A stretch of 53,232 nt of DNA from an uncultured Alphaproteobacteria bacterium (GTDB taxonomy: Bacteria > Pseudomonadota > Alphaproteobacteria > CAAHEQ01 > UBA3637). Location: contig CALXXW010000006.1 in the NCBI GenBank assembly GCA_944392785.1, positions 1 to 53,232 of the forward strand, given 5' to 3'. The position numbers and the translations under genes were made by a program. Shown here one piece after another: positions 1 through 53,232 of this stretch (positions within the stretch are counted from its first letter, which is position 1; every line of letters begins with the position of its first letter). The notes beneath the pieces are model-generated. The model had not been told where the DNA came from, searched no databases, and saw only the letters and a program-made list of their open reading frames with translations.

Positions 1-45
1 AGCCTGATTTAAGGTCATAAATTCTTTGTCCAAGTTTAAATTCAT
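1..45 (-). CDS. Partial gene at window edge, possible excisionase-like protein
   Basis: The first 15 codons of a leftward gene are visible, beginning MNLNLDKEFMTLNQA, after a clear ribosome site (AGAAAGGAAAA). The segment FMTLNQA resembles the start of the helix-turn-helix fold of excisionase/AlpA-type DNA-binding proteins, but 15 residues cannot prove it. Upstream lie a TATAAT -10 box (complement of 82-87) and an imperfect inverted repeat CACTTTC-GTTTT-GAAAGGTG (about 90-109) that could be an operator. Its place beside tRNA sequences fits a mobile-element edge gene. Confidence 0.4.
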   Translation of the reverse strand, partial: MNLNLDKEFMTLNQA

Positions 46-185
46 AGTTTTTCCTTTCTGTTTTTAATTACAAACAGACCGATTATAGCACCTTTCAAAA
101 CGAAAGTGTTTTTATATAAACTTTGGGTGACGATCCTGTTTCGGGACAAATTCAGGACAATTTTATATTAGATTTTATAAAAAAA

Positions 186-210
186 TAACTGCTTATAAAT
201 GAAGCAGTTA
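186..210 (-). terminator. Intrinsic terminator of tRNA-Thr
   Basis: A 9-bp perfect stem (TAACTGCTT/AAGCAGTTA) with a 7-nt loop is followed on the minus strand by a T-rich run. It lies just past the 3' end of the minus-strand tRNA-Thr. Confidence 0.75.
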
Positions 211-219
211 TATGGAATA

Positions 220-295
<76 letters not shown>

Positions 296-379
296 AAAGA
301 TAAACACTTATACAACAAAGAAAAGCGAATTGCAAGATTTTTTTTAATCTTGTCTTTATTTTTTGCAAAGAGAACATCA

Positions 380-424
380 TTCGTAAGGCGTGGGTCGGGT
401 GTTCGAATCACCCAATCGGCACCA
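380..424 (+). pseudogene. Orphan 3' half of a tRNA (Thr-like), probable attachment-site remnant
   Basis: The segment starts in an anticodon loop identical to that of the neighbouring tRNA-Thr (TTCGTAA). It continues with a perfect T-arm (GGGTG-TTCGAAT-CACCC), an acceptor 3' strand AATCGGC and ACCA. About 36 of 45 positions match the 3' half of tRNA-Thr(CGT). The upstream bases do not form a 5' half: no D-arm and no matching GCCGATT acceptor strand. A good terminator follows at 452. This is the usual appearance of a tRNA 3' end displaced by a site-specific integrase, with the element to the left; that origin is inference. Confidence 0.75.
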
Positions 425-451
425 TATAGCTTTTAGAGTAGAATATCTCCG

Positions 452-483
452 AAAAAAAGTCCGCATATGTGGACTTTTTTTTA
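452..483 (+). terminator. Intrinsic terminator after the orphan tRNA half
   Basis: Hairpin AAAAAAAGTCC-GCATATGT-GGACTTTTTTT, flanked by A and T runs, so usable from both sides. It sits 28 nt after the CCA of the orphan tRNA half and is probably the original terminator of that tRNA gene. Confidence 0.75.
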
Positions 484-698
484 TACATATCCCTAAAGTG
501 ATCAAAATCTATGTTTTACTAAAAAACAAAAGGGTATTTGTCGAATTTTTTTGATTATATGATTAAAAACAACGCTATGTCTGCCGGAGAAAATACATCC
601 GGCCGTGTCTACCTGTCTGTTGGGCTTGTTTTAAAAGCCTTCTCAATCATTATGAGAATCCAGCCGAATTCTTTTGGGATACGGAAAGACGACTCTGT
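484..698. other. Non-coding gap, no confident feature
   Basis: No convincing gene is seen. Small inverted repeats are present: CCGGAG/ATCCGG near 591-610 and TTCTCA/TGAGAA at 643-661. The latter could end the mutS-side transcript but lacks a clear T-run. Confidence 0.4.
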
Positions 699-962
699 TT
701 ATTTGAGTTCTGTATATTCCACATCGATGACATGGCGTCTGGAGGGGGTTTCTGTTTCCATGCGGCGCATCTGAATGACGGTTTCCCGGGTATTTGGCTC
801 TCCCCGCAGAGCCGAGAAAATTTTATTTTTCAAAATAATGATACCCCAGATACACATCAAGACAATCAAAATCGGCAAAGCGATGTACCAGGCAAACAAG
901 AACAAAGCCATCATGGCACCGACACAAATAAATATACTTATAACAGCTTGAATAAAATTCAT
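699..962 (-). CDS. Small two-TM membrane protein (unknown function)
   Basis: 87 residues. The first 45 are strongly hydrophobic (two probable membrane spans, about 4-25 and 28-46). A polar tail follows, ending in [10 protein letters not shown] and rich in Arg and Glu. It starts by an ATGA overlap with the mutS stop codon, so it is almost certainly translated and co-transcribed with mutS. The family is not recognised. Its place after mutS suggests only co-expression, not a repair role. Confidence 0.7.
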
Positions 963-3580
963 TTTTCCTCTATTTTTTCTTTCAGTTGATATATCAGCTC
1001 CAAAGCCTCTCTGGGAGAGAGTAAATCCACCTCCAATCGTTGCAGGATATCAACCACGGGTGATGGTTTACTATTATATGTAGGTTGCGTCTGAACAGAA
1101 AACAAGGGCAAATCATCCAACAAAGCTTTTTCTTCTTTCTTTTTTTCTTCTAAATCTGCCAACACTTGCTCTGCCCGCGTCACCACCGAATCGGGAACAC
1201 CCGCCAATTGGGCGACATGAATACCATAAGATCGATCTGAAGCGCCTTCTCCCACCTCATGCAAAAAGATAATTTCATTTTGCCATTCTTGAATACGCAT
1301 GGTATGCAGAGTCACACCTGACAAGCGATTTGCCAAAGCGGTTAATTCATGATAATGCGTTGCAAATAAACCTCGACACAGGTTGACATCGTGCAAGTAC
1401 TCTACGACGGCCCAAGCCAAAGAAAGGCCATCAAAAGTTGCTGTTCCTCTTCCGACTTCATCTAAAATCACCAGTGATCGTTTTGTTGCGCCATTTAAAA
1501 TAGCGGCGACCTCAACCATTTCCACCATAAATGTTGAACGTCCGCGAGCCAAATCATCACTGGCTCCGACACGCGAGAACAAACGATCAACCACGCCTAT
1601 TTTAGCAGAATCTGCCGGCACAAACGATCCCATTTGCGCCATAATAGCCATTAAAGCATTTTGACGCAGAAACGTACTTTTACCAGCCATATTAGGCCCT
1701 GTTAACAACCACAGATGATTATTTGTTTCTCCCAGATGACAGTTGTTGGGCACAAATTTTTTCTGTTGTTTTCGCAAAGCCATTTCAACGACGGGATGAC
1801 GTCCGCCTTGAATATCGAAATCATATCCATTTGTCAAGACGGGTCGCACCCAGTGATTTTGCTCTGCGACCAGAGACAAGCTGACAGCGACATCAATTTC
1901 GGCCAGCGATTGTGTTGCGCTTAAAATGGATTGAGCGGCGGCCAATGTTTTTTGTCGTAAGGCCTCAAAAATCTGTTGTTCTAGAGCAATCATTCGATCA
2001 TCGGCCTTCAAAATTTGCATAGCCAATTCACTCAACTCGATCGTTGTCCAACGCACGACATTGACCATTGTTTGACGATGAATAAATCCCCACTCTTTAT
2101 GTTCAAAAATAGTTTCTGCCGCCTTAGCCGGTACCTCGATAAAATATCCGATTAAATTATTGAATTGAATTTTCAGGTTAGAAATCCCCGTTAATTCGAC
2201 ATAGCGCATCTGTAGTTCTGTTAAAACTTTTTTAGCATTGACACGAGCGCCTCGAATATTTTCCAGTTCTAAAGAATATCCTGATCGGATAAAGCCGCCA
2301 TCTCGGGGATATGGTGGAGGATCTTTATCGTCAATCGCCTGCACCAGCTCATCGGCCAGCAAGGAGTGCTCTCCCAAGCGTTGTAAGTTATGATCGATAG
2401 CCTTTGGTGTCACGTCTGTTCTCATTTTCAAACGCAGCAGAGGTATTTTTTGCAAACCGACACCAATAGCCAGCAAATCTCGGGGGCCGCCACGCCCTAT
2501 GGACAGTCTTGAAATAGCACGTTCAATATCAGCGACGGATTTCAACAAGGCTCGCACTTCTTGACGTATTTCTGGGTTTTCTAAGAAAAAGGCAATTTTA
2601 TCCAAGCGATCATTAATCGCCTCTATATCCATCAAAGGGGAAACCAGCTGACTGACCAGTTCTCGTCCACCGGCGGAAGTCACGGTCATATCCAACACAT
2701 TTAACAAAGATTGCGCTCCTTTGTCTCCGGACAACGTTGATGTCAACTCAAGGCTACGTCGTGTTGAGGCATCAATTTCCATAAATTCTGTTGTTTGAAC
2801 ACGACAAGGCTCTTTTAAAAGCGGCAAAGCACCTTTTTGTGTTTCTTGGATATATGCCAACAAAACGCCCATTGCAATCTGTTCTGCTTTTGAAAAAACG
2901 GGCCACTTTTCTTGAGGCAGATAAGCCGCTATCGTTTCATGTTGAACCGTCCAACTCATCTGATTAGTGGGGATATATGTCAATCTGTCTTCTTCGTCAC
3001 CGATCAAGCCGGGGTAAGCCTCTTTAAATCCTTCCGGCAGCAAAATTTCAGAGGCCTCCAATCGTGCCAAAACCGAAGGGATCATACGAGGCATCACCGC
3101 TTGTGTCATCATATCTCCGGTTGACATATCGACCCACGCGACGGCAAAGGTTTCTCCGCCGGGCACAACAGCGACTAAATAGTTATGGCGTTTAGCGCTT
3201 AATAAAACATCCTCTGTCAACGTTCCGGCTGTCACCAAGCGGATAACATCTCGACGCACGACTGAGCCCGAGCCGCGTTTTTTAGCCTCGATTGGATCCT
3301 CCATCTGTTCACAAATAGCGACTTTATAACCGGATTTCACCAAGCGCACCAAATAGTTTTCATAAGCATGGAACGGCACGCCGCACATGGGGATTTTATC
3401 CCCATTTTCATCTGTTCCGCGATATGTTAGCACGATATCCAAAGCTGAGGCTGCTTTTTGAGCATCCTCATAAAACAACTCATAAAAATCTCCCATGCGA
3501 TAAAAAAGCAGATAACCGGGATACTGCTCTTTTGTGGCAAAATACTGTTGCATCATGGGTGTTATTTTCTTTTTTGTCAT
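959..3580 (-). CDS. mutS: DNA mismatch repair protein MutS
   Basis: About 873 residues, normal for MutS. It recognises mismatches and small loops and recruits MutL. The mismatch-reading Phe-x-Glu motif is in GDFYELF (F32, E34 from the chosen start). The C-terminal ABC-type ATPase has Walker [10 protein letters not shown], the Walker B region [11 protein letters not shown] and the dimerisation helix-turn-helix. The start at 3580 ([12 protein letters not shown]) is preferred over the longer frame to 3649 because GGAAAGGGAAA lies just upstream and MutS homologues begin near this point. It is divergent from the histidine kinase, with only 40 bp between the start codons. Confidence 0.97.
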
Positions 3581-3620
3581 TTTCCCTTTCCTTTTGACGT
3601 TTTTGTAGTATACTTGATTT

Positions 3621-5030
3621 ATGCAAAAAAAGAAAGAACAAAAAATCATTTTTCGGCTTCTACGCTATTTAGCACGTTTAGTTGTCATCACGTTGCCGAC
3701 GACATTATTATTGATTGTTCTGGTGTTGTGTCACAAAATTTCATGGAGCACGGCCTTGGGCGGTTTTGCCTTTGTTGCTTTGATTACCGGTATCATTACA
3801 AAAATCATTTTTCATGAACAAGAAAATTTTATTACTTACTTACGCAACATTGCGCAGGGTATAGATACCGAGCCTCCTCATTTTCATTTCGGGTTATTTG
3901 GTCTTTTTCGGTTATTTGAATCGTTTTTAAGCGTTAAAAATCTATGGTCCAGCCAAACACTTTCCGACGCGACGATTTTAAAGAATCTTCCGGATCCTTT
4001 ATTGATGGTCGATCATGAAGGATACATTGTTTTTTCCAACATGGCGGCGCAAGATTTTTTTGGCAATGATTTGAACACATCTCTGGCAACAACCGCTTTT
4101 CAAGGAGATATATTTTCGACGGCCATGACGCGTATTTTACGGCACCAAACGCCGACCGAATGGTTTGAGTGGTCCTATGAAGATCCGGAAAACGGACAAC
4201 CCTATACCTTTCAAGTTCGATTAGAGCGCTTATCAGCTCCGGCAAAGAACGGTGCCATCGCCGTTATAGTGATGCATGATATTACGCCCTTTAAACTGTT
4301 CAAACAACAACAATCTGATTTTTTTGCCAATGCTAGTCACGAACTTAAGACACCTCTGTCTATTTTATCGGGTTTTATTGAGACTCTCCAAGGTCCGGCC
4401 AAGGATGATGAAAACGCTCGTGAAAAATTCTTAAATTTAATGGCCGAACAAACAGAGCGTATGACACATTTGGTCCAAGACTTACTCAAATTATCTCGTA
4501 TTCAAATGACTGAAAAAACAAAACAAAATAATGTGATTTTACTTCCCGACTTATTACAAGGTGTTGTGGAAGGGCTTCGCCTCAAAGCTCAAAATAATCA
4601 CAAAATTTTAGATTTGAAATTAGTCCACGATTTACCGCGTCTGATGGGTGATCGCAACGAGCTGCATCAAGTTTTTCAAAATTTAATCGATAATGCTGTT
4701 AAATATGGCGCAGATAATACCAGTATCACCATCACGGCACAATTGCGCAACGGTTTTCCCAAAACATCCGAGCGCTATTTTTCGGATTTACGTCAAGTGA
4801 TTGCGATCAGTGTCCACAATTGGGGGGAGCCTATTCCGCCACAAAACATTAATCGCCTTTTTGAGCGTTTTTATCGTGTTGACTCCATCAAATCCCGCCG
4901 TGTAGAAGGGACCGGTCTCGGTCTGGGGATAGCCCAACAAATTATCCACAAACATGATGGCTATATTCACGTTGCCAGTTCGGCCACAAAAGGGACAACC
5001 TTTACGGTTTATTTACCCATAGATTTATAA
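3621..5030 (+). CDS. PhoR-like sensor histidine kinase
   Basis: 469 residues. Two N-terminal membrane spans (about 18-37 and 45-64) precede a PAS-type sensor region (about 113-225). HisKA follows with the phosphorylated histidine in [10 protein letters not shown] (H240), then a HATPase with N box [11 protein letters not shown] and G box [12 protein letters not shown]. The layout and lack of a large periplasmic loop match PhoR, the phosphate-starvation kinase. No response regulator, pst genes or phoU are in the window, so the partner is elsewhere and the PhoR assignment is by architecture. No Shine-Dalgarno sequence precedes the ATG; a TATACT box ends 6 nt before it, so a leaderless message is possible. 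Confidence 0.85.
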
Positions 5031-5330
5031 TTACGCCTCAAAAATCTCTTTCAAAATACGTTGTGCTTCGACATGCGTTCCGACAGGCAAAGCCCCGACC
5101 TTTTGAATTAAATCTGTTTTAATAATTGTTCGGATTAAATCGAAAGCGATTTGAGCTTGTTGTCCTTGAAAGCGCACCCCTATACGCGTTGGAAAACGCC
5201 GTTCTAGAGTTGTAATCGGTGCCACAATAACATACGGCAACACTTCGTTCATGTCATCGGGGGACACAATCAAACAGGGGCGTGTTTTACCATGGGTTTC
5301 ACACATATAAATTTCATATTTTTTTACCAT
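5031..5330 (-). CDS. MazF/PemK-family toxin (endoribonuclease)
   Basis: About 99 residues in the MazF/PemK/Kid fold: strand KKYEIYMC, then GKTRPCLIVSPDD and VAPITT with the conserved Arg and Ser/Thr of the family, and a C-terminal helix KTDLIQKVGALPVG. Family members cut mRNA when free of antitoxin. The start at 5330 (MVKKYEIY) has AGGGAG at good spacing; this ATG overlaps the last codons of the antitoxin gene, so the two are translationally coupled. A longer frame to 5393 would run deep into the antitoxin gene and is unlikely. Confidence 0.88.
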   Translation of the reverse strand: MVKKYEIYMCETHGKTRPCLIVSPDDMNEVLPYVIVAPITTLERRFPTRIGVRFQGQQAQIAFDLIRTIIKTDLIQKVGALPVGTHVEAQRILKEIFEA

Positions 5331-5542
5331 ATCCATTCTCCCTGACGAATAATGGGTCGTTGATCTATATCTTCTTTCATTTTTTGTCGCCACTGAGCCC
5401 TCACGGCAGCAACCGGCTTTAAAACAACCGTTTTTTGTCGAACGGACAGATCGGCTTCCGTTTTAAAGCCACATTCGTCCAAGACGGATTTCGGCAAGCG
5501 GACGCCGATTGAATTACCTATTTTTACCAATTTAACTTTCAT
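5324..5542 (-). CDS. MazE-like (AbrB/SpoVT fold) antitoxin
   Basis: 72 residues with the classic swapped-hairpin DNA-binding start VKIGNSIGVRLPKSVLDE and a charged C-terminal tail that would embrace the toxin. AAGGAAAA precedes the start. It lies 11 bp after the stop of the large coiled-coil gene and overlaps the toxin start, so it may be read from that gene's promoter as well as its own. Antitoxin-first order and autoregulation are usual for the family; no operator could be picked out. Confidence 0.88.
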   Translation of the reverse strand: MKVKLVKIGNSIGVRLPKSVLDECGFKTEADLSVRQKTVVLKPVAAVRAQWRQKMKEDIDQRPIIRQGEWIW

Positions 5543-5553
5543 ATATTTTTCCT

Positions 5554-7065
5554 TTATTTTAAAATCTGGGTTAATACCATATAAAGCCGTCCGGCATCTG
5601 ATCCCAACAATACGGCCATAAAGAGTCCGTTTTTATCGTTTAGCTGAACCATTTTTGTCATTTCAACAAAAGCCTTCATATACTTTTGAACAGCCGTTTG
5701 AAAAGCCTGATTTTTCTGATAAAATTCTTGAATTTTTTTCACTTTTGATCCCGACAGCGTCTGAGTTATATGACGCATAAAGACGGTTTTATCTCCCGAA
5801 TAGTAATTTTCCCACAAGCTTTCTTCGGTCTTCGGAGAAAACACATGAGCCATATCCACCGAAAAGGCCTGTAATTTATCCAAGATAGCCGATGCCTCTT
5901 TCAACATATCCGCCTCTGCTTTTGGAGCGGGCAACAGGGTGGTAGCTAACTTGATTTGTTGTATCATAGCATCTGTTTGAGTTGTTATGCGAGCCATTTG
6001 ATCTGATAATTTTTGTGCATAAGATTGGTAGGATTCTCCGGCATCGGCGACTTTTTTCACGGCATTATCGGCAATTTGAAACATCGTCTGAGCCTTATCC
6101 GTAAACACGGCTTCCGCAGCGGATAATTTAGCGGCACTTTTTTCGACTTCTTTATCCAACAAGGCTCCGTGCGCTTTAAAAACCGATAATACTTTTTCCA
6201 GATTACCGAACAAACGTGCATTTTGTTGTTTAGCGCTTGTCTCATAGTTTTGGATAGAAGCATCCATATGCGTCACTGTTTTCTGAATATCTCCGACGAC
6301 CTGCTCGGCTTGATTCAAGACACCATCCATTGTTTCATTTGCAGAGGCAATGGTATGTGTTGTAGCTTGCAACTCTTCGGCATTTTCATGCAAATGCTGA
6401 TTTAGATTTGTCACGGCACCGACGGTTTGTTCTGTGACACGCTGCAAAATAACGGCCTGTTCCGAAAACAGATCAGACGCTTTCTGAGCTTGTTCATTTG
6501 CCATATCCGTTGCTTCGACCAACCGTTGAATATGTCCGGCGATTTCACGCACGGCTCCGACGGTTTCCGTATCAACATGAGTCACCACATGATTCAAATC
6601 ATGAATCCACCCTTTCAGGTCATCACGAACCGATTGCGTTTGTGTATTGACTTCGGCGAAAACCTCCCGGAACTCCTTAATCTGAACGCGCAAAGCATCT
6701 GTCAGCGTTTTTGTATAAATAGCCCCCTCCTCGGTGGGATAGACCAATTCGTTTAGGTATGATTTCAAGATACGCGCTTCCTCTGCCAACTGCTCCGATC
6801 GGTCGAAATAGGCCGTGACCAACCAGACCAGAATTGCCGGCAACATTAATCCGGACAAGCCTCCGACCAATTCGGCCGGCGACAATTCCAAGCGATTTGA
6901 CCACCATCCGGAATAAAACAAGTACTGTCCGATAAAAATCAACCAAAAGAATGAAAAAACGCCGGAAATAATAATCCCTTTTTTGATACCGAACCATCCT
7001 GTTTTAGGTTGATAGGGTTTTAATTCAGAAAACAAAAAGTCATCACCTTTATCAAACACCGTCAT
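5554..7065 (-). CDS. Large membrane-anchored coiled-coil protein (unknown function)
   Basis: About 503 residues. A cytoplasmic N-terminus of about 30 residues is followed by two membrane spans (about 28-50 and 62-85, the second in GGLSGLMLPAILVWLVTAYF). A helical region of more than 300 residues rich in Ala, Gln, Thr and Glu follows, much like the signalling rod of chemoreceptors but without the conserved hairpin tip. A globular C-terminal part of about 110 residues ends in LYMVLTQILK. The start at 7065 (MTVFDKGDDFLF) has AAGGAGA upstream. Similar proteins occur in alphaproteobacteria, but I know no function. It is directly upstream of the toxin-antitoxin pair and directly downstream of the phased repeat array at 7158-7223. 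Confidence 0.75.
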   Translation of the reverse strand: MTVFDKGDDFLFSELKPYQPKTGWFGIKKGIIISGVFSFFWLIFIGQYLFYSGWWSNRLELSPAELVGGLSGLMLPAILVWLVTAYFDRSEQLAEEARILKSYLNELVYPTEEGAIYTKTLTDALRVQIKEFREVFAEVNTQTQSVRDDLKGWIHDLNHVVTHVDTETVGAVREIAGHIQRLVEATDMANEQAQKASDLFSEQAVILQRVTEQTVGAVTNLNQHLHENAEELQATTHTIASANETMDGVLNQAEQVVGDIQKTVTHMDASIQNYETSAKQQNARLFGNLEKVLSVFKAHGALLDKEVEKSAAKLSAAEAVFTDKAQTMFQIADNAVKKVADAGESYQSYAQKLSDQMARITTQTDAMIQQIKLATTLLPAPKAEADMLKEASAILDKLQAFSVDMAHVFSPKTEESLWENYYSGDKTVFMRHITQTLSGSKVKKIQEFYQKNQAFQTAVQKYMKAFVEMTKMVQLNDKNGLFMAVLLGSDAGRLYMVLTQILK

Positions 7066-7157
7066 TTTTTTCTCCTTTTTGTATTTATCGGATTTGTGTC
7101 TATCGGACTCCTTTGATAAGCAGTATAGCCCAAGCATGATCAAAAAGCAAGTAAAAA

Positions 7158-7223
7158 TGTAATTACAAAGTAATTCTTTTTGTAATTACAATGTAATTAC
7201 AATATAACTACAAAGTAATTACA
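7158..7223. repeat. Array of six 10-bp near-palindromes at 11-bp steps
   Basis: Units start at 7158, 7169, 7181, 7192, 7203 and 7214. The consensus is TGTAATTACA; variants are AGTAATTCTT, TATAACTACA and AGTAATTACA. The step is 11 bp, with one step of 12. The array covers the last codons of miaA and the gap before the coiled-coil gene. The same unit and period recur at 17468-17579. The spacing puts every palindrome on one face of the helix, as in a cooperative protein-binding array. Confidence 0.8.
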
Positions 7224-8056
7224 TTTTGTGTAGAGGAGGTTAAAATCTGATGAGCCTGAATTTGATGATTAAACCAAGTCATTTGACGTTTAGCATAATG
7301 TCTGGTTGACAAAATGGCCTGACAACACATATCCTCTTTTGAGATATGTCCCTGTAAATACGAACAAACTTCAGGGACACCAATAGCCTTTAAAACGCCA
7401 CCGGTAGGGTGTTTAGTCAACAACTGAGCCACTTCTTCCACGCCGCCGGCCGCAATCATTTGATGAAATCTCAAGGCACAGCGCTCATATAACCAGGCTC
7501 TATCCGGTCGCAAATAAATAACCTCAAAATCCGCCTCAATGATTCGGATTCGAGGTTGTTGTTGAAAATATTGGAGCGGTTTTCCGGTTGTTAATTGCAC
7601 CTCTAGAGCTCGTCTGAGACGTTGCGGATCTGTAGCCGAACAAGCCCATACTTTTGCCTTCACCTCATCCAAAGGCATATCTCGAACGGTCTGACGCACA
7701 GACGGATCAACGGCCGGAATGTGATTTATCCCCTGGATCAACGCACTTATATACATCCCGGTTCCCCCAACAAAGACAGGACACTCCACCTGAGGTATAA
7801 GGTCTTTTACCCGTTCACACCAATCCATCACGGAACTTTGAAAATACGCATCCGCATAACCGTATAAGTAATGAGGAATCCCTTCCATTTCCTCAACGGT
7901 AGGACGGGCAGAAATAATTTGTAAATCTTGGTAAATTTGCATCGAATCCGCATTGACAATGCAACCATGAATATCGCGCGCCAATCTTAAAGCTAAGCTT
8001 GACTTACCGCTCGCCGTAGGTCCGACAATAACATAAATTTTATTTTTCTGTTTCAT
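7208..8056 (-). CDS. miaA: tRNA dimethylallyltransferase MiaA
   Basis: About 282 residues. MiaA adds dimethylallyl to A37 of tRNAs that read U-starting codons. The P-loop is GPTASGKSSLA, followed by the conserved NADSMQIYQDL and FVGGTGMYISAL motifs and the tail KRQMTWFNHQ. The ATG at 8056 is preferred to a TTG at 8074. The last residues (NVITL) are encoded by the TGTAATTACA repeat array, so the natural C-terminus may have been altered by it. It is divergent from lptE. Confidence 0.95.
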   Translation of the reverse strand: MKQKNKIYVIVGPTASGKSSLALRLARDIHGCIVNADSMQIYQDLQIISARPTVEEMEGIPHYLYGYADAYFQSSVMDWCERVKDLIPQVECPVFVGGTGMYISALIQGINHIPAVDPSVRQTVRDMPLDEVKAKVWACSATDPQRLRRALEVQLTTGKPLQYFQQQPRIRIIEADFEVIYLRPDRAWLYERCALRFHQMIAAGGVEEVAQLLTKHPTGGVLKAIGVPEVCSYLQGHISKEDMCCQAILSTRHYAKRQMTWFNHQIQAHQILTSSTQNVITL

Positions 8057-8082
8057 TCTTGATGATTTTAACAAAAAAATCT

Positions 8083-8110
8083 TTGTTTTTCAACAAAAAT
8101 GAGCTATAAT
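8083..8110 (+). promoter_or_regulatory. Predicted sigma-70 promoter of lptE-holA
   Basis: A perfect -10 box TATAAT at 8105-8110 with a weak -35 (TTGTTT, 8083-8088) 16 bp upstream. AAAGGA lies just ahead of the lptE start. Confidence 0.6.
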
Positions 8111-8136
8111 GAAAAAAAACAAATAAAGGATCAAAG

Positions 8137-8637
8137 ATGAAACATTTATGGCTGCTCTTTGCATTATTATGCGTCTCTGCCTGTGGCTTTACCCCTCTTT
8201 ATCGCATGGGGTCACAAGAAACAACCCGGGAAACGGCCTCTATCGAAATCATGCCGATCCCCAACGAAGACGGATATCACATGATGTTGGATTTAGAGGC
8301 AAAGTTGAATCCTGAACACTTATCTATCCCCAAAACCTATGAGCTCCATGTGATTTTAAATTCTCCCATCTATACAGATCAAAGCATTCAGGGGGATAAT
8401 TTTGCCAGCTTGGAAAAAATAACGCTAACAGCTTCGTATCAATTACTCCAGAAGGGAAAAAAGGAACCGCTTTTAAACTCAGGTGTCCAAGCGGCCGGCT
8501 CTTATAACATCATTAAAGAACCGTATGCAACAACCGTGGCCAAAGAAAATTTACAACATAATCTTGTCAAAGTGCTATCCAATGATATTGCGCTACATGT
8601 GACGGCTTTTTTTAAGGCACAAGGAAAGAACGAGTGA
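8137..8637 (+). CDS. lptE: LPS-assembly lipoprotein LptE
   Basis: 166 residues with a lipoprotein signal peptide (MKHLWLLFALLCVSAC, lipidation at C16) followed by GFTPLYR, the usual start of mature LptE. LptE plugs the LptD barrel that puts LPS into the outer leaflet. Overall similarity is low, as usual for LptE, but the lipobox, GFTPLY and the following holA gene agree. The stop codon overlaps the GTG start of holA. Confidence 0.88.
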   Translation: MKHLWLLFALLCVSACGFTPLYRMGSQETTRETASIEIMPIPNEDGYHMMLDLEAKLNPEHLSIPKTYELHVILNSPIYTDQSIQGDNFASLEKITLTASYQLLQKGKKEPLLNSGVQAAGSYNIIKEPYATTVAKENLQHNLVKVLSNDIALHVTAFFKAQGKNE

Positions 8638-9665
8638 AAGCAAAAACGTATCAAATAGAAGCTCTCAAGTCTCAAATAACGGGGCATTTTAAGGCGGCTC
8701 TGATTTACGGAACAGATGGAGGCGTTGTTCAGGAAACATCCGAAAAAATAGCGCATTTCATTGCTCCCAACTTATCGGATACCTTATCCGTCATTAAACT
8801 CACACCTTCAAAACTCAAGGAGCAAAAAAGCATTTTGATGGATGAGGGAGACAATCTTTCTTTTTTGGGAGAACGCAAACTCCTATGGATAAAAGAGGCG
8901 GATCTGTCAATAACCGAAGCCGTTTCCTATTTTGTGGAACATAGTCACTCGGATTCTTTTTTATTATTATCGGCGGCCATGTTAAATAAAAACCATGAAT
9001 TAAGGCTATTTTGCGAAGCACACCCTTTGGTATTGACGATTGCCTGCTATGAAGATACATGGCGTGATGTTCAAGCCAACTTGCGGACACAACTGACAGA
9101 GGCCGGATATCAAATTGATACACAAGCTCTTGACATGTTAACAGAACGCCTGAACGGCGATCGAATCGTGTCCCGAATGGAGATTCAAAAACTGTTAACT
9201 TTCAAAGGCGATAATAAACAAATTACCCAACAAGACATCAACAATATTGTCACGGATACATCATCTACCAGTTTGGAAGAATTATGCTATGCTGTCGCAA
9301 ACGGCCAAGAAAAAAAAGCCGATAAAGCGCTTCATCAATTACTGTTGAACGGAGAAAATCCCGTCAGTCTTTTACACGCTCTGCAATATCATTTTACCTT
9401 GTTGCTGGAAGGGAACGGCTTACTTGAAAAAAAGATGCCGCTTGAGAGTGCTTTAAAAAAGTTATTGAGGCCGGCGCAATTTCGTTTGGAACATGACTTG
9501 GCTCATCAATTAACCATATGGAAGAAAGAACCTCTCGTCCGTGTATTAAACTTTCTGATCAAAATCGATCGTGATTTTCGAAAAAATCTTGTATCACCCG
9601 ATTTATTATTACAGAGGACCGTCTCACAAATAGCTCAAATTCCAAGAAAAATACAACGCCGGTAA
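8634..9665 (+). CDS. holA: DNA polymerase III subunit delta (HolA)
   Basis: 343 residues. Delta is the clamp-loader subunit that opens the beta ring. The N-terminal domain has ALIYGTDGGVVQE (the degenerate P-loop region of delta), then the AAA+ lid with LTERLNGDRIVSRMEIQKL and the all-helical C-terminal collar. The start is a GTG overlapping the lptE stop (GTGA). lptE-holA coupling facing parB is a common alphaproteobacterial arrangement. Confidence 0.92.
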   Translation: MKAKTYQIEALKSQITGHFKAALIYGTDGGVVQETSEKIAHFIAPNLSDTLSVIKLTPSKLKEQKSILMDEGDNLSFLGERKLLWIKEADLSITEAVSYFVEHSHSDSFLLLSAAMLNKNHELRLFCEAHPLVLTIACYEDTWRDVQANLRTQLTEAGYQIDTQALDMLTERLNGDRIVSRMEIQKLLTFKGDNKQITQQDINNIVTDTSSTSLEELCYAVANGQEKKADKALHQLLLNGENPVSLLHALQYHFTLLLEGNGLLEKKMPLESALKKLLRPAQFRLEHDLAHQLTIWKKEPLVRVLNFLIKIDRDFRKNLVSPDLLLQRTVSQIAQIPRKIQRR

Positions 9666-9684
9666 AAAAAACACGGCGTTGTAT
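9651..9684 (-). terminator. Terminator between convergent holA and parB
   Basis: An 11-bp perfect stem (ATACAACGCCG/CGGCGTTGTAT). On the minus strand it is followed by a T-rich tail, so it most likely ends the rsmG-parA-parB transcript. It overlaps the last codons of holA. Confidence 0.75.
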
Positions 9685-9701
9685 GATAATCCCGGAAGAG
9701 G

Positions 9702-10613
9702 TTAATCGTCGGTTGTTCCCCCTATCGTTAAGCGCTGTAAAATCACATCTAATTTATCTATTGTATCGTACTTAATAACAACCTCACCCCCATTGCCTGT
9801 CCAGTTAATAGACACGGGTGTTTTCAACATTTGAGAAAGCTCTGTCTCAAGAGCAATAATGTCATTATCTTTTTGATATGTAAGCTCTTTTTTAATTTTA
9901 TCCAACGTTTGTTTTCTGGGCTTTTTACCACCGACAGAGACAGCCATTTTTTCGGCTTGACGCACACTGAGACCTTTTTTGACAATCTCTTTAGCTAACT
10001 CCTCCGGATGAGCGGCATTTAATAAAGCCCGCGCATGCCCTATAGTTAATTCTTTTTTTTCAACCAGCTTTTTAATTTCTCGAGGTAAATCCAACAAGCG
10101 CATCATATTGGCCACATGACTACGACTTTTACCCACAACTTTGGATAATTCTTCCTGAGTATATTTAAATTCATCCAGTAATCGTTTATAGGCTTCGGCT
10201 TCTTCCAGTGGGTTCAAATCCTCTCGTTGAAGGTTCTCAATCAACGCTACTTCCAAGGCCGCCTTGTCATCAAAATCCTTCACAATAACAGGGACTTTTT
10301 CCAAACCCGCCATTTTAGAGGCTCGAAAACGCCGCTCACCCGCAATAATTTCATACCCACTGGTGCGGTTGGGATCGCGTCTGACCAACAAGGGCTGCAA
10401 AACGCCTTTTTCTCGAATAGAGCTGACTAAATCAACCAAAGCTTCTTCCTGAAAAACACGGCGCGGCTGAAAAGGACTGGGGACTAACGTATTGATATCA
10501 ACCTCTATAATGCCCAGGCTATGTGGATCAATGTGATTATCTGAAGCGACAAAAACGGTATCATCTCCCATTAAAGCACTTAAGCCTTTGCCTAATCCTA
10601 AATTTTTATCCAT
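9702..10613 (-). CDS. parB: Chromosome partitioning protein ParB
   Basis: 303 residues. The ParB/Srx-type CTPase domain has the C motif AGERRFRASKMAGL and ENLQREDLNPLEEA. The helix-turn-helix that reads parS is TQEELSKVVGKSRSHVANMMRLL, and a C-terminal dimerisation domain follows. ParB loads at parS and slides as a CTP-dependent clamp. It overlaps parA by 8 bp. Three parS sites lie just upstream of rsmG, in the same operon region. Confidence 0.97.
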   Translation of the reverse strand: MDKNLGLGKGLSALMGDDTVFVASDNHIDPHSLGIIEVDINTLVPSPFQPRRVFQEEALVDLVSSIREKGVLQPLLVRRDPNRTSGYEIIAGERRFRASKMAGLEKVPVIVKDFDDKAALEVALIENLQREDLNPLEEAEAYKRLLDEFKYTQEELSKVVGKSRSHVANMMRLLDLPREIKKLVEKKELTIGHARALLNAAHPEELAKEIVKKGLSVRQAEKMAVSVGGKKPRKQTLDKIKKELTYQKDNDIIALETELSQMLKTPVSINWTGNGGEVVIKYDTIDKLDVILQRLTIGGTTDD

Positions 10614-11388
10614 TTAATAAACTCCTTTCTCGTTTTAATACTTCTCCGGCTAAACGGACATAACTTTGAGCTCCCACACTTCTGAAATCATACAACATCA
10701 CCGGCTTACCATGAGAAGGTGCTTCCGGTATCCGGACATTTCGCGGAATTTGGGTTTCATACACCAGATCCTTAAAATAAGAACGCACATCATGAGCAAC
10801 TGATTTCGATAAGTTGGAGCGACCATCAAACATGGTTAAAACAATCCCATGAATGGTTAAGGCCGGATTAAAATGACGTTTAATACGGTCGATTGTTTTT
10901 AATAAATCCGCAACACCTTCCAGAGCTAAATATTCGCACTGTACCGGTATAATCACATTCGTTGAGGCAACTAACGCGTTCATCGTCAACAAACCAACAG
11001 CCGGCGGACAATCTATAAAAACATAATCATAATTGGTTAAATCCCCTAAAGCCTTCTTCAAAAAGAATTGCGGCTGTTCCACGTCGGCTAATTCTATATC
11101 CACGCCCAACAGCTCTTGCGAAGCCGGAACGACATCTAAATGAGGCACCAATGTTTTTTGAATACAATCCATGACATGATAACGCCCCGTCAAGGCCGTA
11201 TATGAATTTTTACCCCCTTGCAGACGTTTTAAACCGACACTGACCGTTGCATTTCCCTGAGGATCTAAATCGATAATCAATACGTTTTTTTCCAGGGCAG
11301 CCAAAGCCGTTGCCAAATTAACCGTTGTTGTCGTTTTGCCGACACCGCCCTTCTGATTTGAAATCGAAAAAATACGCGTATTAGACAT
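10606..11388 (-). CDS. parA: Chromosome partitioning ATPase ParA (Soj)
   Basis: 260 residues. The deviant Walker A is KGGVGKTTTTVNLA, with the switch and Walker B motifs LIIDLDPQGNAT and DYVFIDCPPAVG. ParA forms an ATP-dependent gradient on the nucleoid that moves ParB-parS complexes apart. It overlaps rsmG and parB, giving tight coupling. Confidence 0.97.
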   Translation of the reverse strand: MSNTRIFSISNQKGGVGKTTTTVNLATALAALEKNVLIIDLDPQGNATVSVGLKRLQGGKNSYTALTGRYHVMDCIQKTLVPHLDVVPASQELLGVDIELADVEQPQFFLKKALGDLTNYDYVFIDCPPAVGLLTMNALVASTNVIIPVQCEYLALEGVADLLKTIDRIKRHFNPALTIHGIVLTMFDGRSNLSKSVAHDVRSYFKDLVYETQIPRNVRIPEAPSHGKPVMLYDFRSVGAQSYVRLAGEVLKRERSLLNG

Positions 11389-11986
11389 GTTCTCCCCCTT
11401 TGATAATCAAAATACATCCTTTTGAATTTGTTATGCTTTTTTCCTTTTTTATACAATCAAGAGAGGGCATTTCCTCTATTTCACGATCGACATGCTCCCC
11501 TTTTAAAAACAGGCACAATGTATCTGGCTGAATAAATCCTTTTCCCAAACAAAAGAGTTGCTTTAAAGGACTTAAAGCACGAGCCGTCACAACATCAACC
11601 TGTGGCATCGAAACCGTTTCCAAACGTTGAGTTAACACCTCGGCATTTAAATTTAAGCGTCGAATCACCTCTTTTAAAAAGAGACTTTTTTTTAAGTCAC
11701 TTTCGATTAACACAACATGTGTTTTCCGTTGTTCTTGCTTCATTAAACAAGCCAAAACAACTCCGGGAAATCCTGCGCCGCTCCCCATATCCACCAAACA
11801 TCTTGCCGTCTTAGGAATGAACGGAAACAACTGAGCTGAATCCAACACATGTCGGGTCCAAACCGTTTCAATCGTTGACGGAGAGATTAAATTGACAGAC
11901 TTTTGCCAAGCGAGAAGCAAGGCTACATAATCTTGCAACAAGGGGTTAGATTGTAGATTTTTTTCTATTTGTTTCACGTGAAACAC
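11381..11986 (-). CDS. rsmG: 16S rRNA (guanine-527-N7)-methyltransferase RsmG
   Basis: 201 residues with the SAM-binding motif VDMGSGAGFPGVVLA and the family motifs NLISPSTIETVWTRHVLDS and VVTARALSPLKQL. The first codons (GTG TTT CAC GTG) are themselves a parS site. The start could be the GTG at 11986 or the GTG three codons later (11977), which has better spacing to AAGGGAAGG. This is the rsmG-parA-parB order usual near alphaproteobacterial origins; mnmG is not next to it here. Confidence 0.94.
   Translation of the reverse strand: MFHVKQIEKNLQSNPLLQDYVALLLAWQKSVNLISPSTIETVWTRHVLDSAQLFPFIPKTARCLVDMGSGAGFPGVVLACLMKQEQRKTHVVLIESDLKKSLFLKEVIRRLNLNAEVLTQRLETVSMPQVDVVTARALSPLKQLFCLGKGFIQPDTLCLFLKGEHVDREIEEMPSLDCIKKEKSITNSKGCILIIKGGEHV
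11970..11985. promoter_or_regulatory. parS site 1
   Basis: Perfect 16-bp parS consensus TGTTTCACGTGAAACA. It overlaps the start codons of rsmG. Confidence 0.95.
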
Positions 11987-12012
11987 CTTCCCTTTTTAAA
12001 AAATCATAAATT

Positions 12013-12028
12013 TGTTTCACGTGAAACA
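12013..12028. promoter_or_regulatory. parS site 2
   Basis: Perfect 16-bp parS consensus, 43 bp from site 1, in the gap upstream of rsmG. Confidence 0.95.
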
Positions 12029-12046
12029 TCTTTACAATATCTTTTT

Positions 12047-12062
12047 TGTTTCATGTGAAACA
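12047..12062. promoter_or_regulatory. parS site 3 (one mismatch)
   Basis: TGTTTCATGTGAAACA: one change in the centre relative to consensus, 34 bp from site 2. The remaining gap to 12122 is AT-rich with no other recognised site. Confidence 0.88.
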
Positions 12063-12122
12063 ATTTACCGAGAAAAAAATGTTTTTGCAAGCCTTTTTTG
12101 ACGTATATATGTAAAAAAAAAC

Positions 12123-12566
12123 TTATTTAAAAATAAAATTAATCCGATTATCGTTCCCGCAAGAAGAAGATATTTGTCCGTTCACTTGAACCATCTCTGC
12201 TCCTATCGGATTTTGAGATAAGCGCAAGCAACTCGACCGATCAACATGATGCAGAATAATTTGAAACCTTCTGTTATCCATCGGAAAAACCTCCCAGCTC
12301 ACCCCGGATGGAAGAGACGTCTGAAGCGCCGATTGAGAAAGATGCTGATACCCATTCATAGAAGATGTACGAATCTCCATCACCAACAACTGAAGCTGCT
12401 GCACTAACTGTGTATAATTGAGTTGGTTTATTCCTTGTTGGGCTGTCTGAACGCTTTGTTGTGTCAGCGTTCCTTGAATGGCTAAACTTCCCATCATCTC
12501 CGGAAGCTGAGCCGAAGCACCTAATGCTATCAAAAGTATCCCCATACCTAACATTTCTTTTTTCAT
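12123..12566 (-). CDS. Secreted pilin-like protein (tentative)
   Basis: 147 residues with a hydrophobic N-terminus (LGMGILLIALGASA) that looks like a signal peptide or a pilin-type helix. A Gln/Leu-rich helical stretch (about 35-75) follows, then a strand-rich C-terminus with two cysteines (SSCLRLSQ and SSSCGNDNRINFIF). The end resembles PilS-type type IV pilins, whose two cysteines close a loop and whose last strand is similar; the prepilin cleavage motif is not clear. It overlaps dnaQ by ATGA, an unexpected partner. Confidence 0.45.
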   Translation of the reverse strand: MKKEMLGMGILLIALGASAQLPEMMGSLAIQGTLTQQSVQTAQQGINQLNYTQLVQQLQLLVMEIRTSSMNGYQHLSQSALQTSLPSGVSWEVFPMDNRRFQIILHHVDRSSCLRLSQNPIGAEMVQVNGQISSSCGNDNRINFIFK

Positions 12567-13267
12567 CCGTTAATCCCCCATAAATTATCCTTTATTTTAG
12601 CAACAAATTCAGTATGTTGCTTGATTTCTTCTGCAGATGCGGCAAAAGAACGTGGCGCCCGAAAAATTTTCTGTGTCACACGCTGCGGCTCAGCACTTTC
12701 CTCTGGTTGTTGGGTATGCCCCCTTTTATCCGCACTCAAGATTAAACCGGGTTCTCGGCCGCCAATTAACTCCAAGTAAACATCCGCCAGTAATTCACTA
12801 TCCAAAAGAGCCCCATGAACGGTTCGAGAGGAATTATCCACACCAAAACGTTTACAAAGAGCATTTAAGTTGACCTTTGAACCGGGAAATTTTTGGCGGG
12901 CTATTAACAGTGTATCAATCACTCTATCATGGGATAAAATGGGCTTATGAGCCTTAGATAACTCAGCATTCAAAAATTTCATATCAAACGCCGCATTATG
13001 AATGACAAGCTGATAATCTTGCCCCAAAAAAGCTAAAAAAGCGTCTGCAATTTGCTCAAAAGTCGGCTTGTCTGACAAAAAATCAGACGTCAAGCCGTGA
13101 ACGGCTATCACCTCGGCGCTCATATCCCGCTGAGGATTAATGTATTGATGGTAAGTTCGGCCCGTAGGCATATGATTTTCTAGCTCAACACACCCTATTT
13201 CAACAATACGATCCCCCGTATCCGGATCCATTCCGGTGGTTTCTGTGTCTAAAACGATCTCTCTCAT
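12563..13267 (-). CDS. dnaQ: DNA polymerase III subunit epsilon (proofreading exonuclease)
   Basis: About 234 residues. The DEDDh exonuclease motifs are present: ExoI VLDTETTGMD, ExoII LVIHNAAFDMKFL and ExoIII HGALLDSELLADVY. A C-terminal tail of about 55 residues would bind the polymerase alpha subunit. The start at 13267 (MREIVLDTETTG) matches the family; a longer frame to 13378 adds non-homologous residues. dnaQ belongs to the conserved gene set around oriC in many alphaproteobacteria. Confidence 0.95.
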   Translation of the reverse strand: MREIVLDTETTGMDPDTGDRIVEIGCVELENHMPTGRTYHQYINPQRDMSAEVIAVHGLTSDFLSDKPTFEQIADAFLAFLGQDYQLVIHNAAFDMKFLNAELSKAHKPILSHDRVIDTLLIARQKFPGSKVNLNALCKRFGVDNSSRTVHGALLDSELLADVYLELIGGREPGLILSADKRGHTQQPEESAEPQRVTQKIFRAPRSFAASAEEIKQHTEFVAKIKDNLWGING

Positions 13268-13606
13268 ACTTAACCTGCTTTCGTTGATGTAGACAGTATA
13301 CATGAAATGGAGCCTTCTTTCAAGGTCTCTGTGAATAACTTTTAAAAATGAGGATAATGAGATCAACGACTCGGACATAACCCGCGAAAAATAAAAGAAT
13401 TCTATTTATACTTTTTTTATGCACCGTCTCCTGTGCGACAAAAAATAGAGGAGATAAAAAAAGAAGACCTTTTCGATGTCCGCTTTTTTAACGATTCGTC
13501 AAAAACACTCAAATCATGTCAAGATTCGTTATAAAAAGTTATCCACATAATCCCTCCTCCTTACTAATTACTATTATTATTTTTTATATAGAAACAGTAA
13601 AAAGAA
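13268..13606. other. AT-rich intergenic region with DnaA boxes: candidate oriC
   Basis: No gene lies between dnaQ and cysS. DnaA-box matches are TGTGAATAA (13330-13338, complement of TTATTCACA), TTATGCACC (13417-13425, 8 of 9) and TTATCCACA (13539-13547). Between and after them are very AT-rich stretches (13383-13420 and 13561-13590) that could be an unwinding element. The three parS sites are 1.3 kb away and dnaQ adjoins. That this is the origin is inference; dnaA and hemE are not in the window. Confidence 0.35.
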
Positions 13607-13635
13607 TTGCACGAACAATCATTCTATGGTACAGT
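13607..13635 (+). promoter_or_regulatory. Predicted promoter of cysS
   Basis: TTGCAC (13607-13612), 17-bp spacer, TACAGT (13630-13635). The predicted start is about 33 nt before the cysS ATG, which has GGAG at good spacing. Confidence 0.6.
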
Positions 13636-13674
13636 AAATCGTCGTTAATACCAAAACATATATACGGAGATTAT

Positions 13675-15069
13675 ATGCTGACACTTTTTAATACCAGGAC
13701 TCATCAAAAAGAACCATTTATCCCTCTGCATCCCAATGAGGTTCGTATGTATGGTTGTGGTCCGACTATTTATAACTATGCACATATCGGCAATTATCGC
13801 GCGTTTGTTTCATATGATATTTTAAATCGTTATTTACGATATAAAGGATATCATGTGGTATTTTGTATGAATTTGACAGATGTGGATGATAAAACCATTC
13901 GAGATTCACGGGCTGAAGGTAAAAATTTACGTGAATTTACAGATCGTTATGCGGATGCTTTTTTGAAAGACTGTGCTCTGTTAAATATTCAAAAACCAGA
14001 TGTTATGCCTCGGGCCACAGAGGAAATCCAATCTATGATTGAGCTGATTCAACAACTTCTTCAGAAAGGATATGCTTATCAAGTGGCCAGTGGTGATGTT
14101 TTCTTTAAAATCAGTGCCTTTTCCGAATATGGCCAAATGGCCGGAATAGATCCGACAAACATGCGAGCCAATGCCGATGGACGCTTGTCAGATGAATATG
14201 AAAAAGAAAATGCACAAGATTTTGCTCTGTGGAAGGCTTGGACGGAAAAAGACGGGGATGTTTACTGGGAAACACCTTTTGGCAAAGGACGTCCCGGGTG
14301 GTCTATTGAATGTTCGGCTATGGCTCGTAAATACTTAGGACAGCCTATTGATATTCATATGGGAGGAGTCGACTTGATTTTCCCTCATCACACCAATGAA
14401 ATTGCGCAATCAGAATGCGCTTATGGATGCCGTTTCGTTAATTACTGGGTGCATAATGCCCATATGATGGTGAATGGGCAAAAAATGAGTAAATCATTGA
14501 AAAATTGCTATACCCTTAACGAATTGATTGAAAGGGGATATTCCAAAGAAGCCATTCGGTATGAGTATTTGAAATCCCATTATCGTGCTCAAATGGATTT
14601 TCAACTTGAAAATATAACAGGAAATCAAACTGTTATAGAGAAATTTGGAAATTTTTTAATGCGCTTAAAAACAGAAGCTCAAGGCGCGGGATGGTCAAAA
14701 CTACCCGAGGCGTTGACTCAGGTTTCTCAAGGCTTTGAAAATGGCTTGGACGACGATTTGAATATGCCGGTTGCCTTGGCGGCTATTTTTGATTTTATGA
14801 CCGAAATTAACAAGAATTTTCAAGAATTGAGTAGACAGGATGCTCAAAAAATTATTGAGCAAATGCAACGCTTTAATACCGTGTTAGCCGTCTTTCCTGA
14901 GATGAAGGAAGATCGCTTAACGTCAGAAGAAGAAAAATTGATCAGCCAGCGCCAAACTTACCGTCAGGTAAAGGACTGGGCAAAAGCAGATGCCTTAAAA
15001 CAACAACTGTTTAATCTAGGTATCGAAGTAAAAGATACGCCCACAGGACCCGTTTGGCGTCGAATTTAA
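13675..15069 (+). CDS. cysS: Cysteinyl-tRNA synthetase
   Basis: 464 residues. It charges tRNA-Cys. Class I signatures are GPTIYNYAHIGNYRAF (HIGH motif) and KMSKSLKN (KMSKS motif). The zinc ligands include the cysteine in MYGCGPT, SIECSAM and the PHHTNEIAQSEC region. The start at 13675 has ACGGAGATT upstream; the open frame extends back to 13516 but that part has no homology. Confidence 0.97.
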   Translation: MLTLFNTRTHQKEPFIPLHPNEVRMYGCGPTIYNYAHIGNYRAFVSYDILNRYLRYKGYHVVFCMNLTDVDDKTIRDSRAEGKNLREFTDRYADAFLKDCALLNIQKPDVMPRATEEIQSMIELIQQLLQKGYAYQVASGDVFFKISAFSEYGQMAGIDPTNMRANADGRLSDEYEKENAQDFALWKAWTEKDGDVYWETPFGKGRPGWSIECSAMARKYLGQPIDIHMGGVDLIFPHHTNEIAQSECAYGCRFVNYWVHNAHMMVNGQKMSKSLKNCYTLNELIERGYSKEAIRYEYLKSHYRAQMDFQLENITGNQTVIEKFGNFLMRLKTEAQGAGWSKLPEALTQVSQGFENGLDDDLNMPVALAAIFDFMTEINKNFQELSRQDAQKIIEQMQRFNTVLAVFPEMKEDRLTSEEEKLISQRQTYRQVKDWAKADALKQQLFNLGIEVKDTPTGPVWRRI

Positions 15070-15081
15070 AAGGTATAGAAC

Positions 15082-15112
15082 AAAAAAGCCTCTGTTTTTA
15101 AGAGGCTTTTTT
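15082..15112. terminator. Bidirectional terminator between cysS and trxB
   Basis: Perfect hairpin AAAAAAGCCTCT-loop-AGAGGCTTTTTT. The convergent trxB gene stops inside the loop, so its last codons are part of the hairpin. Confidence 0.9.
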
Positions 15113-16030
15113 AGAATGTTCAATGAGATATTTTTCGGCGCTTAATGCGGCAATGCAACCGCTGCCGGCGGCAATAATGGCTTGGCGGTAGAGAGATTCT
15201 TGAACATCGCCGCAAGCAAAAACCCCCTCTAGGGATGTTTCGCATGTTTTCTTGTTCGTTATAAGATAGCCCCGCTCGTCAATATCCAGTTGTCCTTTAA
15301 ACAAAGCCGTATTAGGGGTGTTTCCAATAGCAATAAAAGCACCGTCCACCGGTAGAAGACTCTCATCATTTGTTTTGACGTTTTTGATTCTCAAGGCTTG
15401 TAATTTGGTTTCTCCGATAAATTCCGTAACCTGTGAATCCCAGCGAATACGAATGTTGGGATGATACAGGACTTGATCCGCCAGATATTTTTCAGCTTTC
15501 AGCGTATCACGTCGATGAATCAGCGTCACACGCGCAGCCATATTGGCTAAATACAAAGCCTCATAAGAAGCTGAATTGCCGCCTCCTATCACCGCAACAT
15601 GCTTGTTCTTGAAGAAAAAACCATCACAGGTAGCGCAAATAGAAACACCGTGTCCTTTAAATTTATCCTCTCCCTTAATCTCCAGCCATTTGGCCGATGA
15701 GCCCGTGGCAATAATGACGGTGTCAGCTGTCCAATGTTGATGAGAATCCGTGATGAGTTCAAAAGGTTTTTTTGAAAAATCAACCTCTTGAATGTGTTCG
15801 TATTTGAGCTGGACTCCGACACTTTCGGCTTGTTTTTGGAAATTAGCCATTAAATCGATGCCTGAGATTTTGGAAAAACCAGGATAATTTTCAACCTCAT
15901 GCGTCAACATAAGCTGTCCGCCCGCCATATGCCCCATCATTAAAACCGTTTCTAAGCCAGCGCGTGCCGTATAAATGCCGGCCGTGTATCCGGCTGGACC
16001 AGAACCGATAATTAACACACGTGTATGCAT
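15098..16030 (-). CDS. trxB: Thioredoxin reductase
   Basis: 310 residues. It uses NADPH to reduce thioredoxin. The FAD motif is IIGSGPAGYTAGIYTARA, the redox-active disulfide is CATCDG, the NADPH motif is VIGGGNSASYEA, and the second FAD motif is GVFACGDVQE. Normal length. It follows greA by 37 bp on the same strand. Confidence 0.97.
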   Translation of the reverse strand: MHTRVLIIGSGPAGYTAGIYTARAGLETVLMMGHMAGGQLMLTHEVENYPGFSKISGIDLMANFQKQAESVGVQLKYEHIQEVDFSKKPFELITDSHQHWTADTVIIATGSSAKWLEIKGEDKFKGHGVSICATCDGFFFKNKHVAVIGGGNSASYEALYLANMAARVTLIHRRDTLKAEKYLADQVLYHPNIRIRWDSQVTEFIGETKLQALRIKNVKTNDESLLPVDGAFIAIGNTPNTALFKGQLDIDERGYLITNKKTCETSLEGVFACGDVQESLYRQAIIAAGSGCIAALSAEKYLIEHSKKAS

Positions 16031-16067
16031 GAGTTCTCTCCTTTCTTCGTATGTCTATAAAGGTCGT

Positions 16068-16544
16068 TTAAACATATTTGACAGATAAAATTTCATATTC
16101 TTTGATGCCTTTGGGGGTGTTGACTTCAATCATATCTCCCAATTCTTTTCCGATTAACGCCTTAGCCATCGGAGATAATAAAGAAATTAAGCCTTTTTCC
16201 AGATTCGCTTCGTATTGTCCGACAATTTGGTACGTATGTTGTTTTTCTGTTTCGGCATCTGATAAACAGACGGTAGCCCCAAAGAGGATTTTATTTCCGG
16301 AAAATGATGTCACATCAATAACTTGGGCATGAGAAATAGCCCCTTCCAGTTCATGAATGCGTCCCTCAATAAAGCTTTGCTGTTCGCGAGCGGCATGATA
16401 TTCGGCGTTTTCCGACAGATCACCGTGACTACGTGCTTCCTCAATCGCCGCAACAATACGTGGACGTTCTTCAAATTTTAAACGCTTCAGCTCTTCGTTT
16501 AGGTTTTTATAACCTGTTGTTGTCATAGGTACTTTTTCTTCCAT
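16068..16544 (-). CDS. greA: Transcription elongation factor GreA
   Basis: 158 residues: an N-terminal coiled coil that enters the RNA polymerase channel, with the acidic tip in [13 protein letters not shown], then an FKBP-like C-terminal domain. It helps backtracked polymerase cut its RNA. AAGGAG lies ahead of the start. It is probably co-transcribed with trxB. Confidence 0.97.
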
Positions 16545-16635
16545 ATTTAAACTCCTTTCTTATTAAAAAAATGATACCACGGGCAATGTTCGCCGGCGCG
16601 GTATAGAATAAAGCATGACTGATGAATGAGAATAT

Positions 16636-16665
16636 AAAACCTTTTGGGACAAAAAGCAAGGTTTT
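16636..16665 (-). terminator. Probable terminator of the M23 peptidase gene
   Basis: Stem AAAACCTT/AAGGTTTT with a 14-nt loop, immediately after the peptidase stop. A-T rich, moderate strength. Confidence 0.5.
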
Positions 16666-16669
16666 TTTT

Positions 16670-17599
16670 CTAATCTCTTGATTTTAATGTGGAAAAATTA
16701 AAATGAATTATCTGTTCCGGATCAATTCGGATATGAAACCATGTCATGGTAAAGTGAAGATGAGGACCTGTTGAACGCCCTGTTGAGCCCACAAAACCAA
16801 TGATATCTCCTTGTTTAACAGATTGGTTTTCTTGGACCAATATGTGATTGAGATGAGAATAGCTTGAAAAAAGCCCAAAACCGTGATCAATTAAAATGGT
16901 TTTTCCGGAATAAAACATATCCGGATGAGCTAAACGAACAATGCCGTCAGCTACTGCTAAAACCCGAGCATCTAACGGAGCAGCATAGTCGGTTCCGCTG
17001 TGACTGGAAACAACAAGATTGTTTAAAATACGACAAGAACCAAAGGAGCTGGAAATACGTGTGGCTTCAGGAACGGGTCGAATGAACGTATCAGGTATTT
17101 TTGTGTAATCTGTCGTATTTCTGAGTCGAGCTAAAAGGTCTCTTTCTTGATGAGCGCGCTCTTTATCCTCTGTAGAAAGAATCACTTTATCAAGCGGTAA
17201 ATCATTGATGATTTCTTTGGGCCATATGCGTTGTTTTACCGGTAGGATGATGTCTTGTGCTTGGTGGTGTTTTTTGAGCTTTAAATGAATGTTTTCAGGA
17301 TGTTCTCGATGTATGCCAAAAACAAAAAAGCCATTTGAGTCTGTCTGTATCTGCGTGTCGTGTATATACAAAGATTCCTCGTTGTTCAGACGACCGAAAA
17401 CTAAGCCCCCTTCTTCAATCGGGGTGTAAAATTCCAGAGCTTGAACCGGTTGAGCTAAACAGAATAGTGTAATTATAATGTAATTACTTAGTATATACTT
17501 TGTAATTACATTTCGAAGAAAGAGGAAAATCTTATTTGTAATTATATTGTAATTACTGTGTATATACATTGTAATTACGTTTTGCCTAAAAGTCATCAA
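16670..17599 (-). CDS. Secreted M23-family murein peptidase with repeat-encoded N-terminus
   Basis: 309 residues if translated from the ATG overlapping the xseA stop. The C-terminal LytM/M23 domain has the zinc ligands: SHSGTDYAAP (His, Asp) and GPHLHFTM (HLH). The domain ILIDHGFGLFSSYSHLNH is complete. Such enzymes cut peptidoglycan cross-links or activate amidases. A signal-like stretch (IIITLFCLAQPVQA) precedes LEFYTP. Unusually, residues 7-48 are encoded by a 69-bp in-frame duplication of the phased GTAATTAC array, so the true start is uncertain: several ATG codons lie in or before it, and export should be tested. Confidence 0.85.
   Translation of the reverse strand: MMTFRQNVITMYIHSNYNIITNKIFLFLRNVITKYILSNYIIITLFCLAQPVQALEFYTPIEEGGLVFGRLNNEESLYIHDTQIQTDSNGFFVFGIHREHPENIHLKLKKHHQAQDIILPVKQRIWPKEIINDLPLDKVILSTEDKERAHQERDLLARLRNTTDYTKIPDTFIRPVPEATRISSSFGSCRILNNLVVSSHSGTDYAAPLDARVLAVADGIVRLAHPDMFYSGKTILIDHGFGLFSSYSHLNHILVQENQSVKQGDIIGFVGSTGRSTGPHLHFTMTWFHIRIDPEQIIHFNFSTLKSRD
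17468..17579. repeat. Two four-unit blocks of 11-bp phased palindromes (69-bp duplication)
   Basis: Block 1 units start at 17468, 17479, 17490 and 17501; block 2 at 17537, 17548, 17559 and 17570. Each step is exactly 11 bp. Unit order is the same in both: TGTAATTATA, TGTAATTACT, a GTATATAC variant, TGTAATTAC. The blocks lie 69 bp apart (23 codons), so the duplication keeps the peptidase frame. The unit matches the array at 7158-7223. Confidence 0.85.
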
Positions 17600-18920
17600 A
17601 TAACCCTTTTTGATCCTCTTGAGGGTGCTGAGAGGATGGTGAAACAGAAGAAGATGAGGGGTTTTGATGAGAAAAAAAAGAATTTATTTTATTTTTGTTT
17701 TTCAAAGGAGTAGCCTCAAAAAAACCGTCTTTTAAAGTGATTTTTAAGCGATTTTGTGCCAAAGCCTTACTTGTTGTATCAATAATTTTCCCCTGAGAGC
17801 TGGTAATAAAAGCAAACCCTCGTTCTAAAATAGACGTGTAAGAATACGAATGAAGAAGTTGTGCGAGATTTTTCCATCGTTGAGTTAAAGTCGTGTGATA
17901 AAAATGCATCAGACGGACTAAACGATCAGATTGATCATCCAATTTTTGAAAAAATAAATGAATGACATCACTCAGATTCGGTAAAGAACGTATCAACAGA
18001 TTTAAGGCTAATTCCTGCTCTGCGAAGGTTCGTTGAATGCCACTGTTGAGACGTTGATGACGTTGCAATAAGGTATTGACTAACTCGGAACGAACAGGAA
18101 CGGCTTTCTCGGCGGCTCCGGTAGGTGTGGGAGCTCGTAAATCCGCCGCATAATCAATCAATGTCGTATCCGTTTCATGTCCCACAGCAGAAATAATAGG
18201 AATTTGAGAAGCGTATGTGGCACGAACAACCCCCTCATCATTGAAACACCAAAGATCTTCAAAGCTACCTCCCCCTCGGGCTACAATTAGAACATCAGGC
18301 CTGGGAATAACACCTTGAGGCGTTTCTAGCCCTTCATGAGGAATGGCATTGAAGCCTTGGATAGCCGTGCGGATTTGATCAGCTGCCCCCTCCCCTTGCA
18401 CTAAAACAGGCCATAAAACAACATGACGTCCAAATCGTTCGGACAGACGGTGCATAATATCTCGAATAACGGCACCGCTGGGACTGGTAATCACCCCAAT
18501 CGTTTGAGGTAAATAAGGAATCGGTTGTTTATGAGCGGTATCAAATAACCCCTCTTTTTGAAGTTTGTCTCGCCGCTCCTTTAAAAGTGCCAAAAGAGCA
18601 CCCAAACCAGCCGGTTCGGCTGAATCAACAATCATTTGATAGTTAGATCGGCCGGGATATGTAGATAATTTACCCGTGCAGATAACCTCTAATCCTTCTT
18701 CTAAAGCGGATACCGTTGTTCTGTCTCGGCCCCTCCAACAGACCGCAGATAAGACACTGTCGGCATCTTTCAAAGAAAAATAAATATGACCGGAAGAGGC
18801 TTTTTTTAAGCCGGATACCTCGCCTCGGACACGGACATAGCCGAACACCTGTTCAACCGTCGCCTTAAGAGACAGAGAAACTTCCGTGACAGATAAAATC
18901 GGATGCATAGAGATATCCAT
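17586..18920 (-). CDS. xseA: Exodeoxyribonuclease VII large subunit
   Basis: About 444 residues. With XseB it degrades single-stranded DNA. An N-terminal OB fold (VRGEVSGLKKASSGHIYFSLKD) is followed by the catalytic domain (GVITSPSGAVIRDI, LIVARGGGSFEDLWCFND, SAVGHETD, RAPTPTGAAE). A Ser/Gln-rich tail ends in QKGLFDDF. The predicted promoter (18927-18955) places the transcript start on the ATG at 18920, so the message may be leaderless; ATGs at 18926 and 18908 are alternatives. xseB is not adjacent. Confidence 0.94.
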   Translation of the reverse strand: MDISMHPILSVTEVSLSLKATVEQVFGYVRVRGEVSGLKKASSGHIYFSLKDADSVLSAVCWRGRDRTTVSALEEGLEVICTGKLSTYPGRSNYQMIVDSAEPAGLGALLALLKERRDKLQKEGLFDTAHKQPIPYLPQTIGVITSPSGAVIRDIMHRLSERFGRHVVLWPVLVQGEGAADQIRTAIQGFNAIPHEGLETPQGVIPRPDVLIVARGGGSFEDLWCFNDEGVVRATYASQIPIISAVGHETDTTLIDYAADLRAPTPTGAAEKAVPVRSELVNTLLQRHQRLNSGIQRTFAEQELALNLLIRSLPNLSDVIHLFFQKLDDQSDRLVRLMHFYHTTLTQRWKNLAQLLHSYSYTSILERGFAFITSSQGKIIDTTSKALAQNRLKITLKDGFFEATPLKNKNKINSFFSHQNPSSSSVSPSSQHPQEDQKGLFDDF

Positions 18921-18926
18921 GCCCAT

Positions 18927-18955
18927 ATTTTAATCTGTCACCCAGAAATTGTCAA
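18927..18955 (-). promoter_or_regulatory. Predicted sigma-70 promoter of xseA
   Basis: On the minus strand TTGACA (complement of 18950-18955), 17-bp spacer, TAAAAT (complement of 18927-18932). The expected start point, 7 nt on, is the A of an ATG at 18920. Confidence 0.7.
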
Positions 18956-18982
18956 ACGGAAAAAAAAGAGAACAGTGTTTCC

Positions 18983-19170
18983 TATAATGATGGCATATCT
19001 AAAATATGCGTATTGTGAAAGGATATGTATCCAGGAATCCTGTCTGTTGCAAAAGATGAGCCCCATAGACATCTCCGGTGGGTGGCTGGCCAGGTGTCAT
19101 GATGAGCCGTGTAGAAGATGGTCTCATCCCTATTCCCTGATGGGTGGTATGACAGGTCTCATCTGACCAC
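18983..19170 (+). ncRNA. Candidate structured RNA in the xseA-DUF5665 gap
   Basis: This 328-bp gap has no gene. On the plus strand a TATAAT lies at 18983-18988 without a clear -35. Nested pairings follow: GCATAT/ATATGC early on, AGATGAG (19054) with CTCATCT (19158), TGTCAT (19095) with ATGACA (19149), and GATGAGCC (19101) with GGTCTCATC (19120). GATGAG and CTCATC each occur twice, so rival folds exist. The rod-like nesting recalls 6S RNA, but I do not recognise a family and no strong terminator follows. The strand is uncertain. Confidence 0.4.
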
Positions 19171-19254
19171 ACCTATGCGGTAGAACTTCAAAACAGCTAA
19201 AAAAATGGATTTTTAAGATGAGTATGTCTGTTTCTTAATCAGTGGGGCGTGAAT

Positions 19255-19665
19255 CTAAGGCGTAGGTTCCGCCGGTTCTTTGATGGTGATGAGGCTTGTT
19301 TTTTGTGGCACTTGAGGAAGGTCTGAAATCGTAGCAACTTTTTCCAGCCCCGGTGTCTCTTTGACCACTTGAACGATATCTTGCAACACCTCGGTCAAAT
19401 AAGGAATGTTCATGGAAATTAACCAACCGACAACCTTGAAAATAATAGCCAAAACAATCGTTGCACCCACCGTTAAACCAATGCCGCGGGAAACACCAAT
19501 CCAAAAATTTAACCAAATTAAGCGTCTGGGACGATTCATCATCATGATGTAATCTCCTAAACGCATACGCTCAAGGTACATAGCGACTTTGGCCAGTTGT
19601 GTTTTTTTGTGCACTTGAGAAGAAAGATCGGCGGTATCCGTTTCTGTGTCGTGTTTCTGATTCAT
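19255..19665 (-). CDS. DUF5665-type membrane protein
   Basis: 136 residues: a charged N-terminus (about 1-48), a central segment LIWLNFWIGVSRGIGLTVGATIVLAIIF with one or two membrane spans, and a Pro/Thr-rich tail. The WxNFxxGxxRGxGxxxGxT pattern is that of DUF5665 proteins. No function is known. It overlaps the glycosyltransferase by ATGA. Confidence 0.75.
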   Translation of the reverse strand: MNQKHDTETDTADLSSQVHKKTQLAKVAMYLERMRLGDYIMMMNRPRRLIWLNFWIGVSRGIGLTVGATIVLAIIFKVVGWLISMNIPYLTEVLQDIVQVVKETPGLEKVATISDLPQVPQKTSLITIKEPAEPTP

Positions 19666-20795
19666 TTTGAGAACTTTTTATAAATATCAATCGTTTGTTC
19701 GCACATTTTTTGAATGGAAAAATCTTGTTGTGCCGATGTCATGGCCGCCTGTCGAATAGCTTCTTTTTCCGCAGGCGATAGCTCTAACACGTAATCTAGG
19801 GTGCGTGCTAAATCCATCGGATCATGAGCGGCAACATGAAAGCCGGTTTTTCCGTGGCAAATGGTCTCAGACGGGCCTCCCAGTTTGGTTGCAACAACTA
19901 AACATCCCATGGCTTGAGCCTCCGGAATCGTCCGACCAAATGCCTCGGGCGTAATACGTGCATTGACCATAATGTCACAAAGGGCATAGAGGGCCGGCAT
20001 ATCATGACAGGGTCCTGTCATTAAAAGAGTTATTTGGGGGGGGAGTTGACTGATTAAAGGCTTTAAGCTTTCTGTATAAGCGCTGTTTCCTTGATCTGAA
20101 CCGACTAAAAGACACGTTATTTCCTGATGTTTCATGTGTGTCAAAGCCTCCAGCAAAACAGCATGTCCTTTTACTTTTGAAAGACGTCCCGGAAGGCAAA
20201 TAATGGGTTTGTTGGTCGGAATATGAAATGTCTGGCGCAGTTTTTCTATACGATCCGGCGAAACGTTTTTCAAGTTAAACTGTCGCATATCTGCCCCACG
20301 GTGAACACGAATAATGCTTTGGGGATTGGCGCCATATGCGTCAATCATATGCTGCTTGACGTAATCGGAAACGGCAATGGTAATAACCCCTTGCATGAGA
20401 GCACGATTATAGAGTTTTTTGATGGCAGGACGGATACCGTAAACACCATGAAACGTTCCCATATACGGAACACCGCTGAGCCAGGAAGCCCATTTAACGG
20501 ACCAAGCCGGCGCTCGAGAACGGACATGCATTAACGTGATGCCTTTTTCTTTGACCAAATGAGCTAAAGCTTGTGCATTTTTCCACATGCTGAACGGATT
20601 CTTCGTCTGGACAGGCAGGGTAATATGTTGAACCCCTAAACGAGTTAAATCTTGAACCATGGGACCACCGGAAGAGACAACGTAATTTTGGATACCGGCT
20701 TCGGTTAAGGCGGCAGCTATCTCTATGGTTCCGCGCTCAACTCCCCCCATCTCAAGGGCTGGTAAAACCTGTAAAATAATGGGATTTTGATTCAT
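19662..20795 (-). CDS. Glycosyltransferase family 4 (GT-B fold)
   Basis: 377 residues. The N-terminal acceptor domain begins VLPALEMGGVERGTIEIA. The C-terminal nucleotide-sugar domain has CLPGRLSKVKGHAVLLEAL and the retaining motif EAFGRTIPEAQAMG. The sugar and acceptor cannot be read from sequence. With LPS synthesis genes nearby, a role in LPS core or another surface glycan is plausible but is inference. Confidence 0.88.
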   Translation of the reverse strand: MNQNPIILQVLPALEMGGVERGTIEIAAALTEAGIQNYVVSSGGPMVQDLTRLGVQHITLPVQTKNPFSMWKNAQALAHLVKEKGITLMHVRSRAPAWSVKWASWLSGVPYMGTFHGVYGIRPAIKKLYNRALMQGVITIAVSDYVKQHMIDAYGANPQSIIRVHRGADMRQFNLKNVSPDRIEKLRQTFHIPTNKPIICLPGRLSKVKGHAVLLEALTHMKHQEITCLLVGSDQGNSAYTESLKPLISQLPPQITLLMTGPCHDMPALYALCDIMVNARITPEAFGRTIPEAQAMGCLVVATKLGGPSETICHGKTGFHVAAHDPMDLARTLDYVLELSPAEKEAIRQAAMTSAQQDFSIQKMCEQTIDIYKKFSK

Positions 20796-20833
20796 GAAAT
20801 GACCTTTTTAATTGATAAGAGGCGGGATTATCT

Positions 20834-21244
20834 CTATTGATAGAAGACTTGTCGTTGCTGAGTGGCTGGTTTGCGTTGAACATAATCCCGTGCTTCCATA
20901 CAGGCTTCATAGTCTTGATAGGACATGGACCAGTCATTTTGAACAGAGTTGACGTAAATCGGCTGAGCCCCCGGGAAAGGTCTGAACTGTGCCCAAATAC
21001 CACTGTCAGAATTATTATCAAAACGCAGCTTTAATTCCGGAGGTGTGCCCCATCCCCATGGTAAACCGGGCCATTCAAACGGCCAATAGTCCGCTTCGGC
21101 CAGGCATTGACGATGATCACGGGCAAACCAAACGGATCCTGTGTTGGGGCGTTCCCAATAATAGATTTTTTGACCCGCTCCGCTACAGGCTGATAACACC
21201 ATCAATGATAATCCCAAAAGTAGAGTCAGTCCTTTTTTTACCAT
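20834..21244 (-). CDS. Small lipoprotein, unknown function
   Basis: 136 residues with a clear lipobox (LMVLSAC, lipidation at C20). The mature part is rich in Trp, Pro and Tyr (YWPFEWPGLPWGWGTPPE) with two cysteines, one in RQCLAEADYW and one in YEACMEARDY. No family recognised. It follows fzlA by 14 bp on the same strand. Confidence 0.75.
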   Translation of the reverse strand: MVKKGLTLLLGLSLMVLSACSGAGQKIYYWERPNTGSVWFARDHRQCLAEADYWPFEWPGLPWGWGTPPELKLRFDNNSDSGIWAQFRPFPGAQPIYVNSVQNDWSMSYQDYEACMEARDYVQRKPATQQRQVFYQ

Positions 21245-21258
21245 GTGTATCTCCTCTG

Positions 21259-21936
21259 TTAAAAATCTAAATTCGTATAACTCTCTGACGGAATTATACC
21301 AGCGATTCGGTCTTGAAGTAAAGCACTAAATGAAGGCCTGGACTTAATTTTTGCATACCAAATCTTTAAATCGGTATAATTTTCCCAGGGAATCTCGCCA
21401 AAATAGTCCAAAACGGATAAGTGTGCCGCTATACATAAGTCGGCTAAAGATAAATGACGCCCCCCTAAATAACTCCGGCGTTCTGTCAACCAGTTGATAT
21501 AAGTGAGGTATTTTTTTAAATTATCTCGGGCTATACGAATACGTCTGGAATCCGGGTCCGCTCCGGTCGTGAGACTTTTAACAAGGCGCTCATCTAAAAG
21601 CGGACGCATCACATCCCGATAAAAAAATGTATCAAATAGCCCGATCAGTCGACGAATTTCGGCTCGACCCAACAATGTTTCTCCCAATAAATTGGGCGTC
21701 GGCTTGACTTCGTTGAGATACTCATAAATCGCTTGAGGAATGCAAAGAGCGTGCTCGGCTGGCTCTACCAAAACGGGAAGATCTCCCAAAGGATTATGCT
21801 TTAAAAGCGCCTCAGAGGGTTTCCATGGTAATTCTGTAATCAAAGCATAAGCCAACCCTTTTTCTCGTAAAATTAAACGAACGGTGCGCGAAAAAGGACA
21901 CAAAGCATGATGATAAAGAATATAGCGATCCGTCAT
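21259..21936 (-). CDS. fzlA: FtsZ-localised GST-fold protein FzlA
   Basis: 225 residues. An N-terminal thioredoxin-like domain (YILYHHALCPFSRTVRLIL) is followed by an all-helical GST domain. The C-terminal part HLSVLDYFGEIPWENY, WYAKIKSRPSFSALL and the very end TNLDF match Caulobacter FzlA, which binds FtsZ filaments and links them to septal wall synthesis. These C-terminal residues distinguish it from ordinary glutathione transferases. It overlaps lpxB by ATGA, so division and lipid A synthesis are on one message here. Confidence 0.85.
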   Translation of the reverse strand: MTDRYILYHHALCPFSRTVRLILREKGLAYALITELPWKPSEALLKHNPLGDLPVLVEPAEHALCIPQAIYEYLNEVKPTPNLLGETLLGRAEIRRLIGLFDTFFYRDVMRPLLDERLVKSLTTGADPDSRRIRIARDNLKKYLTYINWLTERRSYLGGRHLSLADLCIAAHLSVLDYFGEIPWENYTDLKIWYAKIKSRPSFSALLQDRIAGIIPSESYTNLDF

Positions 21937-23087
21937 GGCGTTTCCCTTCGTATCAAGTGTAAAACGGCTTCAGCCATTTTCTCCGATGGCGATACTTTCG
22001 ATTGATATCCCAAGCGACGTAAGGCTGGTCGTACGTCCTGTTGGGGAGCATATATCAAATTCTGTATCTTTTCAATCATATTTTTAGGTGTACATTGTTC
22101 TTGGAGCAGTTCGGGGATAATCTCTTTATCGGATAAGATATTAATCAGATTGACAAATCGAATCTTAAGCAAACATCTGGCCAATAAACCGGTTAAGATA
22201 TTGACACGATAAGCAACTAAATGTGGGACTCCGGCTAAGGCCAGCTCTAAACTGACGGTTCCAGAGGCTGCTAAAGCCGCCGAACTGGCCGCAAAGGCAT
22301 CATATCGTTCGGTTTCTCCGGTAATAATAAGATGAGGTACGGACCAGCCTTGCAAAGCCTCCTTTAAACGCTGAGCGACCGTCTCTACCGTTGGAATGAC
22401 AACCATTAAATTCGGAATGTTGCGCGCTAATGCTTCAGCAGTTTGTTGAAACAGAGGAAGAAGATGTGCTATTTCATTGCGACGGCTACCCGGTAAAATG
22501 CATAAAATAGGTGTTTCACGTGAAATGGCATGTTGGTGACGAAAACGATGAGCTTGACCTTTGTCCGCTCCTCCCTCAATAACAGGGTGGCCGATAAACA
22601 AAGAAGGCATGCCGTAGGGCGTGAATAATGCCGGCTCTTGAGGCAGTAAACAAAAGAGATAATCTATAAAACGCCCAATGGTCTTGGCTCGCCCCTTTTT
22701 CCAGGCCCATACTTGAGGCGCAACGCAGTGTGCATGAGGAATACAAATCCCCGCTTTTTTTAAGCGTTTATGGACGCGAATGGAAAAACTAAAGCTATCA
22801 ATCGTTAAAATAAAATCAGGCTGCTGTTGCCGGATGTCCGCTATAATCTCATCCAAATGCTTGAGAATTTTGGGAATGCTGGGAATAACTTCAATGAACC
22901 CCATCACCGATAAATCGGCAATGTTGAAGAGGCTTTTTAATCCCTCTTGAGCCATCGTTTCACCCCCTACTCCCACAAAGGAAACAGCATGAGGACTTTT
23001 TCGGCGCATGGCTCGCATAAAACGAGACCCCAATAAATCACCAGAGGGCTCCCCGGCAATGAGGTAGATTTTAATCGGACGAGTCAT
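21933..23087 (-). CDS. lpxB: Lipid-A-disaccharide synthase LpxB
   Basis: About 384 residues. It joins UDP-2,3-diacylglucosamine to lipid X. Family motifs: IAGEPSGDLLGSRFMRAM, GVGGETMAQEG, QVWAWKKGRAKTI, ILPGSRRNEI and ASGTVSLELALAGVPHLVAY. The start at 23087 (MTRPIKIY) has AGGAG 9 nt upstream; earlier TTG and ATG codons are too close to it. It overlaps the 3' end of lpxI. It carries a parS-like sequence at 22512-22527. Confidence 0.95.
   Translation of the reverse strand: MTRPIKIYLIAGEPSGDLLGSRFMRAMRRKSPHAVSFVGVGGETMAQEGLKSLFNIADLSVMGFIEVIPSIPKILKHLDEIIADIRQQQPDFILTIDSFSFSIRVHKRLKKAGICIPHAHCVAPQVWAWKKGRAKTIGRFIDYLFCLLPQEPALFTPYGMPSLFIGHPVIEGGADKGQAHRFRHQHAISRETPILCILPGSRRNEIAHLLPLFQQTAEALARNIPNLMVVIPTVETVAQRLKEALQGWSVPHLIITGETERYDAFAASSAALAASGTVSLELALAGVPHLVAYRVNILTGLLARCLLKIRFVNLINILSDKEIIPELLQEQCTPKNMIEKIQNLIYAPQQDVRPALRRLGYQSKVSPSEKMAEAVLHLIRRETP
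22512..22527. promoter_or_regulatory. parS-like sequence inside lpxB
   Basis: TGTTTCACGTGAAATG matches the parS consensus at 14 of 16 positions (the last two differ). It is 10.5 kb from the main parS cluster. Extra parS sites inside genes near the origin are common, but ParB binding here is unproven. Confidence 0.5.
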
Positions 23088-23916
23088 TTGCATCAACTCC
23101 TATAATAAACAACCCCAAACGATCGGCCAATAAAAGAGTCTTTTCCGCCTCGGCTAACAGCGTGCTGCCCGCACCAACGGCAACACCGACAAATCCACCA
23201 TCATGTAAAGCTTGAATCGTTTCCGGACCAATGGTCGGTAAATCAACACGTCTGTCTTGTTGCGGCTTGGCAACTTTAATCAAAGTGCCTCCGGGACCCT
23301 TGCGCCGTAAAGAGGCAGTCCGCGCAATCAGGCGGGCCGTTCCTTCAATACCCTCTACGGCCAACACAAGACCTTGCTGAACAATGACAGCTTGTCCGAT
23401 ATCGGCTTGGCCTAAAATCCGAGCGATGGTTAAGCCGTGCTGAATGTCTCGTTGATCTAAATCTGAGGGATGGATGGCAGTAAGACAACCGCCGGGAATC
23501 AATAACGCCGGAACAATACTGTCGGCTCCAACAACACGAAATCCTTCTTGCTCAACCCGCCGGATAATCAGGGACAGAAGATGATTATCTCCCCATGCCT
23601 GAAACCCAATGGATAATAAAAAACGCCAGCCACATAAATCCGGTAAAATTTCTCTGAAAGAAGGACGCCGTATGCCACCTATAAAAACAACCTCTTTGAC
23701 ATGGTGTTGTTTTAAAAGACGAAACGCACGCCCCAGAGCGCCTAAACGAACAAAGGCATGAGGTATGTCAGATGTCAACCAGCTGTCCGGCGTATGGTGA
23801 CGTAAGGCAAGAACAAAAAAAGGCCTTTTCTGAGCCTGACATGCCTTGACTAAAGCAAGGGGTAAAGTCCCATCTCCGGCAATAATACCTAAAGTGCTTT
23901 TTTTGTTCTGTGTCAT
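23071..23916 (-). CDS. lpxI: UDP-2,3-diacylglucosamine diphosphatase LpxI
   Basis: 281 residues. It hydrolyses UDP-diacylglucosamine to lipid X; this is the form used in alphaproteobacteria instead of LpxH. Motifs: LGIIAGDGTLPLALVKA, GDNHLLSLIIRRVEQEGF, QAVIVQQGLVLAVEGIEGT and KVAKPQQDRRVDLPTIGPET. It sits between lpxA and lpxB in pathway order. Confidence 0.95.
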   Translation of the reverse strand: MTQNKKSTLGIIAGDGTLPLALVKACQAQKRPFFVLALRHHTPDSWLTSDIPHAFVRLGALGRAFRLLKQHHVKEVVFIGGIRRPSFREILPDLCGWRFLLSIGFQAWGDNHLLSLIIRRVEQEGFRVVGADSIVPALLIPGGCLTAIHPSDLDQRDIQHGLTIARILGQADIGQAVIVQQGLVLAVEGIEGTARLIARTASLRRKGPGGTLIKVAKPQQDRRVDLPTIGPETIQALHDGGFVGVAVGAGSTLLAEAEKTLLLADRLGLFIIGVDANDSSD

Positions 23917-23919
23917 GGA

Positions 23920-24720
23920 TTATCCCTCCGGCTGCAAAATGTTGTTGCGCGAGGGATGTTGAACAAAATCAATCAGCTTGGCAACCAACGCATTTTGTGA
24001 TAGTGACGGGTTCTCTTGTAATTGTTGAAGTCGTTCGGCAAAAGTCCCTTCTGCTTTGTTAAATAAAGCTTTATAAGCTTGTTGCAGCGTTAAAATCTCG
24101 GCTTTATCAATCCCCATGCGCTGAAGCCCGATCAGATTTAAGCCTCCCAGTCCTAAACGCGGTCCTCCCATCACCAATCCATAGGGTATCACATCTCGGA
24201 CGATACCACACATGCCGCCAATCATCGCTCCTTCACCAATCCGTGTAAATTGAAGAATCGCCGATAGACCGCCGATTGTGGCATGATTACCAACATGAAC
24301 GTGTCCGGCTAAGGTGGCATTATTACTCATGACAATATCATCACCTAATACACAATCATGGGCAATGTGACTGGCCACTAAAAATAAATTACGATGACCT
24401 ATCCGGGTGATTTTATGATCAACATCTGAACCCACATGAGCTGTTGTGTGTTCTCGAAAGATATTATCATCACCAATGGTGAGCAGAGCATCAGGAGCAT
24501 GGCTTCGTTTATGCTGTGCCAAAAGTCCTAAAGCGGCAAACGGATAAATCAGATTTCGTTTTCCTAACGTCGTATAGCCGTCAATCACAACATGTGATAT
24601 CAGGCGAGTGCCGCTGCCGATTCGAACGTGGGCACCAACTGTGCAATAGGGACCGATTTCAACATCTTCATCCAATTCGGCATGCGTATCAATCAGGGCT
24701 GTGGGGTGAATTTTTGTCAT
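23920..24720 (-). CDS. lpxA: UDP-N-acetylglucosamine O-acyltransferase LpxA
   Basis: 266 residues, left-handed beta-helix of hexapeptide repeats (IHPTALIDTHAELDEDVEIGP onward) with the catalytic histidine region REHTTAHVGS and a C-terminal helical domain. First step of lipid A synthesis. It ends 3 bp before the lpxI start. Confidence 0.96.
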   Translation of the reverse strand: MTKIHPTALIDTHAELDEDVEIGPYCTVGAHVRIGSGTRLISHVVIDGYTTLGKRNLIYPFAALGLLAQHKRSHAPDALLTIGDDNIFREHTTAHVGSDVDHKITRIGHRNLFLVASHIAHDCVLGDDIVMSNNATLAGHVHVGNHATIGGLSAILQFTRIGEGAMIGGMCGIVRDVIPYGLVMGGPRLGLGGLNLIGLQRMGIDKAEILTLQQAYKALFNKAEGTFAERLQQLQENPSLSQNALVAKLIDFVQHPSRNNILQPEG

Positions 24721-24758
24721 GTTTTGAGTCTTCTTTCTTTTAAAAGGGAGGATAAATC

Positions 24759-25238
24759 TTAAGCCTTTTTGAAAACCATCGCCGAGAATATCGCCTGAGA
24801 TACCAGCTTTCCATCAACATAGGCTTCACCACGGAACTTAAAGACATTACGAACGGCTTGCTCTTTTTTGACGTGAAATTCCAAAACATCTCCCGGTAAA
24901 ACGGGTTTACGAAATTTGACCTCATCAACCGTCATAAAGTAGACACTGTTGCCCGAGCGTTCTTCCTCAGGAAAGGCCGTCAGGACAATAATACCCGCTG
25001 TTTGTGCCATCGCTTCAATTTGAAGAACACCGGGCATAATCGGATTATCCGGAAAATGTCCCTGGAAAAAGGCCTCGTTCATTGTCATATTCTTAATGCC
25101 GATACCGGATTCTCCGGGAACAACATCCTTAAGACGGTCAACCAATAAAAAGGGATAACGATGCGGCAACATTTTTAAAATGTCTCCTATGCGAATCTCT
25201 GAAATCATATTTTCTGGTCTTTGTGTTTCTTCTGTCAT
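24759..25238 (-). CDS. fabZ: 3-hydroxyacyl-ACP dehydratase FabZ
   Basis: 159 residues, hot-dog fold with HRYPFLLVDR and the active-site segment GHFPDNPIMPGVLQIEAMAQ. It removes water in fatty-acid elongation and competes with LpxA and LpxD for 3-hydroxyacyl-ACP, which explains its place here. The start is one base after the lpxD stop. Confidence 0.96.
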   Translation of the reverse strand: MTEETQRPENMISEIRIGDILKMLPHRYPFLLVDRLKDVVPGESGIGIKNMTMNEAFFQGHFPDNPIMPGVLQIEAMAQTAGIIVLTAFPEEERSGNSVYFMTVDEVKFRKPVLPGDVLEFHVKKEQAVRNVFKFRGEAYVDGKLVSQAIFSAMVFKKA

Positions 25239-25239
25239 G

Positions 25240-26328
25240 TTAATTACCTTTCTTTTGAAATTGAGATATGATTGTATGAATAAACAGTTTTAACGAAAAA
25301 GAAGGGGTTGCCTCTTTCTTCTTGGTTAATTGTTGAAGAGCCAATACCTGACGCATATATTCCTTGTGCTGGATCGCCGGAGAGCCCATCATGACGGCAC
25401 CGGCTTCAACATCTCTCATTAGACCTGACTGAGCGGCAATTTGAGCCCCGGTGCCAATGTTGAGATGACCGGCAAAGCCCACTTGTCCGCCGGCAACAAC
25501 AAAATCACCAAATTGACAAGAACCGGCTATACCTACCTGAGATACCATGACACAACAACGTCCCAGCTTGACATTATGAGCAACCTGAACAAGATTATCA
25601 ATACGTGTGCCATCACCAATAACAGTATCACCCATGGCGCCGCGATCAACGGTCGTATTCGCACCGATTTCCACATCGTTGCCGATGATGACGCGACCCA
25701 ATTGAGGCACTTTTTGGGGGCCTTTCTGAGGGGACATCGCAAAGCCAAAACCATCTTGACCTATTTGAGCGCCGGGATAGATATATACCTTATTTCCAGC
25801 CAAACAATGCGAAACAGTCGCATTGGCCCCGACAATACAGTCGTCTCCCAGTTTGACGCCGGCTTCAAGAACGGCATTGGAATGGATGTAGCAGCGAGCA
25901 CCCAGCTCGACGTTGGGACCGATGACTGCTCCCGCTTCAATACGAGAACCCTCTCCGATAACAGCCGTTTCATCCACAAAAGCACGGGAAGAAATGTCGG
26001 CTTTGAACGTCTGTGGATAAAAGGCGGATGCAATAAGACCGTAAGAGCGATGGGCATCTTGAGATACAAGAGCGATACATCCGGCAGGCACATCCTGTAA
26101 AAACTTCTCCGGAACAATGACGGCTCCGGCTTTCGTTTGTCGCAAATCAGAGCGCACCTTTGCGATAAATGCCCATGAAATATCGTTGGGGCCCGCCGTT
26201 CCTAAATCAGCAACATCCGTGAAGAGACGGTGAGCATCTATATTGGCAGGTAAGACAACCTCGCCCAGATTCGCAACCTGAGCGAGTGTTAACCCATCAA
26301 TTTTTTTAAAAAAACGGGAATCTGCCAT
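25240..26328 (-). CDS. lpxD: UDP-3-O-acylglucosamine N-acyltransferase LpxD
   Basis: 362 residues: an N-terminal uridine-binding domain, a beta-helix of hexapeptide repeats, the catalytic histidine in VQVAHNVKLG, and a C-terminal helix. Third step of lipid A synthesis. It overlaps ompH by one base. Confidence 0.96.
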   Translation of the reverse strand: MADSRFFKKIDGLTLAQVANLGEVVLPANIDAHRLFTDVADLGTAGPNDISWAFIAKVRSDLRQTKAGAVIVPEKFLQDVPAGCIALVSQDAHRSYGLIASAFYPQTFKADISSRAFVDETAVIGEGSRIEAGAVIGPNVELGARCYIHSNAVLEAGVKLGDDCIVGANATVSHCLAGNKVYIYPGAQIGQDGFGFAMSPQKGPQKVPQLGRVIIGNDVEIGANTTVDRGAMGDTVIGDGTRIDNLVQVAHNVKLGRCCVMVSQVGIAGSCQFGDFVVAGGQVGFAGHLNIGTGAQIAAQSGLMRDVEAGAVMMGSPAIQHKEYMRQVLALQQLTKKKEATPSFSLKLFIHTIISQFQKKGN

Positions 26329-27074
26329 CAGTTATTCTCCGGTGTCTGTGACGTCGGTTGAGCCGATGATGATGTATCTTTGGCATTTTTTTCGGTGGGT
26401 TTGTCTTTCTCAGCAGCTTGAACTGCCGCAGATTCCGTGTTCGGTGTCATTTCCTTGCTGTTTTGTTGGGTCACGGATGGCGTATTTAAATCGGGATAGT
26501 CGGCTTTTTGGACAAGTCCATCCAAAATGCTGATGAGTGTATCCGTCTCATCCGCGGCATTGTCATAATAGAGCGTTGCTTCTCGCAACAAAACGACTTT
26601 GGCGCCTGTTTTTTCCGCCGTTTGTTTAATAGCCTCAGAAATTTGTGTCTGGACACTTTGAATGGCGATATTGGTAGCCAGGACAATTTGATTGGCTTCA
26701 GCCTGATACTGATTTTGGAAAGCGGCTGCTTGCATTTGTAATTTTTCGGCGCGTTGACGGAAATCAGCCGGGGCTAATTTTGATTTGGCCTCTGTTAACT
26801 CTTGATCAGCTTTTTGAAGGGCCTTTAAATCAACGCTCAGGCGAACTTTTAAGGCTTCTTCACTCTTACGTTGTTCCAATAAAATAGATTGATAAACCTG
26901 AGCGGTTTGTTTGACGCGATTCATGTCAACGACAATGACATTATTTTCCCATAAAAATGCTTTAACTCCCAAAAAGCCAATGGCTCCTACGATAGCCAGG
27001 GCGCCGATGCCTTTTAAAATACAGCCTTTTTTAGAACAGGCGCATGCCAGTTTGTGTGTTGTGATATGTGTCAT
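26328..27074 (-). CDS. OmpH/Skp-family protein with a membrane anchor
   Basis: 248 residues. The core (about 44-190) has the Skp/OmpH pattern: IVVDMNRVKQTAQVYQS, a long coiled coil and a short strand region KVVLLREATLYY. Skp chaperones unfolded outer-membrane proteins across the periplasm, and this place next to bamA is standard. Unlike classical Skp the N-terminus is not a cleavable signal but a Cys-rich head (CACSKKGC) followed by one span (GIGALAIVGAIGFLGVKAFL). A tail of about 50 residues rich in Thr, Ser, Pro and Asn is added. Confidence 0.85.
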   Translation of the reverse strand: MTHITTHKLACACSKKGCILKGIGALAIVGAIGFLGVKAFLWENNVIVVDMNRVKQTAQVYQSILLEQRKSEEALKVRLSVDLKALQKADQELTEAKSKLAPADFRQRAEKLQMQAAAFQNQYQAEANQIVLATNIAIQSVQTQISEAIKQTAEKTGAKVVLLREATLYYDNAADETDTLISILDGLVQKADYPDLNTPSVTQQNSKEMTPNTESAAVQAAEKDKPTEKNAKDTSSSAQPTSQTPENN

Positions 27075-27099
27075 ATTTTTCTCCTTTTATTAGTTAATA

Positions 27100-29364
27100 T
27101 CAAAATCCTTTCCCGAAATTCAGTCGGAAAACTTGAGTCTTATCATGTTTTTCTTTCAGAATCGGCCAAGAAAAATCTAGATTGATCATACCCATCGGGG
27201 ATTGCCATAAAATACCGGTACCGGCGGCTATACGCATTTTCCCGGAATAGTCCATCGTCGCCGGATCATAGTTGTTCGGTTTACCGATAAATCCCGCATC
27301 CGTAAAAAGCTTCCCTTTAATACCCAGCTCTTTGGGTAAGCCAATCGGGAAAGAGACTTCCGCTGACCCGGTCAAATACCAGTTTCCTCCCAAGGCATCG
27401 TCTGTGGCTTTATCTCGTGCCCCGACGCCGCCATACTCAAAACCACGCAGAGAGGCGTCACCCAAAAAGTAGCGATCATTAATACGGACATCTTGTCCGC
27501 CAAGACCCCAAATATGGCCGGCATCTGCTCGCAAAGATAAAACAACCTCCTCCATGACAGGATAATAACGAATGCCCGTCAGATTAACCCGAACAAACTT
27601 TGAATCACCACCGATACCGGCCAGATCCAAGCCTAAAGAAGTATAATACCCTTGTGTCGGATTGATGCGACTGTCTCGTTTATCATAGCTGATTTCTTGT
27701 CCGATGAGGGAGACAAGATTGCGTCCTTCTTGCTCACGAATGTAAATAGAGTCCGTTTCAATATCCGTAATGTTATCCTCACGCAACGTATAGCGAACGG
27801 AGTGACGCACTCTATCCGTATAATCCCAGCCAAAACGCACCGATCCGCCAACAGTTTCATAGCTGTAGGAACTGGAATCTTCATTATCGCGAGTCGTTCT
27901 GAAAACATCAACACCGGCTAACAGATTCTTGTCCATAAAATAGGGATTGGTTAGTCCGATGGCATACTGTGTTTCTCGCTCAGAAATTAACGCATTGATG
28001 CCGACTATATTGCCGGTCCCTAAAATGTTGCGTTCTTGGATTCCCGTTTCAAACATTAAACCGTCATAAGAAGACCAACCGACACCGATATTAAAGGCTC
28101 CGGTCGATTTTTCGGCCAGATCCAAAGCAACATCAACTTTTGAATCGTCTCCGATAACGGGTTGAGTCGATAGTTCAACTCGAGAAAAATAGTCCAAATT
28201 TTCAATACGTTGACGAGAACGCCGCAATTTAGCCGCATGAAAAGCATCCCCTTCATTGGAACGGAACTCTCTTCGAATAACTTTATCTAATGTGCGCGAA
28301 TTCCCAGTAATATGAATCCGGTTGATAAAGACTTTTTCGCCTTCAGTGACGTTAAAAACAAGGCTGATGGTTTGTGTCTTTTCGTCTTTTTGGTAGCTGG
28401 GTGTAATGTCAACAAAAGCATATCCTTTGTTGGCCAGAGCATCCGTTAAAGCATCTATGGTATCTTCTACCTCATTGGTATTGAACGTATCTCCCGCTTG
28501 AAAAGAAATTAATTGTTGAAGAGTCTCATCTTGTTGATACTCAGGAAGAGACACCTTTAAAGATGGTTCGGAAAAATGGTATTTCTTCCCCTCTTCAACT
28601 TCAAAAGTAATAATAAAGTTTTCTTTATCTTCGGCCATATCGGCAGTCGCTTTTTTGATGGCAATATCGGCATATCCTTCTTGCAGATAAAAACGCCTTA
28701 ATAATTCTTTGTCGTAATTTAAACGGTCGGGATCATAGGTGTCGGTAGAAGCCAAAAAACGATACCAAGCACTTTCTTTCGTGATGAGCTTTTCTTTCAA
28801 GATGTCGTCGGAAAAAGCGTTATTCCCATGAATGACGATTTTTTTGACCAGAGCTTTTTCCCCTTCCTTAATTTGGAAAACGATGTTAACACGATTTTGG
28901 TCTTTTTCGATGATCTTCGGTGTGATTTGAGCCGTAAATCGGCCGTTACGTTTATAAATCTCCTGTAAACGCTCAACGTCATTTTGAAGCTTGCGTTGCG
29001 TAAAAACCATACGTGGTTTAAGCAAAACCTCAGTTTTTAAAATATCACTGTCCAAATCGTCGTTGCCTTCAAAAGAAATAGTATAAATAATGGGATTTTC
29101 TACCACATGTATAATGGCTGTCCCATCATCAAAGGAAATATCTACATCTGAAAAAAGACCCGTGGCAAATAAAGTCTTGGTCGCTGCATCCAAATCTTTC
29201 GGGGTAATATCATCCCCGGTCTTCATGTTGAGATATGTCATGACGGTAGCTGTCTCAATGCGACGCGTCCCTTCAACACGAATGTCTTTTAAAACAGCGC
29301 CGGAAGCAACTTGAGCCAAGAGGGTCGAACCCAATAAAACCGACAGAAACAGATGTTTGTTCAT
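27100..29364 (-). CDS. bamA: Outer-membrane protein assembly factor BamA
   Basis: 754 residues with a signal peptide (MNKHLFLSVLLGSTLLAQVASGA), five POTRA domains (about 25-420) beginning LKDIRVEGTRRIE, and a 16-strand barrel with the VRGY-type motif as SLRGFEYGG and the end LNFGKGF. It inserts beta-barrel proteins, including LptD. It overlaps rseP by ATGA. Confidence 0.97.
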   Translation of the reverse strand: MNKHLFLSVLLGSTLLAQVASGAVLKDIRVEGTRRIETATVMTYLNMKTGDDITPKDLDAATKTLFATGLFSDVDISFDDGTAIIHVVENPIIYTISFEGNDDLDSDILKTEVLLKPRMVFTQRKLQNDVERLQEIYKRNGRFTAQITPKIIEKDQNRVNIVFQIKEGEKALVKKIVIHGNNAFSDDILKEKLITKESAWYRFLASTDTYDPDRLNYDKELLRRFYLQEGYADIAIKKATADMAEDKENFIITFEVEEGKKYHFSEPSLKVSLPEYQQDETLQQLISFQAGDTFNTNEVEDTIDALTDALANKGYAFVDITPSYQKDEKTQTISLVFNVTEGEKVFINRIHITGNSRTLDKVIRREFRSNEGDAFHAAKLRRSRQRIENLDYFSRVELSTQPVIGDDSKVDVALDLAEKSTGAFNIGVGWSSYDGLMFETGIQERNILGTGNIVGINALISERETQYAIGLTNPYFMDKNLLAGVDVFRTTRDNEDSSSYSYETVGGSVRFGWDYTDRVRHSVRYTLREDNITDIETDSIYIREQEGRNLVSLIGQEISYDKRDSRINPTQGYYTSLGLDLAGIGGDSKFVRVNLTGIRYYPVMEEVVLSLRADAGHIWGLGGQDVRINDRYFLGDASLRGFEYGGVGARDKATDDALGGNWYLTGSAEVSFPIGLPKELGIKGKLFTDAGFIGKPNNYDPATMDYSGKMRIAAGTGILWQSPMGMINLDFSWPILKEKHDKTQVFRLNFGKGF

Positions 29365-30455
29365 TCAAGAATCCTTTGGATAATACGGGGTACATCTAAA
29401 AGGAAAGTATATGCTACCAAAGACATTAAAACAGCCATACCCATCCAAAGAAAAGTATTCTGGACTTTGTCGGATAACGGTCGCCGAATAAGAGCTTCAA
29501 ACGCATAGAATAATAAATGCCCGCCATCGAGCAGAGGAATGGGAATAAGATTCATAAAACCAATCGCAATCGAAATGGTGGCAATAAACGATAATAATGA
29601 AGCTAAGCCACCTAAAAAAGCATCTCCGGCTGCCTCGGCAATTCCTAAAGGACCACGCATTTCCGAAGCGGAACGACGGTCAAATATAACTTGTTTTAAA
29701 TAAGAAATGGTGTCTGCCGTTATTTGATAGGTGGTTGTGAGAGCCTTATAAAAAGATTGAAAAAATCCTAAGTTCTCCTCACGAACAATATGTTCCGTTG
29801 AAGCCGTAATACCCATCATGGGAATACCATCGGATGTGTAATCCAAGGTGACGGTTGTCTCAAACTGTTGGGCATCACGATAATAAACAAGATGCAACGG
29901 TTTTCCAAATTCTGTCACGCGAATGGCCCGTTGAATATCAGAAAATGTTTCCATCGGAATATCGTTGATACGAGATAAAATATCTCCGGATTGCAATCCC
30001 GCCGCCGCCGCCGGGGAGTTGTCTTGGACCGTTCCAACCGTTGGCGGAATAACCAGTTCTCCGTATCCCCAAAAAAGCCCTGTTAAGATAAAAACAGCAA
30101 AGACATAGTTCATAGCCGGACCAGCGAAAATAATCAGCGCCCTTTTCCATAACTTTTGGGCAGCAAAAGTATAGGGCCTATCTTGTTCCGAAAGATGATG
30201 TGTCGATGTTTTGGCACTCGCAGCGTCCTCATCCCCCAACATCTTAACATAACCGCCTAAGGGGATTAAGCAAACTTTCCAACGCGTCCCGTGTTTATCT
30301 GTGTGCCCGGCTAGTTCTCGGCCAAATCCCAGCGAAAAATCAGTCACACGAACACCGGAAAGACGAGCCGCTACAAAATGTCCGCCTTCATGCACCAAAA
30401 CAACCAGTGATAGCACAAGAACAAAGGCAAATAAGTAAACACATGTGATCAGCAT
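29361..30455 (-). CDS. rseP: Site-2 membrane metalloprotease RseP
   Basis: 364 residues. The active site is VLVHEGGHFVAARL; the second zinc ligand region is NLIPIPLLDGGHLLFY. A PDZ domain (about 120-200, GLQSGDILSRIND) lies between. It cuts membrane-anchored anti-sigma factors or signal peptides. It abuts cdsA. Confidence 0.95.
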   Translation of the reverse strand: MLITCVYLFAFVLVLSLVVLVHEGGHFVAARLSGVRVTDFSLGFGRELAGHTDKHGTRWKVCLIPLGGYVKMLGDEDAASAKTSTHHLSEQDRPYTFAAQKLWKRALIIFAGPAMNYVFAVFILTGLFWGYGELVIPPTVGTVQDNSPAAAAGLQSGDILSRINDIPMETFSDIQRAIRVTEFGKPLHLVYYRDAQQFETTVTLDYTSDGIPMMGITASTEHIVREENLGFFQSFYKALTTTYQITADTISYLKQVIFDRRSASEMRGPLGIAEAAGDAFLGGLASLLSFIATISIAIGFMNLIPIPLLDGGHLLFYAFEALIRRPLSDKVQNTFLWMGMAVLMSLVAYTFLLDVPRIIQRILE

Positions 30456-31286
30456 TTAGAACCATCCCATATTAGAGCCAAACAAGGCAAGAGCCATCGC
30501 CATGGCAGCAAATAATAACCCATCTACCCGGTCAAATAAACCACCGTGTCCGGGAATGATATTGCTGGAGTCTTTAAGGCCAAGACGCCGTTTGATGGCT
30601 GATTCGAAAAAATCTCCGACTTGTGAGATAATAGCCAAGCCCCCGGCAGAAAGAACCAATTTTGTCGTGAACGTTTCAAAGGAAACCCCCATGTTGACAT
30701 CATGTGCTTTTAAATACAGCGCAAACACATAGGCTACAGCCATGGCAAAGCCAATAGCACCCCCCAGCCCTGCCCATGTCTTCTTGGGGCTGATAGAGGG
30801 CAAAAGTTTGGGGCCGCCAATGCTTTTTCCGGCAACATATCCCCCGATATCTGTGGCCCATACCACAAATAACAGCCATAAAACCAATTCTCGGCTGATA
30901 TTTTCGTTAACATAGTAAATATAACTGAGAGATAAAAGAGGTAGGCAAATATATAATACTCCCAGAGAAAAGCCTAAATGCTTTGTTTTCCAAAAAACAA
31001 GGGTTGTTCCCACTAAAATTAACCATAATGAAAAAAGCGGGTTGGTATCGGACATAAAAACGGTTAACGTCGCGATAAGAGCCGTTATTAAAGCGATGGG
31101 GGTTGTGCGTTTTGTAAACATGTACTCCCATTCCCAAGCCAAGCCTGTTCCCAAAATAGCCAGAAAAATCTGGTAAAGCGGGATAGAATAATCTTCGTTT
31201 ATTGATTTACTGAACCAGATGGCTGCCAAGACGGCTGGAGCTAAGACTAAAGAAGACAGTGTTCGCAAAAGCAAATTCGAATGCAT
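30456..31286 (-). CDS. cdsA: Phosphatidate cytidylyltransferase CdsA
   Basis: 276 residues with about eight membrane spans and the family signature SISPKKTWAGLGGAIG ... KRRLGLKDSSNIIPGHGGLFDRVDGL. It makes CDP-diacylglycerol for all phospholipids. It is the first gene of the envelope operon here; the usual upstream uppS is absent, replaced by the tRNA-Gly region. Confidence 0.95.
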   Translation of the reverse strand: MHSNLLLRTLSSLVLAPAVLAAIWFSKSINEDYSIPLYQIFLAILGTGLAWEWEYMFTKRTTPIALITALIATLTVFMSDTNPLFSLWLILVGTTLVFWKTKHLGFSLGVLYICLPLLSLSYIYYVNENISRELVLWLLFVVWATDIGGYVAGKSIGGPKLLPSISPKKTWAGLGGAIGFAMAVAYVFALYLKAHDVNMGVSFETFTTKLVLSAGGLAIISQVGDFFESAIKRRLGLKDSSNIIPGHGGLFDRVDGLLFAAMAMALALFGSNMGWF

Positions 31287-31315
31287 TAATAAATCCTTTC
31301 CTTCCTATTTTCCTC

Positions 31316-31344
31316 ACTATCGCAGATTTTCATCTTTCTGTCAA
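31316..31344 (-). promoter_or_regulatory. Predicted promoter of the cdsA-fzlA envelope operon
   Basis: Minus strand TTGACA (complement of 31339-31344), 17-bp spacer, GATAGT (complement of 31316-31321), about 30 bp ahead of the cdsA start. Ten genes follow with gaps no larger than about 40 bp. Confidence 0.65.
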
Positions 31345-31554
31345 GATGATTTCCATACGCAGGGCTTCTTTCGGAGCTAATATAAACACAAATGACTCCC
31401 AAGGCAAGAGGAAATCAAGGGGAGAGTGGAGACGAAGGCGCCTCAAAAAAGAGAAGGTGGGTAAAGTTCGTCAGAATAAAAAAGTTGAAAGGGATGCATT
31501 TTTTTCTTGCTTTTTAAAAAAAAGTGTGGCATATATAGACACACGCAGAAAGAT

Positions 31555-31629
31555 GCGGGTGTAGCTCAGGGGTAGAGCGCGACCTTGCCAAGGTCGATGT
31601 CGAGGGTTCAAATCCCTTCGCCCGCTCCA
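31555..31629 (+). tRNA. tRNA-Gly(GCC)
   Basis: Complete cloverleaf: acceptor GCGGGTG/CGCCCGC with one G-U pair, D-arm GTAGCTCAGGGGTAGAGC, anticodon arm CGACC-TTGCCAA-GGTCG with anticodon GCC, T-arm GAGGG-TTCAAAT-CCCTT, encoded CCA. Its last 19 bases before the final A recur at 31775-31793. Confidence 0.96.
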
Positions 31630-31631
31630 AT

Positions 31632-31663
31632 AAAAAAACCGTCCGAAAAGGGCGGTTTTTTTT
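31632..31663 (+). terminator. Terminator of tRNA-Gly
   Basis: Hairpin CCGTCC/GGGCGG (one G-U pair) framed by A7 and T8 runs, 3 nt after the tRNA. Confidence 0.85.
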
Positions 31664-32060
31664 ATGGGAAGTGGGGGATTGAACCCGAGAAGAGGGTTCG
31701 GCCGGAACGAAGAGGAGGCAACGCCGGAGGCGGCCCCGAGCGAAAGCGAAAGGGGTGAGGCGTGGGCGCCGAATAAATCCCTTCGCCCGCTCCGGTTGAG
31801 ACAGAGTGCCTTTGAGAATGGAGTCCTCCTCTTGATAAGCCGGTATTTGGAAAGCGGATGGAAGAACTTCAGGAAAAATTTGGTATCGATTGAAAATAGG
31901 TAGCTTTGAAAAATCATAAAAGTATTATATACCGTTAGACTTGAATACCGATAAGACATTCAGCGCAGGGCTTGTTGTCGGTTTGTGAAAATCTGTAAAT
32001 CTGGCTTTAAAAAAAAGGGGGGCTCTTTCGAGTTATGGTATGAGGAGCTAAAGACAAATA
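31664..32060. other. GC-rich insert with a tRNA-Gly 3'-end duplication; rest empty
   Basis: From 31664 to about 31800 the sequence is far more GC-rich than its surroundings and holds small hairpins (AACCC/GGGTT, GGCGCC). It ends in a 19-bp exact copy (31775-31793) of the tRNA-Gly 3' end at 31610-31628. The remainder to 32060 shows no gene or recognised element. Open frames here are shadows of the tRNA and of GC-rich sequence. Confidence 0.6.
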
Positions 32061-32061
32061 A

Positions 32062-32083
32062 AAAAGCAGCATGCGCTGCTTTT
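32062..32083 (-). terminator. Terminator of tRNA-Val
   Basis: Hairpin AAAAGCAGC-ATGC-GCTGCTTTT just beyond the CCA of the minus-strand tRNA-Val. Confidence 0.8.
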
Positions 32084-32092
32084 CATCCTAAA

Positions 32093-32169
32093 TGGTAGGC
32101 GGTGAGAGATTTGAACTCCCGACCCTCTCGGTGTAAACGAGATGCTCTAGCCAGCTGAGCTAACCGCCC
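32093..32169 (-). tRNA. tRNA-Val(TAC)
   Basis: Complete cloverleaf on the minus strand: acceptor GGGCGGT/ACCGCCT with a terminal G-U, anticodon arm TCTCG-TTTACAC-CGAGA with anticodon TAC, T-loop TTCAAAT, encoded CCA. Its promoter is TTGACA-17-TATGAT (complement of 32181-32209). Confidence 0.96.
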
Positions 32170-32180
32170 AAATCGGGCCA

Positions 32181-32209
32181 ATCATACCATGACTTTCGCC
32201 ATGTGTCAA
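32181..32209 (-). promoter_or_regulatory. Predicted promoter of tRNA-Val
   Basis: Minus strand TTGACA, 17-bp spacer, TATGAT, ending 12 bp before the tRNA 5' end. Confidence 0.7.
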
Positions 32210-32260
32210 TGAAAATTTTCTTGTTTGACTTTTCCCTAAAAACAAGATACCCTTGTCTTC

Positions 32261-32986
32261 ATGGTATCAAGTTATACAGTAGATGATTTTTTGGGAGGTC
32301 AAATACGACTTAAACAGGCCCGTCAAGGATTACGGGCCACATCAGATGCCGTTTTGTTGGCGGCTGCCGTTCAAGCTAAATCAGGTGAGCGTATTTTGGA
32401 TGTCGGTGCCGGTAATGGCGTGGTCGGCTTGTGTATAGGGGCTCGTGTCCCGAACATCTGTCTGACTGCTCAGGAAGTTCAGCCGTCTTTGTGTCGCTTG
32501 ATCCGAGAAAATGCCAAGCTGAACAACCAAAAAGTCAGCGTGGTCAATGAGGATATTCAAGCGGCATTCTCTTCTTTGCACGGTGTTCAGTTTGACCATG
32601 TTGTGACAAATCCGCCATTTTATACGGAACAGCATAAACGCTATAACAACGAGCAGAGTCAGGCTTATCATCAGGAAATCCCTTTAAAAGAATGGTTGGT
32701 GTATTGTTTAAAACATGTGCGGCATCGGGGAACCTTGACGCTTGTTCATCGGCCAGAGGCTTTGCCGGAAATGTTAGATGCTCTGATACCCAAGCTGGGA
32801 GGCGTAGAAATTATTCCTTTGTTGCCTAAGCCAGAAAAAAGTGTCAAAAGGATTATTTTACGGGGCGTTGTGGGAAGTCGAAAGCCCTTGGTCTTACGGG
32901 CCGGTATTGTTTTGCATGATCCAAATAATCGCTGGACGGAACAGGCTGAAGATATTATGCGAAAGGGTGTCGGCCTCTTGCTTTGA
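32261..32986 (+). CDS. TrmN6-like tRNA (adenine-N6) methyltransferase
   Basis: 241 residues, Rossmann SAM-binding fold with ILDVGAGNGVVGLCIG and the amino-methylase motif VVTNPPFYTE. The overall pattern (LGGQIRLKQARQGLRATSDAVLLAAA at the start) matches YfiC/TrmN6, which methylates A37 of tRNA-Val with anticodon UAC. That very tRNA gene lies 91 bp away on the other strand. No Shine-Dalgarno is present; TTGACT-17-TACCCT upstream would start the RNA at or next to the ATG. Confidence 0.85.
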   Translation: MVSSYTVDDFLGGQIRLKQARQGLRATSDAVLLAAAVQAKSGERILDVGAGNGVVGLCIGARVPNICLTAQEVQPSLCRLIRENAKLNNQKVSVVNEDIQAAFSSLHGVQFDHVVTNPPFYTEQHKRYNNEQSQAYHQEIPLKEWLVYCLKHVRHRGTLTLVHRPEALPEMLDALIPKLGGVEIIPLLPKPEKSVKRIILRGVVGSRKPLVLRAGIVLHDPNNRWTEQAEDIMRKGVGLLL

Positions 32987-33018
32987 CGGCTTGGGATATG
33001 GCTCCTTGATAAAAAGGC

Positions 33019-33047
33019 TTTACAGCTTTTCGTTTCCGAGGTATAAT
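33019..33047 (+). promoter_or_regulatory. Promoter of the first secreted-protein gene
   Basis: TTTACA (33019-33024), 17-bp spacer, TATAAT (33042-33047), inside a longer match (GGCTTTACAG and GGTATAATAA) shared with the promoter at 34207. Confidence 0.8.
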
Positions 33048-33089
33048 AAGAAGAGAAACAAAAAAACAATCGTTGCAGGAGGTCATTAG

Positions 33090-34181
33090 ATGTCATTAGG
33101 ATGTTTGGGAAAAGCGGCAACAAGAATACTTTTCTTATGTGCCCTCTATCAGCTGGTGAAATTCGGGTGCGCCTCGGACCAGGTGGAGCAGAAGACGCCG
33201 GAGCGGAGAGTGCCCGAAAATGCGGCTGCCGTGGCGCGGGAAACGTATCCTCGTCGGCCTCAAAATTGGCGGGATGAAACTCTGACAAAAACAGAAAGAG
33301 TACGAAATTATCAGGTGACTCAGGAACAGGCGCGAAAAACGCGTATGAACCTGTCGCGTTTGGATACAATGGGAAATAAGCCGGAAAGTTTTACGCCGGA
33401 ACATAATCCCTATATTTCAAGTGGTAAATATGCCGGATCAGACGGAACAAAAATTTTGTTGCATAGCGGAAAGGCGTCTTTTGGTGACTCATTGATGCCC
33501 TTTTTAAAAACAGAGCTGATGCCGGATACCGGAGTGACGTTGAACCAAGGGGTATTCACTATTTATACGCTGGATGCTAAAGAGGTCCGAGAAGCAGAGC
33601 GGACGATTTTTCCGATCGAAACAGTCATTGAAAATACGCAAAGCTTTCAAGTGGCATATAATAATGCTCCGGATGGTACAACGATTGTGATGAGTGAGTT
33701 TAGAAGCTCTTTGCCCGCCGGGAATGCCACTCCTTTGCGTGTGTTGGATTTGGATATTAATGTGGGTTTCGGTGACGAATTCCATCAATATGCCAATGGA
33801 TTTAACATTGTTTTGCCGGCAGATGATCGCTCGGGGGCTCGCGTAGAGCCTATGGTGCTGTCACATGATGGATCTCCGGATAAGTATAAACAGACACATA
33901 TGTTAACGCCGGAAAAAAATACATTGTTGTTGGTGGTCGATGATCGAGGACAAAAGGCCTATACACTTGATTATTTGGTCAGTCAGGGGACGATTTCGGC
34001 TCGGACCGCCGAAAGGTTGGCGGTTATACCGGAAAAAATGAGGTTAAATAATACGGGAAAACAGGGACGATCCATCTTGAAATTTTCGCGTCCCAGCGCT
34101 CAACCGACGGCAACGGTTCGCTGTCCGCTCTATCAGGCCTCTAACATGGTCAGTATTCAAAAAACTGGAGCTTGTCGTTGA
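33090..34181 (+). CDS. Secreted protein, unknown function
   Basis: 363 residues. A basic and then hydrophobic start (AATRILFLCALYQLVKFGC) looks like a signal peptide, followed by a charged low-complexity stretch (about 30-100). A compact domain follows (about 110-300) with YISSGKYAGSDGTKILLHSGKASFG-like alternating strands and FGDEFHQYANGFNIVLPADD, predicted strand-rich. One late cysteine pair (VRCPLYQ, TGACR). AGGAGG lies 7 nt before the ATG. No family recognised. It is followed by two further secreted-protein genes and shares its promoter design with the next. Confidence 0.7.
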   Translation: MSLGCLGKAATRILFLCALYQLVKFGCASDQVEQKTPERRVPENAAAVARETYPRRPQNWRDETLTKTERVRNYQVTQEQARKTRMNLSRLDTMGNKPESFTPEHNPYISSGKYAGSDGTKILLHSGKASFGDSLMPFLKTELMPDTGVTLNQGVFTIYTLDAKEVREAERTIFPIETVIENTQSFQVAYNNAPDGTTIVMSEFRSSLPAGNATPLRVLDLDINVGFGDEFHQYANGFNIVLPADDRSGARVEPMVLSHDGSPDKYKQTHMLTPEKNTLLLVVDDRGQKAYTLDYLVSQGTISARTAERLAVIPEKMRLNNTGKQGRSILKFSRPSAQPTATVRCPLYQASNMVSIQKTGACR

Positions 34182-34206
34182 TAAATAAATAGAATTTCTG
34201 CTTGGC

Positions 34207-34235
34207 TTTACAGAGATTTTTTTCTCGGGTATAAT
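34207..34235 (+). promoter_or_regulatory. Promoter of the secreted-protein pair
   Basis: TTTACA (34207-34212), 17-bp spacer, TATAAT (34230-34235). It shares GGCTTTACAG and GGTATAATAA with the promoter at 33019; the spacer holds the inverted repeat GAGA-T7-CTC. Confidence 0.8.
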
Positions 34236-34273
34236 AAAAAGAAGGGGTTTTAACATATAAAAGGGAGGTAAGT

Positions 34274-35653
34274 ATGGATCGTTATATATCATCAGTGCTG
34301 ATGGCGTTAATTATCGGAGCTATGTCGGCGCCGGTGTTTGCGGATAGCTCTGTCGGAACGACAGGATCAGCAACAGGTGCGGCAGAAAGTGCAACGGAGG
34401 GCGGGGCTGCGGCTCCGACGCTGGGATCTTGGTATACATTGGATTCACTGAAGGCAAATGCCGGTAGCAGTGGTGATGGTAGTGCTAATACACTCGGCTT
34501 GGCAGGTGACAGTTTAAATCTTTCGGCTATCGGCGCAACGTTGGAAGGAAGTTATGCCGGATACGGGGATACTTTAAGAGAAAATCAGTCCGGATCGGAT
34601 ACGGAAAGTGCTTTATTGGCCGCAAAACGTGTGATTAACAACACGCAACGAACGGTCCAGGATGCTCAAACTCGTGTCAATCGAGTGGCAGGTCAGGTTG
34701 ATACGATCTCTCACAACTTGACCGGACAGTCGCTGGGAGTTCGTGACTCGTTAAAAGATGTCAATAAAACGATTAACAAAGGAACGGCAACCTTGGGAAC
34801 AGCTGCAAATGTGACGGGTGCTGCCGCAGGTGTTGTCGGTGGCGTCAGTAAGATTGATACAGAGAATCCCTTTACCATTAGCAATGCTATGACAACGGTG
34901 GATGTGGCTACCGGAGCTTCAAATGCTTATGCCTCCCAAAAACGAGCCGTCGAACAGCGCATTGATACCCTGACGGGGGATAATAAAAGCTCTTCGACAA
35001 CAACGCGTTCGACCGGAACAACGGTCGGTAGCAGTACGGGTTCCGGTGAAGATAACGGGACATCAGGCGGTAATACCGGTAATACAGGTGATGCCTCCGG
35101 TAATGGTGGCTCGGCGGGTAATACGGGATCAACGGGTGGAACATCCGGATCCGGAAATACGGATGGCGCAACCGGAGGAACAACCGGGGGCATTAATGGC
35201 GATAGCTCATCGGGTGGAACGACGGGGGGAAGTTCTTCGGTCGGTGGTCAAACCGGAGGCAGCGGCGGGACTGTCGGATCAACCGGAAACAGCTTTAATG
35301 GTGGATCGGGGAGCGGCGCCAGTAATCCTTTCCGCGCCACAACAACAACTCGTTCAGGCTCCTATAACGCTGGAATGCCGGCTGGGGCAGCGTATGCCAA
35401 AGTTGATCCGGTGACGGGTGTGACACTTTATTATACGCTGGATGGAACGCTGATTGAAGAGGGCGATGTCGGCGAACAAAATCGGATGGGAATGTTGTTG
35501 AGTGAAGAGGCGATCGCTTTGGGATACTATTATGAAATTGATCCTGTCACAGGTGAGGTCCACTACTTTGCTCCGGACGGAACGCCTATCGCGAACCCAG
35601 AGGCGTTGGGTCTTTTGGATAAACCGACGCCCGCTCTTGATGTGAAAGAATAA
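34274..35653 (+). CDS. Secreted Gly/Ser/Thr-rich protein sharing a domain with its neighbour
   Basis: 459 residues. Signal peptide with cleavage after APVFA. Residues about 90-235 form a helical domain (NNTQRTVQDAQTRVNRVAG, GTATLGTAANV, ENPFTISNAMTTVDV) that recurs at the C-terminus of the next protein. Residues about 240-360 are a Gly/Ser/Thr/Asn linker. The end has two repeats of the type DPVTGVTLYYTLDGTLI and DPVTGEVHYFAPDGTPI, like the N-terminal repeats of the next protein. Function unknown; a surface-exposed or matrix protein is a guess. Confidence 0.75.
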   Translation: MDRYISSVLMALIIGAMSAPVFADSSVGTTGSATGAAESATEGGAAAPTLGSWYTLDSLKANAGSSGDGSANTLGLAGDSLNLSAIGATLEGSYAGYGDTLRENQSGSDTESALLAAKRVINNTQRTVQDAQTRVNRVAGQVDTISHNLTGQSLGVRDSLKDVNKTINKGTATLGTAANVTGAAAGVVGGVSKIDTENPFTISNAMTTVDVATGASNAYASQKRAVEQRIDTLTGDNKSSSTTTRSTGTTVGSSTGSGEDNGTSGGNTGNTGDASGNGGSAGNTGSTGGTSGSGNTDGATGGTTGGINGDSSSGGTTGGSSSVGGQTGGSGGTVGSTGNSFNGGSGSGASNPFRATTTTRSGSYNAGMPAGAAYAKVDPVTGVTLYYTLDGTLIEEGDVGEQNRMGMLLSEEAIALGYYYEIDPVTGEVHYFAPDGTPIANPEALGLLDKPTPALDVKE

Positions 35654-35683
35654 GCTTGTGAAGAAGGGGGGGGGAGAAGGGCC

Positions 35684-37072
35684 ATGAAGCGATATCATAT
35701 GTATAAATTGTTTTTGATGGGTGTGTCGGTGATGATTGCTCTTACCGCTTCGGCTCGGACAGAAACCTGGGTCGAGGGTGATGGAACAGAAGGTCGTACC
35801 GTTTATGATGCGGATGGAAATGTTAAATATTATACAGAAACAAAAGACGGTGTGACCGATTATTATGACGCAACAGGAACGCGCTTTCAACGGGAGGAAC
35901 AGAAGGGTGAGATCGTCAAAAATACATATTATGATAAAGATGGTCAAGTGTCGAATGTAATGGAATCCTGGACGGAAGGTGATGGGACAAAAGGTAGCAC
36001 CGTCTATGATGCGGACGGAAATGTGCAATACCACACGGAAACGAATGAAAACGGAGAAACAAGCTATTATCACAAAGATGGCTCGCCGTATGTGACAAAG
36101 GAGCAAAATTCTTCGGCAACAGAAACATGGGAAACGCCTGACACCTTAGAGCCATCTTCCTCGCCCGAGGTTGAAACGGATAGCGCCTCAAATGTAGAGA
36201 TGGGAGGTGAGGTTCCTGAGGATAATGCGCTCGCTCAAACAGGAGAAAATACCAATGGCGCAGAGATTATCGTCACAGAGGATGGGAAGACAATTCAACG
36301 AAATCCGGATGGAACAGTTGTTTTAACAAAAGAGGATGGTTCCCAGGTCATTGACGATGGAGAGGGAAATCTCACGTTTTTGGATTCAAAAGGGAATATC
36401 GTTCACGAAGAGTCGGGAGGAGAACTTGTTGGTGAAAGCCCAGTGATTGACGTGAAAGTTCCTTCTCGTAAACCGCGGGTTTGGGCCCAATACGATACAT
36501 ATAGTGGTCAGTTAAGCAAGGGTGGCGGAAGCTCAACATATACAGCTGGATCGGAAAGTCAGTTGGCAGAAGGATCTGTAAAAGATATTTTTGAAGGCTC
36601 CTATAAAGGTTCTGTTGAGCGTGCGTTTATGGGGGAGCGAGAATTGGCGGCTCTGGAGCGTCAGGAAACAGTAGATCCCTCTATTTTTCAACAGGTGAAT
36701 CAGGCAATGAAAACGGCCAAGGAATATGTCAGCGCTACCCAAAGGACGGTGCAGGATACTCAAACGCGTGTGACAAGTGTTGCGGGTAAAGTTGATACGA
36801 TTTCTAAAAATTTTACAGGAAAATCAACGGGTTTGAAAGATAAAGTTCAAGATGTTAATTCTCAGGTTAACAAAGGAACGGCAACCTTGGGAACAGCATC
36901 TAATATTTTGGGAACAAATAACTTGACAGATATGGAACAGGTTCTGACGGCCGATAATCCCTTCACCGTTGATAATGCGATGGATGCTATAGATGTTGTC
37001 ACACAAACGACGAATAATATGAGAAATAATCAAAATCAAATAGATCGTCGGGTTGATATGTGGAAAAAATAA
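35684..37072 (+). CDS. Secreted repeat protein, paralogue with reversed domain order
   Basis: 462 residues with a signal peptide (FLMGVSVMIALTASA). N-terminal repeats EGDGTEGRTVYDADGNVKYY and EGDGTKGSTVYDADGNVQYH (about 31-50 and 97-116) resemble YD or MORN-variant strand repeats. Acidic repeats (EDGKTIQRNPDGTVVL) follow. The C-terminal 160 residues match residues 90-235 of the preceding protein (TQRTVQDTQTRVTSVAGKVD, NKGTATLGTAS, DNPFTVDNAMDAIDVV). It lies 30 bp after that gene with a GGGGAGAAGG ribosome site, so the two form an operon. Confidence 0.75.
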   Translation: MKRYHMYKLFLMGVSVMIALTASARTETWVEGDGTEGRTVYDADGNVKYYTETKDGVTDYYDATGTRFQREEQKGEIVKNTYYDKDGQVSNVMESWTEGDGTKGSTVYDADGNVQYHTETNENGETSYYHKDGSPYVTKEQNSSATETWETPDTLEPSSSPEVETDSASNVEMGGEVPEDNALAQTGENTNGAEIIVTEDGKTIQRNPDGTVVLTKEDGSQVIDDGEGNLTFLDSKGNIVHEESGGELVGESPVIDVKVPSRKPRVWAQYDTYSGQLSKGGGSSTYTAGSESQLAEGSVKDIFEGSYKGSVERAFMGERELAALERQETVDPSIFQQVNQAMKTAKEYVSATQRTVQDTQTRVTSVAGKVDTISKNFTGKSTGLKDKVQDVNSQVNKGTATLGTASNILGTNNLTDMEQVLTADNPFTVDNAMDAIDVVTQTTNNMRNNQNQIDRRVDMWKK

Positions 37073-37080
37073 AATTTTTC

Positions 37081-37107
37081 TTGACAAGAGTATTTAAATA
37101 ATATAAG
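37081..37107 (+). promoter_or_regulatory. Probable promoter of the PerR-rubrerythrin operon
   Basis: TTGACA (37081-37086) with TATAAG (37102-37107) at a short 15-bp spacing. The -10 overlaps the left end of the palindrome at 37106-37140. Confidence 0.5.
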
Positions 37108-37140
37108 CTCCTTATTAGGAATAATTCTTAATAAGGAGCT
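37106..37140. promoter_or_regulatory. 35-bp palindrome: PerR/Fur-type operator and SD-masking hairpin
   Basis: AGCTCCTTATTA pairs perfectly with TAATAAGGAGCT; the inner part continues with one G-U, leaving a 3-nt loop. The centre TAGGAAT-A-ATTCTTA is a 7-1-7 inverted repeat of the PerR/Fur-box kind. The right arm contains the AAGGAG ribosome site of the regulator gene, so the RNA hairpin would hide it. Confidence 0.7.
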
Positions 37141-37142
37141 TT

Positions 37143-37529
37143 ATGCGTCATACATTTCAACAACAGCTGGTTTGGGAAACCGTTCAAGCGCTCTGCCATC
37201 CAACAGCAGAGGAGGTCTATGAGAGAGCTATACAAGTATGTCCCTCTTTAAGCCGAGGAACGGTTTACCGTCACTTGGCCGCTTTCGTTGAACAAAGACG
37301 GTTATCAAAAGTTCACATGGAGGATCATTCCGCACGCTTTGATACAACACGAATCCCTCACTATCATGCCGTGTGTGAGTCGTGTGGTGTTTTTTTTGAT
37401 ATCGCTTTACCGTATCAGAATCATCTGAACGATTTTCGCGATCAAACCGGAGCCGTGATAAAAACGCATACTCTGTTTTTTCATGGCATATGTCATAACT
37501 GTCAAAAAAAGAAAGGAAAAAAACAATGA
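37143..37529 (+). CDS. Fur-family regulator, PerR-like
   Basis: 128 residues. A winged helix ([23 protein letters not shown]) precedes the metal-binding dimer domain. Structural zinc ligands are C78, C81, C117 and C120. H73 and H75 in PHYHAVC and D67 correspond to the regulatory iron site in PerR, whose oxidation by peroxide releases DNA. The short N-terminus is usual for anaerobe PerR proteins. It overlaps the rubrerythrin gene by ATGA, which supports a peroxide-sensing role; Fur or Zur cannot be fully excluded. Confidence 0.82.
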
Positions 37530-38068
37530 CAGATTTAAAAGGGACAAAAACCGAGAAGAACCTGATGGCTGCTTTTGCCGGAGAATCCCAGGCACGTAAT
37601 AAGTATACTTACTATGCTTCAAAAGCCAAAAAAGATGGCTATGTGCAAATCGCCAATATCTTTGAAGAAACGGCGAATAATGAAAAAGAACATGCTAAAA
37701 TTTGGTTTAAATTGTTGCATAATGAAGAAATTCCCTCGACCGTGGAAAATCTGGTGGATGCAGCCAATGGAGAAAACTATGAGTGGACGGATATGTATGC
37801 AACGTTTGCCAAAGAAGCTGAAGAAGAAGGTTTTGGCCGTATTGCGGCTTTGTTCCGTATGGTCGGTGAAATCGAAAAAGAACATGAGGCACGCTATCGC
37901 AAATTATTGGCGAATATTGAAGGTGGCCTTGTTTTTTCACGCGATGGAGATATGTTGTGGCAATGTTCTAATTGTGGTCATATCGTTATCGGGAAAAAGG
38001 CTCCGGAGATATGTCCTGTTTGCTCGCATCCCAAAAGCTATTTCCAAATTAAGCCGGAAAACTATTAA
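37526..38068 (+). CDS. rbr: Rubrerythrin
   Basis: 180 residues. A four-helix di-iron domain with [34 protein letters not shown] and [10 protein letters not shown] supplies the Glu/His ligands. A C-terminal rubredoxin domain has WQCSNCGH and [11 protein letters not shown] (four Cys). It reduces hydrogen peroxide with electrons from rubredoxin or an NADH reductase, typical of anaerobes. Start overlaps the regulator stop. Confidence 0.96.
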
Positions 38069-38090
38069 GCTAGGGTCTGTATACCAAAAT

Positions 38091-38117
38091 AAGAAGAGGG
38101 GGTTTTCCCCTCTTCTT
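38091..38117 (+). terminator. Hairpin after rubrerythrin
   Basis: Stem AAGAAGAGGGG/CCCCTCTTCTT with a 5-nt loop; the T-run after it is weak. Confidence 0.6.
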
Positions 38118-38188
38118 GTTGTCTATAAAAAAGGGGGTGAGAGTCGAATATGAGGGCTTATCTCCTGTTCATACGAATATGTTCATGC

Positions 38189-38218
38189 AAATACCGCCTT
38201 TGTTTCGGCGGTATTTTT
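38189..38218. terminator. Terminator between rubrerythrin and recA
   Basis: Stem AAATACCGCC/GGCGGTATTT followed by TT on the plus strand; near-symmetric, so it can also serve convergent recA. Confidence 0.75.
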
Positions 38219-38239
38219 CGGGAGTTATTTTATTTTTGC

Positions 38240-39277
38240 TTATGAAGATGACTCAGAAGGCGGTGTTTCATCCTCATCAAGCATTTTTTGGGAGATATTT
38301 TTAGCTTGATTTCGAATACTGTTTTCAATTTCTTCCGCCATGGCCGGGTGTTCTTTCAAATAGGCTTTTGCTGTTTCACGCCCTTGTCCGATTCTTTCTC
38401 CTTTACAAGAAAACCAGGCGCCGGCTTTTTCAACAACACCGGCTTTGACGCCTAAATCCAGTAGTTCACCCATTTTGGAGATACCCTCGCCATACAAAAT
38501 ATCAAAATCAACCGTTTTGAACGGAGGGGCAACTTTGTTCTTGACAATTTTTACACGTGTTTGGCTGCCAATAGTTTCTTCGCGATCTTTGACAGAGCCA
38601 ATACGACGAATATCTAAGCGAACAGAGGCATAAAATTTTAAGGCATTTCCACCGGTCGTTGTCTCGGGATTTCCAAACATAACACCGATTTTCATACGAA
38701 TTTGGTTGATAAAAATAACCAGTGTATTAGCCCGTGCGACAGAGGCTGTAATTTTACGTAGGGCCTGACTCATTAACCGAGCTTGTAACCCCATATGCGA
38801 ATCGCCCATATCGCCTTCTAATTCTGCTTTGGGAACCAAGGCTGCAACAGAGTCAACGACCAGAACATCAATCGTCCCCGAACGGACTAACGTATCGGCA
38901 ATTTCAAGAGCTTGTTCCCCGGTATCCGGTTGAGAAATCAATAAATCATCAATTTTGACGCCCAGCTTTTTCGCATAAGAGGGATCTAAGGCATGCTCGG
39001 CATCAATATAGGCACAGGTGCCCCCTTTTTTCTGAGACTCAGCGACAACATGAAGGGCTAGAGTCGTTTTACCCGAACTTTCCGGACCATAAATTTCAAC
39101 AATGCGTCCCCGAGGCAGACCACCGATTCCCAACGCCAGATCAAGGCCTATGGAGCCCGTTGAAATGGCCGGAATTTCCACAACGTTATCTTGCTGCCCA
39201 AGGCGCATGATTGAGCCTTTGCCAAACGCACGTTCTATTTGAGCCAGAGCTGCTTCTAATGCTTTATCTTTTTCCAT
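38240..39277 (-). CDS. recA: Recombinase RecA
   Basis: 345 residues. Walker [14 protein letters not shown], Walker [18 protein letters not shown], and the L2 loop [22 protein letters not shown]. It forms filaments on single-stranded DNA for recombination and triggers LexA self-cleavage. The promoter is TTGTAT-17-TATAGT, with an SOS box upstream. Confidence 0.98.
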
Positions 39278-39309
39278 ATGTGTATCCTTTTTCTTGGTTG
39301 ATGATACTC

Positions 39310-39338
39310 ACTATATCTGATTTTAGGGTGCAATACAA
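39310..39338 (-). promoter_or_regulatory. Predicted recA promoter
   Basis: Minus strand TTGTAT (complement of 39333-39338), 17-bp spacer, TATAGT (complement of 39310-39315). Confidence 0.65.
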
Positions 39339-39357
39339 CCTTTTTTTTGAAAAACAG

Positions 39358-39372
39358 GAACAAAAATAGAAC
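39358..39372. promoter_or_regulatory. Alphaproteobacterial LexA (SOS) box
   Basis: GAAC-N7-GAAC (GTTC-N7-GTTC on the recA strand), the direct-repeat operator known for alphaproteobacterial LexA. It lies 20 bp upstream of the recA -35. Confidence 0.8.
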
Positions 39373-39416
39373 ATTTTTAATAAAATCTTTTATATCAATA
39401 TATTATATAGATGTTG

Positions 39417-39444
39417 TTGACAAATTTGATAACCGTGTTAAAAT
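39417..39444 (+). promoter_or_regulatory. Predicted promoter of the tandem unknown pair
   Basis: TTGACA (39417-39422), 16-bp spacer, TAAAAT (39439-39444); TGAGGAAA precedes the ATG at 39474. The LexA box lies 45 bp upstream of this -35, so SOS control could reach this side too, but this is weak. Confidence 0.6.
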
Positions 39445-39473
39445 TAATATAAAATTAACTTAGTTGAGGAAAA

Positions 39474-40238
39474 ATGTTAAAATCACAAGATAATAAGGGG
39501 ATCTTGACCTACTTATCTCAAAAAATATGCGGGCAAGACCGTCATGATAAGGGACGGCGGGTTTATCGAGCTTTGGAAAAGGCTTTGAACTTAATGCTGC
39601 TGCAAACTAAGTCCATCAAGGTTTTCCCAGATCTACCCCGAATCTTTTGGGGAATGATTGAAATCAATAGTGTCGGTATGATGACGGTTATGGGATATGA
39701 ACAGATAGCATTCGGGCATCGGTATATCTATCAAGCCAATTTATCTACAAAAAACAAGGTGAATGTCGCCCTGGCTTATTTATTGCGCCCCTTGGCGCGT
39801 ATGGAGATGTCTCAGAAAAAAGAGATCTTGAGCTATTTGCGGGAAAATTTTGGATCTGATGTTGGGCAGTTAATTAAGGAATTGAATACAGAGCCAAAGC
39901 GTTCATCTTGTGGTTCTATTCGTGAATGGAAGCAAAAAAGAGAGGCATGGGCGCGACAGTTATCCCCTGATGCGCAGGAGATTCTGTTGTGGGAAGCGGC
40001 AGCATTATCCGAACATATGATAAGGTATGCAGAAGCCTCTAGAGCCTCTATCCCTCAACTGAGGCAGTATCTGGATGACAGTGGTATGGTATCCCTGTCG
40101 TCCGTATTGGCTGATGTTAATCCGATAATGGCACAAAAAATACGCGAGGTTGTGGCCGTCATAGCGCCTCAACAGCTGGCTAAGCAGGCCTATCCTACAA
40201 AACAAAAATATGTCGGGAGAGAGAGAAATGACACATAA
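39474..40238 (+). CDS. Unknown protein A, possible degenerate RelA/SpoT-type HD domain
   Basis: 254 residues, mostly helical, no signal peptide. The stretch VALAYLLRPLARMEMSQKKEILSYLRENFGSDVGQLIKEL (quoted in parts: VALAYLLRPLAR, RENFGSDVGQLIKEL) follows the pattern AALLHDxxEDTxxTxEEIxxxFGxxVAxLVxxV of RelA/SpoT hydrolase domains, but the HD pair is replaced by Arg-Pro. A later helix EILLWEAAALSEHMIRYA sits where KLADRLHNMR would be. No known family is certain. Gene B follows with overlapping start. Confidence 0.6.
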   Translation: MLKSQDNKGILTYLSQKICGQDRHDKGRRVYRALEKALNLMLLQTKSIKVFPDLPRIFWGMIEINSVGMMTVMGYEQIAFGHRYIYQANLSTKNKVNVALAYLLRPLARMEMSQKKEILSYLRENFGSDVGQLIKELNTEPKRSSCGSIREWKQKREAWARQLSPDAQEILLWEAAALSEHMIRYAEASRASIPQLRQYLDDSGMVSLSSVLADVNPIMAQKIREVVAVIAPQQLAKQAYPTKQKYVGRERNDT

Positions 40239-40899
40239 TATCCGAGAAATTCAACGAGCCGAATTATTGTCACGAACATTGCATCAGGGGGTGGATTGTC
40301 CGCTCTTCCCGGGAGTAGACGCCGCCGAATATATCGCCCGTATGGCTTGGGTTATAAACCGCTTTTCAAAACAAGCGGATAAAGAACAATTAATGACAAC
40401 AATTTACTTGTCTCACTCTACGGATAAAGCTTGGTTGGCGCCAGGGGTTCGAGCTCTGAATAAGCGCCTGTTGGAAACATTCTATCATGTTGATGCCTAC
40501 CGTTTGATCAAGCAACTTCATACAGCGCCGGTTTATTCTTCGAAAAAAACGGATAAAGCGGCTTGGAAGTCGTGGATTTGTCAACAAAACGCCTCAATAC
40601 AGGAAATTGTTTTGTCCGAGCAGGTGGTGCGCTTGGCGTTGGCGTATGAAATGGATTTGGTGTCAGAAAAAGTCGGTTTACATGAAACGGCTTTACCGCT
40701 TCAAATAGCCGAAGAATTGGCTCCGTCTGGTTCAGCTTTATGCGAACAGATAAAGCGTTTGTCAACCTCGTGGCAAGGGGTGCACCTTAAACGTCATCGC
40801 GATGCCTTACAAGCTGCCGGTGTGCCGGAAATTGGCCGGAGCGTCTTTAATCGCTGGTTGCATCGACAGGCTACGCGTGAAAATGAAAAAGCTCATTGA
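40228..40899 (+). CDS. Unknown protein B, distant paralogue of protein A
   Basis: 223 residues from the ATG at 40228, which has GGAGAG upstream and overlaps the stop of protein A by 11 bp; the frame also allows 40210. It shares with A the succession DAYRLIKQLHTAP (A: VGQLIKELNTEP), SIQEIVLSEQVVRLAL (A: DAQEILLWEAAALSE) and similar spacing, so it is a divergent tandem copy. No HD motif, no signal peptide, all-helical. Function unknown. Confidence 0.6.
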   Translation: MTHNIREIQRAELLSRTLHQGVDCPLFPGVDAAEYIARMAWVINRFSKQADKEQLMTTIYLSHSTDKAWLAPGVRALNKRLLETFYHVDAYRLIKQLHTAPVYSSKKTDKAAWKSWICQQNASIQEIVLSEQVVRLALAYEMDLVSEKVGLHETALPLQIAEELAPSGSALCEQIKRLSTSWQGVHLKRHRDALQAAGVPEIGRSVFNRWLHRQATRENEKAH

Positions 40900-40926
40900 G
40901 ATTATCATAACCCTCTCAATAATGGC

Positions 40927-41484
40927 TTATCCCTTTGCCAGATAGGCGCACACATACTCATAGGCCGATACCAACTGTTGAAATCGCTGGACGGCTTCTT
41001 TGTTGCCGCCATTGGTGTCCGGATGATATTTTTTAGCCAGCTTTTTGTATTGTTTTTTGACCAGCGCTAAAGAAACTTCACCCGATATTTCCAAAAATGC
41101 CAAAGCAGCTGCGTATTTTTTATCTTGCGGAGAGTGTTTCGGTGGCGGTGGATTATACTTTCCATCCATGCCAAGTCCTAAATTTTCACGAATATGAAGA
41201 GGATCGCCGATACGTGGGTTCCTTTTGACGGGACCTTGCCCCAGCTTCCACGTCGGACGTTGCCAGGTGATGTCATGTTGTAGGTGTTGCTCGATTTCAT
41301 CAGCGCTGAGGCCTTTTAAAAAATCCCAGTTTTTATTGTATTCTGCAACATGTTTTTGACAAAACCAGTAATAACTGCTGAGGGTTCTGTCTTTGGGAGC
41401 GCGAAATTCACCGGCTTGATCACATCCGGGATAGTCACAAGAACGTATAGTTTTTTTGGCTGTTGGAGCCCATTTTTTAATCAT
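40927..41484 (-). CDS. J-domain protein with N-terminal zinc-finger-like segment
   Basis: 185 residues. The C-terminal J domain (about 125-183) has helix II VKKQYKKLAKKYHPDTNGG with the essential HPD, which activates DnaK ATPase. The N-terminus has CDYPGCDQAGEFRAP and YYWFCQKH, a probable zinc site. This two-part design is common in alphaproteobacteria; the client is unknown. It is divergent from the RHH gene. Confidence 0.9.
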   Translation of the reverse strand: MIKKWAPTAKKTIRSCDYPGCDQAGEFRAPKDRTLSSYYWFCQKHVAEYNKNWDFLKGLSADEIEQHLQHDITWQRPTWKLGQGPVKRNPRIGDPLHIRENLGLGMDGKYNPPPPKHSPQDKKYAAALAFLEISGEVSLALVKKQYKKLAKKYHPDTNGGNKEAVQRFQQLVSAYEYVCAYLAKG

Positions 41485-41597
41485 TTTTACACCAAAAACG
41501 CGAAATTTTTAAAATTTTATCTATTAAAGATTGATTTCTTCCCTTTTTCATACTATACAGTATAATGTATCCAACAGTAAAAAGAAAGGGTAAAAGG

Positions 41598-41876
41598 ATG
41601 TTGATTTGTAAAAACGTTATCGTCAACGGAAGACGAACCAGTATGAGACTGGATCGGGAAACCTGGGTGTCTTTATCGGATATTTGTGCACGAGAAGATA
41701 TTACCATACACGAATTGTGTTCACATATTGATCGGGTGCGGGGAAAATCAGGACTATCATCGGCTACACGCTTGTTCGTTTTGACGTATTTCCGCTACAC
41801 ATTGAATAAATATGAGAAACAAACCTTCGTTATCCCGCCGGAATTCAGTCCGTCGGTTTTATTTAAAAAGGCTTGA
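41598..41876 (+). CDS. Ribbon-helix-helix domain protein
   Basis: About 92 residues. VNGRRTSMRLDRETWVSLSDI gives the ribbon and first helix, ITIHELCSHIDRVRG the second; the rest is a short tail. This belongs to the alphaproteobacterial RHH_4-like group of DNA-binding proteins, targets unknown. The start at 41598 (MLICKNVIVNG) has AAAGGG upstream; the upstream ATG at 41565 overlaps a TATAAT box (41561-41566) and is unlikely. Confidence 0.8.
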   Translation: MLICKNVIVNGRRTSMRLDRETWVSLSDICAREDITIHELCSHIDRVRGKSGLSSATRLFVLTYFRYTLNKYEKQTFVIPPEFSPSVLFKKA

Positions 41877-41889
41877 AAGAAAATAGAAT

Positions 41890-41918
41890 AGGCCGCGACG
41901 GTTTAACAACGGCCTTCT
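41890..41918. terminator. Terminator between the RHH gene and rho
   Basis: Stem AGGCCG/CGGCCT followed by TTC-rich sequence on the plus strand; lies between convergent genes. Confidence 0.6.
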
Positions 41919-41919
41919 T

Positions 41920-43185
41920 CTATTGATTCATGCTTTCAAAAAACTCATCATTCGTTTTGGTATATCGCAATTTTTCCATCAAAAATTCCATGGAGTCCGT
42001 GACCCCCATGGGCATTAACACACGCCGTAACATCCACATCTTGGGTAGGCGATTTTTATCCACCAGCAACTCCTCTTTCCGTGTGCCGGATTTGGTGACG
42101 TCAATAGCCGGAAAAATGCGTTTATCCGAAACTTTGCGATCCAAAATAATTTCTGAATTTCCGGTTCCTTTAAACTCTTCAAAAATAACTTCATCCATGC
42201 GGGAGCCCGTATCAATTAAAGCTGTTCCAAAAATAGTTAAAGAGCCGCCTTCTTCAACATTACGTGCCGCACCAAAGAAGCGTTTAGGCTTTTGAAGAGC
42301 ATTGGCGTCAACACCACCGGTCAGCACTTTTCCCGAGCTGGGAATAACCGTGTTATAGGCTCGGGCTAAACGGGTAATGGAGTCCAATAAAATAATCACG
42401 TCCTTTTTATGCTCCACCAATCGTTTGGCTTTTTGGATGACCATTTCGGCTACTTGGACATGTCGGGCCGCCGGTTCATCAAATGTTGAACTGATGACTT
42501 CCCCTCGAACAGAGCGAATCATATCGGTCACTTCCTCAGGACGTTCATCTATCAACAGCATAATTAAATGAGCTTGAGGATAGTTCGCGGTAATCGCATG
42601 AGCAATGTTTTTAAGCATGACGGTTTTACCGGTCCGTGGCGGAGCAACAATCAAGCTGCGTTGGCCTTTTCCTTGGGGACAAATCAAATCAATAATGCGC
42701 GCCGTCATATCTTTGGCGTCTTCTTGATCGGTTGGCTCATGCTCCATTTTTATGGCTTCTTGAGGGTAGAGCGGCGTCAAATCATCAAAATTTAAACGAT
42801 AGCGTAATTCGGTCGGATCTCCAAAATTAATTTTATTGATTTGACCAAGAGAAAAGTATTTTTCTCCCTCTTGCGGGGCACTGATTTCTCCCTCAATCGT
42901 ATCCCCCGTCCGTAAACCGAATTTTTTGATGAGTTGGGGCGCAACATAAATATCATCAGGGCCGGCCAAATAGTTTGCTTCAGCCGATCTGAGAAAACCA
43001 AATCCGTCTTGCATCACCTCTAAAACACCTTCGCCCAATAAGGTTGTTTCTGTTTCCGCCAAGCGTTTTAAAATGGCATACATTAAGTCTTGAGTCCTGA
43101 GTGAAGCGGCATTTTCAACGCCTAACTCCTCAGCATAAACCAGCAATTCCGCCGGTGTCTTTTTCTTTAGATTGTTTAATTGCAT
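41920..43185 (-). CDS. rho: Transcription termination factor Rho
   Basis: 421 residues. The N-terminal helical domain is followed by the RNA-binding OB fold ([22 protein letters not shown]). The hexameric ATPase has Walker [13 protein letters not shown], Walker [17 protein letters not shown] and the Q/R loops near [20 protein letters not shown]. It unwinds RNA from paused polymerase. Its leader has a terminator-like hairpin (43238-43257). Confidence 0.98.
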
Positions 43186-43237
43186 GAAGTTATCTCTTTT
43201 TTTTGAGTTGATAAAATGCGGATAAAAAAAGAATGGG

Positions 43238-43257
43238 AAAAAAGAGCCAAAGGGCTC
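43238..43257 (-). terminator. Terminator-like hairpin in the rho leader
   Basis: On the minus strand GAGCC-CTTT-GGCTC followed by T6, starting only about 3 nt after the predicted start of the rho transcript and ending about 50 nt before the ATG. It could be an attenuator or a 5' protective stem. Confidence 0.55.
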
Positions 43258-43266
43258 AACAGATCC

Positions 43267-43295
43267 AGTTTAGCCTTTTTGGGTCCGTCTGTCAA
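43267..43295 (-). promoter_or_regulatory. Predicted rho promoter
   Basis: Minus strand TTGACA (complement of 43290-43295), 17-bp spacer, TAAACT (complement of 43267-43272). Confidence 0.75.
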
Positions 43296-43306
43296 GAGGG
43301 TATCAA

Positions 43307-43339
43307 CAAAAAGCTCATTTTTGGGAAATGAGCTTTTTG
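43307..43339. terminator. Terminator of thrS
   Basis: A 14-bp perfect stem CAAAAAGCTCATTT/AAATGAGCTTTTTG, 5-nt loop, just past the thrS stop and before the rho promoter. Confidence 0.9.
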
Positions 43340-43358
43340 TGAACATGACAGCCGAAAA

Positions 43359-45293
43359 TTATAAATCCAGGGCCTTTGTCCGTATTTTTCCTAGGATGCG
43401 TTCAAGGAAATCACTGAATTGAATTTGATTTTCTTGATGATTATCTCGGAAACGGACAGAAATGGTATTCGTTTCCAGCTCCTTATCTCCCAAAATAATC
43501 GCATAGGGAATTTTTTGATTGTGCGCTTCGCGGATTTGGTAGCCAATTGTATTGGAGTGACGCTCCATTTCGGCACGAATCCCATGAGACTGCAACGTTT
43601 CAACCAGTGCTTGGCCGGCCGAACGATGTTTATCCGAAACCGGTAAAACACGCACTTGAATCGGCGCAAACCATACAGGAAATGCCCCGGCAAAGTGTTC
43701 GGTGATGATACCAAAGAAACGTTCCAGCGAGCCGTAAATAACACGGTGAATGACAACCGGTGTTTTTTCGCTACCGTCCGAATCCGTATAATGGCATCCA
43801 AAGCGACCGGGTAATTGGAAATCCAGTTGGAAGGTGCCTGTTTGCCACTCTCTTCCCAAAGCATCTTTCATTTGAATGTCAACCTTGGGACCATAGAAAG
43901 CGCCGTCTTTTTCTTTGATTTCATAGTTGCCCTCTCCAAAGCGTTTGTCCAAAATCCGTCGCAGAGCGGCTTCGGCACGGTTCCAGTCTTCAATATCCCC
44001 AATAAAATCATCCGGACGTGTCGATAATTTCATGGTGTATGTCAGACCAAATAAATCATAAAATTTATCGGCTAATGCGAAGAGACGTTCATACTCTTCT
44101 TCAATTTGATCAACGGTGATGAAAATATGGGCGTCGTCTTGGTGGAATTCTCGAACACGAAACATACCGTTAAGAGCGCCGGAGGCTTCATTCCGATGTA
44201 TCATATCCACATCGGAAAAACGAATGGGTAGATCTTGGTAGGAACGCGTTTTGAGATTGAATAACAACATGGTTGAAGGACAGCTCATCGGTTTGAGAGC
44301 ATAGGCCTCTGTCTCCGGCATATCGACGCTGGTCAATAAATACATGTCATCTTTGTAATGCGCCCAGTGACCCGATGTTTCCCATAGAACACGACTGTTC
44401 ATCAAAGGACCGGCAAACTCTTGATAGCCGGCTTTTTCATGTTCCTGCCTCCAAAAATCAAGTAAGATATTATACATTTTCAATCCCTTGGGAAGCCAGT
44501 AAGGGCACCCGGGAGCCGTCGGATCAAAATAAAATAAGTCCAAAGCACGCCCGATTTTGCGATGATCCCGCTTTTCTGCTTCCTCTAACAGAGTAAGGTA
44601 GGCGTTGAGATCTTTTTCCGACCAAAAGGCCGTCCCATAAACGCGTTGGAGTGACTCGCGCGAGCTGTCTCCGCGCCAATAAGCCGCCGCCACTTTCATC
44701 AGCTTGAAAGCTTTCCCCAGTCGTCCCGTGCTGGGAAGATGCGGCCCTCGGCACAATTCAACGTAATCGCCTTGTGTATACAAAGAAACCGTCTCTACTT
44801 CGGCAGGTAAATCGTTAATTAATTCAACTTTATAGGGTTCTTGTCGTTGTGTGAAAAAAGCTATCGCCTCTTTTCGGCCCATTTCCGAGCGGACAATAGG
44901 ATAATCCGCCGCAACGATCTCGGCCATCTTTTCTTCGATTTTATGTAAATCGGCCTCTTTTAAAATAATCCCGAAAAAGTCATAATAAAAACCATTATCA
45001 ATGGCTGGACCAATGGTGGCCTTGGCTGAGGGATACAGGGATTCAACAGCGTGTGCCATGACATGTGCAGCCGTATGACGCAGGATGGATAAAGCCAAAG
45101 GACTTTTGGTTGTCACGATAGAAACTGTCGCGTTCGTTGTAATGGGTGTTGTTAAATCGGTTAACGTGCCGTTTACCTCGGCTGCTAATGCGTTTTTTGC
45201 AAGACCATCACTGATTTTTTGAGCCACTTGAAGTGCGTTTATCGGTGCTTCAAATGACAGCGTTGCCCCATCCGGCAATTTAATTTCTATCAT
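43359..45293 (-). CDS. thrS: Threonyl-tRNA synthetase
   Basis: About 644 residues: TGS domain (IEIKLPDGATLSFEAP), editing domain with HTAAHVMAHAV and the later Cys in YVELCRGPHL, class II catalytic core (MSCPSTMLLF, FRVREFHQDDAHIF) and anticodon-binding domain. The start at 45293 has AAGAAAGG 6 nt upstream; an ATG two codons earlier is too close. No T-box is seen in the leader. Confidence 0.97.
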   Translation of the reverse strand: MIEIKLPDGATLSFEAPINALQVAQKISDGLAKNALAAEVNGTLTDLTTPITTNATVSIVTTKSPLALSILRHTAAHVMAHAVESLYPSAKATIGPAIDNGFYYDFFGIILKEADLHKIEEKMAEIVAADYPIVRSEMGRKEAIAFFTQRQEPYKVELINDLPAEVETVSLYTQGDYVELCRGPHLPSTGRLGKAFKLMKVAAAYWRGDSSRESLQRVYGTAFWSEKDLNAYLTLLEEAEKRDHRKIGRALDLFYFDPTAPGCPYWLPKGLKMYNILLDFWRQEHEKAGYQEFAGPLMNSRVLWETSGHWAHYKDDMYLLTSVDMPETEAYALKPMSCPSTMLLFNLKTRSYQDLPIRFSDVDMIHRNEASGALNGMFRVREFHQDDAHIFITVDQIEEEYERLFALADKFYDLFGLTYTMKLSTRPDDFIGDIEDWNRAEAALRRILDKRFGEGNYEIKEKDGAFYGPKVDIQMKDALGREWQTGTFQLDFQLPGRFGCHYTDSDGSEKTPVVIHRVIYGSLERFFGIITEHFAGAFPVWFAPIQVRVLPVSDKHRSAGQALVETLQSHGIRAEMERHSNTIGYQIREAHNQKIPYAIILGDKELETNTISVRFRDNHQENQIQFSDFLERILGKIRTKALDL

Positions 45294-45353
45294 TTTCATC
45301 CTTTCTTTATTAGAGATTAAACTATGTATCTTGTGCTTCAAAATACAGAAGGC

Positions 45354-45382
45354 ATTTTACACTGATTTACAATAAAAGTCAA
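45354..45382 (-). promoter_or_regulatory. Predicted thrS promoter
   Basis: Minus strand TTGACT (complement of 45377-45382), 17-bp spacer, TAAAAT (complement of 45354-45359). The rest of the gap up to 45498 shows no other site. Confidence 0.75.
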
Positions 45383-45498
45383 CGCGCAAAAGGTTGGGAT
45401 ATAATTTTATTTTTTAACCATCGGCTTGCCGGTAAGTGTAGAAAGAAAATAGAAAAAACACGAGGGCTTTTTTTAAAGTCACCGATAAAGGGGCCATC

Positions 45499-45531
45499 AA
45501 AAAATCACCGGAGCGATGCCGGTGATTTTTT
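45499..45531. terminator. Terminator of fba
   Basis: A 13-bp perfect stem AAAAAATCACCGG/CCGGTGATTTTTT with a 7-nt loop, 20 bp beyond the fba stop. Confidence 0.92.
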
Positions 45532-45552
45532 TTTAAGCGCTTTAATGCCCTG

Positions 45553-46617
45553 TTAACGGTTGATTTTCGGTGCTAATTCACCAGAGGCATAACGTGCCGC
45601 CATGTCGGCCAGTGAAATGGGGCGAATATGCGCCGCTTGACCGGCTGCGCCAAACTCTTGATAACGAAGTTCACAAACCGCTTGCATGGCATCCATGGCC
45701 GGTTTGAGGTATTTGCGAGGATCAAACTCCTCCGGTTTCGTGACAAAGACTTTACGGATGGCTCCGGTCATGGCCATACGTAAATCCGTGTCAACATTGA
45801 CTTTGCGGACCCCGTACTTGATCGCCTCTTGAATTTCCTCAACAGGAACTCCGTATGTTTGCGGCATCTTTCCGCCATAAGCATTAATAATATCCTGTAA
45901 ATCTTGAGGAACGGAAGAAGAACCATGCATCACCAAATGTGTGTGGGGCAATTTCTCATGAATTTTTTTAATGGTATCTATTGATAAAATGGCACCGTCC
46001 GGTTTACGCGTAAACTTGTAAGCTCCGTGGCTGGTCCCGATCGCAACGGCCAAGGCGTCAACGTGGGTCTCTTCCACAAAGCGAACGGCATCATCCGGAT
46101 CTGTCAGCAATTTTGATTTATCAATGGCGCCATCAAATCCGTGGCCGTCCTCTTTTTCCCCTTTGCCCGTCTCCAGTGAGCCGATAACACCGATTTCCCC
46201 TTCAACAGAAACACCGATTTGATGGGCTGCTTGTGAAACTTCCCGAGTCACTCGAGCATTGTATTCGTGTGTCGCAGGCGTCCCGTCCGGCATTAAGGAG
46301 CCATCCATCATGACAGAGGTAAATCCGTTGGACATAGCCGAAAAACAAACCTCAGGTGTCGGACCATGATCCTGGTGAACACAAATCGGTAAATCGGGAT
46401 ACATTTCCGTCCCCGCAACCATTAAATGTTTTAAGACGGCATCATTGGCATAGGCGCGAGCCCCCTTGGACGCTTGAATAATAACCGGGGCGTTGACTTT
46501 GTGAGCCGCAGCTAGAATAGCCAAAACCTGCTCCATATTGTTAACGTTAAAAGCGGGAATACCGTAGCCATGTTCGGCGGCATCGTCTAAAAGTTGGCGT
46601 AAAGAAACAAGAGCCAT
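45553..46617 (-). CDS. fba: Class II fructose-1,6-bisphosphate aldolase
   Basis: 354 residues. The zinc and catalytic segment is ICVHQDHGPT; VEGEIGVIGSLETG and HGSSSVP are family motifs, and the phosphate-binding part is GVRKVNVDTDLR. It splits fructose bisphosphate in glycolysis or builds it in gluconeogenesis. It lies near tkt, which links central sugar pathways. Confidence 0.96.
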   Translation of the reverse strand: MALVSLRQLLDDAAEHGYGIPAFNVNNMEQVLAILAAAHKVNAPVIIQASKGARAYANDAVLKHLMVAGTEMYPDLPICVHQDHGPTPEVCFSAMSNGFTSVMMDGSLMPDGTPATHEYNARVTREVSQAAHQIGVSVEGEIGVIGSLETGKGEKEDGHGFDGAIDKSKLLTDPDDAVRFVEETHVDALAVAIGTSHGAYKFTRKPDGAILSIDTIKKIHEKLPHTHLVMHGSSSVPQDLQDIINAYGGKMPQTYGVPVEEIQEAIKYGVRKVNVDTDLRMAMTGAIRKVFVTKPEEFDPRKYLKPAMDAMQAVCELRYQEFGAAGQAAHIRPISLADMAARYASGELAPKINR

Positions 46618-46667
46618 TTCATTTTCCTTTCTGTTATTATGTTAAAATAATGATGTTTGATGGGACC

Positions 46668-46696
46668 GTTATAGCATATCTTGTTGTGGCAATCAA
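46668..46696 (-). promoter_or_regulatory. Predicted fba promoter
   Basis: Minus strand TTGATT (complement of 46691-46696), 17-bp spacer, TATAAC (complement of 46668-46673). Confidence 0.65.
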
Positions 46697-46732
46697 GTAA
46701 AAACCTTCAGGGGGTATTTGTTTATAATCAGC

Positions 46733-47644
46733 TCAGCGGTGTTTTTGTCGGTTATAAAGAGCATAGGATACGGCACTTAAGACCACCCCTAACGGTAGCA
46801 GTGTCAATCCTGCGCCGGTCCAACCGTCAAAAACTTGAAAGTATAACATCATAAAACGGCACGTTAATAAAAACAGGGTTAAATTGAAGACGCGGATTTT
46901 TTGTGCATACAGAGCATAAATGGCTAAGAGCCCTAAAAAGCCTCCGGCAACCAAAAAGCCAAGCCAGGAGTCTTGCATGCTGATATCTCCCAGGTAGAGA
47001 ACAACATAGTAGAGGGCTATGCTCCAGTGATAGACGCCCCGCATAAAAGGTGTCGGTAAATGATCGCTGAGTAAAATAAGACCAAGCAAAACAGTCGATA
47101 CAAGGGCGGTTGTCAAAAAGGGCATTTGAGCAAAAAAGAGAAGTAAAAACTCTAATTTGACATACCCTAAAATACCTCCTAAAAATAACGGAATCCACAT
47201 GTGCGATAATACGGGACGGTGACTTAACAAGACAAGGATAACCGATAAAGCCGCCCAAAGTAGAAGACCTTGAGGCGTCTCCAGCGGAAGATTAAAAACT
47301 TGTGCCACCAGACCAATGCAGACACCTACCATTAAAAAGGCTATCAATAACCCCATTTCCGCCAGAAGATGCCGCTCTCGTTTAACCCAATAAAAAGATA
47401 GAAAAACAGCACCGCCTAACCCGACAAAGGCGCTTGTCAATTTGATAAATGCGGGGATGCTTTCCCAATGCTCCGTTATAAGAGAAATGATGCCAAGAGC
47501 GCTACAGAGAAGCCCCAACCAGAGTAAACCCAATATCCAAAAAGGCTTCTTTTTTTGAGATTCATAAGCTAAAATCGCTTGTGCCGTTTGGCCGTCTATA
47601 ACACGGGCATTTTTCCACTCGGTTGTTTGCTGTATCACATGCAT
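46733..47644 (-). CDS. DUF2157-type integral membrane protein
   Basis: About 303 residues. A short cytoplasmic start (about 45 residues, with QTAQAILAYESQKKKPF) is followed by nine or ten membrane spans. The N-terminal segment and first spans (GLLCSALGIISLITEHWESIP) are of DUF2157 type. No function is known. The start at 47644 overlaps the tkt stop region (TGACATG) and has GAGGAGA upstream, so it is translated after tkt. Confidence 0.78.
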   Translation of the reverse strand: MHVIQQTTEWKNARVIDGQTAQAILAYESQKKKPFWILGLLWLGLLCSALGIISLITEHWESIPAFIKLTSAFVGLGGAVFLSFYWVKRERHLLAEMGLLIAFLMVGVCIGLVAQVFNLPLETPQGLLLWAALSVILVLLSHRPVLSHMWIPLFLGGILGYVKLEFLLLFFAQMPFLTTALVSTVLLGLILLSDHLPTPFMRGVYHWSIALYYVVLYLGDISMQDSWLGFLVAGGFLGLLAIYALYAQKIRVFNLTLFLLTCRFMMLYFQVFDGWTGAGLTLLPLGVVLSAVSYALYNRQKHR

Positions 47645-47645
47645 G

Positions 47646-49625
47646 TCAATCTCCTCTTCGTATAAGCTCCTGTGCCAGTGAAACGATGTTTTCGGGGGTA
47701 AAACCAAACGCCTGTAAGACATCTTTGGATTTACCGGAGGCACCGAACGTATCCACACCTAAAATGGCTCCGGATACTCCCAGGTATCTGTCCCATCCGA
47801 AAGAGGCTCCCGCCTCAATGATGAGTCGAGGAGCATCGCCCAAAACGGCTTGACGATAGGAAAGAGGTTGTGCCTCAAAAAGTTGTGTGCAGGGTAAAGA
47901 TACAACGGCAGCCGCCACTCCTTGCTCGGCCAGTAATGCTTGTGCACGGACGGCCAGAGACACCTCGGACCCCGTCGCAATCAATGTTATGTCACGTTTT
48001 CCCGATGGCTCGGAGAGGACATATCCGCCCAAAGACGTTTTATTGTGCGTGCCGTCCGAATCCGTCCGAACGACGGGGAGCTCTTGTCGGGAGAGAGCTA
48101 AAACGGACGGTCCTTGAGTGTGCTTCAACGCGATGGCATAGCTTTCAACGGTTTCAATGCTGTCGGCAGGACGAAAAAGTAAAACATTCGGTGTCGCTCG
48201 TAAAGAGGCTAGCTGTTCAATAGGCTGATGTGTTGGACCATCCTCGCCCACACCTATGGAATCATGTGTTAATACATAGATTTCTTGTAAGCTCATCAAA
48301 GCAGCTAACCGGAGAGCCGGCTTGAGGTAATCCACAAAAGATAAAAATGTCCCGGCATAAGGAATAAGACCGCCATGAGCCGCTAATCCATTCATAATGC
48401 CCGCCATTGCATGTTCGCGAATACCATAGTTGATATAATTGCCGGCATAATTGCTTTTTGAAATACCTGAAGACGCGCTTGTATCCGTGAAAGAAGCGGC
48501 CGACAAATCTGCCGAGCCGCCAATCAGTTGCGGTATCAAGGGAACCAATGTCTCTAAAACTTGCTGAGAGGCTTTACGGGTGGCAATCGGTTTTCGGGTT
48601 TGAAGAAGTTCTTTTTTCAAGTCGTTTAAAGCGTGAACGGCCGTGGTGGAAATTTTGGATGACAATCTGTCCAAAAAGGCCTTTTTTTGTGGGGAGTGTG
48701 CCAGGCGTTCTTCCCATTGTTGACGGGCTCCTTCTCCTTTCGCACCGACGGCACGCCAGGCGGACAGAATGTCCTCGGGCATCTCAAAGGGCGGAGCTTC
48801 CCATCCTAATTGTCGCCGCAAGCCGGCACACTCCTCTTTCCCGAGTGGAGAGCCGTGCGCTTTGGGGGTTCCGGCTTTTGTTGGTGCTCCAAAACCGATG
48901 GTTGTCGTGCAGGCAATTAAGGTAGGCTTCGTCGCGGTTTGGGCTTTTTCAAGAGCCTTTTCGATAGAGGTAGAACGGTGACCGTCACAAGATAAGACGG
49001 ACCATCCGTTGGCTTCAAAACGCTTTTTGATATCCGTTGAAGACGCTAGATTCGTCGTCCCGTCAATCGTCATATGATTGTTGTCCCATAAGACGATCAA
49101 TTTATTCAGACGCCAGTGACCGGCCAAAGCGATTGCTTCCTCCGAAATGCCTTCCATCAAGCAGCCGTCCCCAACAAAGGCATAGGTTTTATGATCCACC
49201 AGTAAATCGCCAAAGCGAGCATTCATCAGACGTTCAGCCAAAGCCATGCCGACCGCACCGGCTAAGCCTTGACCTAAGGGTCCTGTTGAAAAATCTACTC
49301 CGTCTAACAGGTTGCGTTCGGGGTGTCCGGCTGTTCGACTGCCAAACTGTCGGAAGTTTTTCAACTCTTTCAACGAGGCTTGTCGAAAGCCCGTCAAATA
49401 CAAAAGACTATATAACAGAGCCGACCCATGTCCGTTTGATAAAATAAGTCGGTCGCGATCAAACCACTGAGGATGTGATGCATCAAATTTTAAAAATTTT
49501 TGCCATAGAACAGAGGCTATGTCCGCCATCCCCAAAGGCATACCGGGGTGACCGGAGCCGGCCTGTTCAATCATATCAACGGACAAAATCCGTAAAGCGT
49601 TAGTCATTTTGTGGTACATTTTCAT
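47646..49625 (-). CDS. tkt: Transketolase
   Basis: 659 residues. The thiamine-diphosphate domain has GSGHPGMPLGMADI, GPLGQGLAGAVG and FVGDGCLMEGISEEA; the pyrimidine domain has NYGIREHAMAGIMNG and GEDGPTHQPIEQLASLR. It moves two-carbon units between sugar phosphates in the pentose phosphate pathway. AGGAG lies about 9 nt before the ATG. Confidence 0.97.
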   Translation of the reverse strand: MKMYHKMTNALRILSVDMIEQAGSGHPGMPLGMADIASVLWQKFLKFDASHPQWFDRDRLILSNGHGSALLYSLLYLTGFRQASLKELKNFRQFGSRTAGHPERNLLDGVDFSTGPLGQGLAGAVGMALAERLMNARFGDLLVDHKTYAFVGDGCLMEGISEEAIALAGHWRLNKLIVLWDNNHMTIDGTTNLASSTDIKKRFEANGWSVLSCDGHRSTSIEKALEKAQTATKPTLIACTTTIGFGAPTKAGTPKAHGSPLGKEECAGLRRQLGWEAPPFEMPEDILSAWRAVGAKGEGARQQWEERLAHSPQKKAFLDRLSSKISTTAVHALNDLKKELLQTRKPIATRKASQQVLETLVPLIPQLIGGSADLSAASFTDTSASSGISKSNYAGNYINYGIREHAMAGIMNGLAAHGGLIPYAGTFLSFVDYLKPALRLAALMSLQEIYVLTHDSIGVGEDGPTHQPIEQLASLRATPNVLLFRPADSIETVESYAIALKHTQGPSVLALSRQELPVVRTDSDGTHNKTSLGGYVLSEPSGKRDITLIATGSEVSLAVRAQALLAEQGVAAAVVSLPCTQLFEAQPLSYRQAVLGDAPRLIIEAGASFGWDRYLGVSGAILGVDTFGASGKSKDVLQAFGFTPENIVSLAQELIRRGD

Positions 49626-49651
49626 CTCTACTGTCTCCTGGTTATATAAGG

Positions 49652-49753
49652 GATGGTTTGCTTGCCGGCAAACCGTCTAAAGTCGATCTTTCTTTTTTTA
49701 TTACATCATTGCCCCTTAAAAAGCAACCGTGCGAATCGTAAAAAAGCGATTCG
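49652..49753. promoter_or_regulatory. tkt promoter and leader hairpins
   Basis: The tkt promoter is TTGCTT-17-TAATAA on the minus strand (complement of 49698-49726). Its leader carries GGTTTGC/GCAAACC (about 49652-49671). A second hairpin, CGAATCG/CGATTCG (49732-49753), separates it from the divergent nrdD promoter. The whole gap 49626-49998 has no gene. Confidence 0.55.
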
Positions 49754-49773
49754 TCCCTATGTTTCTGTCATTT

Positions 49774-49803
49774 TTGACATAAGGAAGAATGCACCCCTAT
49801 AAT
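49774..49803 (+). promoter_or_regulatory. Predicted nrdD promoter
   Basis: TTGACA (49774-49779), 18-bp spacer, TATAAT (49798-49803). It would give a leader of about 190 nt. Confidence 0.7.
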
Positions 49804-49967
49804 CGGTTTTGTCAAAAAAGAGGGTTTTTGTCAAAAAGGCCTGTCCAAACGCAGCATGAAAAAATAAAGATTTCTCAATCTCTTGGAGAAAAAAAATAAA
49901 AAGCAGTAAAATAAAGATTGACCTTTTGTTCAAAACATATTTTTATGAACACAAGAAAGATATAAAA

Positions 49968-49983
49968 ACACTATATGTTGTAT
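49968..49983 (+). promoter_or_regulatory. Probable NrdR box
   Basis: ACACTATATGTTGTAT agrees with the NrdR consensus (ACACWATATATWGTGT) at all but three or so positions. It lies 15 bp before the nrdD start. No clear second box was found at the usual 31-32 bp distance. Confidence 0.5.
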
Positions 49984-49998
49984 TTATAGTCAGGAGAA

Positions 49999-52062
49999 AT
50001 GCACTACATGTTGGAAAATATACAAAATTCAAAAGAAAACGTTCAAACCGAAATTGCGCCGTTGGCAGATGTGATTAAACGAGATGGTGAACGGTGTTCT
50101 TTTGATGCCGCACGCATTCTGTCCGCTATTGTCAAAGCCGGAGAGGCAACCGGGGAGTTCGGTACGGATGAAGCCAATCTGTTAACGGGACAAGTGATCA
50201 AAGTCTTGAAATATCGCTTTAGTGACAAGGTGGTTCCGACTGTTGAACAAATACAAGACGTTGTTGAGCAGACGTTGATTTCGGCCAATTACTATAAAAC
50301 GGCGCGCGCTTATATCGTCTATCGAGAGCAACATGAAAAGATGCGGCGTGATCAAAAGGCTTTCGTGGATGCTATTTCCTCCATTAACGAGTATATCAAC
50401 CGATCGGATTGGCGTGTCAGTGCGAATGCCAATCAAGGATACTCACTGGGCGGTCTTATTTTAAACGTTGCGGGAAAGGTCGTGGCCAATTATTGGTTGA
50501 CGCATGTATATACTCCTGAAATCGGGCAGGCTCATAAGAACGGTGATTACCATATCCACGACCTGGATATGCTGTGTGGCTATTGTGCCGGGTGGTCTTT
50601 GCGCGTGTTGTTGGAAGAGGGCTTTAACGGCGTTCCCAATAAAGTTGAATCCAATCCGCCGCGTCATTTGGTATCCGCTTTCAGTCAAATGGTCAATTTC
50701 TTGGGAACGCTTCAAAACGAATGGGCCGGAGCTCAGGCTTTTTCTTCGGCAGATACATATTTGGCGCCGTTTGTCCGAATCGATAACTTGACCTATGAAG
50801 ATGTCAAACAAGCCATGCAGTCCTTTATCTTTAATTTAAACGTGCCATCACGTTGGGGAACTCAAACCCCCTTTACCAATTTGACATTCGACTGGACATG
50901 CCCTGTGGATTTAGCAGATAAACACCCCATCGTCGGCGGTAAGGTTCAGGATTTTACCTTTGGGGACTTGCAAGAAGAAATGAATATGATTAACCGCGCC
51001 TTTTTGGAGGTGATGGGTGAAGGTGATTCAAAGGGGCGCCCCTTTACTTTCCCAATCCCGACCTATAATATCACCAATGAATTTCCTTGGGATTCGGATA
51101 ATATTGATTTGTTGTTTGAAATGACGGCAAAGTATGGCTTACCGTATTTTTCAAATTATATGAATTCGGATATGAAGCCCAGTGATGTGCGGTCAATGTG
51201 TTGTCGGTTGCGTTTGGATTTGACAGAGTTAAAACGTCGGGGAGGCGGGCTTTTCGGTTCGGCTGAACAAACCGGATCTATCGGTGTCGTGACTATCAAC
51301 TGTGCGCGTTTGGGGTATTTGTATAAAAACAATGAAAAAGCTCTGTATGAGCGTCTGGATGAGTTGTTGGAGTTGGCAAAAACATCTCTGGAAATTAAAC
51401 GCAAAACAATATCCATGCATATGGATCGAGGCTTGTATCCTTATACAAAGCGATATTTGGGATCCTTCCGTAATCATTTTTCGACAATTGGCGTGAATGG
51501 TATCAATGAAATGATCCGTAATTTTACAAATGATCAAGAAAATATCACAACACAAGCCGGACGCGCTTTCGCTAAAGATTTTCTGACCTACATTCGGGAA
51601 CGCTTGATCGCTTTCCAAGAGGAGACGGGTAATATGTATAATCTGGAAGCAACACCGGCCGAAGGAACAACATATCGGTTTGCTCGCGAAGATAAAAAGC
51701 GCTATCCGGATATTCTGCAGGCCGGGACGGAGGAGGCTCCTTATTACACCAATTCGTCACAACTACCCGTTGGCTTTACGGATGACCCCTTCTTGGCTTT
51801 GGATTATCAAGATGAGCTGCAAACACAATACACAGGAGGAACCGTGCTGCACCTGTATATGAATGAGCGTATTTCATCTTCTACCTCTTGTAAAGCATTG
51901 GTCAGACGGATTCTGGAAAACTATCGGTTACCCTATATTTCAATCACCCCGGTTTATTCTATATGTCCGAAACATGGCTATATTAGCGGGGAGCATAAGT
52001 ATTGTCCGATCTGCGATAAGGATATTATTCAAAGAACACGACAAATAGAGAGCGCGGCTTAA
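49999..52062 (+). CDS. nrdD: Anaerobic ribonucleoside-triphosphate reductase, catalytic chain without glycyl-radical domain
   Basis: 687 residues. An N-terminal ATP-cone (VIKRDGERCSFDAARILSAI, about 24-115) precedes the ten-stranded barrel (YHIHDLDMLCGYCAGW, GVVTINCARLGYL, STIGVNGINEMIRNF). Near the end is the zinc site ICPKHGYISGEHKYCPICDKD. In ordinary NrdD the glycyl-radical loop (TRVMGY-type) follows the zinc site; here the protein stops about 13 residues later. The missing part is encoded by the next gene. It makes dNTPs without oxygen. The start is ambiguous between 49999 and an ATG 9 nt on (50008); AGGAG lies close by. Confidence 0.95.
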   Translation: MHYMLENIQNSKENVQTEIAPLADVIKRDGERCSFDAARILSAIVKAGEATGEFGTDEANLLTGQVIKVLKYRFSDKVVPTVEQIQDVVEQTLISANYYKTARAYIVYREQHEKMRRDQKAFVDAISSINEYINRSDWRVSANANQGYSLGGLILNVAGKVVANYWLTHVYTPEIGQAHKNGDYHIHDLDMLCGYCAGWSLRVLLEEGFNGVPNKVESNPPRHLVSAFSQMVNFLGTLQNEWAGAQAFSSADTYLAPFVRIDNLTYEDVKQAMQSFIFNLNVPSRWGTQTPFTNLTFDWTCPVDLADKHPIVGGKVQDFTFGDLQEEMNMINRAFLEVMGEGDSKGRPFTFPIPTYNITNEFPWDSDNIDLLFEMTAKYGLPYFSNYMNSDMKPSDVRSMCCRLRLDLTELKRRGGGLFGSAEQTGSIGVVTINCARLGYLYKNNEKALYERLDELLELAKTSLEIKRKTISMHMDRGLYPYTKRYLGSFRNHFSTIGVNGINEMIRNFTNDQENITTQAGRAFAKDFLTYIRERLIAFQEETGNMYNLEATPAEGTTYRFAREDKKRYPDILQAGTEEAPYYTNSSQLPVGFTDDPFLALDYQDELQTQYTGGTVLHLYMNERISSSTSCKALVRRILENYRLPYISITPVYSICPKHGYISGEHKYCPICDKDIIQRTRQIESAA

Positions 52063-52100
52063 AAACCGTCAAAAAGATATATCAATTAAAGGAGGATATG

Positions 52101-52286
52101 ATGACAGATAAAGAAATCTTAGAAAAAAACGAAGCACAACGTCAACCAGTCGAATGCTGGACGCGTGTCATGGGATATTTTCGCCCAGTGACACAATTTA
52201 ATCGGGGAAAACAAAGTGAGTTCAAAGAGCGGGTTTGGTTTACAGAAGATAAGGCTTGTGCCTGTGAGATGAAAAAAGCCGTCTAG
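52101..52286 (+). CDS. Stand-alone glycyl-radical subunit of NrdD
   Basis: 61 residues from the second of two adjacent ATGs, which has AAAGGAGG at good spacing. VECWTRVMGYFRPVTQFNRG and KQSEFKERVWF match the C-terminal glycyl-radical loop of NrdD; G25 in RVMGY is the radical-bearing glycine. It lies 35 bp after nrdD in a different reading frame, with its own ribosome site, so it is a separate gene and not a stop-codon artefact. A tail with CAC follows. The design resembles GrcA/YfiD, the spare radical domain of pyruvate formate-lyase. Confidence 0.88.
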   Translation: MTDKEILEKNEAQRQPVECWTRVMGYFRPVTQFNRGKQSEFKERVWFTEDKACACEMKKAV

Positions 52287-52303
52287 TTGTCAGGGATAGT
52301 CAT

Positions 52304-52331
52304 AAAGGGGGCTTGCTTCAAGCTCCCTTTT
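52304..52331 (+). terminator. Hairpin between the radical subunit and nrdG
   Basis: Stem AAAGGGGGCTTG/CAAGCTCCCTTT (one G-U), 3-nt loop, followed by TTAAC. It may partly stop transcription so that less activase than reductase is made. Confidence 0.6.
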
Positions 52332-52350
52332 AACAAGGAGAAAGCATACG

Positions 52351-53043
52351 GTGTTAAGTATTGCCGGTTTGGTTCCGTTCACGACGATAGATTTTCCCGA
52401 GCACTTGGCGGCGGTCATTTTTTTTAAGGGGTGTCCGCTGCGGTGTCCTTTTTGTCATAATCCATCTATTCAGATGTTTGATCACAAGAGTGATCGGGAT
52501 TGGGATACAGAGATTTTACCGTTTTTGAAAGAGCGTCGTCAACGCCTGGATGGGGTTGTGTTAAGTGGCGGTGAACCTTTGGCTCAACCTGACTTGATCT
52601 CGGTCATCTCAAAGTTAAAAGAACTAGGCTTTCAAGTGGCCATACATACTTCGGGTGTTTATCCTCATCAATTGCGTGAGGTTGTGTCGCTTGTGGATTG
52701 GGTTGGTTTAGATATCAAAGCGCCTTGGCAGAAATACACGCAGTTGACTGGACGACCCCATATGGCGCCATTGGTTCAGGAAAGTATTGATATTTTAATC
52801 GAACAAAACGTTTCGTTTGAAGCGCGGACCACGTGTGATCCACGTTTCTTAACATTGGAGGATATTCGTGCCATAGCGGATGATTTGGTTGAACGAGGTG
52901 TTCAAACATACGCTTTACAAAAATATCGCACCTTTCCTGAAGATCAAAATCCTCCGTCTGTCCATGAGATTGATGCCTTTTTTAACGATAGGTCCTTACT
53001 GACGTATTTAAAGCAGAGTTTCCCACATTTTACATGTCGCTAA
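52351..53043 (+). CDS. nrdG: Anaerobic RNR activating protein (radical SAM)
   Basis: 230 residues. The iron-sulfur cluster motif C28-x3-C32-x2-C35 (GCPLRCPFCHNP) and the SAM motif VLSGGEPLAQPDL are clear. It takes the hydrogen from the radical glycine of the reductase. It is longer than E. coli NrdG and resembles the NrdG2 or PflA-like form. The start is GTG with AAGGAG 10 nt upstream. Its substrate here should be the small radical subunit. Confidence 0.93.
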   Translation: MLSIAGLVPFTTIDFPEHLAAVIFFKGCPLRCPFCHNPSIQMFDHKSDRDWDTEILPFLKERRQRLDGVVLSGGEPLAQPDLISVISKLKELGFQVAIHTSGVYPHQLREVVSLVDWVGLDIKAPWQKYTQLTGRPHMAPLVQESIDILIEQNVSFEARTTCDPRFLTLEDIRAIADDLVERGVQTYALQKYRTFPEDQNPPSVHEIDAFFNDRSLLTYLKQSFPHFTCR

Positions 53044-53054
53044 AATAGGTGTTT

Positions 53055-53073
53055 TGTGAAACAATGTTTCACA
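53055..53073. repeat. Perfect inverted repeat after nrdG
   Basis: TGTGAAAC-AAT-GTTTCACA, 12 bp past the nrdG stop. It has no T-run and resembles half of a parS site; either a weak transcript end or a protein site. Confidence 0.45.
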
Positions 53074-53105
53074 GATAGTGATAACCCTTAGTGATTTTTT
53101 ACCCC

Positions 53106-53135
53106 AAAAAAAGGGTCGACCCGGATAGGTCGACC
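53106..53135 (-). terminator. Terminator of a leftward transcript entering from the right edge
   Basis: GGTCGACC/GGTCGACC stem with a 6-nt loop followed on the minus strand by C and T7. Confidence 0.8.
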
Positions 53136-53232
53136 GTGACAGAGGTATCTTCAGCAAATGCCGCGCCCCTATTCACAAAGGGCATATCTCCACTCTTCTT
53201 TTTGTGATCTATTAATAGAACCGTCATAGCCG
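53136..53232 (-). other. 3' end of an unidentified leftward transcript
   Basis: Upstream of the terminator the minus strand can pair AGAG...CTCT and ATGCC...GGCAT, suggesting a structured RNA. A 28-codon frame (MPFVNRGAAFAED...) with AGTGGAG ahead of its ATG is the alternative. The product is cut by the window edge and I cannot identify it. Confidence 0.35.

What the first reader, a model, noticed from the sequence alone, without database searches (positions are those of the whole stretch)
33019..37072. Secreted-protein locus: two paralogues with reversed domain order
The 459- and 462-residue proteins share a helical domain of about 150 residues (TQRTVQD, NKGTATLGTA, NPF-T-NAM). In the first it is N-terminal, before a Gly-rich linker and YD-like repeats; in the second it is C-terminal, after similar repeats. 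A nearly 30-bp exact DNA match inside the domain points to recent duplication or gene conversion. None of the three proteins is recognised. Possibilities are a surface layer, a host-facing adhesin or a matrix system.
Basis: partly seen in the sequence, partly recalled or inferred. Interest (0 to 1): 0.62.

Follow-up and report, generated by a model that had tools for sequence, protein, structure and literature searches.

The report
Orphan exported protein pair, shared core
A small-genome alphaproteobacterium carries three neighbouring genes for exported proteins with no detectable relatives; two share a helical core attached to different beta-repeat appendages, most likely a lineage-specific surface or envelope system of the ordinary fast-evolving kind.

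Summary
A (33090-34181), B (34274-35653) and C (35684-37072) are three same-strand genes whose products begin with export signals. B and C share a helical core (47% identity over 120 aa, E 1e-31), nearer the N-terminus in B and C-terminal in C. 'Reversed domain order' is too strong: the beta-repeat parts of B and C are only marginally alike (P about 0.01). The simpler reading is one common core with different appendages. The exact DNA match is 31 nt and no codon-usage simulation in 20,000 reached it, while other synonymous positions are near the level of unrelated codon choice: an old duplication with a short conversion-like tract, not a recent duplication. None of the three matches a family or has a detectable homologue in 43 genomes of its order or about 385 of its class; plasmid, phage, viral-contig and genome scans (not all run for every protein) were also negative. 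C's N-terminal part is modelled confidently as a single-layer beta-sheet (OspA / CPAP G-box / MORN-like shape). A and B have twin promoter-like sites of a form found nowhere else in the genome. Likeliest function: a lineage-specific surface or matrix system. Function is inferred, not shown.

The parts
33016..33054 (+). Promoter-like repeat copy 1 upstream of A: TTTACA-17-TATAAT within a 39-nt repeat
   Evidence: 77% identical to copy 2; the exact TTTACA-N17-TATAAT form occurs only twice in the 1.12 Mb genome, here and before B
33090..34181 (+). Gene A, 363 aa, signal-like N-terminus, orphan
   Evidence: ORF; no family (4, 12, 13), no PDB relative (14), no homologue in family/class genomes, plasmids or viral contigs (9, 28, 70, 73); unrelated to B or C (79)
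34204..34242 (+). Promoter-like repeat copy 2 upstream of B
34274..35653 (+). Gene B, 459 aa: signal peptide, core, Gly/Ser/Thr-rich linker, two short C-terminal repeats
34430..34966 (+). Shared helical core in B (residues 53-231; strong part 112-231)
   Evidence: 47% identity to C core, E 1e-31; extended alignment
34773..34803 (+). 31-nt tract identical to 36867-36897 (conversion-like)
34982..35347 (+). Gly/Ser/Thr-rich linker of B (about residues 237-358)
   Evidence: sequence
35390..35593 (+). B C-terminal pair of YxxxDPVTGxxxYxxxDGT repeats (about residues 373-440)
   Evidence: internal similarity z 8.5
35666..35674 (+). G9 tract between B stop and C start
   Evidence: one of three G9-or-longer tracts in the genome, either strand
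35684..37072 (+). Gene C, 462 aa: signal peptide, beta-sheet repeats, second beta block, linker, core
35759..36073 (+). C beta block 1 (residues 26-130), single-layer antiparallel sheet, pLDDT about 90, from an 86-nt internal duplication (35762-35847 and 35963-36048, 78%)
36239..36418 (+). C beta block 2 (residues 186-245), weak Tcp10_C (G-box) resemblance, below Pfam cut-off
   Evidence: E 0.0021, 18.1 bits against cut-off 36; modelled strands
36482..37057 (+). Shared helical core in C (residues 267-458; strong part 340-458)
   Evidence: helices at low confidence
36867..36897 (+). 31-nt tract identical to 34773-34803

Best explanation
A lineage-specific set of exported envelope or surface proteins. 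A has its own strong promoter-like site; B and C are probably read together from a copy of it (30 nt between B's stop and C's start). After export through the inner membrane, the shared helical core of B and C probably makes the protein-protein or envelope contact, homo- or hetero-oligomeric. The variable parts project outwards: a free-standing single-layer beta-sheet in C, and a flexible Gly/Ser/Thr tether ending in two short Tyr/Asp repeats in B. Together they would build an adhesive or matrix-like surface structure. Shown: gene layout, paralogy, conversion-like tract, twin promoter-like sites, absence of detectable relatives, and a confident beta-sheet model for C residues 26-130. Inferred: export, co-transcription, contact role of the core, surface exposure and adhesive or matrix function.
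For: Paralogous core. Signal-like N-termini and no other strongly hydrophobic segment in any of the three proteins. Twin 39-nt promoter-like repeats, found nowhere else in the genome in that exact form. Beta block 1 modelled at pLDDT about 90, with matches to OspA, CPAP G-box, TarM and teneurin sheets and to MORN-repeat models. A CPAP construct holding the G-box self-associates into different homo-oligomers, and the G-box itself is reported there to form large concentration-dependent assemblies (PMC5366329). No relative in 43 genomes of the order, though neighbouring genes are found in 34 of 40 and 38 of 40, as expected for fast-evolving surface proteins. A Gly-rich tether is typical of exported modular proteins (general knowledge).
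Against: No outer-membrane anchor, sortase, autotransporter or dedicated exporter was seen beside the genes, so a periplasmic location is equally compatible. Core helices are modelled at pLDDT 40-50 and A at 34, so their folds are unknown. Fold matches of the beta block are generic: Z of 6 to 9, with large rmsd in many rows. Nothing links A functionally to B and C beyond position and promoter.
Confidence: 0.42

Rival explanations
1. Periplasmic or envelope accessory proteins of a secretion or pilus machine (for example minor-subunit-like helical proteins), rather than surface adhesins or matrix.
For: The genome encodes a type IVb pilus cluster and VirB8/VirB9/VirB10/VirB11-type genes. The core is an all-helical module in proteins with a signal peptide.
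Against: A, B and C lie on a different contig from both clusters and match none of their Pfam, NCBIfam or PHROG families. The pilus and type IV genes match known families, whereas A-C have no relative in 42 other genomes of the order.
Confidence: 0.22
2. Secreted interbacterial antagonism or toxin-type proteins (YD/RHS-like repeats carrying a variable part).
For: Foldseek lists RHS and teneurin beta-repeats among matches to C. C's core gives a weak hit to an RTX haemolysin model, E 5.7e-5 but 21.5 bits against a cut-off of 1000.
Against: No RHS/YD Pfam match, no recognised catalytic domain, no GGxGxD motif in B, and no recognised exporter or immunity gene beside them. The RTX hit is absent for the B core and covers helical sequence only.
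Confidence: 0.06
3. True domain-order swap: B and C derive from one two-domain ancestor by circular-permutation-like shuffling, with homologous repeats on opposite sides of the core. (This concerns origin and can hold together with any of the functional readings.)
For: Core position differs; repeats share Y-x-DG motifs; shuffle test P 0.009.
Against: BLAST E 0.09 or worse between the repeat regions. Each repeat set is better explained by its own internal duplication. C block 2 against B's C-terminus is not significant (P 0.18).
Confidence: 0.15

Closest known systems
Single-layer beta-sheet proteins: Borrelia OspA central sheet, CPAP/TCP10 G-box, MORN repeats
   Same: C residues 26-130 (and less surely 186-245) are modelled as an open antiparallel sheet built from short Tyr/Asp/Gly repeats
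   Different: No significant sequence match; the Tcp10_C score is half its cut-off. C carries a helical core joined to the sheet. Resemblance of shape only
RHS/YD-repeat and teneurin proteins
   Same: Tyr/Asp/Gly-rich beta-repeats; some Foldseek rows
   Different: No RHS Pfam match, no long repeat array, no recognised toxin tip
Lineage-specific (orphan) exported proteins with low-complexity tethers
   Same: Signal-like N-terminus, Gly/Ser/Thr tether, no relatives, paralogous neighbours
   Different: A shared helical core carrying different beta appendages, with a conversion-like DNA tract

Membership tests
Tcp10_C / G-box (PF07202) | score above the Pfam gathering cut-off | tested here: not met
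   C 190-215: 18.1 bits against a cut-off of 36
Tcp10_C / G-box (PF07202) | free-standing single-layer antiparallel sheet | tested here: inconclusive
   Best PDB rows are CPAP G-box, Z 8-9 but rmsd about 18 over a two-block span
RHS/YD repeat proteins | RHS/YD Pfam or NCBIfam match | tested here: not met
   No such family at E up to 1
RTX proteins | GGxGxD nonapeptide repeats | tested here: not met
   No GGxGxD in B; none seen by eye in C (sequence). The helical core hit is 21.5 bits against 1000
WXG100 / type VII targets | score above the curated cut-off | tested here: not met
   B core: 13 bits against a cut-off of 44.85
Exported surface protein | N-terminal signal peptide | tested here: inconclusive
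   By inspection and hydropathy; no signal predictor available
Exported surface protein | surface exposure | not testable with these tools
   needs labelling or proteomics

The most novel reading that the evidence does not exclude
The shared core is a previously undescribed helical assembly domain that builds a surface layer or fibre in one bacterial lineage from two co-expressed paralogues, kept compatible by local gene conversion. Expression of C, of an arylsulfotransferase and of the type IVb pilus secretin would be tuned by slippage in the genome's only three long G tracts.
Probability: 0.1. Interest if true: 0.6.

Novelty: new variant of a known kind. Interest (0 to 1): 0.3.

Why it matters
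Uncultured small-genome alphaproteobacteria have few described surface structures (general knowledge). A two-paralogue system with a shared core and different display modules, absent from every other genus of its family tested, would be a clean case of lineage-specific surface innovation. As it stands it is one more orphan exported-protein locus whose function must be found at the bench.

Tried and rejected
Three apparent distant hits were checked and rejected. L068 is an open frame beside murA and an MlaD-like gene, E 3.4e-4 in one of 385 genomes. L069 is a methyl-accepting chemotaxis protein coiled coil. L070 is the signal-peptide region of a lipoprotein next to rsmI. A fold for protein A failed (pLDDT 34), so it was not searched. 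Synteny: the methyltransferase and fur-rubrerythrin neighbours occur in relatives, but their surroundings vary and no A-C relative was seen there. PDB sequence searches gave nothing useful (weak talin rows at E 0.15).

Full report
What is there. Three genes on the + strand lie between a methyltransferase gene (32261-32986) and a fur-type regulator plus rubrerythrin (37143-38068; family assignments): A 33090-34181 (363 aa), B 34274-35653 (459 aa) and C 35684-37072 (462 aa). All three have a signal-like N-terminus and no further strongly hydrophobic stretch. The window is contig 6 of a 1.12 Mb genome, 98% complete. Its order, as held, consists of one family with 13 genera.

The shared core. B and C align at 47% identity over 120 aa, E 1e-31. 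With the low-complexity filter off the alignment extends to B53-231 / C267-458; the added part alone is weak but above chance (P 0.004). In the genome these two are the only copies.

The repeats. C's N-terminus holds an 86-nt direct duplication, 78% identical, 201 nt apart. B's C-terminus holds two short YxxxDPVTG repeats. Each is clearly internal (z 20 and z 8.5). Between the two proteins the similarity is marginal (P 0.009; BLAST E 0.09 in a single-pair comparison, and 0.3). So 'reversed domain order' is not established. A common core with separately acquired appendages needs fewer assumptions.

The exact DNA match. It is 31 nt long. Keeping the protein alignment and drawing codons from local usage, the longest exact run has mean 10.5 and 99.9th percentile 22; none of 20,000 draws reached 31. 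Elsewhere in the core about half of the identical residues share a codon, close to the 41% expected by independent choice (that call took the run as ten codons, while nine are exact). The duplication is therefore old, and the tract looks like short gene conversion; strong local selection on DNA is not excluded.

Regulation. The form TTTACA-N17-TATAAT occurs exactly twice in the whole genome, ending 42 nt before A's start codon and 38 nt before B's. A reversed control pattern also occurs twice in the genome, so the number is not unusual; the placement is. The two lie in a 39-nt repeat, 77% identical. B and C are separated by 30 nt, and on the + strand no promoter-like site was listed between B's promoter and C's start, so co-transcription is likely but inferred. 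A G9 tract (35666-35674) lies between B's stop and C's start. The genome has only three tracts of nine or more G on either strand. The others precede an arylsulfotransferase gene with a signal-like N-terminus (G10) and lie inside the type IVb pilus secretin gene. A Markov estimate expects about six such tracts, so they are not in excess. That all three touch exported or pilus genes suggests slippage-based variation but does not show it.

Structure. C with a two-sequence alignment gave residues 26-130 as antiparallel strands at pLDDT about 90, residues 186-245 as further strands at about 55-78, and residues 332-461 as helices at 40-50. Foldseek and VIA-align match the beta part to CPAP G-box, OspA, TarM/SdgB and teneurin sheets, and in viral models to MORN-repeat proteins. 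These share sheets of a similar kind; the matches say little about function. The CPAP G-box is reported to form large assemblies (PMC5366329), a lead for self-association. A's model is unusable.

Relatives. No Pfam, NCBIfam or PHROG family supports an assignment (PHROGs has no curated cut-off, and its best E was 0.003). No PDB sequence relative. No homologue in 43 genomes of the family and order (8, 9, 17), 385 of the class (27, 28), plasmids (A and C, 69, 70) or phages (C only, 19), and none in pattern scans of GTDB genomes (shared core only, 16) and viral contigs (core and A, 18, 73). These scans use short peptide patterns and can miss distant relatives, and metagenomes were not searched.

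Function. The best reading is a lineage-specific envelope or surface system with an assembling core and variable display parts (confidence 0.42). Rivals are a machine accessory (0.22) and an antagonism protein (0.06). The remainder is unknown function of another kind.

Novelty and score. No family is known, but orphan exported proteins with repeats and tethers are common in bacterial genomes (general knowledge). The paralogue pair with a conversion-like tract and twin promoter-like sites raises it slightly. Interest 0.3.

Noticed in passing
G000:C3, locus L170 5906-12532: A 2208-aa VirB10/TrbI-type protein (TrbI domain near its C-terminus) carrying about nine 5-fold beta-flower repeats, preceded by two VirB8 genes and a CagX/VirB9 gene with a SPOR domain and followed by a VirB11-type ATPase at the contig end. 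An unusually large type IV secretion core protein for a 1.12 Mb genome.
   Followed up: partly
G000:C4, locus L160 1411-8818: Type IVb pilus cluster: PilN-type secretin, PilO, ATPase and T2SSF protein. The secretin gene contains one of the genome's three G9+ tracts in its coding sequence.
   Followed up: partly
G000:C2:23141-23150, locus L165 1501-1510: G10 tract about 60 nt upstream of an arylsulfotransferase gene with a signal-like N-terminus; possible slippage site.
   Followed up: partly
window 37526-38065: Rubrerythrin gene about 80% identical at protein level to copies in gut Bacteroidales and Clostridia records, while family members show two classes (66-85% and about 55%): possible horizontal exchange among gut anaerobes.
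   Followed up: no
window 39474-40899: Two overlapping ORFs of 254 and 229 aa with no Pfam match.
   Followed up: no
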